Assembly: GCA_014904845.1 (NCBI GenBank)
Contig: MU119319.1
Span: forward strand, 62,001 to 126,000
Reading direction: 5' to 3'
DNA length: 64,000 bases
Origin: Acephala macrosclerotiorum
Lineage: Eukaryota > Ascomycota > Leotiomycetes > Helotiales > Mollisiaceae
Shown piece after piece: positions 1 through 64,000 of the stretch; position 1 is the first letter of the stretch; every line of letters begins with the position of its first letter. The notes beneath the pieces are model-generated. The model was not told the origin of the DNA and searched no databases. It saw only the letters and a list, made by a program, of their open reading frames with translations. The position numbers and the translations under genes are program-made.

Positions 1-2124
1 CTTCGGTACTGATTTTGTCGAGGATGGAGATCACAGTTTCGCTAATTGTGGGGAGAGAAGCGATGGCTTCGTTGATAAGTGGCGAGGCGAAACCGGCTTC
101 AGAGGCAGATTTGACAGTGTCATACTGGTTTGCTACCTTCTGCAAGGTTTGTAGAGCCGTAAGAAGTTCTGAACGTGTGCATTTACCGTAGTAGATTCTA
201 AGAAGACTTCGTTCTAAGTCTATTCTGACGCCATTGAGTAGGTCTCGAATTTTGTCGATCTTTGGAGTTTGATGGCATTCTGCCAGTTCCTCGACTGCCG
301 CTACTCGCTCTTCAAGACGAGTTTTGTCAAGTAATGGCCGACCAACCCATTTTCTAAGCAACCTTTGCCCGAAGCGTGTTTGAGTCTTGTCCAAGGTCCA
401 GAATAAACTTCCTTTCTCTGTATGATCTGTCTGGTTCTGGTAGATTTCCAAGCTGTTCAATGTATTACCATTGAGCAGCATATGTGATCGGGCACTAAAG
501 GACTGGAAGTATTTTGTCAAGTCGAAAACATGCTCCAGGCCGTACTCAGTCAAGTGAATGATCATGGCCGACAGGCAAAGTGTGACAGGCTCTGGAAGCT
601 TGAGGACCTTCTCCAGGATATTCTGTTCCCTTTCATTCTGTGAGCTCTGGCTGGCCTTCAGCTTGTCGGCATAAAACTGGGCAACGTGGGAGTATGCTTC
701 AGCAGCCATGGTCTTCGCCTTCTCCACACGTTCAAGTCGTATTCGATCACCGAAGACGTTGGTGGTTGAGCCCGAAAGATGCTGTACAAGCTTTTCGGTC
801 GCCTTGGTGAGATCTCCCACAATCAAGAACTCGCAGGGTGCAATGTGTAGGAGTCTTGTCTCGATTTCACTCCGCATGAAGCCATCCTCGAAGGCATCAT
901 AGATGATGTCTCCTGTTGCGGGCTGAACGGCCAGAATTCCAACGTCGACCTTTTCATCCGTTCCCCAACCCTTAGCTTTCGACTCAGTGATACATAACAG
1001 ATATCCTGTGGCTGGAGCACCTCCAGCAGGCGCATCGGCGGATTGATCAAGGCCGTCGATATCATCAATATATGTCCCCTTCGTGTAAACATTCGTAAGC
1101 TTTCGTTCGAAGGGTGCATTTCTGTTGTCGCCTGCTTTCTTCAACGCCGCTGTCTCTGTCTGGCGTACAACTCCAATTTTGTGACCGGCCGCAACGAGCC
1201 TCTTAGCATGGACAGGTAACCGATGTACAGGAATACTGGCAGAGGCGAAACGAGTAAGATGGGCTTCGGAAGGATCTGTGAAATTTTAGCCTTGATCCCA
1301 AGGTCAGGAGAAATGGAGAACATACGTTCGTCGTATCTATACTTTCCAGGGATACACACGATGCTCAGCTCCTTTGCAGCCGTCCTAGCATCTTCTCCAA
1401 AGAACTTGAACTTGTATCCGACTTCCACTATCAACAGGGTATCCATATGTTTCCGCTTGATATCCAGGATTTGTAGCTCCAGAGGCGTCAACTTGCCAGT
1501 CTTAGCCCCTTTCTTCTTGGTCTTGACTGGAGGTGGAGTCTCCTCTTCTTCTTCAGCTTCGCCATCCTCTCCTTCGACCAACGCATTATCCTCGTCTGTC
1601 TGCCAGCGCCTGCCAACCTGTTGTCCGGCCATCTTCTTAATCCATTTCCTGTGTAATTCCTCCTTCCTAGCCTTCTCTTCTGCATCGTCCTCTTCATCCT
1701 CGTGTATTGGCGTACTAGCAGATACTGGACTGGAAGAATAAAGGAATTTCTGAGCCCTGGGAGCTATCTTTAGCTTCCCTGTAGGGGGGTTCGGCTTGGC
1801 AGGCTCTGCGAAGGATGCACCTCCTCCACTTTCGTCCTCTCTGGCCTTTTTTGCAGGTCTCTCGACTAGTGCTGTATTCTCGACATTCGAATCAACCGTC
1901 AGAACTCTCTTCAAAGAGGCTCTCTTAGCAGCTCGTATGTCCTCGTCGTCGCTGCTCTCGGCATCGTAGATATTTGTGTTCAAATCTTTCCTGGTGAGCG
2001 GTGAAGATTGGGATGGCTGGGAGAGCGCGGTGCCATTGGGGGTCGATTTAGGGGTGAAGAAGCTCGAGATAGATTTCTGGCCTTTGCTTTGCGAGGGAGT
2101 TGGCTTCCCCATGTTGTTGCTCAA
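1..2124 (-). CDS. MSH3: DNA mismatch repair protein MSH3 (N-terminal part, cut by window edge)
   Basis: MutS-family protein that pairs with MSH2 (MutS-beta) to bind insertion/deletion loops in nuclear mismatch repair. The start at 2124 gives a disordered, acidic N-terminus with a PCNA-binding PIP box (QKSISSFF, residues about 16-23). The MutS domain I mismatch-binding region follows, with the fungal MSH3 stretch [20 protein letters not shown] 50-nt intron at 1276-1325 (GTATGT...CACAG) joins the frame as YDE-HPSEAHL, which matches MSH3 and not MSH6. The connector and lever domains continue open to position 1. The lever/clamp C-terminus and ATPase lie outside the window. No damage is visible. 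Family identity rests on recognised MSH3-type sequence; the PIP box alone would also fit MSH6. Confidence 0.93.
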
Positions 2125-2956
2125 TTTCTTCTCTTGGTTGATGTAGATGAGGAGACGCGACGGAACGCGTTTAGTGATTTCATTATGTCAGTAAGTCTCC
2201 GGATGAAAGCCCTGTAAATTTAGCGACAATGCGCTAAAATTCAGGGGCCAGGCATTGATTGGACTTTCAGGGTTTAATTTCTGTTGATTTTCTCTAACAT
2301 CTTTTCATTTCAATCACATTATTATATTCTCAACAAATCGCTCTTTGATCCTATACGAAATCCATCACCGAACCTCCAAAATTCTCCTCCATCCAAGTCA
2401 CCACCCTCAAAAACGCCTCCAGCCATTCATACTCTCGGTCGTCACGTGGCATGATCGTTTTCACAAGACACCAGTGCACACGGTATGGGACTAGTTTCAG
2501 CCGTGGAGACTTCTTTCCACCTTGAATCCTGGATGGAACTCATTCTCACATTCGGTGTTCTGCTTTGAATACTATTCTATCCGTGGGAGAACTACTTCTG
2601 CGTCGTCTGTGTATATAGACGGAAGGTGGTAGATGACGACCCTCGGGGTGGCGCCAATCTCTTCTGGATATCTCGGAGTACCCCCATCCTCCACACCCGC
2701 GGCATTCTCTTGGAGCCTTACTATGTACTTCGCCAGTACTCTTCTTTTGACATCATTCTGTACATGAAACAGCTGATCAAGGCACTTCCTGGGCTACCTT
2801 GTTGTATTTTGTGGCGGATGGCTTGCCAGCGTTACTAGGAAACATCGTAAATAACGGTCATATGGCACGGCCTCGATAACTTCCATGCCGACCCCACAGC
2901 GTCCTGAGTGTTTGAATTTATGGTCTGGGATTCCACCGAAACCTGCTAGCCATGTG
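2125..2956. other. intergenic, no gene seen
   Basis: Upstream region of MSH3. Short ORFs (for example 2626-2838) show no family features and no intron logic. It probably holds the MSH3 promoter next to 2124 and the 3' flank of the broken gene on the right. Confidence 0.5.
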
Positions 2957-3672
2957 CTAGCCATTTGACGGTGGCACATCTTGACCGGGATCGACAGGTC
3001 TCTTGAGAGCAAGCGGATACTCCTCGATGAGGTCCACCACTCTGTTTAGCTGTCTCGACTTGGCTACGTTGAGCTTATGTTTGGCTTCTTGGATCCATTG
3101 GAACTTCTGCCGAAATTCCGCGGGCGATTCTCCGTCCCAGAATACCCGCTTGAATGGCTCATGCGGCTTTAACAGATCCATATCGTACTCGCCCAGGGAC
3201 AACGCATTTCGAATGCTGTGTATGAAGTCCTGACGGGTCCAACATAAGGCTCTCCTGAGCCTGCCGTCAGGACATCGGTCAGGAACTTGGCTCCTGATGA
3301 TAGCGCTACACCTTGGTATCGACGAATTTCGCAGAGCAGGATGAAATACTCGAGGAGCATCAGCGTGGCTTCTGGAAAGTTGAACAGAGTCCCATATTCG
3401 AAATGGCTCGAGCCGCAGCTGTTGATGTACTGCACATTGTTGGACATCAATCGGAGGACCTGGCATAGCGGCGAGAGGTCGAGGACTTGATGCACCAGTT
3501 CGCACGGAAGTCTCCTGAGGATCCAAAAAAAAGGCTGGTTCCTGTCTGTGCGATGTCTCTCTTCCAATATCCATAGTGTACGAATTGCGAGGGCAATAGG
3601 GCAATTCTTGGGGAACAAGTTGTCTTTGTGCAATCGGGCAGGACCAGACGAGGCTGCGCATGCGGGGTTCAA
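2957..3672 (-). pseudogene. unrecognised fungal protein, frame-shifted
   Basis: Two overlapping minus-strand frames look like consecutive halves of one protein. The first half (about 3672 down to 3240) contains FWILRRLPCELVHQVLDL and FPEATLMLLEYFILLCEIRR, with a natural helical composition. Near position 3240 the plausible frame jumps by one base, continuing as TRQDFIHSIRNALSLGEYDM and ending in EEYPLALKRPVDPGQDVPP. No GT-AG pair explains the jump, so a frameshift is the simplest reading. I do not recognise the family and infer no function. The N-terminus upstream of 3672 is unresolved. A real single-exon gene with a sequencing indel is the alternative. Confidence 0.45.
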
Positions 3673-4163
3673 GCAGTAGTCCTATAACTGTCCAGAGACA
3701 CCCCCAACTTTTTCTCCTTGAAGATGCGACATTCTCACAAAATGGATTGTATATTCCAGGGCAGTTTGCTCGGGCCAAGTGTCCCAACCTCCATCCTGCG
3801 CGGCGCATACATTATAGTCAGGCTGCAGCCGGACCCGCACGATTCAAGAATTCAAGTCATTCAGCGCTAGATTAAGCTGAGGCCTTAGCTGGAAGACCCT
3901 TGCCAAAAGGTTGGCCCTAACTTGGTTAGGCACTTTTGAGACTTCAAGTTCTACTAGGCTGAAGGGATGTGCTTGTGATTGGTTGAAACGAAATCGCGGA
4001 TACGTCGTCGTCGTCGTCAGATGCAAGCATAAACATATGACAGCGCAAGGAGGAATAGGATTAAGTACAAAGGACTATATAGGCAGACTACTCACTTAGG
4101 TAGATATTGTAAAAGGGTAGAATGGAGTTAATTCATCCTGGCTGCGAACTAGGAGAAAGCTGC
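3673..4163. other. intergenic, nothing recognised
   Basis: No convincing gene. A (GTC)n/(TCG)n-like run near 4003-4020 is the only low-complexity feature. Confidence 0.4.
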
Positions 4164-4793
4164 CTAAAGCGCTATTATACAGAGCCTTAGACCATCTCTC
4201 GATCTTCTCCATTTTCCCGGGTATATATCCCACCACCTCTCCACCATCGTATCCATACAGACCCTTCGCTTTTCTCTGCCAGACTCACTTGGAGCACCAG
4301 CAAGAGTTTCGGTGAACCTCTCGCCAGTGGATAGCTTCCCAAGGAAGCAGCGGAAATCCAGTAGTGGTTGCGAGGCACATATTGGGCCTTGCCCAGAGCC
4401 AAGCTGGGGATCTTGCCATGAAATGACAGCGAAGGGGCAGATGACAGCAATGAGGTGAGACTGGTAGGGCAGAGAGAAACTTCGAATCCTCGAGGTAGAT
4501 CGCTGGGGATGACTCACGAGCGTTGACCACCAGCAAAAAGACCTACCAATGCTTCCATGTCCGTGTTGTCCCTTCTGAGATGAATTTTTGTGGCGAATCT
4601 TCTCTAGGCCCGGGCAGGCTGGAGGTACTAAAGGAGTGGCAGATGCCGTTGCTTTGATAGCAGGCATTCTCAGGTTCGGAGAACCAGGTATCTTTGATTT
4701 CGTCGTGCGTTTCCCCTCGCTTTGCAATGCAAGTGAATTGTGGCTCAACAGCAGACCAAAGACAAGAGCGAAGGGGAGTGATGTGTAAGACAT
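4164..4793 (-). CDS. candidate small secreted protein, unknown family
   Basis: A 209-codon frame opens with a good signal peptide (MSYTSLPFALVFGLLLSHNS, cleavage likely after LALQ about residue 24), followed by a basic segment with a KR pair. Beyond about residue 80 the composition becomes erratic, and all three frames stay open in parts of 4190-4540. The true gene may therefore contain an intron starting at a GTAGGT near 4547, or may be degraded. No cysteine pattern or known domain is seen. The signal peptide is the only real support; the C-terminal half of this model should not be trusted. Confidence 0.3.
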   Translation of the reverse strand: MSYTSLPFALVFGLLLSHNSLALQSEGKRTTKSKIPGSPNLRMPAIKATASATPLVPPACPGLEKIRHKNSSQKGQHGHGSIGRSFCWWSTLVSHPQRSTSRIRSFSLPYQSHLIAVICPFAVISWQDPQLGSGQGPICASQPLLDFRCFLGKLSTGERFTETLAGAPSESGREKRRVCMDTMVERWWDIYPGKWRRSRDGLRLCIIAL

Positions 4794-5081
4794 CGCCTCT
4801 CATCGAATTTTTGGGCATTCGCACGTTGAACGTGATGCTTCTATGCATACTGCGGATCATGATGGTTGTTGGAGCTGGCCTTGAGATCTTTCCTGGCGCC
4901 GCTGCACCTACGGATTAACGAAGATAGCAAACTTTCTTTTCTCGGTTGGCGCACCGTTCAAAGAGGTTATTAGCATCGACTCTAACACCAAATCGCACAG
5001 GAAGCAGCCATCATTCATCCTACGCCGCAAGATAATGCTTATAACTAGGCCGATAAAGTTTCTCTATCTGCATAGCCTCCT
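4794..5081. other. intergenic, nothing recognised
   Basis: Promoter-side DNA of the secreted candidate and 3' flank of the Zn2Cys6-like ORF. No feature seen. Confidence 0.4.
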
Positions 5082-5702
5082 CTAGTGACCTGATGCGATC
5101 TCGCAGGGAGAACACCAATCTACCAGGTTTTGTGAATTAGCTTTTATATAGTGGGTGGTTCTCGACCGAGGGTAGACTCGCTTTCTTTCGGCTTCGGATA
5201 TGGCATGGTGTCTGAGGCAATTTACACCCGCCATATGACACATTTTGCAGCGCAACGATTGATCACAAACCATCTTGTCCAGCATGCATCTTTCACATGG
5301 AAAACGGCCCATTTGATGATATAGCGTTTCAGCAGGAAACGAGGTGCTTTTGAAGTCGTTTTGTTCTTCCTCCTTTACTCTTGGGCTTAGCGTCTCGAAT
5401 TCAATCTTTTCAAATCCCTGGACCAGTGGATTTGCCTCATCCTTTTGTTTCCTGAGCTCGTAGGCCTTAGCTGCGCTCTTTGCAACGATTTCAAGTTTCG
5501 TCTTTGACCATTTGTTGTATATGCTATTCAATTGGGAAGCTGAATTGACTTTTCCAAGATGGTCATCCCAGGTTTTCGAATGATCGCTGAAATTGATGTT
5601 TGTAGCATTCAACGTCGAATTATTGGCAGGCTCCGCAGACTGCTCACTAGCACATGGATTTACCCTAGACATTTTGGACGTCGCTACGGGAGCATCTTCC
5701 AT
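5082..5702 (-). CDS. protein with Zn2Cys6-type cysteine cluster near its C-terminus
   Basis: Counting from the first ATG (5702, good context with G at -3 and +4) the product has 206 residues. Cysteines at about 136, 139, 146, 152, 155 and 162 have spacing C-x2-C-x6-C-x5-C-x2-C-x6-C, the fungal Zn(II)2Cys6 binuclear cluster. In typical regulators this cluster is N-terminal and followed by a linker and a large activation domain; here it lies 45 residues from the end, after a Glu/Lys-rich region. The open frame extends upstream to 5783 without ATG, starting immediately after a CTAG that would make a good 3' splice site with a branch-like ACTAAT before it. It may therefore be the last exon of the caspase-like gene upstream rather than an independent gene. 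Function (DNA binding) is inferred from spacing alone. Confidence 0.5.
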   Translation of the reverse strand: MEDAPVATSKMSRVNPCASEQSAEPANNSTLNATNINFSDHSKTWDDHLGKVNSASQLNSIYNKWSKTKLEIVAKSAAKAYELRKQKDEANPLVQGFEKIEFETLSPRVKEEEQNDFKSTSFPAETLYHQMGRFPCERCMLDKMVCDQSLRCKMCHMAGVNCLRHHAISEAERKRVYPRSRTTHYIKANSQNLVDWCSPCEIASGH

Positions 5703-5751
5703 TTCAATTTCTTCCTCGAGGTGTTCCTGCTCTCTTCCCTTTTTATCTCGA

Positions 5752-7832
5752 TCAAGATTCTCCCTCTCTTGTTGCTCCTGCAAGGCCTAGCGATAGCAGA
5801 ATTAGTTCATAATCTGATGATTTTGTCAACATAGGGAGTGGGTGAAGAAGGAAACAGGTTCCAGACGTCTCAGGAGCATTTCGACTATCCTGAATTGAAG
5901 CACTCCAGCGCTTGGGTCAAGGATTTGATAGAGAAAGTATAAGATACGTACTACGGTTTGAAGAACATTGTTCTGGAGGGGGAATTGATTTCTCGACCTG
6001 GCGGTTCCGATCAGAATCATAGCAGGGTCATACGGCAAGTATCCTAACAGGGCGACTGGCATCGAAACAATGAGGATCGTTGAATCACTAGCAAAACCAG
6101 CCTCTACCCTGACAGACTTTGCTTCTATAGGTAGTGTTGATAACCAATCCGTCAAAATTCCAGTCGATAAATCACTCAGTTTAATATCTTCACTAATCCG
6201 TATACTGAAAAGAAGTCTAGGATATTCTAGAAGTGATGACACCGAAGTCACAGCTGAAGCTGAGTTACTATCTCTGCCGAATTGACTAGGGCTTGACGCT
6301 GTAGGACTCGCCCCTGACGAGTGCTCTGATTCCCTGCAAATTTATTCCTGGGTTAGCGTTTCATAATCGAGAAATCAGCGCGGTAGTAGAATCACCCGTT
6401 ATCTTATTAATCTTGAAATATTCTGGTAGTTCAACAACAGAGGCGTAGAGATTTTTTTGCGTACACTGAAATGCTCGTAGTATTACTGGAGTCATGGGTG
6501 GTTGGCACCAGCCCAGAACTATACAGCCTATCTTGTATTTGGAATCGTCTAGCTGATAGCGTTATGCTTCGAGGAAGTCGATGATCTTGGGTTAGGACTA
6601 AGTGGATTGGCGGCTTCCTGAACTCAGCGGCTTTAACAGGCAACCCTTGAATATATGTGAAAATGATATTGTACAAGTATCCAATTGTGAAGCAAGGCAT
6701 GTTGACCAAGTTTCGCAATTGTGAAACTAGTGCGTGGGTAAACGAGAACGGCCCGACTCCATTGGCAGAATTATTGAAGGCACATGCGGCAAGGAGCTCA
6801 GTGACTCCGTTACCTCATGAAGATCAGCAAGCCTGATATTATAGAGCGATGGCTTTGTCTCACCTTCATCGGTGTTGCTGAGACCGGACGCGCAGCAGTC
6901 TAGGAGCACCAAAACATCAGATTGGGATTCCTCCAATGCATTTTGAATGCCCGACCATTTGACGGTAGGTTTTCGGTCACATTTACTGTTTCGATGACTA
7001 GAATTTGTTGGCGAAGTCAGGTTTGCCTCAATAGTTACACGTCGGAGTCCAGGAGAGCCTTCACAATTGCTTACCTTGTCCATATTGCCTGCCCGTGGTT
7101 GCTCAACCTGCCATGGCCAGCGTAATACACGATTTTGAGGTGCTTGGTATCGCTGTCTCCCAAGAATTGCAGAATCTTAAGATTGAGTGCTGTATGACTA
7201 TTCACGTCCGGAATTTTCCATTCCTCGACCTCAAACCCATACTGTTCAACCAAATTAGCATCGCCATTGTAGATACCGGGGGCTACAAGAAGCTTAAGGA
7301 TTTCTAAAAATGCCAACACAAACTATCTAGGGCGCACCCACCAAGTTGATGAATACCTCCCTTAGTGCTGCTATCTCTAGGGACACAGGAAGACTTGGGT
7401 CCTCATCCTCCCAGGACAGCAAGATTGCCGAGACCTCTAGCGGTGTTAGCAAGGCGATCGAGAACTTTTTTCATTATCCATCTAAATGTAAGCAAACAAA
7501 GAACTTATAGACTAAACAGGAGGATCCCTGGGGTGGGGGTAAAGGAACACTTCACAAACCCGGGAATATCGGAACCTCCGATGCCCAGTGCCTGAAAAAA
7601 CAGCATTGACGGCAACTTGAAGGCCTTTCCCAAATTCTTGGAGATCAATATGGTAATTCAGCTGGTCAATGTCGTAGAATGAAGGTGGTGAGAAATTTGA
7701 TTTGGGTATTTCCAGTGATTCATCGAGATGCTGGACAGGCGTATAAGCACGTGCATCCATTTCGCCTTGGTTGGCTGCTAAAGCTTCATCGGTCTTCCCC
7801 TCCCCAACTTTATCTTCTTGCGTTGCAGACAT
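5752..7832 (-). CDS. caspase-like (peptidase C14 fold) protein, exon model partly unresolved
   Basis: The start is taken at the first true ATG (7832). The caspase fold is clear: a SWEDED strand region, then YGFEVEEWKIPD, the catalytic-His motif YYAGHG (about 7140) and the catalytic-Cys motif LLDCCASG (about 6890). After these comes the helical tail typical of fungal caspase-like proteins (RKPPIHLVLTQDHRLPRS) and a C-terminal domain around 6200-6000. Clear introns are 7242-7341, one from about 6475 ending in TTTGCAG near 6335, and 5890-5951 (GTACGT...TTCAG). Two joints do not resolve: exon 1 to exon 2 (about 7420-7560), and the GTAAGC donor near 7070, where the flanking exons differ by one base in phase. 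Either there is a frameshift or I missed a splice site. The end at 5752 follows the last intron. Such proteins are linked to fungal cell death or allorecognition; that role is inference here. Confidence 0.6.
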
Positions 7833-8029
7833 GGGTGTTCTGTCTTTTGAGTATTCGAGATAACATCCCAAGGTCTCCACAGGCAACCGGCGATGCTCAC
7901 GATATTCATGTGCGCAGCCTCGTTAAGGACTCCGGGTTCGGTGACAGAAAGGGCAGTCAGAGGCGCACCGAATCTTGGCTTTCTGATTGGCTGTCCAAAG
8001 CTGGCTAAGCTCGAATCAGTTTTAGTATC
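7833..8029. other. 5' flank of the caspase-like gene
   Basis: Upstream region of 7832 up to the AT island. No distinct motif recognised. Confidence 0.4.
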
Positions 8030-8350
8030 AAAGTAAAATTTAATTAATTAAAAGATTAAGATTTTAATAAAGTCATATAAAAGCGTAGCGCGTATTATTC
8101 GTCGATATAAAAAAAATATTTAAATTTAATAAATAAAAATTATATATTTTATTATTATTTATATATTTATTATTAATTTTAAATTTTTTTTTTAAAATAT
8201 TTTATAATTAATATTTAATTTTTATTATATATATTTATTTTAATTAATATTAATTTAATAAATTTTAATTTATATATATTCGATTTTTTATATAATTTTT
8301 TTTTTTAAAAAAAAATATTAATTATCGAAAAACGAAATATCGTTAAAAAA
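8030..8350. repeat. AT-only island (RIP-type)
   Basis: About 320 bp made almost entirely of A and T, with sharp edges against normal-composition DNA. Such blocks are the usual end state of RIP acting on a transposon in filamentous ascomycetes. No element can be identified. A TAGCGCGTATTAT string at its left end (about 8086-8098) recurs at the right side of the 36.4-kb island. Confidence 0.75.
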
Positions 8351-8439
8351 TCGATTTATATTTAATTACGCTTAATAATAAAACTATAAAAAGCACGGCG
8401 CTAGCCCGTATTTGACAAGTATAATTTCGGCGAGGAGAA

Positions 8440-8835
8440 GAAAACAAAGTCTGGGTCGAAGTATTGGAATATCGAGTACTGATATCTAGATTTTGACGGT
8501 GTAGGGTTTGGCGAGTCCTCGATCGAGCTGAAGATCCCAAAGTTTCGTGGGTTGAAGCTGATCAACAGCCTTCCAGCATTTCCTTTTCAATACTATTCAG
8601 ATGCTAACGGGGTTAAGGCCGACCTCCGCAGGTGTGGACAAAAGTTCGTTTCCTTGATGGGCACTCACCGCTGTTACTGTCGGGGCGCAGCCTTTGTCAT
8701 GCATAGAGGGCAATAAGTGAAGATGTATATCGATAGCCGGATTATGCTCGATGCGGCCTTCTTTCGGAAGATAAATCCAAACTGTTGGTATCGCACCAGG
8801 GATACCGTGTCACTAGTGAACGGTCTGAACGCACG
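8440..8835 (+). pseudogene. relic of a fungal AAA-type ATPase (N-terminal domain fragment)
   Basis: A plus-strand frame translates as a recognisable piece of the N-terminal region of the large fungal AAA-ATPases with a DUF7025-like domain: YLDFDGVGFGESSIELKI, then INSLPAFPFQYYSD, KFVSLMGTH and YIDSRIMLDAAFFRKINPN. Two in-frame stops break it (TGA at 8481-8483, TAA at 8714-8716). It begins directly beside the AT island, and the ATPase domain is absent. The left part of the gene was probably consumed by the AT-rich block. Family assignment is from memory of this domain and is moderately sure; pseudogene status is clear. Confidence 0.6.
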
Positions 8836-10256
8836 TAAGACTCTCTCTGGATCTTAGTATGCGTATTGGTTGTATCGATCGATTCTTCTAAGGGATGAGC
8901 CTCAAGCTCAAGAGATATACTAAGGGAAATGAGACTGAGACAATGCCAATCCCGTGCGGCCTAGCGCCGCACGTGATATCCATGTGACATTGTACCAGCA
9001 CAAACTATATTAGACAAAACATCACTGAAGACACTGACGGCAATATGGCCATATGCTGTTGTTTGAAGCAGAGTTCGAACCACTTGAGAATTTTCAGTAT
9101 TCCTCGATATCACCTCGAATTAGAGTCCCAATCTAATTGAAGTCCAACCTTCTCCCAAACCCCCTATAAATTTCCAATGTGCTGCTCTTGCACTGCTTGG
9201 GACCAAGTGGCCCCAGTCGTTTTCTCCGTTTTTCCTGTTTGGGCTTTGAACAGCTCCATGAAATGCATAAGCGGCACTCGTGCTGAACCCGACGACTTCG
9301 AAATGCATCGATGGTTCTCTTGCGGCGCCCAACAATCACGAAGTGCACAAGTTGTTCTCTTGCTGAGCCCTTTCTCGCCTTCAAGAGTGGGCCGTGACAG
9401 GAATGACAGCGGGACGGAGGCTCTGTCCTAATCGTGAGATTCATCTGGAATTCTTACTGGTTAGTATATCAGGCTGATCCTAAGCAGCGTATTTCTTTGA
9501 AGTAGTTGAAGACTCGCAAGCACTCACGAGAAGGTAAAGTTCCTCAATGCTCCAGGACGGTGTGGTGAAAGTGCGCATCCGCTCATTCCATCGCCCCTTT
9601 TTTATATCGACCCCGCTGTTATGCAGAAGCTTTTACAAGGACGTCGAATTCCCAATTTATGATAAATGCCCATAGGCACTGAAGAGAGCCAGACAAAATC
9701 CCCTTGACATCTGCAGAATCAGGTCCCCAGCCTCGCCGTCCTGAACGCCATCTCGATCCCGTTCTATATGGCCAACAAGGGGCATTTGGCGAATAATTCT
9801 CAGGCCATGAGGATCTTCATAGCTGATAAGATATCGGCGGGCGCATAGACTTCGATGCACTTCCTCTCTTTCATAAGTTACTAGCCAGTGACCCACCTGA
9901 GGAGTCCGCGATTTGTCCGATACTCCTCACCCAACTGGCCGCAGAGAACTGGAATCCTTTTGCATCCCAGCGAGTTGTTCTTAAAGGGAGTCAAGAAGGT
10001 TGATGTAACCAGTGTATTAGCAAACTACTCAACTACTCAAAGTAGTCTGAGTTGACTGTTGAGTACTACCCAACTAATTCAACTCAATAAACACACTGCC
10101 TCTATGTAGTTCACACGTTAAAATACAATCTAGTCGACCTAGCTACACCTTCTGTAGCGGAAGAACTAGATCCCCCTCGCTAGTATTCAGACTCGCGCTC
10201 CTGACAGGATAATCCCTATCATCAGGATGGCACTCCGCCTCAAACACCGTCGTAAC
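8836..10256. other. gene-poor stretch
   Basis: No gene with recognisable features. ORFs at 9120-9444 and 9657-9896 overlap each other on both strands without domain content. Around 10033-10047 a short hairpin (ACTACT-CAA-AGTAGT) lies in a run of CAACTACTC-like repeats. A 7-bp hairpin (GTGCGGC...GCCGCAC) sits near 8955-8975. Confidence 0.4.
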
Positions 10257-11716
10257 TTAAACGCCATTTCCATATCCCTTTCCATCTTCTAGACTATTTT
10301 CTGAATCCGAGACCTGTACCGCCGTACCTGAATTGTCACTCCTCATGCCCGACTTTACATTCTGCTCGTGTAAAGAATTATGAGAGGCAAGGGCCTTTGG
10401 GATTGTTTTTGTATGTTGCGAATCTGCCCCAATCGTCTCGGTATCTTGCTTCTGCGTAGAGGGTTGTCGGGATGTTCCTAGGAGGTCAGGGAATAAACGC
10501 GAGACGAAGGATTTGAGGATGGGTAGACAGGCGCAAATTATGCCAGTGTTCAGTTCGACCATAGCTATTCAAGTGTCAGCCTAGAACTATTTCTTCTTGC
10601 GCAGAAAAGCTTTGGGGTCGCATGGTAGGACCCTGAGAAATTTGGGGCAGGAAAGAATAGGATAACGTCTCGAAAATCTTGGATTGGGCTTGGATATTGA
10701 AGTACTTACACCAAGTTGCAGCCCCGACATTATCCCACGTCGGGTCCGTGGAGACTGAGATGACGTATAACGAATGTAAGCGAAGAACGCTAATTATACA
10801 GGTTCTTACTATTGTCAGTAAATGCGCTCAGGTGGAAACGGAGATAGACCTACACCCCACCAAGGGCAAAAATAAACATGAGTCCAATCTTTTGCCGCCT
10901 TGGGAGTCGGAGAGAGCTGAGAGCCGGCATAGGGGCAATGAGGATGGCCAGGTCCGAAAAAATGTTCAGCGATGCATTAGAGAACCAGAGAGCCTTTTGA
11001 TCCAAGCAGTTGGATGGCCCTGTGTAGGTCTTCTCCCAGAAATAGCGTATAGGGTAACACACGAAAACAGAAGCGAACATGGTGATGAGACTATAGGCGT
11101 TCACGAAAGCCAGGATAGCCCAAATGGTTATTCGCGTGGATTTGTTGCTGAAGATGCGGAGGTATTGGATGAGGATAGAGATTTTGACAAGTGCGAGGCT
11201 GATGTAGTACACTATTATACTGATCCATAATGTCTTTGCCAATGGTGTTAGCTTTACAGAAGCTGGTGGGGGTTGGCGGACTTACTTTGAGATTCCGGGC
11301 TCTTTCTACCGGAGAAAGAATGTCGAAGTGTCTTCCCAAGCCATAATGTACCTCTGTAGGATATTTAGTTTGTGCCCTGAGAACGTTCGTAGTGGGTAGG
11401 TTTCACGCTTTGCCGTCAGAGCTGTCAATGTTATCGATGTTGCCTGTCGAAGACTTGATGTTAGTCTATAGCATACAGCGCCATGTCTCTCCTTCTGAGC
11501 AAATGAATGGCTCCCCGTGCGAGAAACGGGTTCTGAAATCAAGGTACGTACCAAGGCGAGGAACATCAGGATATCTTCCCTTCCAGGAGATCGAAGGATG
11601 ACGAGCCGGGTGAACAATCTCAATGCAACGGTCGTGGCAGCAACAACTGTGAAGATTACACCTATGACAACCACCTGACCACCCTTCGATTCAGTATCAC
11701 TTAATGAGGATGCCAT
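10257..11716 (-). CDS. seven-TM fungal rhodopsin-domain receptor-like protein (PTH11-like)
   Basis: Integral plasma-membrane protein of the large PTH11-related family (fungal rhodopsin domain, no CFEM domain seen). Start ATG at 11716 gives TM1 (VVVIGVIFTVVAATTVALRL) at once. Removing an intron with donor GTACGT, one beginning GTGAAA, one with donor GTAAGT, one starting GTGTAG and one starting GTAAGTACTTC gives a continuous 7-TM protein. TM2 is followed by YGLGRH and ERARNLKTLW, TM3 holds ALVKISILIQYLR, and TM5 is followed by the family string LPRRQKIGLMFIFALGG. After these come DPTWDNVGAATW and TM7 with ACLPILKSF. The Ser/Thr-rich cytosolic tail ends at 10257. All motifs are in frame. The ligand is unknown. 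Confidence 0.85.
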
Positions 11717-12886
11717 GGCGGACGAGTTCGAGATTGAATGTCGTGCGGATGAGCGTTAGCACAGTGAAAGATCTCTCTATATGCGGGGAACAACCCACTT
11801 TAAAATCGGAGAAATTTTAGCAATCGGCCCCTGAAGAACGATCTTCCCCATCCCTGCTGGTATCATTAAGATGGAACGACTCGTCAGGCACTCTCCGATC
11901 ATCATTGGATACTGAGTCGGCCGACGCGCGCGGGGATCAGCCGCTAGTGGCCCCGGATTTCCATGTGCGAGCGGCAGGACCGAGGTTGGGCATTAAATTA
12001 AGTCAGCTAGCCATGACAGGCCTAGTGGTAGCACAGAAGCTTCTTGGCGTTCTAGCTGAAACCGATTCCGCTGGCCACCGCATGGGTTGTGCATTGCCTG
12101 CCCTTGCCCTATGGCGACAGCGGAACGATCTGTCCGCGATCTCGTATTCTTTGGATAGATGCAGGCGTGAGGCCATGACAGGGATTGACCATATTGGACA
12201 ATAAAAAGAGAGACGAGAACCACAAAAAAAAAAAAAAAAAGAAGGATACGATATTTGGCAGACGCACTCCACCTATGCCAAATATTGAAGTTTTGTGTCT
12301 GCAAACTCTATCAGAACATGGGTATGGACGTGCGAGAGAGCCATGGCAGGCTGTGGACCCGTGGTGCAGTTGCTGGTTTCAGCAGAGTATGAAAACACGA
12401 CGAGAAGACGTAAGCGAAGCCGTGTTCAGCTGACCACACACTCGATGAATTCTTGCTCACGTAGTGAAACTGAGGACTGAGGCCATAGAGTTTCGTCAGG
12501 TTAAGCTGCGAGGAACATTATTGGTGGCGTCGTGAATTTGCTTCAGGGAGAAGTGAATCTTCAATTAAGCTCTACGCTTTCTTTAGAGTTCTTATAGTCT
12601 TGCGATCGGACATGGGGTGGAGTTTGTAGATTACGCAGAATATGGCGCCATGTATACTCTTCTCATATCTAAAAGCAGAATTGATTTTCTATCGCTGAGG
12701 AGTTTTATCCACTTAAATCCGTTCAAGCCCTGCCTTGTTCCACCACTTGGACCCCGCATTTTTCGGAAAGTAACGACCATGATCCAGAATGTCCAACATT
12801 TTCCCAGTGGCCAGATACTTTAACCTTAGAGCCTACTCAAAAATCTCACACCGCGTCTCGATCTACGTCAAATTCCGCGTCATTAT
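11717..12886. other. intergenic, includes a poly(A) tract
   Basis: Promoter side of the receptor gene, then unannotated DNA. A run of about 19 A residues at about 12223-12241 is the main feature. ORFs 11905-12204 and 12185-12433 have no recognisable content. Confidence 0.4.
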
Positions 12887-13714
12887 TTAGCGTCTATACA
12901 AGGTCCCAAACAACACAAGTCCCAGGAGAGTGGTTAATAACCTCCTCTCACAAGACGCACCAGAAGTCGTATGCATCTTAATCCCCAACTTAGCAAAGAA
13001 ATCATTGAAAGTCCACTCGTACGGTCGATTGGAAAACCCCAATATACTAGTCCCGGTCGGTAACGTGACATAGATCGGATTGGCCGTGCTTGCATCAGCA
13101 GCCAACTCAATCGTGACCTTGTTACTGCGGATCAAATACCTGAGGATCATTGGCTGGAAAGGCGACAGCGCGGACGACGAATTTGGTACGGTCTGTGTTG
13201 AAGATGGTGATTACTCCTCCATCCGAATACTAGAATTCGGTTTGCAGGTTGGTGTTCTTGATGAAGTAGGCTCCACCGTTTACCCATTCGGTGGTGGCTT
13301 GGGTGGGGCTTACGCCTTGGATGCGGCCGCTCCAGTCGTTGAGGAGCGTCAAGAGAATTTCCTTGCCCTATTGAGGGTTCCATTGGAGAATGTAGCAGGG
13401 AAGTTCCCAGTCTATGTCGAGGTGTCGGTGTCTTTAGAAGCAGAAAGGGAAAGTAAGAAGTGCTTACTGGCTCCGGCATATGGAGTGACATCGAAGCACC
13501 AGAATTGAGGTCCGTTACGAACCAGCAGGGAGAACGATGGGTTCTTGCCGCTGGCGTCAGTGGAAGTGGTCATGAAGCGGTAGGACTCGTCGGCAGTCTG
13601 ACGGTTTCGGAAAGTGAGTTGGGTACGTCCAATGGCGGTGTTGCTCACTACATCCCCTGTGGGAGACCACTTGATGTAGACATGATAGACTCCTTCGATG
13701 CCAAGGTTGGACAT
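12887..13714 (-). pseudogene. unrecognised single-domain protein broken by two stops and a frameshift
   Basis: From ATG 13714 a good coding frame runs MSNLGIEGVYHVYIKWSPTG to DVTPYAGA, followed by a plausible intron (GTAAGC...GACATAG, about 13415-13470). The next exon has TAG where CAG is expected, both in a WNPQ context (about 13370) and in a TNLQTEF context (about 13233), that is C-to-T changes at CpA as RIP makes. A one-base frame change near 13150 leads into the final frame (NKVTIELAADAS, then FNDFFAKLGIKMHTTSGASC). It was probably a small beta-rich protein of about 250 residues; I do not recognise the family. Confidence 0.6.
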
Positions 13715-16689
13715 GTTGCTGAGGTATGGAGAAGTGAAGTTCTGGGGAATTGATTTTAAGAGATGCTCTACTGATGATCCAAGTTGGACTGAAGGGCAAG
13801 AATGGTATTTGGAGGGGAGTCTCTTGACTATATACTCTTTCTTAAAAACTCACCGCTAGACGAGTTATCCTCTTATGGTAATACGGTTGGTCATAGTTTC
13901 CCCAATTCTCTTCATCTCAGCCGAAAGGAGGTCTGAAATGCCCGTCGAAAGTAATCGCATTGTATGAAACCTTCGAAGTCCATTCTGTAGTGCGACCTTC
14001 CTACACATTTTCTAAGAAAATTTGAAACTGGCATTTCGTGCCATTTTCACTTGTTCTTGCCGGAGAACTTGTATTACGGACCAGTGTGCAATTCCTAGTA
14101 TGCTTACAAACTAGAGGGAAGGTTTACATGACCACAGAGCGACGTCGTCGTCACCGAGACTCTTTTCATGTTAAAACTCCGTAGGGAGCTGGATAAATAA
14201 AAAGTCAAAACCGGCTCAGACAATGATCCCTTCGCCAAACCCTTCGAGCCTCGGGCTGCTCGACCTCGAATCGCGAGACGAAGACGATCACTTACAAAGG
14301 AGCAGCAAGCTGTTTCGACTAGCACCGAACAACTTCTCTCATATCTCACAGCGGAGAGCAGACACTCTCGAGTGTATACTGGATTTTGAGAGGCTCACGA
14401 CAAACCCTGAGAATGTTTGGCATGCCTAAGCATTTCTCATCGACCCGCCACTCGATGTGACTCACGGACATCGAGCGACAAAACACCAATGAGGAGGGGC
14501 TGGATTAGACGAGGAGGCGTATGGGGAGGGGACTGGCTGGCTATACGCGGAGCAGAAATTACTAAGTAATGCGTAGACCGACTATAAGCCTAATAGTAAG
14601 CCTATTATAAGCCCGGCTTGGCACCCGGCATTTAGCATCTTAGCGGACTGGAACCCCGGCACCAAACGAATAGTCGAAGGCCCTATAACTGAAGGAACTC
14701 CAACCCCGGACCGAAACGCCCATATCCACACGAGCACCAACCTCGACAAGAAAATACTGGCGCCTTGGCGCCCGACAATTTCTTTGATGACTCTGAGGAA
14801 CTATCAAGACAACCATTACTAGCCACAAACCCCAGCACACACGAAGATTACCTGAAAGACCAATAAATTGATAGAAGGATCACTCGGGGAACTTCACATG
14901 TTTAGCAAAGGAGGCTTAGGCCGGTTAGCAAGCAAGAACACAGGCATACTTGTAAAAGTGGCCTAAACGGAATTTTTTAGCCCAAAAGGGAGGCCCCGGC
15001 GGGTAGTTTTTACGGAAAAACATTGTACATAGGAGTGATTCACGGTATATATAGACGTGGTTCTAGGGCCCTTCCCTCCCGTGGAGAGGATGAAATCACC
15101 CGATACGTCAATGGAGGAGGTGGGACGGGAGAAAGTCTCAAATTAGGCGGCAAATCGGAGATTTCAAAAGCAAAGTGGGACAAGAACGTGGCTAGCGGGA
15201 AGGATAGACTTTCGGGACGTACCGCTCGTGGCGTACTGCAAGTGTTCACAACATCGACCACTTGGGTGACTTGCCTGAGACATACATTAGTGACAGCTCT
15301 TATACTTTAAGACTTGATGAGATTCAGCTGGACCTTTCCGCGGACATGCGGGGTATTTGGGCTGACCGGAGTTGCTGCTTCCATAGAATAGAGCCAATGG
15401 AGGCATGTCGATGTTCGAGAGGATGCGCAACAGATCGGATACGACGGGTGTCAAGCCACAGCAGAGCTTCAGCCCAGGCAGCATTGATACCGCTGGATGT
15501 CGGCATCAATTAATACTGAATAAGCTCTACGGAGGTGCAGCGGTCAATATTCATATAATAAACAAAGGTCTGAACGCTACATATGATTTTAATATGTTAT
15601 AACTTTCGCTATACTTAAAAAAAAAAAAACTTTATTAGAACAGTAAAATGATCCCCGGGAAAAGCACTATGCACTTCTTTAGCTTTTATATTTTGGAGAT
15701 GCGTTGTGATTGTAATGTAAAAAGGGCAAAGTTTAAGCCCCTGCTAGCGCTATATAAATACTTAACCGCTGTACCTCCGTAAGGCTTGCATCTGGGAACC
15801 ACGCGGATGTTCGAGATCTTCAGGGCCACCCCTGACCTCGACTACGAGCGTTATCGATTGCAATTTCGTTCGCCCCAGAATTCGAGAGAGACGTTTTGAT
15901 TTTTCAGCTTCCACAATATCAGCCAATCCGAAAGTACATTCGCATGCAAAACGTTTATGGGACCAAGCCTACCATTCACTAAGCTCCTAAGTGGCTCTCG
16001 TAAGCTTTAACTACATTGCCATTTCAGTCCTCTAGCACAACATCGCATGTTTCAACGCTTCCTGTGATGCAAAAAAATTGAAGAAATAGCGTGATACTTT
16101 TCGGCATGTTACACAGCAGCGAGCTACTGACAGCCAATAAATCCTATATCTCACGAATAGACTCTTCGGATATGAATTCCCATCTATTCCAACACTTTAA
16201 ATGGGAGAATCTTTCAACGAGAAGTACAATCTGCAGCGCTGCGTTATCCATTCTGTTGTGGGACATTGCTGCAGCGTGTGATGTCTCTTCGACCCCGCTT
16301 CGACCCGCTTTCTCCACTTTCCCATGAAGACCGCTGAGCGACCCCGTTTTTGCACGCGAAGTTAGTCACGGAGAGCAGCGGGAAACCCAAACTAGAACGA
16401 AGTCTGTTCATTATAGCCGTGAAAAGGTTCCTACTATTAACTTGAGAGAAAGTGTATGTGTTTGAGATTAGCTAAAAGAAGTACGGATGTCCTTGAGCAT
16501 GCGCGAAAATGAACAAAGCTCATGATCGGAAGGTGATCTCGAGAAATAGAGGACAAGCTAGCACGCAGAACATCACTAGACTCGCAGGGAAAAAAAGCAA
16601 TAATTGAAAGGGTCCGGAAAGAGAAAGAGCGTTGGACGTTATAACCGATTCGCCTGAGGTCTAAATCCATTAGAACGCCAGTACAACGC
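13715..16689. other. long gene-poor stretch
   Basis: Roughly 3 kb with no gene I can support. ORFs at 14104-14429, 14640-14840, 15023-15310 and 15262-15602 overlap on both strands and carry no motif. Composition is normal, unlike the AT islands, so it could be old, diverged transposon DNA. A 12-A tract lies near 15618. Confidence 0.4.
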
Positions 16690-16939
16690 TCGCTGTTGGA
16701 AAAATAGGTAGGATTCGAATATGGTTCACGTGAACAGAACACGGCGGATACGGATCACAGGGCTAGCTTCGTATGAGCTAATCCAATGATGGTGTATCCT
16801 ATTGTGTCTATCTTTCTATCTAAGGAGAGACTGCTCAATATATAGAATATTTGGTGCTTCGTACGAGACGCATATCGTTTCATCGAGTGCGCCAGCGCAC
16901 TCGACACGTGATCTGGCATCTCGAACCACGCTCCTCGCG
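16690..16939 (-). repeat. dispersed repeat, short copy (inverted relative to 34974-35502)
   Basis: Reverse-complementing this segment gives about 250 bp closely matching two blocks of 34974-35502, with scattered substitutions. The shared parts include TGGATTAGCTCATACGAAGC, TATCCGCCGTG and a near-perfect palindrome (CGAGTGCGC-nn-GCGCACTCG, 16884-16903). This copy lacks an internal stretch of about 278 bp present in the other. It is probably a small non-autonomous mobile element. Confidence 0.8.
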
Positions 16940-17479
16940 ACACTCGCCAAAAAGAGCGAGAACGGAAAAGCGAGGCTCGCAGGCAAATTATTCGAGACAG
17001 CTCACGGCTTTGCCTCACCGGTGAAGAGCAGTAGTCTTGGTTCTCCCCAAGTCGTGCTTGGGCTGAATCTGCATGCTCCTTGGAACTTTCGCTCAAACCC
17101 TGAGTTGTTGAATGTCCGTGTCAGCAAAGCACTTTCAGATATTTTGGGAAGCAGAATTGAATATCTCAAGGACAAGAGAGATATTCGCGGAAACAAATCA
17201 CTTGATTATCCCGGGGATCTAGAGACGGGATAGGAGGAGAGCGAGACTTCAGTAATGGACAAGATATTTTTGCCACGCTCAGCACTACAGGCCACTTGCC
17301 GTCTCCACTCCCCAGCACAATTGGATACAGCACCGACTGCAGCCTCATCAGTACCTCTCCCATGAATTATATTTGGAATAACTAAACATGCCTTATCACC
17401 ACCCCGCAACTTATCATCAAACTCCAGATAAGCCTTCTTTAACGCCGGCCCATCGTGAATAACCACTTCTCTTCCGCTT
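16940..17479. other. no intact gene seen
   Basis: Flank between the dispersed repeat and the hemerythrin-like relic. Minus-strand ORFs 17206-17565 and 17166-17363 may contain decayed coding sequence, but no family is recognisable. Confidence 0.35.
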
Positions 17480-17745
17480 CGTGGTGCTCTTCTAGCTAGC
17501 CGCACCAGAATTTTGCGTAGGTGAGGAGGTCGGAGATGTCGGTGGGGTGGGAGACGTGGATGCATGGTGGTAGATGCTGTTTAGGGCGCGAAGCATGCCG
17601 TTGTGTGCGCAGGCCATTTCGCGGGCGAGGAAGACTGCTGCGTGTTGTTTGCTTAGGTCTTGGCCTTCGCCTGGGGGGGGGATGAGTTTGAATGGGGTAT
17701 AGGCCCACGGTGCTGTTGTTGAGGCTATCGTGAATATTCGGTTGC
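17480..17745 (-). pseudogene. hemerythrin-like (HHE) protein fragment
   Basis: The minus strand encodes TTAPWAYTPFKLIPPPG and LAREMACAHNGMLRALNSIYH, the N-terminal helix region of the fungal hemerythrin-like family (oxygen/iron-binding HHE four-helix bundle). One base later the frame must shift to read CIHVSHPTDISDLLTYAKFW, and a TAG replaces what is normally TGG before the helix LEEHHEAEEKWLF, which carries metal-binding His/Glu residues. Beyond about 17480 the similarity is lost. One frameshift, one G-to-A stop and truncation make it a pseudogene. The family is recognised from the HNGMLR and EEHHE contexts. Confidence 0.6.
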
Positions 17746-18332
17746 TAGGACTAATGTTTGGTAGCGAAATTCACTAGAATTTTGAATGAAAGCGAAATGT
17801 GAGAGAGTGAGATGTTTGGAATGGAATGGTGATGCGCCGGGGGAAGAGTTCGATGATGTCTATAAGGGCGTGGTGAAGATAGGCTTTCAAAATTGATGGG
17901 TGGTCGTGATGGTGTCGTGCGCCCTCGACTCACTAAGCTTAGCAAACTTTGCACCCAACAGCAGAGATGATGAGGTAAGCTCGATGCAGGACACGACATT
18001 TCAAGCAACATCGCGATTTGTGACAAACAATTGTTTGCCCTTGGCAGTAGAATCGAGAGCGCGAAGAACCTCGAAACGGCAAGCGGGTCGGCCGCTGCCT
18101 TTTCAGGTCTTCACATAAGGAGTCGGTATTCTCTGTGAAGATCTTGAATGAATTACCAAGCATATTGTGAAGAGAAGAGTGATCGGCTTGAGGTAGGCGC
18201 TTCTACATAATTCATGAGGTCGCTTCTCGGAAGGTTGCAGGTAGGAGGACATGATCTTCTCCAGGCGTTGGGAGAATAGCAGCCAAAGAATGAGTCCTGA
18301 AAATCACGATCTTCTAACATCGTAATGCTAGT
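17746..18332. other. no gene seen
   Basis: Short overlapping ORFs on both strands only. Upstream flank of the hemerythrin-like relic. Confidence 0.35.
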
Positions 18333-18750
18333 ATGACTGAGGATGAGTTCCGTAATTACTGGACTGAGAGACACACGCCTTTGGCATCAGTTTGGTTTGC
18401 GCGTAACAACGTCTTGGGCTACAGACATGTGAGTACCGTGACTTTCACGTGCAGACTTTGACAATGCCAGTATCATACTTCGAAAACCAACTCACGGTCT
18501 CGCTGTAGGTGCGGCAGAAAGCTTCGGTTGGACTCTGTCGCCATATGATGGTCATGTTGAGATCCTCGTGAGAAACATGGAAGCTTTGACGAGAGCGACT
18601 CGGGATCCTGAGTACCCCGAGAAGGTTGGCCTAGATGAGCAGAGATTCCTGGAACAGGCGAGGTCCATGGTCACAGCGGGATGGGAAGAGGTGTATGTAC
18701 TTGACGGAAAGGTTGTGAATTTTGATGAGAAGGGGCAGTCAGTCTATTGA
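18333..18750 (+). pseudogene. EthD-domain protein, truncated or mis-spliced
   Basis: Two coding pieces match the EthD/dimeric alpha-beta barrel fold seen in fungal polyketide-associated dehydratases. The first is EFRNYWTERHTPLASVWFAR plus NNVLGYRH (from about 18341); the second, after a GTGAGT...GTAG interval, is ESFGWTLSPYDGHVEILVRN and DEQRFLEQARSMVTAGWEEV, ending at 18750. The first beta strand (usually a K-P-G segment) is missing before ATG 18333, where in-frame stops lie upstream. The two pieces differ in phase when joined at the only good splice sites. I read it as a decayed gene; a missed exon is the alternative. Confidence 0.5.
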
Positions 18751-19127
18751 AAGAGTGAGTCTTCATCGCCGGATTTTGAGAGGGCACACTTTTGAGCTAA
18801 GCCTGATCAGGGGCATCTGTTTAGCTAATCGGAAATAACGGGAGTGGAGCGGAAGCCCATCTTGGGTCTAGCTCCATTTTTGTCAGCATTCGACAGTTGA
18901 TGCTCTAGTTCTTTGCACATCAAACACAACAACCTCATCAAAACGATTGGGTATGCGCCGTATTGCATCGTCCTGCTATCGCCATGAGAGAAATCCGAGA
19001 GAGCAAGAAGGCCCGAGATGACGTCGTCTTGCAAGCTCAGTATAACACCCAGAAGTCTGGCACGAAATTGCGCTTTTCTTCTCATTCTCTCCTTCCTACA
19101 ACTTGTGTTCTCTTTTGAAATTTTACC
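18751..19127. other. 5' flank of the transketolase gene
   Basis: No gene. It ends in a pyrimidine-rich leader (TTCTCATTCTCTCCTTCC near 19078-19095), common before fungal start codons. Confidence 0.4.
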
Positions 19128-21395
19128 ATGTCATACACAGAAACTGACAAAAAGGCGATCAATACAATTCGTCTCCTGACGGTAAGACGTTCCTTCTCAT
19201 AGCTTCGGGGCTCGACGTACTTATAGCTTTTTAGATTGATGCTATCACGAGATCAAACTCTGGCCATGCTGGAGCGCCGATGGGATTGGCGCCAGTGGCG
19301 CATATTTTGTTCACGAGAATCATGAACTTCAGTCCAAAAGACCCCAAATGGATCAATCGAGATCGTTTCGTACTCTCGTACGTCAACGTCTTTTTTAAAA
19401 AAAAAAGTCTAGTAGTGCGTACTGATTTTTGAGGCAGAAATGGCCACGCATGCATGTTGCAGTATGCGCTCCTCCATTTATCTGGATATGATGTCTCAAT
19501 GGACGACCTGAAGGGGTTCAGAGCAAGTCAAGCAAACCATGTTCATTCCAAATTCTGACCCAATGACCAGAGTCTGGACAGCAAAACTCCTGGTCATCCC
19601 GAACCTCATGCAACACCCGGCGTGGAGGTGACTACAGGACCCCTCGGCCAAGGCTTCGCGAATGCTGTGGGACTTGCTATTGCCGAAAAGCATCTCGCAG
19701 CTAAATTCAATCAACCCGACTTCAACATCATCGATAACCACATCTACTGCATCTTCGGAGATGGTTGTGCGATGGAAGGGGTTGCTAGTGAAGCCGCTTC
19801 TGCTGCAGGACATCTGCGACTTAACAACCTCATTGCCTTTTACGACGACAACAAAATCACTATCGATGGCAGCACGCTGTGTGCATTCACAGAAGATGCT
19901 GTGATGCGCTTCCAGGCATATGGCTGGCACACCGAAGTCATTAAGGATGCAGATCACGACCTTGAAGGTATCGAGGCCGCGATTCGAAGAGCTTATAAGG
20001 TCACTGACAAACCATGTCTCATCTCACTGAAGACAACCATCGGCTTTGGATCTAAGCATCAAGGTACCGGAGGAGTTCACAGTGGTCCCCTAGCTGTCGA
20101 CGATGTCAAAGCTCTCAAAACGACAGCAGGCTTTGATCCTGAACAAAGTTTCATTGTCCCTCCCGACGTGCAAGAATTGTATCAGAACCGAGCAAAGGAA
20201 GGCATTCAAAAGCACAAACAATGGGATGACCTACTCACCCAGTATGCACATAAGCACACATCTGCAGGTGCGGACCTCAACCGCTGAATTGCGGGCTTGC
20301 TCCCTGAAGGATGGCAGAAAGTCCTTCCTACTTACAGTCCCACCGAAAAAGCCACCGCAACACGGCGAACTTCCGGCAACGCCCTAGATGCCCTTCAAAA
20401 TGTGCTCCCCGAGCTTCTTGGCGGCTCCGCAGACCTAACACCCTCAAACAACACCCGCTGGCCCTCAGCTATCGACTTCGAACCCCCAAGCATCCATCTG
20501 GGAAACGCCAATTGGGGAGGTCGCTATATCTACTATGGCGTCCGTGAGTATTCTATGGCAGCAATGATGAACGGAATCGCCGCTTATGGAGCCCTGATCC
20601 CCACCGCTGGCACGTTTTTGAACTTCACATCCTACGCCTCGGGCGCGATTCGTTTCTCTGCCTTATCTTGTGTGAGGGTCATCTACATCGCGACGCATGA
20701 TTCCATTGGTTTGGGTGAAGATGGACCTACCTACCAGCCCATTGAGACACTGGCTCATTTTCGAGCAGTGCCAAACCTCATGGTTTGGCGACCAGCAGAT
20801 GGGAATGAGACAAGTGCTGCGTATTATCTTGCTATTACGAGTATGGAGACACCGAGTATGATGGTTTTGTCGAGACAGAATTTGCCGCAGTTGGAGAACT
20901 CGACAATTGAAAAGGCGATGAAGGGTGGGTATGTGGTTACTGAAGTCGAAGGCGGAAAGGCGGGAATCACGTTGGTTTCTACGGGCTCCGAAGTCTGTCT
21001 TTGTATAGATGCTGCTCTCAATCTCGGAAAAGAGCATGGCATCAGAGCCAGAGTTGTCTCAATTCCATGTTGGGGTGTGTTCGATCGTCAAGATAGAGAA
21101 TACAGAATGAGTGTTCTACCAGATGGAATTCCATGTCTGTCCGTGGAGGTACTGTCGACCTATGGGTGGGAGAGGTATAGTCATGAGCAGTTCGGTCTGA
21201 ATAGATTTGGTGCTAGTGGCGCTTATAAGGATGTCTATAAGGTATGTTCATCTGACATTGGGCACGAGATTATGGCTGATGGTTGGGTAGAAATTCGAGT
21301 TCACATCAGAAGGCGTTGTGAAAAGAGCTTTGGCGGTCGTTGAAGACTACAAAGACTGGAGCCCGAGGTCGCCTATTAATCGCGCTTTTCAGTAG
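19128..21395 (+). pseudogene. transketolase with a single in-frame TGA
   Basis: A thiamine-diphosphate enzyme moving two-carbon units in the pentose phosphate pathway, here a five-exon gene totalling 686 codons, the usual transketolase length. Introns are 19182-19234, 19378-19437, 19523-19570 (GC-AG, donor GCAAGT) and 21242-21290. Family landmarks are in order: [22 protein letters not shown], the ThDP motif GDGCAMEG...AFYDDN, the glutamate motif GVREYSMAAMMNGIAAYG, the sugar-binding GEDGPTYQPIETLAHFR and a normal C-terminus. Codon 333 is TGA (20285-20287), where the family has an ordinary residue; it would truncate the protein between the PP and Pyr domains. GPTYQP has Tyr where most transketolases have His, suggesting a divergent paralog. 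No peroxisomal PTS1 tail is present. A sequencing error at one base is the main alternative. Confidence 0.8.
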
Positions 21396-22290
21396 TGGAA
21401 TGAGACATGAACGGAATACCCTGCTCCTCCGCTGTGGAGGATGAATGTTCGTTCTCACCTCATGGAGAAAATACGATTAAGGGAGAGGAGGGGTTCTATT
21501 GTCAGGACGGATATTTATAGGTTGAGAATGTACTCTTTTTAGAGATTTTCCAATGATGGAATGCCTTCAACGTGACACGCTCAAGCCCTCGCAGCATGGT
21601 GGACAATTTGAGGTTGCGAGGCACGTGACAATCTTCTCAAACGGGCGCCCAAGTTTCCTATTAAAAGTGCGTTTCAACGTAGTAGCTCATGAGAATTTCA
21701 AATTGGTATTAAAATTTAGTATTTCAAATAAGGATTGTCTATTTCAGACATTTCCTAGATAAAGAATCTTTCCGAAGTAAAATGTCCGTCACTAAGATAA
21801 ATATTCAGGATCTCGCGACAATACCACGGCACTTTGCTGCCAGAGAATCTCAGAGAGCAATGATACAATTTCGATATTTCTAAGTCTCAAGGCCCCAAGG
21901 TGAAGTCCCTTCGAGAGGTTCATTGCTCTGACGCCACGTGATTAAGTAGTTCCATAATTCTTGCATAAATTCTCCTCAACCTGCACAAACATCGCGATAT
22001 CTCATCTTACAAACTTCATCTCATCACGATTTATCCATCTCGCAAAAGTCTCACACCTCTATCTACCTTTAACACGGTCGGCAATTGAGACAAGATGAGT
22101 TAAACTTCTCTCGTCTCATAGGTTAGAACGACCCAGGATCATCGTTCTTCGCCTTCATCCAGCGGGCCAGAGCGACGGCGCTACCGGCGTCAATTTTCAT
22201 CCTCATCACACTATTTTCATCCCGAACATACATGCTTATGACCATCTATGAGTTTTTTCAACTGAAGATCTCGTTCGCTCCACGCAAGCA
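21396..22290. other. intergenic, nothing recognised
   Basis: 3' flank of the transketolase and 5' flank of the modin-like gene. Pyrimidine-rich tracts near 22000-22080 resemble fungal promoter or leader sequence. Confidence 0.4.
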
Positions 22291-24227
22291 ATGTCCAGTA
22301 GCGGCATAGACACCAATCTCGCCGCCGCGGCCCTCGCAATCGCCCTCGTTGCTCTCGTGACTGCAGTCGGTCAACTGCTTCAACAATACTTCGCGACAGC
22401 AGATGGCTACCGACGATGCCAAAAATCAGTGATGGGTGAGTACGGTCGAAGGACACGACTTCATTGGCGATGGCGAGAATTCCGATTCGAGACGCTTTAC
22501 ACTACGCCTGAGATTTTTCTCGTTGGGAATGGTTCGCCGAGCAGGATTGGACAAGTGTTGCTTACGAACAGTAAAGACTCGAGGGAGAAGTCTTTAGTTC
22601 CTGATGGAGGGATGGAGATTGATGAATTGTTTTCGGAGTATCGAAATGTTTATCAGACCGAGATTCGGTTTGGGGTTGACCAGGGGGAGGTGAGCGGTAA
22701 GAAAGCCAAGAAGACGGAGAAGCAAAACAGCGCATATCGAGGTGAAATGGCGTGCTGGGTTCCTCTCCTTCACTGGATTCACGAGAAGAGCGGAGAATCT
22801 CTGACCTCAGCAGAGAAGTTTCGCGATCCAGAAGGCACCCCGCCGCCAAAGCGCAGATTGCCCGCTATTATTTTCCGCGAACGGTCCTGGGACTTTCAGC
22901 TGTACGTCTTATTTCCATACTAAATTTCTGTTCTCCTGTATGGGGGCTCCAGATATCGGAGCTGTGTCAGGAGCTGGGACATAAAGCAATCAGACACGAT
23001 CCGTTTGCATGCAGGCTCATGAGACAGCTCCCAGCTCCGGAGCACTCTCCCAAAACATTGGCTTTTCACAATGCTAATGTGTTGGGAAGGCCTGATGTTG
23101 TCCGTCCTCTTGCCAAAACAACGCTATCAGATATCGCTGTCATAGCGAGAAGGATGGGCATGAAATGGAAAGAATTTCGACCTTCGGATGGCATCCTGAG
23201 AGCAGAGGGACATTCGCAGATCATCACTTCGACGACTGTAAGGTCTCTAGGCATCGTTCTCCAGTATGCATATACTGGTCAAAACAGACGATTACACATG
23301 GCTGAGCTCAATCTTCAGAAACGGCTGGTTACTGGATCCATTATCCCGGAGCAAGAAGAAATTTACATCCCTTCCGCCATGTCTGACCGATTCGGGTGTG
23401 GGGTACTCAGGACCGAGTCCTTGCTAGGACTGCCTGATCTTACCGTCTCTACCCAGACTGAAGTTGTCAAGGCTCTCAGTACCCTCGACAGGACGGGTGT
23501 CTCATCTGCAACATTGTCTAAAATTTTGAAGGACAATCCAGAGTTCAGGTTTCGAGTCGGCGACCTCGTCGCTCTCACCACAGGCCCAGCTAGATGTCAA
23601 GGATCAAGTCTCGTCCAAGTTCCAGCTCCAAGCGACAATGTTCATGGAGTAACAACAAGCTCGATTGGTCGAAGAGCATTCCGTCAATGCCTTGAAGAGT
23701 ATATCGTCATTCATCATGGGAATGTGGGTGCTCCGACTCAGCGAGCTTTGCAACTATGCCATGAGATTGGAACTCAGTATGCAGCATGGGACCACACAGA
23801 CGAGTACAGCAGGCAAGATGAACAATGGATCGTTATGCGCGACCCGAAATATCTGGACCTCGTCCAAGGGCATCTGCACGATTTGACGCTGATGCTAAAT
23901 GAGTGGGAACAGCAACATACCTTCCGATACATCAACCTCCTTGAGATTCACATCAGAATGGCCATGCTCGCTGAAAATGGAGAAACTTCAACTCAGAGAA
24001 CTTGGAGTAACGATTATAAGACTGATATCGATGGGTATTTCAGATTGCTACCTAATATAGTAGAGGAAATGAAGAAGGCAGGGTTACATGATCGGCAGAT
24101 GATTGTTGATGCTTGGGTTACGATGATGATGAGGGCTTTTTGTTGGGGTGCGATCCATTTCTTCGTTCCCGGGGAGCGGGTTCCCATCCAGTATTTTGGA
24201 AGCCAGCTGCCCGTTTATATTGGATGA
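22291..24227 (+). CDS. modin-like membrane-anchored protein of unknown function
   Basis: A two-exon gene of 582 residues. The single intron 22902-23089 (GTACGT...GGGAAG, with GCTAAT branch) joins SWDFQ-LPDVVRPLAKTT in frame and makes exons 1 and 2 sum to a multiple of three. An N-terminal hydrophobic segment (about residues 10-30, AAALAIALVALVTAVGQLL) is followed by QQYFATADGYRRCQ, RFETLYTTPEI and a long soluble region with ARRMGMKWKEFRP. It resembles the fungal proteins labelled modin after a Podospora gene; this name is from memory and should be treated as a family hint. No catalytic motif is seen. The gene is intact. Confidence 0.75.
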
Positions 24228-24822
24228 ACCCGAGCACGGCGCCAACTCGCGATTTTATTCATTCCCTACCCTCAAATCAGGTTCGACGATAATGAGAGAC
24301 AACGATGGAGGCACCTGCGTCAGTCTCAGAGAAAGTGGTTCGAGGAATTCCATTTCAAGCACTCCACATGCATCGGTCCCGAGTGCAACTCTAACAGTGG
24401 GGTCGAGAGAAATTTCAGACGAACTGCTGTGGGCTTCACAACCTTGGCACAGTTCACCGTCCATCAGTGTCCAATCACCAAAAGTGGGACGAACTTGCTT
24501 CCTTATCAGATCCGCCTCATCTGATCATATCTTTCCATCAGATAAGATTTCGACAGGGCTTAAATGACTTGGCATCAGTCATCGTCAGTATGGCATCACC
24601 AAAACCGCATGGCACGCCGATGAATTGTAGGAAGACTCGTGTTCATAACCTCTTGGCGGTATCCTCACTCATCGAAAGCCCACTTCTTCCGATGTCGCTT
24701 TCACCAGAAAGCCTGGGTGATGAGAACTCATAAAATGTTTGTCATCCCACCGATTCTCACGATTCGTTGTGCGTCCAGCTTCTTTTCCTCGCAGCTCGTT
24801 TTTATACATCTCTACTCCCACC
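24228..24822. other. intergenic, nothing recognised
   Basis: 3' flank of the modin-like gene and promoter of the transporter. ORFs 24148-24567 and 24467-24733 are overlaps without motif. Confidence 0.4.
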
Positions 24823-26809
24823 ATGAGCGAAGCCAACACCAAAGATGCATCGGCAATGGTGGTCGTTGAAGTGCCTATTTCCAAGATCGAGGAATCATCT
24901 GTTCAAGCAAATCTAGTGTCGAACGACTCAGCTAGTGATGTCTCATCCTTGGTCGATGTGCCATTGACGTTCAAGATCCTGTCAATTCTTATGGTCTCGG
25001 CGATTGGTTTCGGATCATCATGGAGCAGCGGCATTACTGGTGCGATGAAAGCGGCCCTCAAGAAGGTAACCATCATTCTCATCGCAAATACCTGAAAGTC
25101 CTGCTCACCTGATCAGGGACTCAAAATCAACAATACACAATATGCTCTCCTCGATGCAAGTGAGGATTTCATGAAGACGGTTCTTGTCATGGTCTCAGGA
25201 GTTGTGACAGACAGAATCGGTGGCGCAAGTAAGTCTCCTCTGTCTGACCATGAGGCATGTAGTGGTTCTGACACTGTCGTAGAAGCGATTCTCTACGGAA
25301 ATATCATCTACTCTATTGGATCAATCTTGGTAGCAGCCTCGACGACGGTTCGAAACTACCAATTCATGATCTTTAGCCAGATCGTCCTGTCTCTTGGAGA
25401 CATTGCAACCCAAATAGCGCAATACAAGATCTTTTCTAGCTGGTTCCCACCCAGTCATGGCTTTGCCTCCACTCTTGCTTTCGAGCTGGCAATTGGCAAA
25501 GTAAGCCTCCAATGTCCCGCTTCCCGTTGAACATTCACTGAACCCCCTAGATCGGCGGCTTCGTCGGCAAATCCACAGCAAATATCATCGCCAAGAAAAC
25601 AGGAGACTTCTCCTGGGTCTTCTGGACAGCAGTTTTCATGAACCTCTTCACCAACGTCATAACAGTTGCATTCTTCTTCTCCACCAAATACTGCGAGCGC
25701 AGATTCAAAGGCATGTCTGATCCTGCGACCGGCGAGCTCTTGACCGAGAAAAACAAGAAATTTGAGCTGAGGAAAGTACTTGAACTGCCGTGGGCTTTCT
25801 GGGGTGTGATGCTGTTCACGCTGTTTGAGACGAGTAATGCCATTGTATTTCAGGCGAATGCTACAGAGTTGGCGCAGTTGAGGTTCGGTACTGATGCGAT
25901 CACTGCCGGCTGGTATTCGAGTTTGTTGCAGTATGCTGGTATGTGCCCTCGACTACGAATGTCTGACGACTTTCGGCATGATGCTGACTTAGCTAGGGTT
26001 CTTCGTCGTCCCTTGTGTTGGTATCTTCGTCGATTTATATGGAAACAGGCTCATTCTCTTCGTCATTTGCGGTGCCGGCGTCTTCCTATCAATGGTCTTG
26101 GTCAACTGGGCAACAACAACTCAAGGAACAGCAGCAGCATTCGGAATCTATGTAAGCTGATCCCTCCATCATTCTATTGCAACTTCTGACTTAACCAAGG
26201 CTGTCGCATATTCCCTCGGCCCGACTCTAATTATCGACTCAATCCGCACCTCAATCTGGCACCAATCAGTCTTCGGGTCCGCTTATGCCATCAAAATTAC
26301 ACTCAATAACGCGTCCGTCCCTTTTCCTGTCTTCCCCCTTCGCCCCTCTCTCCCTCATCTTTTCGGCTAACATCTCTTGCAGCCAAAACATCATAATCCG
26401 TATCCTGACCGGCGTCCTCCAAGACGATTCTCCCGCCTCAAACCCCTACAAAAAAGTAACACCGGTCTACGTAGTCCTCTCCGCTGGCTCTTTCCTCGTC
26501 TCCATCATCTTTTTGGGCATATTCTTGTTCGCAAAAGTGAACAAGAGTAATATCTATGTTGATATTGCGAGACTTCAATGGACGAAGAAACAGAGAATTG
26601 CGCATGGTGAGGAGATCAAGGAGAGGCGTGTTGCAGTGGGGTTGGGCGAGGAGAAGGACGGGAATGATAATAGGGAGATGGTGGAAGAGACCTTAGAGAA
26701 GAGGAGGATGAGGAAGATTAGTATGGGCGCTTTTGGGGTGTTGTGTTTCTGGATACTAGGAAGCTGGGTAGCTTACTTTTGGGGTGTGGCGACGGGAAAC
26801 AATGACTGA
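24823..26809 (+). CDS. major facilitator superfamily transporter, MFSD1-like
   Basis: A seven-exon gene giving 551 residues, all junctions in frame. Introns are 25066-25116, 25229-25282, 25501-25550, 25939-25996, 26152-26199 and 26313-26382. The start CACCATGAG is in good context. An acidic cytosolic N-terminus precedes TM1 (FKILSILMVSAIGFGSSWSS). About 11-12 hydrophobic segments follow, including NTQYALLDASEDFMKT, the loop TDRIGG, GNIIYSIGSILVAAST, QIVLSLGDIATQIAQYKIFS and the late half GFFVVPCVGIFVDLYGNRL. The order and the N-T-Q-Y/L-L-A-S pattern resemble the MFSD1 family, whose animal member exports dipeptides from lysosomes; the substrate here is unknown. The gene appears intact. Confidence 0.85.
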
Positions 26810-27079
26810 TCAAAGCCAATCTACCTGGTTAGTGGTTGAGTTTCTGGCTTCAATGAGGTCTACAAGTTGGAGAGTCTCTGAAAAGATAACTGAAGCGAAA
26901 GGCGTTGACGACGCCAGAACTGAGTCGTAAGCACGTGACTCCACATTCCTGCTCAATCGGACATACCGCATTCCTTATTTACACACAAACAAACCTTCAA
27001 ATATCTGGCAATTCATCTTTTCACGTCAGTCAGCAATGCATCTATCCGTTTTTACCGTTGACTTTCGTTTCAGATCAGG
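26810..27079. promoter_or_regulatory. intergenic between transporter and HExxH gene
   Basis: A 270-bp gap holding the transporter 3' end and, presumably, the promoter of the next gene. No specific element recognised. Confidence 0.35.
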
Positions 27080-29712
27080 ATGACCGCCACGCCCCAAGGA
27101 CTCCAGACTCCAGGCCTTGATCTCAGGACCGCCTTTGCGAAGAAGTACGGCGTGAGTGACTATGTTCCGCTCAAAAAGCGCCGAAAATCTGGTGAGTGAT
27201 TTGATTTGATTCCTAGGAACTCGCATACTGAAACGACTAAGGCTTTACACCTACTCTACCAACGACCACATACCGCAAACAAATCGAAGAGTACCAGCGA
27301 ACCCTACTCCTCCATGGATTTACAGCTCGAGAACTCGTAGATTTTGGTGCATATCCAGATCCGAATGCTAAGTTAACGAATCTCACAAATAACATTCAGT
27401 TTATTATCCCCATCGAATTCGAAGATTGGTAACGCTAACTTACGTTTCAAGCACTCTCTTCGATATCAAAAACTGGGTAACTCCTGCCAACCGGGATAAA
27501 ATCCCAATTCTCCCGATCATCGCACACGGTGAGGAGTACTCTCTAGGTGCCACTCCGGGCGACTGGGTCTACCAGAACCCAATCGTCGCATCAATCACCC
27601 AACCAGTCTTGCGATTGGTAACACGGTACATTAACAATGTCCACACGAACCAGCTGGTAAGTCTCTACTGATACGGAGCATTGATTCATTGTCACCGGGT
27701 TTTAAGATGCTGACAGCAGCAATCATTCAGTTGGATGACTATTTCTTCGGAGAATTCCGCAAGCTCCCTCCGGAAAAATATCAGAAGCGCAGCCCGAAGG
27801 ATGAGCGCTATTCGTTCCACGCTCGGAAATCGTATGCCAGAAACGCCACAGTGACTCAGTATGCCTTAGAAGAAACTGTCGAGTTTCTACTTCGGTGCAA
27901 CTTCACCCTCGGCTTTGGTCATCCAAGCAAGGAACTGTGCCCGGGATTTTCATTCCCAGGGATTTGGAATGGTGTGACATTTCGTATGCCTAATGGCTCA
28001 ATCAAGATTACCCTGAACATCGATCGATACCAGCCCCTTCTTAGAAATGACTTGGGTACATCGGAGAGGCATAGCGAAGAGTACTTTTGTGCGAAAACAC
28101 TCTTGCACGAATTCATGGTAAGTTGCTGGTTCCTTATCGGCATTTATTAATAATCACTGACTTCACTCGTGAGCACGCTTTACACTTTACCGGGTCCCGC
28201 ATTCCTCCTCCGAGTCCTGCACACTACCGCGGCAGAGAGCCCTTTTGGGAAAGCCAAATAGTCTCCGAATTGGGCTTCGCGATGGAATCCTCGATCTATG
28301 ATGGTATCCTCATTTCTTTTGTTGGAATTGACCGATTTATAACCGGGGATAAACGACAGAACTACCCAAGACTCGGCACCTGGATCGTATCATGGCCTCC
28401 AAGCAACAAGATTATCATTTCCCCGAATGCTGCAATACTCAACAATGTCAAGCGGCCAGACCTCGACACCTTCCGACCCATCCCATCCAAATTTTACGAA
28501 AACATGAAGTCTGACGAATTCTGGGGCGTTATGGTCCGGAAGTATGGACTTCCGGCAACGACACCGCATTCGATCGTTCATGTGACCGCGACTCATGGTA
28601 ATGGTGATCTTCCTACGAACTTCACCAGTCCTGTCAGTAGCGGCAAGTTGCCTATATGGGAAACTCATGGCATGACGAAGGAGCTCGAACGCCATCGCGG
28701 GCCTCGTACCGATGTCATTCGGGAAGCGTTGTTATTGACGCCAGATGAAAATCGGGAACGAAAGATCGAATTACAGCTTCGACTTAATGACGCTCATCTT
28801 CGGGAGCGTACGATGTTTCTAGATGGGGAGTCAGACTTTGCGTACGAACATCGGCTCCTTTGGGAGCAAGTCCGTTCGCCTGGCATAGCTGGGAACAAGG
28901 ACGACAGAGATACTACTCTCAGGAAACTCAAAGACTTATTGAGATGTCTGAAAGAAGAAGCTGAAAGACAATCCAAGGAAATTGCACGATTCATGCTTGG
29001 AAACGACCAAGATAAAGATCATCGAACCTACCTTGAGGAACGCAACCACCTAGTGCGAGTTATGGCCCAAACCTTCAAACAAGACCACGCAGACAAAATC
29101 CATGACAAGGGTATTATTAGCGCTGCCAGTGGACTGATAGAAAGACTCAACGTCTGTCTCATGATGTTACACGAGGAGAACATCACACCAAACTTACTAC
29201 AGGCCCGATTTTATGACCAGACAAAAGCAAAAATGACGCCCGACACCATCAACTCTCGAATAAAATTGCAGCCTTTTGCTGGCCGCGATGATCCCGCTGT
29301 GCGAAAGCGTCTACTGGCAGAAGCATATCTGGCCATCGACTCCAAAGATGCCACGAAATGCAAGACACAAGCAAAGCTATTTCTCGACCATTTCACAAAA
29401 TTTCCATTCTTCTGCGCCGTTGCCCAGATACTAATGTCGTACGACGGAAACCCTGAGCATAGAAATGTCATGGAGTACATGGATGCTCTGGAACGGGACA
29501 GTTTTGTCGAGCTCAATAATGATATCTGCCCTGATAAGGAGAGAGCGGATTGGCACAAAGTATATAAGGCAAGGATTGCAGAACTGGAGGCAGAGAGGAC
29601 TACAAGGAGGACGTGGGCGCAAGTAGTGGGCTGTGCTGCGAGAGATGTTGATTCGGATAAAAAGTTGGCTGCGCAGATGAATAAGATTCATTTGTCGAAG
29701 TTTGGTCCGTGA
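27080..29712 (+). CDS. putative HExxH metalloprotease-like protein, 790 residues
   Basis: Five exons joined by introns 27192-27241, 27372-27451, 27657-27730 and 28118-28173 keep one frame of 790 residues. The last intron falls inside a zinc-peptidase signature: exon 4 ends LLHEFM and exon 5 begins HALHF, giving HEFMH at residues 275-279. Acidic candidates for a third ligand follow in FWESQIVSELGFAMES (E300, E304, E310). The upstream part contains DKIPILPIIAHGEEYSLG; the long C-terminal half is helical (RHRGPRTDVIREALLLTP, NLLQARFYDQTKAKMTPD, LLAEAYLAIDSKD). No signal peptide is seen, so it is probably cytosolic or nuclear. I do not recognise a named family; peptidase activity is inferred only from HExxH. 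Confidence 0.75.
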
Positions 29713-31010
29713 TCTCAACATGGGAGTGGCCTCCATGGTGTACTCAGAAGCTGGGACAATTGGGCAATAAGGACCTATTTGAATGCATTAAAATCGAGAA
29801 TAAAACCAAATTACTGCGTTACAGCGTTACTCCAATCGTCAGACCTCATTTTCGAGATTTCAATATCCTTCAGAGCTGGGGCATAATTATTATACAGCGC
29901 TGGTTTCAACCATACCTATTCGAGGCTACGACTTCGTACCCGTGCAATTTCTTCAGGCCATGCACGGGCGCACCCTAACTAGACTGATTTATATCCTTGA
30001 TATATATCTGGAAAATACGGAATTTTTCGGTTGGAACCCTCGATCGACGGGGAGAATCTTGATTGCTTTCCCCTACGAATGTCACGGAAGTTTAGGTAAT
30101 TTCTGATTTCGGTCTCGACTTGGCGTCCAATGTCATTCGTCACCGTCACATTGACCTCACTCACATTCATTGGATAGGAAGGAAATCAGTACTTATGTCG
30201 ACAGAAAGAAACTTGATGACAATATCTCCTAGTTAAAAGGGGACTTTCTAGAAGCGCAAACTGTGAGGCCTGAGATAGCACAACCATTTCGCCTCACGAC
30301 CTCAGCCACAGCGAATGAAAGCTATCGCTCAGATAATTTGTATCTGAAAGTCCAAGAAATCTACAGGTCGAAGGGAATACCTAAGGCTTTTCCTTGCGAT
30401 GTTCTGACTGTTCAGGGTTCGGCTGAGATCAGCTTGGCTTCAAGCGAGGACGCTTTCGGCCGACACAACCCTCGACGACCATCATCTGCGTACATGACGA
30501 TCGCAGAAGGACTGAAGGCTCGAAAATGCTACCTCATTCGTCGTGACGGTTTCTCAATCTCAAACGAGTTGAGAAATGCTCTTGCCGGTACTGCAACCCA
30601 GATGATAAGGAGTTAACCTCACTCAACTGGACGCCACTTTCATTATCCCATGTCCCGTCAACGCTTGGCTTTGAAGTCTGGGCTCAGCTGGGTCATCTCT
30701 CTCGCAGGCAAATTGTATTCGCGGTTCATGTGAGGGGAGTAGCCAGTGCTCAAACACGCATGCTTCGGCACAAGGGGCGTTCAAAGTTCAGACATCGCAG
30801 CTTGAGCATCTTGACCTCAGCTTTTCTTCCTTAATCCATGGTCTCCTCTGGAAGCGACCACCCTCTTCTTCACCTATAAAGCTCTGCTTTCATCGCTGTA
30901 TTTTCCTACAATAGCATACCCACGCATTCCTCTCATTCCTCATCTCTTGGAAATCTTTTACTGGTCCTTCTGTAAAGTCCTCGATTGGATGCATCGTCTC
31001 AAAATCTAAA
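29713..31010. other. intergenic, with a possible decayed exon at 30263-30616
   Basis: A 117-codon plus-strand frame without a proper ATG (30263-30616) reads like protein sequence (LYLKVQEIYRSKGIPKAFP and GLKARKCYLIRRDGFSISN) but lacks splice context and family match. The rest is featureless. The 3' end (30830-31010) is pyrimidine-rich and probably the old promoter of the SDR relic. Confidence 0.35.
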
Positions 31011-31880
31011 ATGTCTCACCACGCTTCAACTGCCAAGCCAGGCGCGATCGTCATTGGTGCAGCATCTGGACTTGGCCTTGTCCTGACAAAACGCTTGCTC
31101 TCGAAGGGATGGGTAGTTGTCATGGCTGATATCGATCCCGCTGGCGAGGGTATCGCGAAGGAGATGGGAGAAAATGTGCTGTGGGTGAAAAATGATACCT
31201 GGGGTCTAGAGAGGAACTGCCTAAAGGTTCTCGACGTCAACCTGCAAGGGGCTATCTACGAAGTCAAGATATTCTTGCATCATATTCAGAAGCTCAATCC
31301 TGGGCCGAGCGGAGGTGGTGGGGCGAAAGCGAGAGTCGCCATTACAGGAAGCCAAGGAGGATTCTATCCTTTGCCAGATCCTGTCTACTCTGCGAGAAAA
31401 CATGATAAGTACCCAATTTTGGAAAATATCTGGTGCCTCATTTGGCTGGGATGACGACTGAGTTGTACAGCTTATTGGACTGGTACGCGCTCTTGATCCG
31501 CGGTACCTGGAGATGTTTGGCATTACTGTCATACGGCCTCATAATTTCCTTGCTTTTCTCTCTTCGTGTTGCTTCTCTATTTCCTAACGTATCGCAGAAT
31601 TCAATCAACCCCGGCTACATGAAGATCGCCCTCGTCGCACCACTCATCTCCATCACACCGGATGAATACGAAACCCCTATGTTAACCCTCATGAAAGCTC
31701 ATGATGATTTGTTAGAAGGTGGCATGACGAGCGCAACTATTAGAGCTTCGGGCAAGGATCTGTATTATTAAAAGCAGCAGACGTACCCGAATGAGGTCGC
31801 CAGGTAGCTGGTAGAAGATGGGCAGGCTAATGTTTTGACGAAACTTGGGATAAAAGCTGGAAGGACACGAGGCGGTTCAA
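31011..31880 (+). pseudogene. short-chain dehydrogenase/reductase, degraded
   Basis: It begins like an intact NAD-dependent SDR: VIGAASGLGLVLTKRLL (TGxxxGxG-type dinucleotide loop) and VVMADIDPAG (NAD-selecting Asp). About 40-50 residues normally following are deleted, and the frame resumes at VLDVNLQGAIYEVKIFL. The catalytic YxxxK is present (VYSARKH), after which the frame shifts to VRALDPRYLEMFGITVIRPH and again to NSINPGYMKIALVAPLISI. A stop interrupts DLYY-KQQTYPNE, and another follows. The similarity is to the 15-hydroxyprostaglandin-dehydrogenase-like fungal SDRs. Clearly a pseudogene. Confidence 0.75.
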
Positions 31881-33337
31881 ACTTTGTACGCCCTTGCTTT
31901 AAATTTCAATTTTCATCTATATATGGTGCAGAATACTTGGAGTGAAATTGTTTGTTTTGTTCTTGGCTTCACTTTGCGCGGTACTCGGCGCGGTACTCTG
32001 CTGCTCCTGCCATTTTCTACGTCTTACTACCACAAAGGAATCTTGATGAGAACCTTACTCTTTACCAAGGGTTGTCTCTTGAAATAACAGAGTTCATGAT
32101 GTGCCTGAGATCGAAGTTGGATCTTTCTCCCACGATAGCCTCTACAAAACCCCCTTGATCACGCATCCACATTCTCGTCTCCACACCTCGGTATTGTCTC
32201 CGACATGCTGACATCAAGTTCATTGATAGTCGAAATCCTTGAACTGTTTGGTGGGTGTACATGGTGGATCGTGACTGTGACGTGATGTGAGATGACATTT
32301 TGGAAGGTTAGGGGGAGTAGTGGCTTGAGGACCATCGTTTCTAATTGTTGATGCTCATATTTCCAAGATCGCTTTGCTTCGTTTCATTCACGTTCTTGAA
32401 AGTCACTTCTTAATGTCTGCGATGCTACTAAATGTTTGATGCAGCAAGATACTTTGCTCCAGAAGCTGTTGAAGTTGACTCGACATTCGAGGATAACAAA
32501 AAGTAGCTCTGAAACTTATTTCGAATTCCAGACAAATTTTCAGAGAATCTTTCGACACTTGGAACCTGCCGTTATACTGAAAGAAGTGCATCACGAGCGC
32601 TTAAATATCTCAGAAGTTGTGGGTCATGGTTCCTGAAAGCCTAGAAATTTAGCGATGCTAGGCCTGAAGGTGCCTGTAGCCTAGCGTCGAAAGCCTGGAA
32701 ATTTAGCGATGTGGTCAAGGTGCGGGGTAAAATTACCCGGCATTGGTAACTACAATGCACCCGAACGGCGAAGGCTGTCGAGTTTCATGATACATACACT
32801 GTAACAGATTGTAAGGTTTCCTGCCGCTCGGAAGCCCGCATGTCGGGAGCTCCTTGTTTCCTCGGGCCTTTTATATATATATTTTTAGATGAGACAGGCA
32901 TTCATGCACCTCTCTCCTAATTTCTTTGTTAAGTATGCCAGAATTCGTTACACGCCGTAGGAATGACAAATCACTTTTGTTGAGAGGTGCATCAGATGAC
33001 CGCCTTGTATCGGACAAAGGGGTAATTCTATGATTGATTTGTGGAACTTACTTGTGGCGGGTACAAAGAGATCCTTTGATCGAAGCTTTCTCGCAAGCGA
33101 ACACGAAGCGCATTAAAGAGCTCAAGGATGTTAAAATGTGTAAATCCATGCTCTTTATCAACCGGAAGAACAATAGGCATTGTTTCTGTATACAAGTACC
33201 TGTAAATCCTCCTCCCATTCTTCTGACATACTGAACCTTCTCGACTGTTGCTTCTCGCCTATCTTAGATTTCCCGATTCTTGCATAACTTCTTCACATCC
33301 ACTCAGTCATTAAGTTCATCTTCGCCAACACACCAAA
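31881..33337. other. gene-poor stretch
   Basis: No intact gene. A minus-strand 78-codon ORF (32062-32298) has plausible composition but no family. The region also holds the 23-bp direct repeat listed separately. The end of the stretch (33240-33337) is the pyrimidine-rich leader of the next gene. Confidence 0.4.
32636..32712. repeat. 23-bp direct repeat, two copies
   Basis: GAAAGCCTAGAAATTTAGCG (32636 onward, ending ...ATG at 32658) recurs with one mismatch at 32690-32712. Spacing start to start is 54 bp. Origin unknown; it could be a local duplication or a remnant of an element end. Confidence 0.7.
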
Positions 33338-34186
33338 ATGGCCAACAATCAAGAATGGTCCACGTTTGACTACTCACACGAGCAAGAAAAACCTGAAGAA
33401 GAGGAGGAGGACTTAGTCCTCCCCGAGCTCAAGGAAGAAGCGTCGAAACGCCCAAGTGAAAGCTGGCCACTGTCCAATTCAGCGCCGCCGCCGCCAGACT
33501 ACTATGGACCAGAATCCTACGAGCTCCGCCATCTCTCGTTACCCTACGCACCAAACCCAGATATGGAGAAAGGACTGCCAATTGCCCCTCAAGATGCATC
33601 TCAAGCAGGACCTTCAAGACCATCGAACTCCAAGCCTGCTCAAGAGCCTCCCGCCGAAACCTCCAAGCCAAAATGGAATAGGTGGAAGATCCCCTGCCTC
33701 ATTGTCGCCATCCTCCTCGCCACCACACTGGGCTCTTTTGGAATCTCTGCAATTGTCGCCTGGAGTGTAGATCACAATGAGACAACAGCCCAGATCGACT
33801 CAACGCCAGAGAGTATAGCTTCCACGACCCCTGAGGTAAGCACCTTTTTCTCAACTGTCCCTAGCTTAACCACTTCCTCAATCACGTTTACTTCGGTCAG
33901 CACATCTAAGGAAGTCAGCAATTCGATTAGTACTTCCGTAAGTGCACAGATAAGTCTAAGCACTCAATCAACCACATTGACACAGACAACCCTACAGACA
34001 CTGATCTCGGTCAGCACTTCAGTCCAGCCAACGACCATGATTGAGACCACAACTGCTCAACCTTCCACGTTGTCAGTGACCTCAATTCAGATGGTAGTCT
34101 CGACTCAACCAACGACGCTCGTCACAATCCAACCGACAACTATCGTTTCCACTCAGCTCGTCAGTGTGATAGGGGCTGCCATATAG
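33338..34186 (+). CDS. single-pass membrane protein with Ser/Thr-rich outer domain
   Basis: A single exon of 282 residues. Residues 1-117 are hydrophilic, acidic and Pro-rich with no signal peptide (EEEEEDLVLPELKEEA). One membrane helix lies at about 118-142 (IPCLIVAILLATTLGSFGIS). From residue 143 to the end it is almost only Ser, Thr, Val and Gln with short repeats of the S-T-Q-P-T-T kind, typical of heavily O-mannosylated cell-wall-facing stalks. Topology is therefore N-in/C-out. Similar architecture occurs in fungal wall-anchored stalk proteins, but no sensor or adhesive head is present. The start ACCAAAATGGCC is in good context. Confidence 0.75.
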   Translation: MANNQEWSTFDYSHEQEKPEEEEEDLVLPELKEEASKRPSESWPLSNSAPPPPDYYGPESYELRHLSLPYAPNPDMEKGLPIAPQDASQAGPSRPSNSKPAQEPPAETSKPKWNRWKIPCLIVAILLATTLGSFGISAIVAWSVDHNETTAQIDSTPESIASTTPEVSTFFSTVPSLTTSSITFTSVSTSKEVSNSISTSVSAQISLSTQSTTLTQTTLQTLISVSTSVQPTTMIETTTAQPSTLSVTSIQMVVSTQPTTLVTIQPTTIVSTQLVSVIGAAI

Positions 34187-34973
34187 CATCTCCTACTCCG
34201 GGTGTTCTTGTCACAGGAAACAAACCTAGCCCAGTTCCACCATTCAGTAGCGCAAGTGCATTACATGTCACCTCCACAAGGACTGCATAAGGGTGGGACA
34301 GATAGTTAAAGTGAGAAGAGAGAAGAAAGGTAAGTCGCAAGTATGAAAATGTGGCGTTTGAGGAAGAGAGTTCTTCATAAAATGAGAACATAATGCTGGC
34401 CACTATGCTTTTCCTCAAATATTAAAATACAATCAAAGTTGATTCTCCATGATAATTGTCCCCGAAATTATGTTTTTGCCTCTGGAAATGTACGTGATCC
34501 TTTCAACATTTCCCGCCACAGCCGGTAGCACTACCCCCTTTTCACTTGGCGAGCTCCGAGTTTAGCGAAGCTGCATCTGAACCTAAATCTCAGTTGGGTG
34601 TCGCTTCTTTGCCTTTGACGATAGTTAAAGGTTTTCTGCTAAAGGAAAAAAGTCCACGTAGAGTTTACATAATAACACGTGATATTTTTGAAAAATTTAT
34701 ATCACGTTTTTGCGCTAAGGTTTTGCCAAGAAACGCCAAGATGTGTCGCTTTTGGCACTTAGCGCTCTCGTAGTTTAAAGCTCTCTATAAAGCTCCCTAT
34801 AGAGCAGCTTTAGTCTCACGTAGAGAGGGTTGTAGGGGGGGGACGTCTCTACTCGCGCCGGCGGAGCCGGTACGAATAAAAAATCCATATACTAAAAGTT
34901 TTATAATAAATTCAAGTCGTCAAATGCAGGGCATGGCGCGAGGTACGAGGGACATCCCACTATGTAAGTTGTT
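34187..34973. other. non-coding, with a 9-bp inverted repeat
   Basis: 3' flank of the membrane protein, then unannotated DNA. A perfect inverted repeat ACGTGATAT (34677-34685) / ATATCACGT (34699-34707) surrounds a 13-nt AT spacer. A G-run occurs near 34835-34842. No gene seen. Confidence 0.45.
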
Positions 34974-35502
34974 GCGAGGAACGTGGTTCGAGATGCCAGA
35001 TCACGTGTCGAGTGCGCTGGCGCACTCGATCAGACGATATACGTCTCGTACGAAGCACCGCACGAGACAGCTATTCCTATATATTAACGAGCCTGACAGC
35101 GATAGTTTGTGCGATTAGGGCTTTTTGTTTACTTACGATCTTTATAACAAAATTTCGACTTTTTGCATCGTTTCTCGATTTTTTTAAACTGTAGCTGCAA
35201 ACAATTTTTGACTCCTTTTAAAGTATTTTCTTGAATTAAAGCTTACATTATTAAGTAATTGCAGAGAACTTTAGAAATGAAAAGGGAGACTTTGGTTTTT
35301 TAATCGAATTGGAAGCCTAAAAAGCAGCTTAGGCGCACAGACTACCGCCAGTAGGCTCGTAAGCAGTCCCTCCTTAAATAAAAAGATAGGCACAATAAGG
35401 TACACCATCATTGGATTAGCTCATACGAAGCTAGCCCTGTGATACGTATCCGCCGTGCTCTGTTCACATGAACCTATTCGAATCCTACCTGTTTTTCCAA
35501 CA
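34974..35502 (+). repeat. dispersed repeat, long copy
   Basis: Matches the reverse complement of 16690-16939 at both ends (34974-35085 and 35364-35502), but with an extra internal stretch of about 278 bp (35086-35363). The palindrome CGAGTGCGC-TG-GCGCACTCG is at 35009-35028. The right end reads ATTCGAATCC, loosely like an RNA polymerase III B box, followed by a TTTTT run at about 35492-35496, and TTAGCTCATACG upstream loosely resembles an A box. The SINE reading is tentative. Confidence 0.75.
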
Positions 35503-35919
35503 TAAGTGCTTCTGAAGCACTGAGATCTTCATTCAAGCTACCTAGTTCCCTTGAAGGAAGCATTTCAATAGTTTTTGTTTCGTGTGACTGAGCGATGAAT
35601 GGAATGATCCCTTAGAAGAAAGCCCGTGTCGATCGCTAACAAGTTCCTTTTGGTGATGCCCGTCCCATTACGTACATGTCATCGATCTCTATTTTGCTTT
35701 CCATCATTCCATGTATCCAGCCTTCAATTTATAATCAAGAACGTCTTTGCAGTTGTGAGGGAGAATAAATCATGCATCCATATTTATAGGTTTGCGTCCG
35801 GCGAGGGAAGCTCCTGGAACAAGGAGCCCATGTTTTGCTCCCATTCCTAGAGGAACATTCTCTTTCTCTTTCGCATCCAACATTCTCATACTTCTCAAGA
35901 AGACATATTAGAAAACACA
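35503..35919. other. 5' flank of an SDR relic, nothing else seen
   Basis: Contains a pyrimidine-rich segment (35840-35900) like a fungal leader before the relic start codon at 35920. No other gene. Confidence 0.35.
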
Positions 35920-36375
35920 ATGCCTAGCCAAAGAAAGTATCAAGTAAGAGAGTGCTCGTCTTCGGAGGTTCCGCCGGCCTCGGTTATGTTGCCGCAGAAG
36001 CTGCACTTGAAGACGGTGCCACTGTTATCATCACATCTCCCCAACTTACTCTTCTCAAGTCAGCCATCAAATGATAGAGAACAAGTTACCCATCTTCTCA
36101 ATCAAAAGTCTAGGTCACGCCTACGTCTGAGCGGCAGAGACATTGAGCAGAACATCGCAACGTTCTTCGAGAAAATCGGCCATGTCGACCACAGATGTCA
36201 TCTTCACCGCAGGAGATGAACTCATTATCCACAATAGCTCCTACGCCCGAGTCATTCAAGCTGGCCAAGTCCGATTCTTTGCTCCTTCGTTCGTCGCCAA
36301 GATCGGAGCCAAGCAGCTCAGCCCAGGTTCCAAATCCTCAAACGCGTTAATAAAAGCGGCTTTAGCAAAAAGGTA
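35920..36375 (+). pseudogene. second short-chain dehydrogenase relic, cut off by an AT island
   Basis: After a short first exon starting at ATG 35920, one frame reads VLVFGGSAGLGYVAAEAALE, an SDR dinucleotide-binding start (GGSAGLG) followed by DGATVIITS. A stop (TGA near 36072) and frame changes follow. NIATFFEKIGHVD then lies in one frame and VIFTAGDELIIH, QVRFFAPSFVAKIGAKQLSP in another. All are normal consecutive SDR segments, and the YxxxK region is absent. Similarity ends at about 36375, where the AT-only block begins. This is a different SDR subfamily from the relic at 31 kb. Confidence 0.65.
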
Positions 36376-36640
36376 ACGTAATAAAAAAAAGTAAAAATGC
36401 AATCGATATATTATAATTATAATTATTAAAAATAAAATTAAATATTAATAATATTTAATTTATTAGTATTATTAATATTAAACTAAAAACTAAAATATAT
36501 AATAATTTTAAATTTAATATATATGAATTAATTTTAATATAATTTAATATTATATATAATTATTATTTTTATTTGATTTTATATTTTTTTTAAATTATAA
36601 TATTAATATTTTAAAATAAAATACGTATTACGTATTTTTT
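36376..36640. repeat. AT-only island (RIP-type)
   Basis: About 265 bp of nearly pure A/T directly truncating the SDR relic on its left. To its right TTAGCGCGTATTAT (about 36673-36686) matches the string next to the 8.0-kb island. Confidence 0.75.
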
Positions 36641-37412
36641 ATTTGAGCCAATCAAAGCGCGAGAATTCAAGCTTAGCGCGTATTATATACACTAAAACAG
36701 TATAAAAGGGTACGTTTTTATAATGGTGGCTCCCACTTTAGATAGGCTAGTCCGCATAATAATGCAAATATGTCACGAGCCGTACTGTTTCAGCTTCCTG
36801 CATACTGTCGTAACACGTTCTTGGCAGCCTTGCATGCAGCAAGCCGACTGGATTCCATGTGATAAGGCTCGAGAAATGACAGGAAGCAGGCAGTGGTAGA
36901 GCATTTTTTCTAGCAAACATTTCAAAATGAGTTTGCTTTGAAAGACTTGAACATACTTTGCAGCCTTGCTCTGTCGATCTCACTCTTATGGTCGTACTAA
37001 AAAAGCTGTCTGCAGCTAGATCGTGCTTATTCTAGGCGGTCGTATGTCGAAATGAGTGAGTGCTGTTCTGGTAGATTGTAGAATATGATTAAATAGGCAA
37101 TCAAGTATGCTATTTAGCGATACAAATCTTAGGAAGAGTTTCAATTTTGTATTTTTGTTGTATAATAGACGGAGTATGGGGCAATGGAGCAATGGGGAGA
37201 ATGATTTATGATCTCGTGATATCCCTTGTTCCCTTTTCTGAAATGTTCCACGCGTTTCTTGGATTGGGAACGTGCTGCGAAAAGTGCTGACTACGAGGTG
37301 AACAAATAATGATGGGCTGAAGAAACCCTCACTCCCGTAGAATGCCCGGAACCCCCGAACTGTCTTGACCAAGTCTGATCGTCCATTCCTCCTGAGATTG
37401 ATACTCGATTCG
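36641..37412. other. gene-poor stretch, 3' flank of the amidase
   Basis: Several overlapping short ORFs on the minus strand (36747-36983, 37016-37372) with no motif. Nothing supported. Confidence 0.4.
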
Positions 37413-39021
37413 CTATAGAGAGGAATTGCCGCTGAAGTCGGGACCGAATGTCATTTTGCCCCAAGTAGAGTTAGGGTTCTCTATCATCCAGCCACCTTCT
37501 GCTATGAGAGGCTCACTGAGGACTTTGCTAATCTTTAGAAGGTGCTGATCGAAGAATCTGCCTGCTACAATAGATATTCCGATAGGCATCCCATGTGCTC
37601 CAGTGAATGCAGGAATGTTGATGACAGGCATATGAATTCCCTATACGAAGTTAGCTAGAAACAATTGAATGATCAACAATAAAGCACTTACAGTCCAGAA
37701 CCAGTTGAAAGCCGCACTGCCAAAATCGTTCAGCCCGAGGGGCGCTTCGTCAATGGCGCTAGGTGTAATGACGGCAGAGTAGTTTGCGGCAATCTTGTCG
37801 AAGATAGGCCGCATACTGGCGTATCTATCTAGGGCTTGTGCTCTTTCTTTACTGGTGTAGTTGGAGCTATTTTCGACAAGGCTACGAATTTCTGGAGCCA
37901 GTTTCGTCTTGTCCATCCGATACTCCCTGAGAAGGGCTTCTTGGGCGTCGCTGTTGGCAACTACACTATGCATCCGCTTCAAAGCATCAACATTGCCGAA
38001 TTCTGAGGGAAAGGATACTTGTTCGACTTTTACGCCATGGCTTTCGAGAATCGTGGCGGCTTTCTCCATAGCAGCAATCGTGCCAGGTCCGGCTCGGGGC
38101 CATACCGGAGTCTTGATGAAAGCAACTCGAGCTTCTTTCAACGATATTTCTTTGAGAGGTCCGTCGTCGTTGAGAGCAAAGACATCCGCAACTAGCTGCA
38201 GATCCTCGATACTGCGAGCAAAGAAACCGAAGCTATCGATAGACATAGTGCAAGTCTTCTGGCCTTCGGGCGAGATTGCATTGTAGGTTGGCTTCATGGC
38301 AAAGATTCCGGTAAATGATGCTGGGCGAATAACACTACCACCAGTTTGCGTTCCGAGGCTGAGAGGGACTTGAAAGTCGGCCACTGCTGCAGCGGACCCG
38401 GCAGATGAGCCACCTGGGGTGCGATTTGGGTCATGGGGATTAGTGGTGTTGGGCCCTGAATTAATCCAGGTGAACTCTGACGTCGTTGTTTTGCCTGCAA
38501 ACCAAATTAGAATAAAACCGGGCGATTAAGGTTACATGAATAAACGAGCCGAAGATGAGAGCGCCGGCACTTCGTAGAATAGAAACAGTTGATGAATCAA
38601 AGCCTGGCTGATTTCCTTGGTATAGTGGAGAGCCAAATTCCGTGGGCATATCTGGGGTGAATAAGCAGTGTCATCGGCAATGAGAATACTGAAAGTTACC
38701 TTTAGTATTGATTACATCTTTAATGGCTACTACCACTCCATGTAGCGGCCCCCTCTGAGCATGGGGAATCTTGTCAAGCGCTCGAGCTTGACTGAGCACC
38801 AGTTGCGGATTTGACGTAAAATCAGCGAATATTCTCTCAATAGCGTGGTAACAAGAAGAGGAAAGCCTACCGAGGTACGTCCATGCTTTCACAATGCTAT
38901 CTCTCTCTTCAATGCGGCCCAAGAGAGAACGCGCATAGTCCTCAACAGTGATGGTATTCTGCCTGAGCAGAGCAAGAACTCGGGCAGCAGTCAAGAGGTA
39001 CAGCTTCGTCGGTTCTAGCAT
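37413..39021 (-). CDS. amidase (amidase-signature family), with a damaged splice donor
   Basis: A hydrolase of carboxamides with the Ser-cisSer-Lys triad. AIKDVINTKG carries the catalytic Lys, RTPGGSSAGSAAAVA the Gly/Ser-rich signature with the cis-Ser, and LGTQTGGSVIRPA the nucleophile Ser. Exons: 39021-38700, 38651-38550, 38494-37692, 37640-37413, giving 484 residues in one frame. Introns 38652-38699 and 37641-37691 are normal. The middle one (38495-38549) must start with GCTCGT, a GC donor with poor consensus, for the frame to hold. It looks like a GT donor that mutated to GC, so correct splicing may be inefficient. Length is slightly short for fungal amidases (about 530). No signal peptide. 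Confidence 0.8.
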
Positions 39022-39261
39022 TGTGGATGATGGTTGATTATCGGAGGGTGAGGAATGTCAGATAGATGTGGGTTGGAACAGGGGAGGCTGGGAGCTAACG
39101 GCCGATGCTTCTCGTGGGGAGGTGCGACTGGGAGAGTAACCTCACGGCAGCGAGGCTGCAGGTGAGGTTAAGGCAACAATCCCGCGCTAAGAGTTAAGCG
39201 AGTCGGGTATGAATACTGGCCTACTATTACCCATTATACGGAAGGCCGCTCAAAGCTTAAA
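39022..39261. other. amidase promoter flank
   Basis: GC-normal DNA between the amidase start and the AT island. No element recognised. Confidence 0.35.
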
Positions 39262-39560
39262 AACATAATTTAAATAAGATTTATTTATTTATTTATTTAT
39301 TTTTAAAAAATTATATAATTATATAATAAAGTTTATTTTTAAGTTTTTTAATTTTTTAATTTATTTTTGTGTTTAAATATATATATAAAATTTATAATAT
39401 AAATAAATATAATTTTCAAGTTTTTTTTTTTTAAAAAAAAAGTTTTAAATTTTACAATTATATAAAATTTAATTATTTAATAATAATCCTAAATTATAAA
39501 TAAAATATTATTTATTTCGAAGATTTTTTTTTCAAATGCTTTTATATTTTACTTTTTTTA
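39262..39560. repeat. AT-only island (RIP-type)
   Basis: About 300 bp of nearly pure A/T, including an ATTT tetranucleotide run (about 39280-39300) and homopolymer tracts. Left neighbour of the monooxygenase relic. Confidence 0.75.
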
Positions 39561-39898
39561 AAAAAGTTTTACTCTCGGCAGTATTCGCAATATTAGCTCC
39601 GCTCTTTTTCTTAGTAGTTTTGCTCTTTTTAATAGCTATTTCTTTCCTAGCTTTCAAATATATGTCCACCGACAGCACTACTATTACCACATTCCCCCGC
39701 AGTACTCCCACAGTGCCCTGCGCATAGTGTCCCCTAGAATAAAATTAACGCTGAAATAAGGAATAGCGCTAAGAATAAAGCTTAAATCAAGTTATGTCCT
39801 TAAGCTACCAAGGGGCCGATGTGCACTGCCCAGCTTAGTTAATCAATTTACACCTCTTGATCGCAATATCAACCTCACGAAATCCGAGCGTTTTCCTA

Positions 39899-41355
39899 AT
39901 GCCTTTCAAAATCCTCATCGTATAAACTGGTATTGCTGGCCTTGGAGTAGTAATAGCACTCACAAGTAAATGCCATAATGTTACCGTCGTAAAAGCCACC
40001 TCCCAGCTTCAACCTGTGGAGGTATCATAGTTATGCAAGCAAATGCCAACCGTGTTTTAGACAGCTAGGGCGTATGAATCATTATTAAAAATCCGTGTCG
40101 CTATCCCGTTGGGCTAAGTACAAAGAGATATAAGGATGGGGGGTTCCTTATCAAAAAGCCTGCGGAGATACATGAGAAGGAATATGGGTACCCTTATGTT
40201 GTATTCATTAATCTAAGATGAGATGTCGCTAATACGCAAGGTTTGCAGGCTCTGACCCTTCCATAGGGCTGATTTGCAGCAAATTCTTGATGAGGCTGCT
40301 ATGAAACAAGGGATAAGCTTCAGGCTTGGTGGTCCGGTAGTTGCTCTTGATGGGGATGATGACACGTCGGCTGTTGTAATCAAAGGCGGGGACAGAATAG
40401 AAGCTGATATGATGGTGGAGTAGACGGTAAGTCAGAGATAAATCCGCCGCGAGCAACCCAAATGCGGTTTTGGTGCCTGTCATATGCGTTTTCTTGGATG
40501 TGTGTTTAGATCTCGGCCGAACACTGAAGAACTAGAACTAAGAGAGATCCGAGATCCATTCTAGGAATCAAATCCACCGTCCGAAAGAGCATCATTCCAG
40601 ATTCGACATGTGTTCGTGATAGCGGCTGGATATAACTCGACTAAATCTCCCCGAGGCCATCGTGAGATCGAATCCCGAACTTCCATATTTATGCATCAAA
40701 TTAGTCTGTGGTATGGCCCTTTTACTCTTTTAGGGCTTGATTGCTGCCACATGAGAGACGAGACTTCGGTGGAGGGAGTGAGTCGGAAACAAAACATTGA
40801 GCAGTTCAAAAGGTATTCTAAAGACTTTGCTCCCGTCATTCAGAAGCTACTATCGTACGTGAAAGAAGCACACGTTTGGAGGTTGATAGAAACCATGCCA
40901 CCATCTTGGGTAAGTAAAAGTGGGAGAGCAGTTTTAATCGGAGATACAGCCCATGCTGCTTTACCATGGGTTAGACAAGTAAGGATTCTTCCTATTTAAC
41001 GATTTTTGTATAAAACGCTCACGAGTTTAGGCAGGCGGCATGGCACTTGGGGATGCAGCAACTCTGGCAGAATGTTTAGAGCGAGTTGAGATATCCGATA
41101 TTCCAGAAGCACCCAAAGCATTCCAAGAGATTCGAGAGCCGCGATGTAAGCTAGTGCAATAATGGGCTGCAATGAAAAGTAAATGAGCAACTATTCCAAA
41201 CGGACTTAAGCAAGAGCAAATCGATAAGAACTTGAAGTTGTTTAATGCTTGGATAAAGGCTAAGCTTTGGGATAGAATTCATGTCGATAAACTCTTTAAA
41301 TTTAAATTTGAAATTACAAATTGAATAAGCGGGCATAATACCATGGATTTTGTAA
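39899..41355 (+). pseudogene. FAD-dependent monooxygenase (salicylate-hydroxylase type), RIP-degraded
   Basis: Successive pieces of an aromatic-ring FAD monooxygenase are in the right order. MPFKILIV-stop-TGIAGLGVVIAL is the Rossmann start, with TAA in place of the first Gly. Next are YKDGGFLIKKPAEIH, then ILDEAAMKQGISFRLGGPVV with VVIKGGDRIEADM and a stop (TAG near 40422), LIETMPPSWVSKSGRAVLIG followed by the GD-motif DTAHAALP, AGGMALGDAATLAECLERVE and IREPRCKLVQ before a TAA. NLKLFNAWIKAKLWDRIHVD ends it. Several stops are explained by G-to-A or C-to-T change. It lies between two AT islands, consistent with RIP leaking from neighbouring repeats. Confidence 0.75.
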
Positions 41356-41830
41356 GTTTAAGTATAATTAATGTTTTATAGTTTATATATAATAAATATT
41401 ACGAGTATGAAATTTTTAGTTTAAATTTCTTTTTATAATAAAAACTTTTTTTTAATTATTATTTAATATAAATAATTAATAATAATATTTTTAAACGCTA
41501 ATAAATTATTTATTTATTACGTATTTTTTTTATTTTTTTTAAATAATTAAAATTGTTTTATAAGTTTACATTTTTATTATTACAATATAATAATATTTTA
41601 TATATTTAAATATATATTATTTAATATATAATTTTTTTTTTTAATTTATTAATTTATTATTATATAATTATAAAAAAATATTAACGATAGCAAATAATCA
41701 ATTTAAAAAGTATAACCATATATAAGTATCAAATCACGTTTAAAAAATTATTAAATCGTTTAATTAAATAAAAAAAGCAAACCAGAAAAAACAACGAGAA
41801 AATTATATTCGATGTATAAAGTTTTCTTTA
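41356..41830. repeat. AT-only island (RIP-type)
   Basis: About 475 bp nearly all A/T, starting exactly where the monooxygenase relic ends. The largest of the four islands. Confidence 0.75.
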
Positions 41831-42265
41831 CTTCAAAGAGTTTAAGCTCGGCCGGTGTAGCATTGATTAGTAGGAATACATAAAGACGTTTTGGTACTTT
41901 GAGAAACGAAGCAAAGCATCCGTTATTAACTCGTAAAGTGCCTCGACTTGAAATTTGTTATCACGTGTTTCGAGTGACCAAAACGGACTGGATTAAAGGG
42001 GGACATTATGAGCCGATAAGTAGAGAGAATCGATTTACAAAAATTCCGGGTTATCTTTACAGTCTTGAGTGCCATCCATACCGCCAACCATGAGTCCACG
42101 AAAAGGAAACTTGCAATTAACCCACGGTATCATCCAACTCAAACTCCAACGAATCCGAATCATCAAGCGCAGAAGTTGCTGAAACAATTTTCGAAAGAAC
42201 TATATCATCCTCAGAATCCATCCACGGAAATACAATGCAAGGAGATTTCAGGGAACCAACAAGAA
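41831..42265. other. intergenic, nothing recognised
   Basis: Normal-composition DNA between the AT island and the 3' end of the SDR gene. No feature seen. Confidence 0.4.
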
Positions 42266-43379
42266 TCAATTACCATTTCCCGTCTCCACACTCAAAGCCT
42301 TCTTAAAAACGCCCATAGTATGCTCATACACCACTTTCCCCATCCCTTCCTCCCTATATTGATCCAACATCTTATTGGGTTTCGAAGTTTCGGCATTTGA
42401 ATTCACCCTATAGACTCCATTCCCTTTCCCTTCTTTCATGACTGTTGATCTGGCGACTCCGACGCCATATGGGCGGTCCACGAATCCGTCAACCTTCCGG
42501 GTCGCCCCATGATCCGTCGTTGGTGGGAATCTTGTCGTCGTGGCTAGAAATAGTGTTCGTTCTCCGGCTTCTTCGGGTGTGATGCAAAACAGATGCGTGT
42601 AGACAGGCAAGATTGTATATCTCGGGATCTGAGCTGGGAGCCACCACAATCCTGAGGCGGCGGCGAACGTCTTGTCGAGAATATGGGTTCCAACTTCGCC
42701 GGGGTAGGAGTGGATGAAGCTGATCGTGGGGTGCTGCTTCGCGAGTTCCTCGAACATGAAGTCTGTCATTGTCGCAGCGGCGCGGCTGGCTTTGATCAGA
42801 TTGTAGTTCTTGCGGCATTCGAGATCATCTTTGTTGAGGGGTCCTTCGAAACCAGCTGCTAGGATGGAGATCACACGTGGTGACGAACTGCGTTCTAGCA
42901 GTGGGAGAAGGTTAATAAGAAGGCGCTGGCGGGAGTAGAACTGAAGGGCAAGGTCCGTCTCCATTCTTTCGGAAGTGTCTGTTTTTGGTTAGATGAAGTC
43001 TGAATTAATTGGGAAACAACTTGCCTTGCCGTCCACCAAAACTGAGGTATCCTGGGCTCATGCAAAGAATGTCGACATGAGTCTCAAACTTCTTGATCTC
43101 TTCACACATCCGATCAACATCCTTGATGAGTGAAAATTGTCCCTCGATGAAGACAAATGTTGCCATAGGATTGACAAGTTTGAGTTTATCGATGATATGA
43201 GACGCCTTCTCCTTAGACCTACCAATGATGTAGGCTCTTGGAGTGCTGGCATGCTTCGCCAGTGCCTTCAATGTCCCGAGTCCGATGCCAGAAGTAGCAC
43301 CGGCGAAGACGGCGACGATGCCAGGAGGCAGGTCCTGAAGCGACTTGTTTGAATTACGTATGTCTGATAGGCTGACCAT
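42266..43379 (-). CDS. short-chain dehydrogenase/reductase, fungal Rossmann type
   Basis: 355 residues in two exons. The start at 43379 (MVSLSDIRNSNKSL) matches the usual N-terminus of this family; an upstream ATG at 43439 in the same frame adds 20 atypical residues and is less likely. The NAD(P) loop is AVFAGATSGIGLGTLKAL. The intron 42979-43024 is GC-AG (donor GCAAGT, acceptor ACAG) and restores RQ-DTSERMETDLALQFYSRQ. The second exon has PRVISILAAGFEG, YNLIKASRAAATMTDFMFEE and SFIHSYPGEVGTHI. Such enzymes often accompany secondary-metabolite genes, but the substrate cannot be told. The gene is intact, the only undamaged SDR of three in the window. Confidence 0.85.
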
Positions 43380-44140
43380 TTTGTTGACTGAATTTGATGT
43401 GGGTACGGTACCACCTCCAAGTCCAGGGACTTGGGACATATTTGAATGCCGGACGCCATCGCAGCATCATCACCTGATGGATCAGCTCGAAGTGAGAATT
43501 TCAGGGAATAGCCCACCCTGACAAATTCGACCGAAAGCGACTGGGTGATTGAATTCGAGCCCTCACATGGAAGCTTGTGATGTGGCGTGATGAAACTCTT
43601 TTTGCATGAGTTGGAGTTGGCAACAGCAGATTTGAAGGTCAGCTGTAAGACAGCATGATGGCCGACACGTGATTCTCTTCAAGCCTCGGCTCCTCGTCAT
43701 TGTCTGCCAATGCGGCCCCAAGGATGTTATCTTCGATTGTATGTTCTGGAAATTGGCCGATTTCTGCGATTTCAACCCAGAAGCGCTCCTAATGAGCGCT
43801 TAAGGCATCCAGAGGTGAGTGACTGCCGATACCCCTATTCTTCGCTTGTGGAGGGACTTTGCGCTATTCCCCTTTCGTAATGCCTCGGTGATTCTCGAGA
43901 ACTTCCATCGCGTCATCAACTTTTTAGCATTAAGACTTAACAATTCAACGAGTTGAATACATGAAGGCAACGACCGACTGTACTATAGTCTCTCTTCATC
44001 TGACTCATTCCATCCCAAAGTCACAAAATACCATACGTCCTTGACATTCATCAGATTTAGCTAGTTCCAATCGGCTCATTCGTCCTTGGGTGAGTTATTA
44101 TCCTCATTTTTCCAGAGCGCGGAGGAACCCAGTGAAGAAT
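43380..44140. other. intergenic, nothing recognised
   Basis: SDR promoter region and flank of the small broken gene. Overlapping ORFs 43268-43516 and 43563-43775 have no motif. Confidence 0.4.
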
Positions 44141-44580
44141 GTCTCCTCATGTTCATCCACTCCCCTAGCTACTGTCGTCGATTCGTCCTGCTGATCAAGT
44201 TCCCAGAAGAAAACACTCCGCGAAAGCGCCCTCGAAACCTAAAAGACTAATCCCTCACAACTTGGCGACCCAGTCTCCCTGAAGAACGAAACCTCAAACA
44301 GCTCGCCAACGAACCAAGACCGTGGAGCATCTTCTTGCTCCCAGTCGTCCTCACCAACCAAGGACAATCTCAAGAACACCGCACCAGCCCCTACCGAAGG
44401 AGACACTGATGCCAAGGAAAACGGAGGATATCAGACACTGAGACAGAAGGCGATGCAGAAGTTAGAGGAGAATCCAAGTCAGCTGGGTGATCCGGTAAGC
44501 TTGAAGGCCGAGAAGGCAGATTCGAGACCGACGGATCAGGATAAGGGTGCTGCTGATAAGGGTGGAAAGTCGAAGCTGTA
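44141..44580 (+). pseudogene. small conserved fungal protein with internal duplication, broken
   Basis: A hydrophilic low-complexity protein. The frame ending at TAG 44578-44580 contains an 11-residue unit NPSQLGDPVSL twice, encoded at 44269-44301 and 44471-44503 with different codons, so the duplication is old. Immediately upstream of the first unit the frame has TAA (44260-44262) inside KKTLRESALET-stop-KTNPSQL, most simply a former CAA. Upstream, another one-base shift is needed to keep the reading. Similar short proteins with this unit exist in other ascomycetes as far as I recall, without known function. Confidence 0.5.
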
Positions 44581-44695
44581 GATTCGGATGTCTATCGCCA
44601 GCTGGGCCTCCATATCTGCTTAAGCACAGAGATCAACAAAGCGAACTCCAAGCCCGGTATTAGGTATAGCAAAGTCAGAGGTCAAGAAGATAACT
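44581..44695. other. short convergent gap
   Basis: 3' ends of the small broken gene (plus) and the first 2EXR gene (minus). No feature. Confidence 0.4.
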
Positions 44696-45571
44696 CTAGT
44701 CAAATTCGTCAAGATTCCCAGGTGTTTTGGTGTCCTCAGCCAATGTCAATCGGGTTTCAAGCGCTCGAGAAAGCTCATCTGAAATATAATTTCCAGGCCT
44801 GGTAGTCGTTGCAGAAATTTCCACTTGATGCCGCGCTTTGTGAGAAGCCAGATACCGGCGCTCATCAGAGCCCATACCAAAGACAGGGCGGTGAGGCGGG
44901 ATGGGTGCTCTTTGATACTGGAACAAATTCGTGGCATTTGTCCTTCTCTCCCATTTGTACAATGTCGGCTGGGAGAATACAATGTTTTCTTCCTCTGAAA
45001 GTGCGTCCACAAATTCGATGCCCCTATCTTTATTGTAACCTTCGTTAAGTCGGATATTGACCTTCTTGCTAGACAGCAAAGTGACTACCAAAAACTCCTG
45101 GAGTCCAGTCAATGATTTGAACAAAGGGATCAGATAGTCCTCAATGTTTCCAAGACCGGTCGGATATCCATACAGAAGAGTATGTTGGAAAGCGAAGTGT
45201 CGAATTTGGGATCGTTCCCAACTGTTGAGGACACGGCAAAAATATGGGATGAAAGGCCTCGCGCCCTCAGGAAGGAAAATGGTATCGAGCTGGAAGTTGA
45301 ACCTGATGCGAGCCGTGGCTATAAATCCGAAGCTGAGTGGATAGTGCTCAACGAGAGCATTGCGTGACTCTTTGCAGACGAGTAATGTGGCAGGTAGAGT
45401 GGAATTTGAGTAGAAGTTGTAGGATCTCGATCCATGCTCGCCAACGTCTCTCAGGTCGAGCAGGATCTCGACAATTCGCGGTCGTAGAGTGAAATGCCAT
45501 ATGAGGAATCGGACATCATATGGAAGATCCGTGAAGAAGTGAAAGGCTTGAATTGCTAATGGCCTGTCCAT
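44696..45571 (-). CDS. 2EXR-domain protein 1
   Basis: 291 residues, single exon, ATG at 45571. The 2EXR signature opens the protein (FHFFTDLPYDVRFLIWHFTL then RPRIVEILL), followed by LLVCKESRNALVEHYPLSFG and the RFNFQLDTIFLPEG block that recurs in its neighbours. 2EXR proteins are a large fungus-specific family related to F-box-like modules, with no established biochemical role. It is followed upstream by a second minus-strand and a third plus-strand member. No damage seen. Confidence 0.85.
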   Translation of the reverse strand: MDRPLAIQAFHFFTDLPYDVRFLIWHFTLRPRIVEILLDLRDVGEHGSRSYNFYSNSTLPATLLVCKESRNALVEHYPLSFGFIATARIRFNFQLDTIFLPEGARPFIPYFCRVLNSWERSQIRHFAFQHTLLYGYPTGLGNIEDYLIPLFKSLTGLQEFLVVTLLSSKKVNIRLNEGYNKDRGIEFVDALSEEENIVFSQPTLYKWERRTNATNLFQYQRAPIPPHRPVFGMGSDERRYLASHKARHQVEISATTTRPGNYISDELSRALETRLTLAEDTKTPGNLDEFD

Positions 45572-46101
45572 GGTATGGAAAATAAGCTGGATTTGATAGA
45601 AATACAGAAGCTTGGAGGTGTAAGATGTAATTGGGATCGAAGATACGAGGTAGCTGCCTGCTGTTCATGTGGCATGTTGTACAACGTTGAGACTGTCCCT
45701 GGTAGGTGAGAAGTGGCCCGAATAGTGAAACCTTCATCTGCACAATCCCGGTCAGAGTTTGACTTGCACCACCACGTCGTTGAAATTGATGCAAGGAAAT
45801 ATCGATTTTGTAATAGACTAAAGAGCTGAGCAGCACCGAATTGTAATTCTCTGGTGATGGGAATTTGAGACTTGAACATCGAACCAACTTGTTAGGTCGT
45901 CGTATTCCCCATACTCCTTCAGTTAAAAGTTAGATTATTTAGCTAATTCTTGCTCTTTTGCTAATTAACGTAGACACTTGAATTGATCTCCTCTCGAAAT
46001 ATCCCACCATTTTCTAGAAACTCCTCGCCAGCCATATTGCAGTATAGATGGTCGTTGGGTTTTCGAGATGTATGCCTGCCCAGCCACCATGCCCCAAGCG
46101 T
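45572..46101. other. intergenic between 2EXR genes
   Basis: Promoter of 2EXR 1 and 3' flank of 2EXR 2. Minus-strand ORFs here (45516-45887) lack domain content. Confidence 0.4.
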
Positions 46102-47019
46102 CTAATCGTCAAACCCTTCAAATTCATCTTCGTCGTCTGGGTCTGCATCCTCCATGTCCATGTCCACAAGATCTGGAATCATATCAGAATCAATATCGGA
46201 ATCCGAATCCATGGGGAAAGCGCCGTCAGGCCCGAAAAGTGGAATTCTTAGTCCAGGCAAGAAAGGATACATATCGCCATCGGACTCATGTTGATCTTCG
46301 TCCGTAGGGTAATCATCGTCAATCATCTGGGACCACATGGGACACCGCCTCCAACCATAGACGGGCCGACAAGGTCCATCCCATAGTATAGCCTCCTTCG
46401 AGAATGCTTTCATTGTTGGTAGATCCTCAATGCGAGAAGCAATGGGGTTCAGCTCCTTTGGCAGAGTGTCGTAAAGCTCTATGGGATGTTCGTCTCCACA
46501 CTCGAGGGTGGATGACGCGAGGGACTCTATGTCGAAGACGACCTGAACTTCCTTCAATGATTTGAGCGAGTCTAACGCGCGCCTCAATCCTTCTGCCAGT
46601 TTGCCGTCTTCAAGATTGTATCCCACCACGTAGTACTGCTCAAGAGCCAGGTGTTTCAGCCCGTTTATCTCGGCGTCCTTGAAAGTGCTGAAGAGGTGTG
46701 GTAGATTCTCCTCGAAGTCATTGTCGATGAATAACGTGTCAATCGCGAAGTTGAATCGTACTTTGGCTGGGAAGAACACTGATCCGAAACAAAGGGGATA
46801 TGAATCGATGACTGTTTTCCGGGACTCTCGACAGACTTCCAAGACTTTGGGATTCATCGCGCGGGAGGAGAAGCCCTCTGGGAAGTCCTCGTCGTACTCA
46901 AGCTCCACGGTCCGTGGCTGACACATAGCCTCCCATATCAGGCATCGGAGTTCAAGAGGGAGCCTTGGGAAGCACGTAAATGTCTGGAGGGACGCAGGCT
47001 GAGATGTTGGAAGCGGCAT
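46102..47019 (-). CDS. 2EXR-domain protein 2 with acidic tail
   Basis: 305 residues from ATG 47019, chosen because the frame upstream to 47262 has no ATG and contains a GTAATA...AG interval that looks like a leader intron. 2EXR core: FTCFPRLPLELRCLIWEAMC then QPRTVELEYDEDF, VLEVCRESRKTVIDSYPLCF and VRFNFAIDTLFIDNDF. The last 50 residues are strikingly acidic (about half Asp/Glu, with DSDSDIDSDMIPD), absent from 2EXR 1. Paralogous to 2EXR 1 by the shared CRES/CKES-R and RFNF-DT blocks. Function unknown. Confidence 0.85.
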   Translation of the reverse strand: MPLPTSQPASLQTFTCFPRLPLELRCLIWEAMCQPRTVELEYDEDFPEGFSSRAMNPKVLEVCRESRKTVIDSYPLCFGSVFFPAKVRFNFAIDTLFIDNDFEENLPHLFSTFKDAEINGLKHLALEQYYVVGYNLEDGKLAEGLRRALDSLKSLKEVQVVFDIESLASSTLECGDEHPIELYDTLPKELNPIASRIEDLPTMKAFSKEAILWDGPCRPVYGWRRCPMWSQMIDDDYPTDEDQHESDGDMYPFLPGLRIPLFGPDGAFPMDSDSDIDSDMIPDLVDMDMEDADPDDEDEFEGFDD

Positions 47020-47456
47020 GCTGACAGATTTTGGGCGGGGGCGATTGTGCGATTTTGCACTCTTTGCGAATGTCGTCAAGGTTCTCCTTTCTGAGTGCTT
47101 TAATTGAAAGCGTAAGCACACAGGCAGAAGAAGGAGAGGACGTGTATTACCTGACGCAATTAAGTTGTGAGATGGAATTGAGTTTGCAACAATACTGAGC
47201 TTCTGTGACGCGCTAAGGATTGATTCGTGTGAAAAGCTTAAGCCCAACTTTCTGCCAAGCAACTAGGCTCAATGCGGTGACCGCATATACACCGCATTGC
47301 TATATCTCTCACAATCCTCCAATTCCTCCTCCGATTTCCTCATTGATACAGCTTACGAATCGCTGCAAGGCAACCAACGAAGATTTATGAATCATTGACA
47401 TATAGAGCTTACAAAATCTCCATTCCTGCCCTACTATATTGACAATCGAAGCAGAC
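47020..47456. promoter_or_regulatory. divergent region between 2EXR genes 2 and 3
   Basis: 437 bp between oppositely oriented starts (47019 minus, 47457 plus), so the two genes may share promoter sequence. A short repeat GCGGTGaCCGCATATACACCGCATTGC lies at about 47273-47300, with GCGGT/ACCGC inverted pairs. Confidence 0.45.
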
Positions 47457-48182
47457 ATGGCTCTAGAATCGTTCACCCTCTTCCCCGAACTACCTACCGA
47501 ATTACGCCTCAAGATATGGAAATTGGCAATCCCAGGCCCTCGGATCCTCAGCGTCGGTCATAGAATGCAGTACGGAGAAGGATATGGAAGAATAATACCA
47601 ACAGCTATGGAGTGGAGAACCTCTGATCCGGTTCCAACCTTGCTCCACGTCTGCCACGATTCTCGGACGGAAGCTCTCAAAGTCTATCAGCCATCTTTTG
47701 CGGCATTCAGAACACCTCGACAAGAAGGAAAGAACTACATCGACTTTAGCAGAGACATTCTTTACTTTGGCGGATCTGGTAGAGCCTTCACGGACATGAA
47801 GGCTCTGATAAATTCAACGTCCAACAACCCCAGCAACTATTTGCTCGACATGTTCCTAGGCGCGGACTACGGGACGAAAGACGCAGAACATATCAAATAT
47901 ATGATTGTTGATATCGATGAGGAGCGATACGGACGGAGGTCGTTCATATGGGACGAGATCAGGCTATTTCCAAAGCTCCAGGACTTGATTGTCGTAGTTT
48001 GGGAGGAGGATTCCGACGCCGAGCAGCTTATGGCTTTATACCGCATTTCTCTTCGCGAGGTTGCTAGAAAGCATCCTGAATGGGCGATACCAGAGATCAG
48101 GTTCTTTTCTGCCATCACAAAGAGACTGTGGGGAGTGATGGATTCGTCGACACGATTAGTAAATGAGGCCACGGCAGCATAG
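47457..48182 (+). CDS. 2EXR-domain protein 3
   Basis: 241 residues from ATG 47457 (the frame upstream has no ATG). Core: FTLFPELPTELRLKIWKLAI with PGPRILSVGH, LLHVCHDSRTEALKVYQPSF and YIDFSRDILYFGGSGRAF. It is more distant from 2EXR 1 and 2 than these are from each other, so the trio is either an old tandem expansion or independent neighbours. Single exon, intact. Confidence 0.85.
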   Translation: MALESFTLFPELPTELRLKIWKLAIPGPRILSVGHRMQYGEGYGRIIPTAMEWRTSDPVPTLLHVCHDSRTEALKVYQPSFAAFRTPRQEGKNYIDFSRDILYFGGSGRAFTDMKALINSTSNNPSNYLLDMFLGADYGTKDAEHIKYMIVDIDEERYGRRSFIWDEIRLFPKLQDLIVVVWEEDSDAEQLMALYRISLREVARKHPEWAIPEIRFFSAITKRLWGVMDSSTRLVNEATAA

Positions 48183-49348
48183 TTCTATCGTCTTGTGCCT
48201 TGAGGGTTCGTAGCACCTTAAACCTTGATTCAATGGCTGTGTCAATTCCCTGCTGCTTAGTGTTTTCTTGTAGCTCACCTTGTCGTCCTTCGGCAACTTC
48301 TCGCTCCAAATATTTCTTGTTCGGGAGAGCTAGAGCGGTCAGCGTGTCAGTCGCAAACTTGGATTGAGTCCACGAATCCGTGAGAACAGCAGCAAAAGTA
48401 CAAAGCATAGGCGATAATGGCGCCCGCTTCGTTGATCAGATGCATCACAATATTTCCAAAATTGCCTGCCTTCATAGCACTCTTCATTCTACTTACATAT
48501 CTATCTGCTCTCTATCATGCACTCTCTAGTAGCTGCGAAAACGTTGCCCCTTTTCGGACAAGCGAGGCGCTTCTTCGGCTAGCAAAAATCAACGAAAAAG
48601 AACTTCACAAAGTATCTCCAAAATGGCGCTAGCGATAGAAAAAATTGCAAGAGTTCAACCCCGATCAGCTTTTAACTGATCGGGGTTTAATCTCTACCAC
48701 TTCTACCGCGTAGACTGGATTTCCGAAATTGGCGTTTGCTCTCGCTTTTGAGCTCGGGCCAGGCGTGTTACTCTCTTTCCACCTCGTAAACCGGCTCAGT
48801 GACCTGAACCACCAAGCCTGGTGATCTGCTGCTGGCCGGTTGTTGAAGAAACAAGTTCTTATTTAAATTTATACCGTACATATCGGTTCGGTTGCGTGGC
48901 TGGAGGGCTACCGCTAAGCGAGGGGGAAGATCCATTCCCAGCGCGTCAACTTTCAACACGTTCGTCCTCGCTTCATAGCAATAACGAAATGTGGATTTCA
49001 TGTTGACAGCGCCATGTTTGTATCATGTCTCGGTTTTGTATTTCACTTCTCTAAACCACGATCGCCAGCACTTCCTTAGACATCATAGAACTCAGGCAGC
49101 ATGAGTAGGTCCCTGCAATTTCAGCCAACATTATGCATTTGCGTAATCCCCACGCTTCGATAACATTCATTGATTCAATATGCTTACGTCAACGCAGTAT
49201 CTTACATGTCTACCGAATCGAAGCAGACAATCAGGTCCCAACTTCAGCGCGTTCGAAAATATACCTACACGAAGATATCTCCCTCTACCCATCCATGAGT
49301 TTCATACATGACGGCCACTTTCTCCTCTCCTCTCTCGATTCTTCTCCA
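48183..49348. other. mostly non-coding, with a strong hairpin and a doubtful small ORF
   Basis: A 71-codon ORF (48417-48632, plus) starts with a proper ATG and has one long hydrophobic stretch (LPAFIALFILLTYLSALYHA) but no family. The hairpin at 48657-48687 is listed separately. The remainder shows nothing. Confidence 0.4.
48657..48687. repeat. perfect 12-bp hairpin
   Basis: AACCCCGATCAG, 7-nt loop CTTTTAA, CTGATCGGGGTT. The stem has no mismatches. It lies 25 bp after the stop of the small ORF. In a fungal genome this is not a Rho-type terminator; it could be an RNA 3' structure or a remnant of a palindromic insertion. Confidence 0.8.
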
Positions 49349-51883
49349 TCACATAAAGAAGCAAAATACCCCCGCCAGTCCCAACACACCCATGAGCGCC
49401 CACCAAACCTCGAAGCGACCTGCATCTGCTTTCACGCAATACCTATCAAATGATACGTCATTCGTGCAGTCGTTACGCGAGCTCAGGCTACGATTCTGCC
49501 GTCTACGGAGCTCATCTTCCTTTCTTCCTGCCTCCACAACTGGCTTCCCCTCCTTCACTTCTCCAGAATCGAAGTTTGACACGTCGCCACTCACATCCTC
49601 GCTCCCGCAACGATGTCCAGAGATCCAGATCATTCCCAACAAGCTACTTACAGATTTCCGAACCAGGTCGAAACTCGGTGCAGTGAGGCTCTCTGTGAAC
49701 TCTCTCGGCGTCGGGATAACAGCAGCCATAGCGCCAGGAAGCGCAGCAATGAGAAGAGTCGTGAGAAGAGTCGGGAGACGAAATATTCGCGGGCTTGAAA
49801 TGCACGAAGATGCTGACATGGATGGGTTATCACAGGTGCCTTTACACGCGCTACTCGAAAATTGAGATGGTGGGGTTCGTTTAGTCACATCTTCATCTGA
49901 AGTACTGGTCCCTGTTTTCAACAAGGAAGCAATGTCTCCAGGTATCGAACCTACTGCGTTGAAGAGTAGAATTGGTGAGCTGAAGGTCCGTGGCACCAAC
50001 AGTGAGGAAGCAGTGCTCTTGTCACTGAAGCAAGCGGTTGCGTCGTTATATCCATTGCTCGCACAGACCATTTCTCTTGTATTGAGTGTCTTGGTGGGCG
50101 AGGCTAACGCATCATTATCTGGAATCGACTCGAGAACTTCCGAGTTTGTTGAGCTTTCGAAGCTTGAGACAGTCGCTGCCAAAACACCAGGAAGCTGACC
50201 GATGAGTTTGAAGGCCAAGGTAGGCAAAGTGAAGATACGAGGAAGAGTCAGAGATGTGGCGGCGCTGCACTGCTCGCCGCCGATGTCAGTTGGGTCCCCG
50301 CCACAGTCTCTTCTCTGCTTTTTGCCTTCACTCTTCGTTTCGCCTCTTATCCTGAGCTCGTTCTGGACGAGTTCGACTGCTGAAATTACCGGACTCGCAG
50401 CCGTCTTTGCAATTTCCGTAATGAAAGTGATCAGAATCTTGGGAACCCGAAAAATACTTGGTGGGCCGACATTCGAGGCAGAGTTAGTAGCAGGAGTGGC
50501 ACCCCCAGTCGGTTCAGCCTCGGAATAATCAACAAATGCGTCTGTATCACAAGGAAAATCTTGCCAGTATTTCCACCCACTGGCAGAGACACAATCATAC
50601 CGAACCGCTGTCGCGGTGGGGCTGCTTTTCCAACAAGGATAAAACATCAAGAAAGGGATGAGACACCAACCCCTTTTCGTCTTGGTAGGCACTTCTCTAT
50701 CGTTGATCGTTGGGGTGGGAGATAGCCTGTTGGCCTGGTGTATTCGATTTTCAGAGTCCTGGATTTCAGGGTTGTGTTGACTGAGCTTCGAGACGGAGAG
50801 ATCTGATGAGTTCGAACCTTGTTCTTCAAGAGGAGTTACACGTTTGTCAAGTGATCGTTTAGCAAGGCTGTCCGCTTTCGAGGCCAGGAGTCCAAATGGC
50901 TCCACAAGACTGCTAATCATGTTCGTGGGCACCAACACAACCCATTTGCAGAAGGCGTATGGCATGAAGACGCCAGATAGATGAGGATCTTCGGCATTCC
51001 AGCTACAAGGGTATGTCCAGATGAGCGGAAGCCCGCACCATATCTGCTCGTGTTGGCTCTGAATTACAGCTTGGGATTTTGTTGTCTCTCGAGCTGTGAC
51101 CTTCAAAGTAATATTGGCGCTCTTGGGGAAAGTTGGAATTGCAGCAGCCATAGTTCTCGACACAGCCAGCAAGGCATGCACGATGGCAACTGGAAAGCTG
51201 AACAGTCTTGGCACTTTCAGACCAGAAGCAGCTCCATGGTATCCAGGGTGTTCGTCGCCGTAATTCTGTTGGGCGGTAAACAGTTTACCGGCCTCAGTCC
51301 GGATCTGATTGGAGTCGTTGATATCCGGATCATTCCAGCGACATGGCAAGGATTGACTGTCATCAAGCCACTTACAATGTGGCGAAACGACCTCTCTTTC
51401 GATATTTTGCATGTGCTCTTGTCTCGTAACTTTCCCTTCCACGAATGTTTGGAACACTCTTGCCACAACTTCAGGTGCCATCCCCAAAATATCAATGATT
51501 GCAGCGGCTTCAGGGAAAGAGGCCATCATCCTCCTGCGAAGTGAATTCGATTCTGGGCTTATCTTAGACGATCGACGAGATGGACGAAATTCCTTCACTT
51601 GGCCCAGTTGAGCTGCATCCAAGTCGTTCAAACCCTTGAAGTTCGTCCAAGCATCAACCGGCGTAGCTCTCCATGAGCAAGGAAACTCCTGATTCTGTTT
51701 GAGCCAGGCACAAACTTGATACTCTTGCCTCTTCCCAACTGAAACCATTTCTGTTAGTGCCCTAGGCACTGATCTTAAGAGAATTGAGATGGCGGAAAGT
51801 TTGAAATTCGGTACTGAGCGAGTGCTTGCCAACGTGACTAGAGTGAGGAGATAGAGAACATTGAAGACGCGGATGCCCCTCAT
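49349..51883 (-). CDS. secreted modular precursor: repeated signal-peptide-like segments alternating with Kex2 sites and two-Cys peptides
   Basis: One open frame of 844 residues without intron. ATG 51883 (MRGIRVFNVLYLLTLVTLAS) starts a clear signal peptide; the frame runs 52 codons further up, but that part looks like leader. Hydrophobic blocks resembling this signal recur, each introduced by P-[RS]-x-F-x-x-P at residues about 225, 475, 548, 631 and 698 (for example PRIFRLPTLLTTLLIAALPG). Between them lie dibasic sites (KR 51-52, RRR 116-118, KR 342-343 and 347-348, KR 403-404, KKQRR 521-525, KR 668-669, RRR 793-795) and short cysteine pairs: C58-C69, C170-C181, C283-C293, C407-C417, C431-C445, C527-C539, C607-C618, C806-C816, plus C680/C684/C694. 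Five pairs end in [FLY]-P-C. The C-terminus (WWALMGVLGLAGVFCFFM) is a probable membrane anchor. The architecture resembles Kex2-processed repeat precursors, but repeated signal-like segments are not usual for those. The product is unknown. Confidence 0.85.
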   Translation of the reverse strand: MRGIRVFNVLYLLTLVTLASTRSVPNFKLSAISILLRSVPRALTEMVSVGKRQEYQVCAWLKQNQEFPCSWRATPVDAWTNFKGLNDLDAAQLGQVKEFRPSRRSSKISPESNSLRRRMMASFPEAAAIIDILGMAPEVVARVFQTFVEGKVTRQEHMQNIEREVVSPHCKWLDDSQSLPCRWNDPDINDSNQIRTEAGKLFTAQQNYGDEHPGYHGAASGLKVPRLFSFPVAIVHALLAVSRTMAAAIPTFPKSANITLKVTARETTKSQAVIQSQHEQIWCGLPLIWTYPCSWNAEDPHLSGVFMPYAFCKWVVLVPTNMISSLVEPFGLLASKADSLAKRSLDKRVTPLEEQGSNSSDLSVSKLSQHNPEIQDSENRIHQANRLSPTPTINDREVPTKTKRGWCLIPFLMFYPCWKSSPTATAVRYDCVSASGWKYWQDFPCDTDAFVDYSEAEPTGGATPATNSASNVGPPSIFRVPKILITFITEIAKTAASPVISAVELVQNELRIRGETKSEGKKQRRDCGGDPTDIGGEQCSAATSLTLPRIFTLPTLAFKLIGQLPGVLAATVSSFESSTNSEVLESIPDNDALASPTKTLNTREMVCASNGYNDATACFSDKSTASSLLVPRTFSSPILLFNAVGSIPGDIASLLKTGTSTSDEDVTKRTPPSQFSSSACKGTCDNPSMSASSCISSPRIFRLPTLLTTLLIAALPGAMAAVIPTPREFTESLTAPSFDLVRKSVSSLLGMIWISGHRCGSEDVSGDVSNFDSGEVKEGKPVVEAGRKEDELRRRQNRSLSSRNDCTNDVSFDRYCVKADAGRFEVWWALMGVLGLAGVFCFFM

Positions 51884-52644
51884 AGTTGAGGTTGGTGATG
51901 ACGGTACTTGATATGGTGAGCGAGGTTCTATGGAGTTGCGGTGCTGTCGTTGCGTCAATGACCAGCGTACTTGGTTGGTGTTTGAGAATCGTTGTAAAGG
52001 GTTAGAGGTGTTAAAGCAGTCGTTGAAGTCGATGAACATAGGATGCTAGTATTGAGTTGATGAGGGAGAAGCTTGCTGATTGTACGATCTAAAAGTTCGA
52101 GGTTTGAGGCAAATATATGCAGAAGGTGGTGTTGTGATTCGAAAGCACCTCTTCCATGATTCATGAATTTCCTGTGACTCGAATGAAAGTTGCACTTCTG
52201 TTTCAAAAGAGCAACAAGTGGCTGTGAAAGAAAATAGTTTGCAGCAATTTTTATTCTAATAGAAACGCTCTTAAAGTATAGGCAACGGGTGTTGTTGGTA
52301 GATCTCACAAGAAGCAGGACGAAGCGATTATCATACAGCTGAAATTATTCAAGTAAAAGGACACTTAAAGCTCTTCTGGTTTCATGAACCCCATGTGAGT
52401 CACCCACCAGGGGCTGTCGCTCTGCCCAACTGAGAGTTGCAGGCGCGCATCTACCAGACTTCTGGGCAGTCCGACTGAATGTCTGAGAATCACAGGAGTA
52501 AGATTACCATGAAAAGTAGCAACAGCCAGAGAACAGAAATTTCTTAACGATACCTGGTACGCCGGACCCCTCAATTCTACAATTCTCATTTCCTCATGAT
52601 CTCTCATCTAAGCTTCGCCTAGGTCTATCAACTCCCGACAGCTC
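51884..52644. promoter_or_regulatory. upstream region of the modular precursor
   Basis: 761 bp between the precursor start and the FMO stop (both minus). It includes 52 in-frame codons before the chosen ATG, probably leader. No recognised element. Confidence 0.4.
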
Positions 52645-55127
52645 TTAAACCATTGTTTGTGATCTCATATACAGATTCTCAATCGTATAATCCTTCTTCG
52701 GCCCCTTGACATTATATTTCGACGTCCACTTCTCAATCGTCGTGCCTTTGAAGAAGAATTCGTACTCCACGTTGTAGAGGTCCTCAATGCCTGTCTCACT
52801 GTCAGCCTTTCCTCCTTCCCTTGTCCTTTCTCTTCGATCCTACATTACTACGACTAATAAGAAGAAGAAGGTAGGGAGAACTCACATAAATGCGAACTCT
52901 TCGCCCTCCAAGGCTCATCCAAACTCTTCCTTCTTCCTTCCACGAGAAACTCAAGCTTGTGAAAGAAATAATCACTCATCTTCCCATCCCCCTTCGTGAA
53001 CCAAACATCCATACTATCCCCCTTCTCAGTATAATGATAAACGTAACTCCTCCTCGCCGTCATCGTGCCTCCCCAACTCGGTCTAAAGTCTCCCTCTTCG
53101 AAATACAGGTATTCCATATCTGCATTCTCATCTGTAGAAGAGCGAGGAATGAATGAGGCAGTGCCAGTGAGGGTCCCGGAGGGGAAGGTAGCGAGTTGAG
53201 ATCTGATGGTTCGGGAGAGGGACCAGGTTCCTTGGAGGGCGCGGAAGGTTGCACGGGCGACGAATTTCCCCTTATTCGAATCTGCGAATATTTGGTCGAT
53301 GATTGATAACGATGATTTGGCTTCCTGGAGGGAGGTGGGCGAGGCGGTGGATGGGAGGTAGCGGGACGGGATGACGATGCCGCTCCGCCCAGATGAATTC
53401 TCGGGTTCCGTTCGCTTAATGTCAAGAATCTCGGCGAGCGACTCCATAAGATAAGCGTAATCACCCATCGGGAATTGTGCTCTTCTCAGATTATTCCTCA
53501 GCTTCATCATGCTTTCCATAGTCATATCTTCTTCCAACGCTTTTTGAGCTTTCGCGTCCTCGCTCCAGAGTGCGGCAAGATAACGAGCTTGCATCTCCAT
53601 CACGCCCCAATATGGGCTGCGGTAGAATCCTACGAAGCCAAGGGACGGGATTGATCTATTGACTATAGTGTGAACGTTCAACGCGAGCGGGAAGCTGTCG
53701 TCTTTCGGGTCGAATTGAAGTTGTTGCAGGAGCTCTGAGGGTAAAAAGCTGAAGGATGGAGAGGCGTCAAATCCTGTTGCGGAGATGATGGCTGCGATGT
53801 CTGAAATTTTCTCCATCTTTCCAGATGAGTCCACGACCTGGATATTTCGTTAGTGAAGATCTCTAAGTCGAGAATGGAGGCTGAGAGAGAAATGTCCCAG
53901 AAACCATGGGACAATGGAAGCCCTGCCAGCGCCCAAGTCCGCAATCTGCTGAAACTCACCTCCAAGCTTTCTTCTCGAACACCACTCATCCGACCCTGCA
54001 TGACCTTGATCATCCCACTCCTCACAAATTCGGTGAAGTAATCACTACAAGCTAACATCGGGGGCTCGCTTCTCACCACATCGCCCTTCATCCCCAAAAC
54101 CTGAATCCTAAGTTCAGACTGATCAGTCCCAATATACGTATTCATGAATCCATGAACCATTTTTGCACCCTCGACTGAGATGTGTCCAGAAGTATTCTGG
54201 ATCGGTCCTGGAGGTCTCCAGCCCAGGTTGTAGTTCACTAGATCCAAGGGTAGGAACTCTGGCGAGGCGTTGGTTCGCTGTTTCTTATCAGCCCTCCACC
54301 ATCATAATCCCTGCTTATCTCCGGAAAAGGGGAAATAGACTCACCTTAACACTCTCCCCACTATCACCAACAACCTCCCCCTCCGGATCTCTAGGAAAGA
54401 AAAGCGGCATAACCCAAACCGGTTTCTGTACCACATTTACCACCCTATATCCTCCCCACTCCCTGTCCCCACCGCTAGGGGAATTCACCAAACTACTTAA
54501 CTGGAAAGCAACGGCGGCGGCCGTCTCAACACCACTCATCTGCCCACCCACAACCACTATATATCTTCCCTTAACACTCTTCAGATCCCTCTTTCCACCA
54601 TCTGTCAAGAGTTCCTTGACGTTTCTGATCTTGGAACTATGCCACACTGGCACCTTCGCATTTTCCAGCATGGAAGGAAGTTTTGGTTTCCCAAAGAAGC
54701 CCGTAGCGACGATCAAATGATCAAATTCTGTCATCTCCTCCACTTTTCCCTCCTCCTTCAATGACACATTCCATTTCTCGCCTTCCAGCTTGGTACTTAG
54801 CACTTTGGTGTTGAGCCGTATTTCGTAGCCTGGGTAAGTCGACATGTACCGTTGGAGATACCCACCAACCTCCCACGCCTTCGGAAAACTCGCGCTGTCT
54901 TCCGGCCAAGCAAGATCACTGAATGAGACTGTGTGTCGAGATTGATTCGTACACATATCAGGATTTACTAGCCTGTCATCTTTCTTGTCCACAGGCCACA
55001 AGCCGCCTATGCGATGAGATTTTTCGAAGATGGTCACGTGGAATGCACCTTTCGGCGCATCGTGGATGAGTGTTTTGGCTGCTACGAGACCTGATGGCCC
55101 GGCACCTAATACCTTAATCAGTGACAT
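52645..55127 (-). CDS. flavin-containing monooxygenase fused to a C-terminal DUF6314 domain
   Basis: Four exons (55127-54345, 54277-53960, 53837-52886, 52790-52645) give 732 residues in one frame. N-terminal FAD site: KVLGAGPSGLVAAKTLI (about 5-20), then FEKSHRIGGLW. NADPH site: YIVVVGGQMSGVETAAAVAF (about 195). Residues about 540-732 form a DUF6314-like lipocalin-type domain: FRALQGTWSLSRTIRS, GTASFIPRS, ARRSYVYHYTEKGD, DYFFHKLEFL, HLCIEDLYNVEY and VKGPKKDYTIENLY. The last exon, supported by the family's HLC...D.Y pattern, was hidden behind a 95-nt intron. Such fusions occur in ascomycetes. Substrate unknown. Intact. Confidence 0.9.
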
Positions 55128-55678
55128 ATTGGGGCTGAATTGGAAGAGTGTGAGTACCGATGATTGCGACTGTTTTTGCCATTCTTGTGAGTTGTTGACT
55201 GAGATGGCGGGTGAGCATGAAAAGTCGCTGAAGATGAGAGAATGCTCAAGAAATGTGAGAAATTGAGGGACTCATCAAAGATGAAGAGATGCAAAGAAAC
55301 AAGGTCATCCGAAGAACAATCTTTATGACTGAGATGTACGTATTTATCAGCGAGCTCAAGACGAAGACCGAGATTTAGGTCTGACATGCTGAGCGAGTGA
55401 GCGACGTGAGGTTGAAACTAAGGGGCGTGTCTCTAGGAATGGCAAGCCAGGCTTCAATCGAAGCGCACCTCTTTTCACGTGTTCTCTACATTAAGCCTAC
55501 CGTAACCTTTGAAAGTTCTGTAGAAGAGGTGGACAATGAGTTATACCGATATCAAAAGCTTTTATTAGATACTTTAGTAGTGATGGTGTTAGTGACAAAG
55601 ATGTTCTTTGATTTTCCCCTCCTTTTCAGCTTTCATACTCCTATCAGTGCATGATACACAGCCTTTCCTCCTCCCACC
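55128..55678. other. intergenic, nothing recognised
   Basis: Promoter of the FMO and 3' flank of the SnoaL-like gene. No feature seen. Confidence 0.4.
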
Positions 55679-56393
55679 TCACAAAGGCTTGTTAAATACA
55701 TCCCAATTTCCGCTCGCCCATACGAAATCCACTTTCAGCAATCTGATCCTCCAAGGATTGCCTGGCCCTTCTGTCCTCACCAACTCTCCAAGATATCTTC
55801 CCTGAAGAACGTCAATTAAATGAGGTGTAAAGTGAATCGAGGATACTTTCACCATTCCTCGTCTCTGGACCTCCCTTGGCGTCCTTCCTCTGCAACGTGA
55901 TGATCGCATTCGCGATGAAGCCAGCTTTATCTGGTACCTTGACGCCATCTCCAGGTTGTGGGAGGTCGATTAAGATGCTCCTGCTTCTCGTCAGTCATAG
56001 ATCTCTCCAGTGGGGCCCATTTGAGGTCAATGCGCCAGAATGTTCTGTAGGAGTGGGGACAAGAAGAAAAGAAGAGAGGCAGGAAATAGCGCACGTAGTG
56101 ACATGATGCTTTGCATCTAAATGAGAAATCTGGTCCTTCCATTTCATCCCCAACGCATGCCCCTCCATATCATCGGGTTGGCCACCGAACAGTTGGGTGT
56201 AGTCTACTATGATCTTTGAGTTGAAGACTTCTTTTCCGAGCTCCTCGTACTTGGACATGTCTGCATACAGTGACTAGAGAAATCTATTCAACGGTGCCCT
56301 TTGGAAGATAGAAAAGGTACTCACCATCTTAGTGATCGTGTCGTGAATATTCGCACGATCAAGCAGGTATGTCTGGATGTCATATAAGGCCAT
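55679..56393 (-). CDS. SnoaL-like small protein with a probable one-base frameshift
   Basis: Start ATG 56393 (MALYDIQTYLLDRANIHDTI). An intron from GTGAGT to CTCTAG joins TKM-SLYADMSKYEELGKEV, then FNSKIIVDYTQLFGGQPDDM and WKDQISHLDAKHHVTT, typical of the SnoaL/NTF2-like fold (cyclase- or isomerase-type cone). A second intron ending GAAGCAG gives SILIDLPQPGDGVKVPDKAG, and a third (GTGAAA...TTCAG) leads to the last exon, GELVRTEGPGNPWRIRLLKV then WASGNWDVFNKPL ending at 55679. The third junction is out of frame by exactly one base, as if one A had been inserted at about 55796. This is a recent pseudogene, a sequencing indel, or a missed donor. Confidence 0.65.
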
Positions 56394-56696
56394 TGTCGGT
56401 AAATAATTGGTACAATTGAAAATAGCAAATAGAAATGAGGATATCTGAATGTTATATATCACTTGATTTTGGCAACGGACTTTGAAAAGGAGTAATGCAA
56501 GAAGCTGACATAGATCTAAAGTCCGAAGAAGCCTTGTCTTATATCCGCAGCCTTGCAGCGGTCAGCCCCACATCGGTACCCCATCTACTAAGCCAGGAAC
56601 AGACAGCCAAGTAAACCATCAAGAACGAACCACGACTACGCGTCCTCCTGTGTAAACGAAAATTGTGCTGTCATCAAGCCTCCTATTTTGCAGCAT
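56394..56696. other. intergenic
   Basis: SnoaL gene upstream flank and PEX1 3' flank, about 300 bp. Nothing recognised. Confidence 0.4.
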
Positions 56697-59600
56697 TTAC
56701 ATCAAGCTCGTCCTCCCACCAACCTCCCTCGCCCCCTCACCATTCTTCATCTCCCCATTCCTCCCAACCACAAACTCATTATAAATCGCGGCCAACCTGC
56801 TCCTTTCCTGCGCACTAATACTAGCCCTCGTACTCCTCAAACTACTCTCCACATGCTTCCACGCAATCGTAACTTCCTGCTGCTCCTTCTCTTCCTTGAC
56901 TCCTTGATTGTCATCTTCTCGTCCTTGGCCTCTCTGTGCAAGTTTCGCTCGCTTTTTGGCAGCTTTGATTTCAGCTAGCTTGAGACTGATGGCGGCTCGT
57001 TCGGCGAGGAGCTTGGATTTGTTATTTCCAGCTTTTGCACGAGCTTGAGCCTCCAGACGGTCTTCGTCCTCGCCGTAGCGGAATTGTATAAAATTCTTAT
57101 ATCCAGAGGAGGAAGATGTGCCGTTCGTGCGTTTCCCGTCGCCAATCTCAGTATCGTGGTCGCCAAGGACATCATGAATGGCTTCAAGATGGGCATTGTA
57201 GACGAGAGCTTGTAGATCGGCTCCTGAGTATCCTTCAGTCTGGTCAGCGATTTCATCCAAATTTTCGAGCACTTCCTCGCTCAGCTTGAGCTTCTTTCCT
57301 AGAGCACTGAGGATGTCGATCCTGTCTTCTCTGTCTGGTAGATCGCAGATCAAAGATTTGTCGAGACGGCCAGGACGAAGAAGGGCAGGGTCGATGAGAT
57401 CTGGTCTTGATGTCGCTGCGAGAACATAGACACCCGACAAGCCTTCAGCACCGTCCATCTGCGTGAGCAATTGATTTACAACTCGGTCTGTGACGCCTGT
57501 GGAGTCATGACCACGTTTAGGAGCTATGGAGTCAAACTCGTCGAAGAAGAGAACACATGGTCTTGCTGCTTCGGCTCGCTCGAAGAGATCTCGCACTGAC
57601 TTCTCTGAGGCACCAATGTATTTGTTCAAGATTTCGGGCCCTTTCACAGAAATGAAGTTAAGACCACACTCTCCTGCCACAGCAGAGGCGAGCAATGTCT
57701 TCCCACATCCAGGATAGCCGTACAGGAGCAGACCCGAGCGAAGTCGGAGTGGGCATTGAGCGAAAATTGGGGCGTATGTAGTCGGATACTGCAGTGTCTC
57801 CAAGAGAATCTTTCGAGTAGCATGGAGGCCCCCAATGGAGGCAAAAGTCGTCGTGCTAGTCTGCAGAGTCACATTTCGCAAAGAGGCAGGTGTGAAGCCT
57901 TTCAGTGCACTGTCGAAATCCTCGCGACTGAGCTGAACAATGCCAGAGTCGAGTCCTTTGGGAGACTGCGAAACGGAGCGAATGAGTGCTTCACTTCTTG
58001 CTCGAGCAACCAGCAAGACAAGATCTCCAGGCATGTATCCATCAGTCTCACCCGCAAGATCTAGAAAGTCAAGATCAGGCGAAACAATGAAGCCGTCAGA
58101 CTTCCCGCCAGATGCACGCGGACTCGTAGCGCTAGAACTGTCCATCCATGCACCTTCTTCTTCCCCGCCACTTCCATTTGCCGTTGTGGGTCGGCTACTT
58201 GCTGGACTCTTGATCTCGTTGTGGTCCTGCTCGGTAACATTCTGCCTGACAACCATCTCCATGACCCTTCTGCGACCCTCCTTGTTGGGCGCTTTCAAGC
58301 CAATGATTTCTCGAACGACATGGCCCCCAACAATAACATTGTGCAATGATTCCTTAGCCTGTGCCGTTGCAAGTAGAACGACACCGCTGTCTCTACCACA
58401 GTATTGTCGAATTATGGAAGATACGCCCTCGCTAATTTGACGGCTGCGACCATTTTCGCCACCTACTTCAAGTTCTGTCTCAACAGGACAGAGTTTGTCC
58501 AAATCGTCCAAGATGACTAGAGACTTGCCGCCAAGCCTAGCACCCCAAGATGCAGACATGAACACCCGGTTGAATGTTTCCTTGATAGTGGAAACGCGTG
58601 TCTCATCCGTAATTAGCTTGCGGCATGAAAAGTATGTCGTATTAAAGAGCGTTTGTGATCGTAGACGATGAGCTAGCAGATGCGTGACTGAGGTCTTGCC
58701 GGAACCTAGGGCCCCAGTAAGTAGAACAGAGGACAAGTGTGATAGATGCGACTGCAGCTGGTCGATGAGGCTGTCGATACCAACAAGGCTGGGAGCTTCA
58801 ACAGGCGTTGGGTCGCCAACGCTATTGCTCTTCGACATTGACGAAGGTCTCGAGACTGCAACTTGAACCTCAATTGTGAATTTCCTCTCCGAACCCAAGA
58901 ACCAGTTGCACGTCTGTTTTCCGGATTCTGCAGGTGCGTGATCAAATTTGACAATCCCACCATCCCAACCAGCGACTTGCTCACTGGTTGTGGGATGCCC
59001 CAGGATAAGTCCATCTGTGAGAGGCCCATCCAGTAGTCCTTCGCCCAAACTTTGTTTCCCATACATTTTCGCGATCCTCTTGCCGGCTTCTTCTCTTTCG
59101 GTTTTAGATTCTCCGCCAAATTTAAGGCCCTCGCTTGTCTTTCCAGCACCCGGAGCGAAAGGGTAGATCTTGACAGTAAGCTTTGAATTAGGTTGCGAAG
59201 CAGAATCTTTCGGCACTGGCACAGCAGCTTTTGAAATCTGTTGTGGTGCTGGTTCTAACTTGACAACACCACCAACGATTCCCTCGCAAGTCATTGCAGC
59301 ACAAAGTGCTGATGACAGTGCAATGTGGTGGCTATCGGGAGGGTCGTCCCACGCCACCAGCCTTGCAACAACCTTGGAGGAGGTTTTGCCGGCTTCTCCC
59401 AGACTGTCAACCTCTTGCTGTTGCTTTTGGGGGTCTATTGGGGCTTGTAAGCTCGCAGGCTTCACCACTGTGACAGAAACCCATGTTACTCCTTTCAAAG
59501 CTTTTGACAGCAGTATGTCTCGGTCTACCCAGACCTTCAGTCCTTGATCCTTTGCCTCTCTATTATCTTCGAACCATTCCCCGCATATGCTTCGATCGAG

Positions 59601-60487
59601 ACCTCGGAAGAACATAGCAGGGCGAGCCTCTTCGCGTCCACTCTTTCGCCGTACTGTACTCGCGCCACTTCTCGCACCAGCACTCTTTCTTGAAGATACA
59701 CTACGATTCTCTCCTGATGATCGCGATGGCTTGGATCTCGTCTTGGGGGCAACGATAACTTCGGCATCCGGACCAATCTTGGCAAAAGGCGAGGCAGTAG
59801 GGGGTTCTGGAACGAGAGAAGTGATGATTATATTTGCTGTGGAGGTGGGTGACAGGTGTATTGTCAAGGGGTGGGGTACAGGTTTAGGTCCATTCGCAGG
59901 AGCATAATCCGGATTTGGCAGGGCGCGGATCTGATTCATCAGGTTGAGCTCTAGAAACGTCGCATGTAGTTCTATGATCTCCCAGTCTTCAGGCGTCAAA
60001 GGCTCAATATTAATTGTATGTGCCATAGGGAATTCCGTATGTATGCTTGCTGTGACCTTCTGCCCATCAGATAGACCCAATGTACGTGCAAAGGTCGCAT
60101 CAATCTCCACGAGAGGAACTTCTTGATCTCGACCAGATGCATTTCCCCTGACACCGCTTATTCCATCTCTGCCAACGACAGGTGCAAGCTTGCGCTTGCT
60201 CTGCATGCCCGTCCAGCCCACGAAAACGGATTTCGATGTTGGCGCATTGCCAGTTGTGTCCGAGCCAGAAGGAGGAATTCGGTAATTAAGCTCTATGATG
60301 ACATTCTGTGCTACCTAGAGCCAGGTCAGTATATAGGAAGGGAGCAGAGTATGGAACATACCGTATTTGCATTAACAAGCAGTGAGGATAGAGATGAGGG
60401 GAGGTTGACGAGGCAATTCTTGAGATGAATGAGGGATAATTCTGCAGATGTCACTTGGCTACCACGCCTCCTCGACTCTGGCGCCAT
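56697..60487 (-). CDS. PEX1: peroxisome biogenesis AAA ATPase PEX1
   Basis: 1247 residues from ATG 60487 (MAPESRRRGSQVTSAELSLI). Intron 60315-60361 (GTATGT...CTCTAG) joins LVNANT-VAQNVIIELNYRIP. PEX1 with PEX6 forms the AAA+ motor that pulls the ubiquitinated import receptor PEX5 out of the peroxisome membrane. N-terminal PEX1 domain: FVGWTGMQSKRKLAP, LGLSDGQKVTASI and INIEPLTPEDWEIIELHA. D1 Walker A GALGSGKTS is near residue 575. D2 is canonical (GYPGCGKTLLASAVAG near 907, FFDEFDSIAPKRGHDSTGVT, second region of homology ATSRPDLIDPALLRPGRLDK). The C-terminus ends at 56697. Intact, length normal. Confidence 0.96.
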
Positions 60488-60884
60488 GACTGTAAATAAA
60501 ATTGTGGTTAAGAAAGGAGGAAGTTGAGATGCCCTATGCAAACTCTCCATATGCATCTGTCGCCCGTGAGCTCACAAGCTGCTGCGCCGAGGTCCGAAAG
60601 TGAAACGTGGCTGGTGCTTCCTGCACAGCCACTCAGCCACAGACACGAAAAATCGCGATCTCGCGTCAAGCCAGGCGCGTACCTGGAACGTCCTCATTTT
60701 CGTGCCCGCCATCCATCAACCAACTTTGCGACAACCAGCCTCCCAAAGAATCAACACATTCTACATCGTCGGCGCAGAGCATAATCCTTCAAGGAAACTG
60801 CCCTCCCGTTCTTCAAAGTCCGGCTTATTGTCCAATTCCTTCTAAAGGTCTTTTCCCAAGCATTCAGGGGCTTGCGCAAGAAAG
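60488..60884. promoter_or_regulatory. bidirectional intergenic region PEX1 / MCM7
   Basis: 397 bp between head-to-head start codons. It contains several CpG-rich short strings (TCGCGATCTCGCG near 60652-60666) that could bind cell-cycle factors, but I see no exact ACGCGT MluI box. A shared promoter is inferred from geometry only. Confidence 0.5.
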
Positions 60885-63541
60885 ATGGCGCTTCTTCAGT
60901 TCAGAGCGCCTGTCAACTATGAGGATCACCAACGTATGCAGAGCTCCTAAGATGCAATTGCGCACAGTGCTAACGTCTTGCAGAGGCACTGGAGGACTTC
61001 CTTCAATCGTTCAAGACTACCCCGAAAACTGAGCTCGCTGGCGCACTAGGTGATATGAACATTGATGAGGATGACTTCAGCGACGAGTACGACTTTATGG
61101 ATGATGACGACGATGAAAGACAGAATACCAGGAGACAAGCAAGAGCGCAGGCGAAAACACCCAAGTTGAAATACATGGACGTGCTCCAAAAGGTTGCCGA
61201 CAGATTCGAGGACGAGATTACGATTGATCTGGACGATGTCGCGAAGGTATGACCTGGTATCAGGAAATCTGGGCGGGACTGACATGGTCACAACAGTACG
61301 ACCAATCATTAGAAGATAACGGAACGCCGCTGAATTTGGTCGCATCCATCGAGACCAATGCCAAACACTATCTCGACATTATGGCTAGAGCTGTGGACAA
61401 AGTTATGCCAGATGCCACCAGGGAGATCAAGTAGGTGAGGCTCGACTACAGCAGGGAGGGTAGACTAACAAACAGTCTAGCTATAAAGACGATGTTCTGG
61501 ACGTTCTGATGGCCCAACGAACTGCACGCAACAACGCGCTGCTTAGAGCTGCCGCAGATTCGGCAGAGACCCCTGAGCCCGAACTCTTTCCACCAGAGTT
61601 GACTCGCCGATACACTCTGAACTTCAAGCCACGGACACAAGGCGATGATCCAATGAAGGCCTTAGCAGTACGACAAGTCAGAGGCGAGCACCTTGGACAT
61701 TTGATTACTGTTCGGGGAATCACAACCAGAGTGTCTGATGTGAAGCCGACTGTTGAGGTCAATGCATATACCTGCGATCGATGTGGATGCGAGATCTTCC
61801 AGCCAGTCGGTAGTAAGACTTTTGGACCTTTGGTTGAATGTCCTTCAGCAGATTGCAAAACCAACCAGACGAAGGGCCAGCTACATCACTCTACCCGTGC
61901 ATCGAAGTTCCAGCCCTTCCAGGAGGTCAAGATTCAGGAGATGGCTGAACAGGTCCCTGTTGGCCACATTCCTCGAATGCTGACCATTCTGTGCCACGGC
62001 GCACTGGTGCGACGAATCAACCCTGGAGATGTTGTGGATGTCGCTGGTATCTTCTTACCAACGCCATATACTGGATTCAAGGCCATCAGAGCCGGCCTTC
62101 TCACCGACACATATCTCGAGGCACAACACGTCACCCAGCACAAGAAGGCATATGAGGACTTGGCCATCGACAACAGAGTGTTCAAGCGGATCGAGCAATA
62201 CCGAGCGTCTGGCCATGTTTACGAGTACCTGGCGAAGTCCATTGCACCCGAAATATATGGTCATTTGGATGTGAAGAAGGCACTGCTACTTTTGCTTGTT
62301 GGAGGTGTGACGAAAGAGGTTGGGGATGGCATGAAGATCAGAGGAGACATCAACATCTGCTTGATGGGTGACCCTGGTGTGGCCAAATCTCAATTGCTCA
62401 AGTATATCACGAAAGTAGCTCCAAGAGGTGTTTACACAACTGGTCGAGGATCCAGTGGTGTTGGTCTTACAGCAGCCGTTATGAAGGATCCAGTTACTGA
62501 TGAGATGATTCTCGAAGGTGGTGCCTTGGTATTGGCAGACAACGGTATCTGCTGTATCGATGAATTCGACAAGATGGACGACAGCGATCGAACCGCAATC
62601 CACGAAGTCATGGAACAGCAGACTATTTCAATCTCCAAAGCAGGAATCTCGACCACGCTCAACGCCCGAACCTCGATCCTTGCAGCAGCAAATCCTTTGT
62701 ATGGTCGCTACAATCCCCGAATTTCCCCAGTCGAGAACATCAATCTTCCAGCGGCACTTCTCTCCCGTTTCGATGTCTTGTTCCTCATTCTCGACACCCC
62801 CTCCAGAGATACCGATGCTATGTTGGCTCAGCATGTCACTTATGTCCACATGAACAACAAACACCCTGACACGGAAGGGGTCGTTTTTACTCCTCATGAA
62901 GTGCGCCAGTATGTCGCACAAGCACGAACCTTCAGACCTGTCATCCCTACTGCTGTCAGCGAATACATGGTCAAGGCTTATGTCAAGATGCGAGACCAGC
63001 AGTCGAGAGACGAAAAGAACAAGAAGCAATTCGCCCACACGTCGCCTCGTACACTACTGGGTATAGTGCGCCTCGCACAAGCTCTTGCGCGTCTGCGTTT
63101 CAGCGAGGAAGTCGTGCAGGACGATGTTGAGGAGGCATTGCGATTGATCGAGGCCAGCAAAGAGTCATTGTACCAAGATCAAGGCGGATTTGGCAGAGAC
63201 ATGAGCTCCAGCTCGAGGATTTACAACTTGGTCCGTACTCTTGCGGAGAGTGGCCAATGCAGACCTGAGGACGCGGATGAGGAGGATGAAGAGGGCATGG
63301 AATTGAGTATGAGAAAGGTAGAGGAGAGAGTCATTGCCAAGGGCTTCACAAGAGATCAATGGCAGACTGCTGTCATGGAGTACACCAACCTGGATGCAAG
63401 TTCACTCCCCAACCCATGTTCATGGAGAAGCACTAACGAACATGACAGATCTGGCAAACTGCTGGCAATGGCACACGCCTTATTTTCATCATCTCCGACG
63501 CGGCGCAAATGGCACAAGATGCTGAGTACGATATGGAATAA
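60885..63541 (+). CDS. MCM7: DNA replication licensing helicase subunit MCM7
   Basis: 817 residues from ATG 60885 ([16 protein letters not shown]). Exons: 60885-60933, 60984-61246, 61297-61430, 61481-63395, 63449-63541. The last intron is GC-AG (GCAAGT...CATGACAG, branch ACTAAC), and without it the frame runs into a false extension to 63638. MCM7 is one of six subunits of the replicative helicase. Seen: zinc finger CDRCGC...CPSADC near residue 245, [20 protein letters not shown] typical of MCM7, Walker [15 protein letters not shown] near 444, Walker [10 protein letters not shown], arginine-finger [11 protein letters not shown], and the C-terminal [14 protein letters not shown] winged-helix piece. 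Intact. Confidence 0.96.
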
Positions 63542-64000
63542 GTTCTTCGAAGTGCAATCTGTGGTGGATTTGAAGCTCTGGGTGGGTGGCTGGTCGGAGG
63601 TCATGAGGTTATTTTGGCAGCATGAACATGTCATTTGAGGCGTTAATGGGATTGTTCGTTTATCTGTGATCTCAAAATCAGAGTCAGAAGGCGTTCTGCA
63701 CTTGTGGATACCGTTGTGTTGAAGTAGAAGAGGTTAATTGAATGCTACTACCGTTTCCTATGGAGGCACTTCACACAAATTTTCCGCCTAATTGTCCCGG
63801 ACATATCTGGGGTATTCTAGGAGCACATTGTTGGTGATAACTTGAGGTCAATACCACAGTCAATCCGTCCCAAGCGGTACTGATTCGCGCTAGACAAATG
63901 CTACGCAAGATCCCAAAAACCTCTACCGCAAATTTTCACTGGCTCGACACTTGAAGCTTGTGGCATGATGTCTTCTTTGTAAATAAGGTTCGTCTACATA
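63542..64000. other. 3' flank of MCM7, nothing recognised
   Basis: 459 bp to the window edge with no gene visible. Confidence 0.4.

Follow-up and report, generated by a model that had tools for sequence, protein, structure and literature searches.

A gene for a candidate polyprotein precursor built of diverged Cys-loop cassettes in Acephala macrosclerotiorum

The window, as the DNA analysed here will be called, is a 64,000-nucleotide stretch of Acephala macrosclerotiorum contig MU119319.1. Its minus strand, on which all features of the gene described below lie, carries an open reading frame at 49349..51883 that runs from an ATG at 51883 to a stop codon at 49351-49349 and encodes 844 amino acids. 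The frame is uninterrupted over all 844 codons and coding-like throughout, in keeping with the initial annotation, which had described about 2.5 kb of coding sequence without introns. When codon usage learned from the PEX1 and MCM7 frames was applied to six frames in four stretches, the precursor frame outscored the other five in all four, by small margins (over residues 474-724 it scored 0.044, and one antisense frame was slightly positive too, at 0.022). A further in-frame ATG lies upstream at 52039 and, if used, would lengthen the protein by 52 residues; the start in the related proteins is the inner Met (51883), not this ATG. At the thresholds used, Pfam and PDB comparisons returned no known domain in the protein.

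Nine of ten frames scanned against Pfam between 37.6 and 63.6 kb had a match: 2EXR (three frames), FMO-like, DUF6314, PEX1, MCM7, short-chain dehydrogenase and amidase. The three 2EXR (PF20150) frames adjoin one another at 44696-48182, two on the minus strand and one on the plus strand. The FMO-like and DUF6314 frames share a strand at 52854-55271 and are probably one intron-bearing gene, although joining them is a guess. The window, otherwise mostly 43-51% GC, is interrupted by three AT-rich islands (41300-41830, 36400-36570 and 8100-8310) that contain degenerate short repeats and resemble mutated, RIP-like relics of repeats; at 40200-41300, beside an AT-rich island, apparent pieces of a decayed FAD-type monooxygenase can be picked out by eye. 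No tRNA was found in the window.

Protein searches returned three relatives, a lower bound, since scoring in the two long searches was confined to the candidates with the most shared words (7992 and 7990). P0003 (PAC_00914, 1088 aa) is from Phialocephala subalpina, a root endophyte according to the title of PMC5148876. P0002 is a second long relative (1042 aa), and P0004 is a cut-off N-terminal piece of 158 aa on a 1053-base contig. Over aligned columns the window protein is 66.4% identical to P0002 and 56.6% to P0003, and the latter two are 51.8% identical to each other. All three long proteins open with what appears to be a signal peptide (in the window protein approximately residues 1-21, 51821..51883); the first 26 residues are identical at 18 of 26 positions, and this conservation, together with hydropathy, fits the N-terminal signal proposed earlier.

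Downstream of the signal, the most regular feature is a series of cysteine pairs. Under a rule allowing 8-14 residues between the two cysteines there are nine pairs in the window protein (all with 9-13 between), ten in P0002 (one with 8) and 11 in P0003, so that the "at least eight" counted previously was sound. Ten of the 21 neighbouring-Cys spacings in the window protein are 9-13, where random placement would give 2.1 (P = 5e-5); the ten are the nine pairs plus the gap between pairs 4 and 5. The first five of these cores are strongly conserved, with 71 of 88 residues identical in the three proteins: pair 1 (C58-C69, 51677..51712) keeps 14 of 18 core residues, pair 2 (C170-C181, 51341..51376) 12 of 18, pair 3 (C283-C293, 51005..51037) 17 of 18, pair 4 (C407-C417, 50633..50665) 14 of 15 and pair 5 (C431-C445, 50549..50593) 14 of 19. 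The remainder are less constant. Both cysteines of pair 6 (C527-C539, 50267..50305) are kept in P0003 and fall in a gap in P0002; pair 7 (C607-C618, 50030..50065) is identical at 4 of 16 positions in the three, with a close match in P0003; cluster 8 (C680, C684 and C694, 49802..49846) is identical at 3 of 19, its cysteines not being retained in P0003; and pair 9 (C806-C816, 49436..49468) keeps its cysteines in P0002 and meets a gap in P0003. The variability of cores 7 and 8, and the lack of a counterpart for 6 and 9 in one relative each, speak against equal selection on all cores. Taken together, cores are the best conserved part of the protein after the signal (81 of 127 residues identical in three), followed by linkers (147 of 343) and hydrophobic blocks (65 of 196, the lowest), and divergence is fast outside cores 1-5.

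The hydrophobic blocks follow a P-R-x-F-x-x-P type of motif. The window protein has five, at residues 224-248 (51140..51214), 474-498 (50390..50464; here residue 3 is S), 547-571 (50171..50245), 630-654 (49922..49996) and 697-721 (49721..49795). Other hydrophobic stretches lie at residues 31, 126 and 315 and at the C-terminus. Directly after the signal, residues 27-50 (51734..51805) appear to be a block remnant: the segment aligns with the block preceding the QEY-C core of P0002, and its best matrix score against shuffles has P = 0.010. Across the proteins, 16 to 20 blocks were gathered by eye and with an F-x-x-[PS] pattern, so the column counts lean toward the motif; with that selection, P at position 2, F at position 5 and P at position 8 are each present in 19 of 20 blocks, and A at position 23 in 16. 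A test on orthologous columns, which uses the five window blocks and avoids motif selection, gives the same three residues as identical in 11 of 14 cases in the three proteins, against 26 of 104 for other block positions (P = 1.5e-4). The rest of the block changes in sequence but keeps its hydrophobic character: in the five blocks, 35 of 50 variable hydrophobic columns hold on to hydrophobic residues, compared with 5 of 23 in five linker stretches. Position 13, in mid-block, is often polar (N in nine of 20 blocks, T in four, H in two, K in two). That P, F and P stay fixed suggests that the block is recognised by its sequence, perhaps by a factor for processing or folding, and is not simply a membrane anchor.

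Blocks and cores belong to a larger repeating unit. In Smith-Waterman comparisons of 100-residue fragments with 20 locally shuffled versions (the fragments overlap, so pairs are not independent), the window protein had 4 of 91 pairs that scored above the best shuffle, P0002 had 19 of 153 and P0003 had 65 of 171. All three long proteins thus have internal repeats beyond shuffles, the outcome of a self-alignment that the initial annotation had put forward as a check. The repeats are clearest in P0003, where C-x-W-L-x-x-x-Q-x-x-P-C-x-W is followed by a segment that often contains L-x-x-A-Q, A-G-S or A-A-S and then by a block, with KR in several copies. The full cassette opens with an x-P-R-x-F-x-x-P block that continues for about 15 mostly hydrophobic residues to near a small-x-Ala; a linker that varies then leads to the Cys pair, in most cases spaced by 9-13 residues. 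Twelve module copies taken from the three proteins share 28-38% identity with the first row of their alignment, and the cores do differ from one another, as the initial annotation held. The DNA, for which a self dot-plot was also suggested there, retains little repetition: a longest direct repeat of 32 nt at 75% and a 12-bp tandem repeat in block 5 (49750-49778, 2.4 copies, 94% matches). The tandem perhaps marks a recent in-frame lengthening of that block; with so little repetition left at the DNA level, the duplications themselves look old and the cassette copies diverged.

The arrays also differ in length among the three long proteins. After the signal and ahead of the QEY-C core, P0002 and P0003 carry modules that are absent from the window protein; P0003 has further modules beyond those common to P0002, and a different C-terminal end from the other two; and the core-6 module is missing from P0002. 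Two such cases in P0002 and one in P0003 have blocks that neighbour each other with no intervening Cys pair, a point against the precursor account given below. A simple reading of the array differences, tentative as to direction, is that the lineage of the window protein lost modules in frame, possibly via recombination between blocks.

The likeliest account of these features, which we hold tentatively and at a little short of an even chance, is that the gene encodes a secreted polyprotein precursor processed by Kex2, and that one cassette (P-x-x-F-x-x-P block, linker and Cys-loop core) was repeatedly duplicated within it before the copies diverged. Judged from its sequence, a single signal peptide would direct the precursor into the secretory pathway. 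Kexin-type proteases could then cut at dibasic sites ahead of some cores and release Cys-loop peptides with a trailing linker and block, the P, F and P of which may be read by a processing or folding factor. Cassettes would be gained and lost in frame, probably through recombination between blocks. The product would be a mixture of different small disulfide-loop peptides acting outside the cell, perhaps (and this is speculative) in interaction with a host or a competitor.

The window protein has 14 listed dibasic positions, counting overlaps, and three KR sites are conserved in both P0002 and P0003: residues 51-52 (51728..51733), 342-343 (50855..50860) and 403-404 (50672..50677), the last directly before core 4. 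RR 524-525 (50309..50314) is KR in P0003 and falls in a gap in P0002, and KR 668-669 (49877..49882) is KR in P0002 and falls in a gap in P0003. Counting dibasics of every kind, 4 of the 9 Cys pairs of the window protein have one in the 15 residues before them (P = 0.08), as do 5 of the 10 in P0002 (P = 0.006) and 6 of the 11 in P0003 (P = 0.001); for KR alone the counts were 2 of 9 (P = 0.15), 2 of 10 (P = 0.12) and 4 of 11 (P = 0.01). Within 15 residues downstream there were none for the 30 pairs of the three proteins, against about five expected. These P values are nominal, and the three proteins are homologous and therefore mutually non-independent. The placement fits cutting in front of the cores and leaves clean C-terminal ends undefined. 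Because the enrichment goes beyond chance only in the relatives, processing is something we infer, and the initial annotation's proposal of Kex2 sites stands as to the dibasic positions and the three conserved KR but is not borne out by significant upstream enrichment in the window protein.

The main and serious rival, on balance unlikely and behind the cassette-built precursor, is an intact repeat surface protein, adhesin-like or wall-protein-like and held by a GPI or transmembrane anchor, in which the Cys loops are structural and the dibasics incidental. It draws on a hydrophobic C-terminal tail resembling a GPI signal or a transmembrane segment (residues 823-844, 49352..49417), which has the highest hydropathy in the protein (2.07; block 5 is next at 2.05), ends at the last residue and is kept in P0002. 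The P0003 model has no such tail, and so the earlier suggestion of a membrane-tethered parent gains a hydrophobic end that could tether in two proteins and loses it in the third. The limit of conserved KR sites to three also suits an uncut protein, as does in silico cleavage at KR and RR, which gives ten uneven pieces of 5 to 225 residues from the window protein. Against it stand the position of the dibasics, before Cys pairs and never shortly after them, and the lack of any known Pfam or PDB domain at the thresholds used.

A polytopic membrane protein, with the blocks as transmembrane helices, is improbable. Each long protein does show nine or ten separate peaks of hydropathy higher than 1.0, the signal counted, but 20 of these 29 peaks reach 1.6 or lower, the blocks contain Pro and often Asn, Lys or Arg, and such a topology would divide the loops and the conserved KR sites between the two faces of the membrane.

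More improbable still is the origin originally proposed, by which several complete small-secreted-peptide genes were fused and their internal signal peptides are cut by signal peptidase. The blocks have features that invite it: a small-x-Ala exit in 16 of 20 (confirming the small-x-small exits of the GAMAAV and GVLAAT type noted earlier) and Arg at position 3 in 13 of 20. A gapless block matrix nonetheless scored the four signals at -12.7 to -21.4, with shuffle P values of 0.017, 0.086, 0.106 and 0.299; the one at a nominal 0.017, a point in the proposal's favour, is the signal of P0003. By comparison, 15 of 16 left-out blocks scored above all 1000 shuffles (one was low, at -16.0). The signal peptide lacks P-R-x-F-x-x-P, and all four signals score far under the left-out blocks. 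Polar residues also interrupt the blocks. Hydrophobic or neutral residues run on for at most 4-7 positions in 18 of 20 blocks and for 10-11 in the remaining two, compared with 10-13 in the four signals, although a strict residue set (AILMFVWC) gave no separation (3-6 in blocks, 2-5 in signals). Of the claim that five later blocks copy the signal, then, the five hydrophobic blocks are real, and by the gapless matrix they are not recognisable as signal copies. Nor did the search for single-module relatives that the initial annotation had advised turn up a donor. Searches of the organism's own genome matched the precursor ORF alone, with limited sensitivity (in one, the gene's own blocks came up with E values of just 1.55 and 4.64, and a solitary diverged module might thus go unseen), and a single-module protein search, which scored 751 candidates and likewise gives a lower bound on relatives, returned the cut-off N-terminus P0004 only. 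Without a single-module gene among the matches, the repeats are better explained by internal duplication than by a fusion of several genes, a preference limited by the low power of the searches to pick up one diverged module.

Least probable is a decaying orphan gene without function: few relatives were found, modules are missing and divergence outside cores 1-5 is fast, but the long frames are open (844, 1042 and 1088 aa) and cores are kept at up to 14 of 15 and 17 of 18 residues.

The cassette-built precursor can be set beside several known systems. The amphipathic-peptide polyprotein of Ustilago maydis is Rep1, or repellent. Compared by description only, it shares the derivation of several peptides from one precursor, and it is called 'structurally similar yet unrelated' to Ece1p (PMC12153327). 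Ece1p, the source of candidalysin in Candida albicans, is described as having one signal peptide and mostly different KR-separated peptides, one of them amphipathic; its eight peptides include candidalysin, which is unrepeated, and three others that are repeated (PMC12153327, PMC7329392). The initial annotation's statement that known precursors have near-identical cores was therefore too narrow. By the same descriptions Ece1p is set apart by its 271 aa and its seven KR with a cut after each, whereas the proteins described here run to 844-1088 aa and have Cys loops and irregularly placed dibasics.

The Kex2-processed repeat proteins (KEPs), which include ustiloxin-type RiPP precursors, have a signal peptide, tandem repeats and dibasics (PMC7329392, PMC6339444), to which the putative signal, diverged repeats and dibasics of the present protein may correspond. 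One survey defines them by a signal peptide, at least three tandem repeats of 8-100 aa between Kex2 sites and a position score over 0.6, and several of the KEP types it lists include Phialocephala (PMC7329392); the other uses cutting at KR/RR into at least four fragments, at least three of them similar, in a protein that is non-membrane by TMHMM (PMC6339444). The repeats here differ in being strongly diverged, and their 28-38% identity to the first row of the module alignment speaks against the repeat criterion. The finding of no UstYa/DUF3328 gene near the precursor speaks against a ustiloxin-type RiPP cluster: UstYa was not found in the ten neighbouring frames scanned, and none of the 59 exon-level UstYa (PF11807) matches in the 69.66 Mb genome is on this contig. 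UstYa-type neighbours are reported for only 22% of KEPs (PMC7329392). Several of the 59 matches sit close together on contig C331 and point to RiPP-type clusters in other parts of the genome. Ascomycete alpha-type pheromone precursors are Kex2-processed and contain a short two-Cys peptide, in some cases with a C-terminal P-C-W, but their loops are about six residues in the two examples given (PMC6339444), against mostly 9-13 in the window protein; they also repeat one near-identical peptide, a pattern that the differing cores here do not follow. By analogy, the precursor is best read as near Ece1 and the KEPs in its logic.

A more specific proposal, doubtful on present evidence, is that the family represents a lineage-restricted precursor type in which cores come with their own P-x-x-F-x-x-P block, recognised by a dedicated maturation factor; a single gene would then supply about nine different Cys-loop peptides in a mixture altered by in-frame gain and loss of cassettes. 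As described, the two KEP surveys seek similar or near-identical repeats between Kex2 sites, and so diverged a precursor could escape them (PMC7329392, PMC6339444). If processing does take place, relatives of Phialocephala subalpina would make a mixture of peptides from one fast-changing gene, and the P-x-x-F-x-x-P element would offer a handle for finding further examples.
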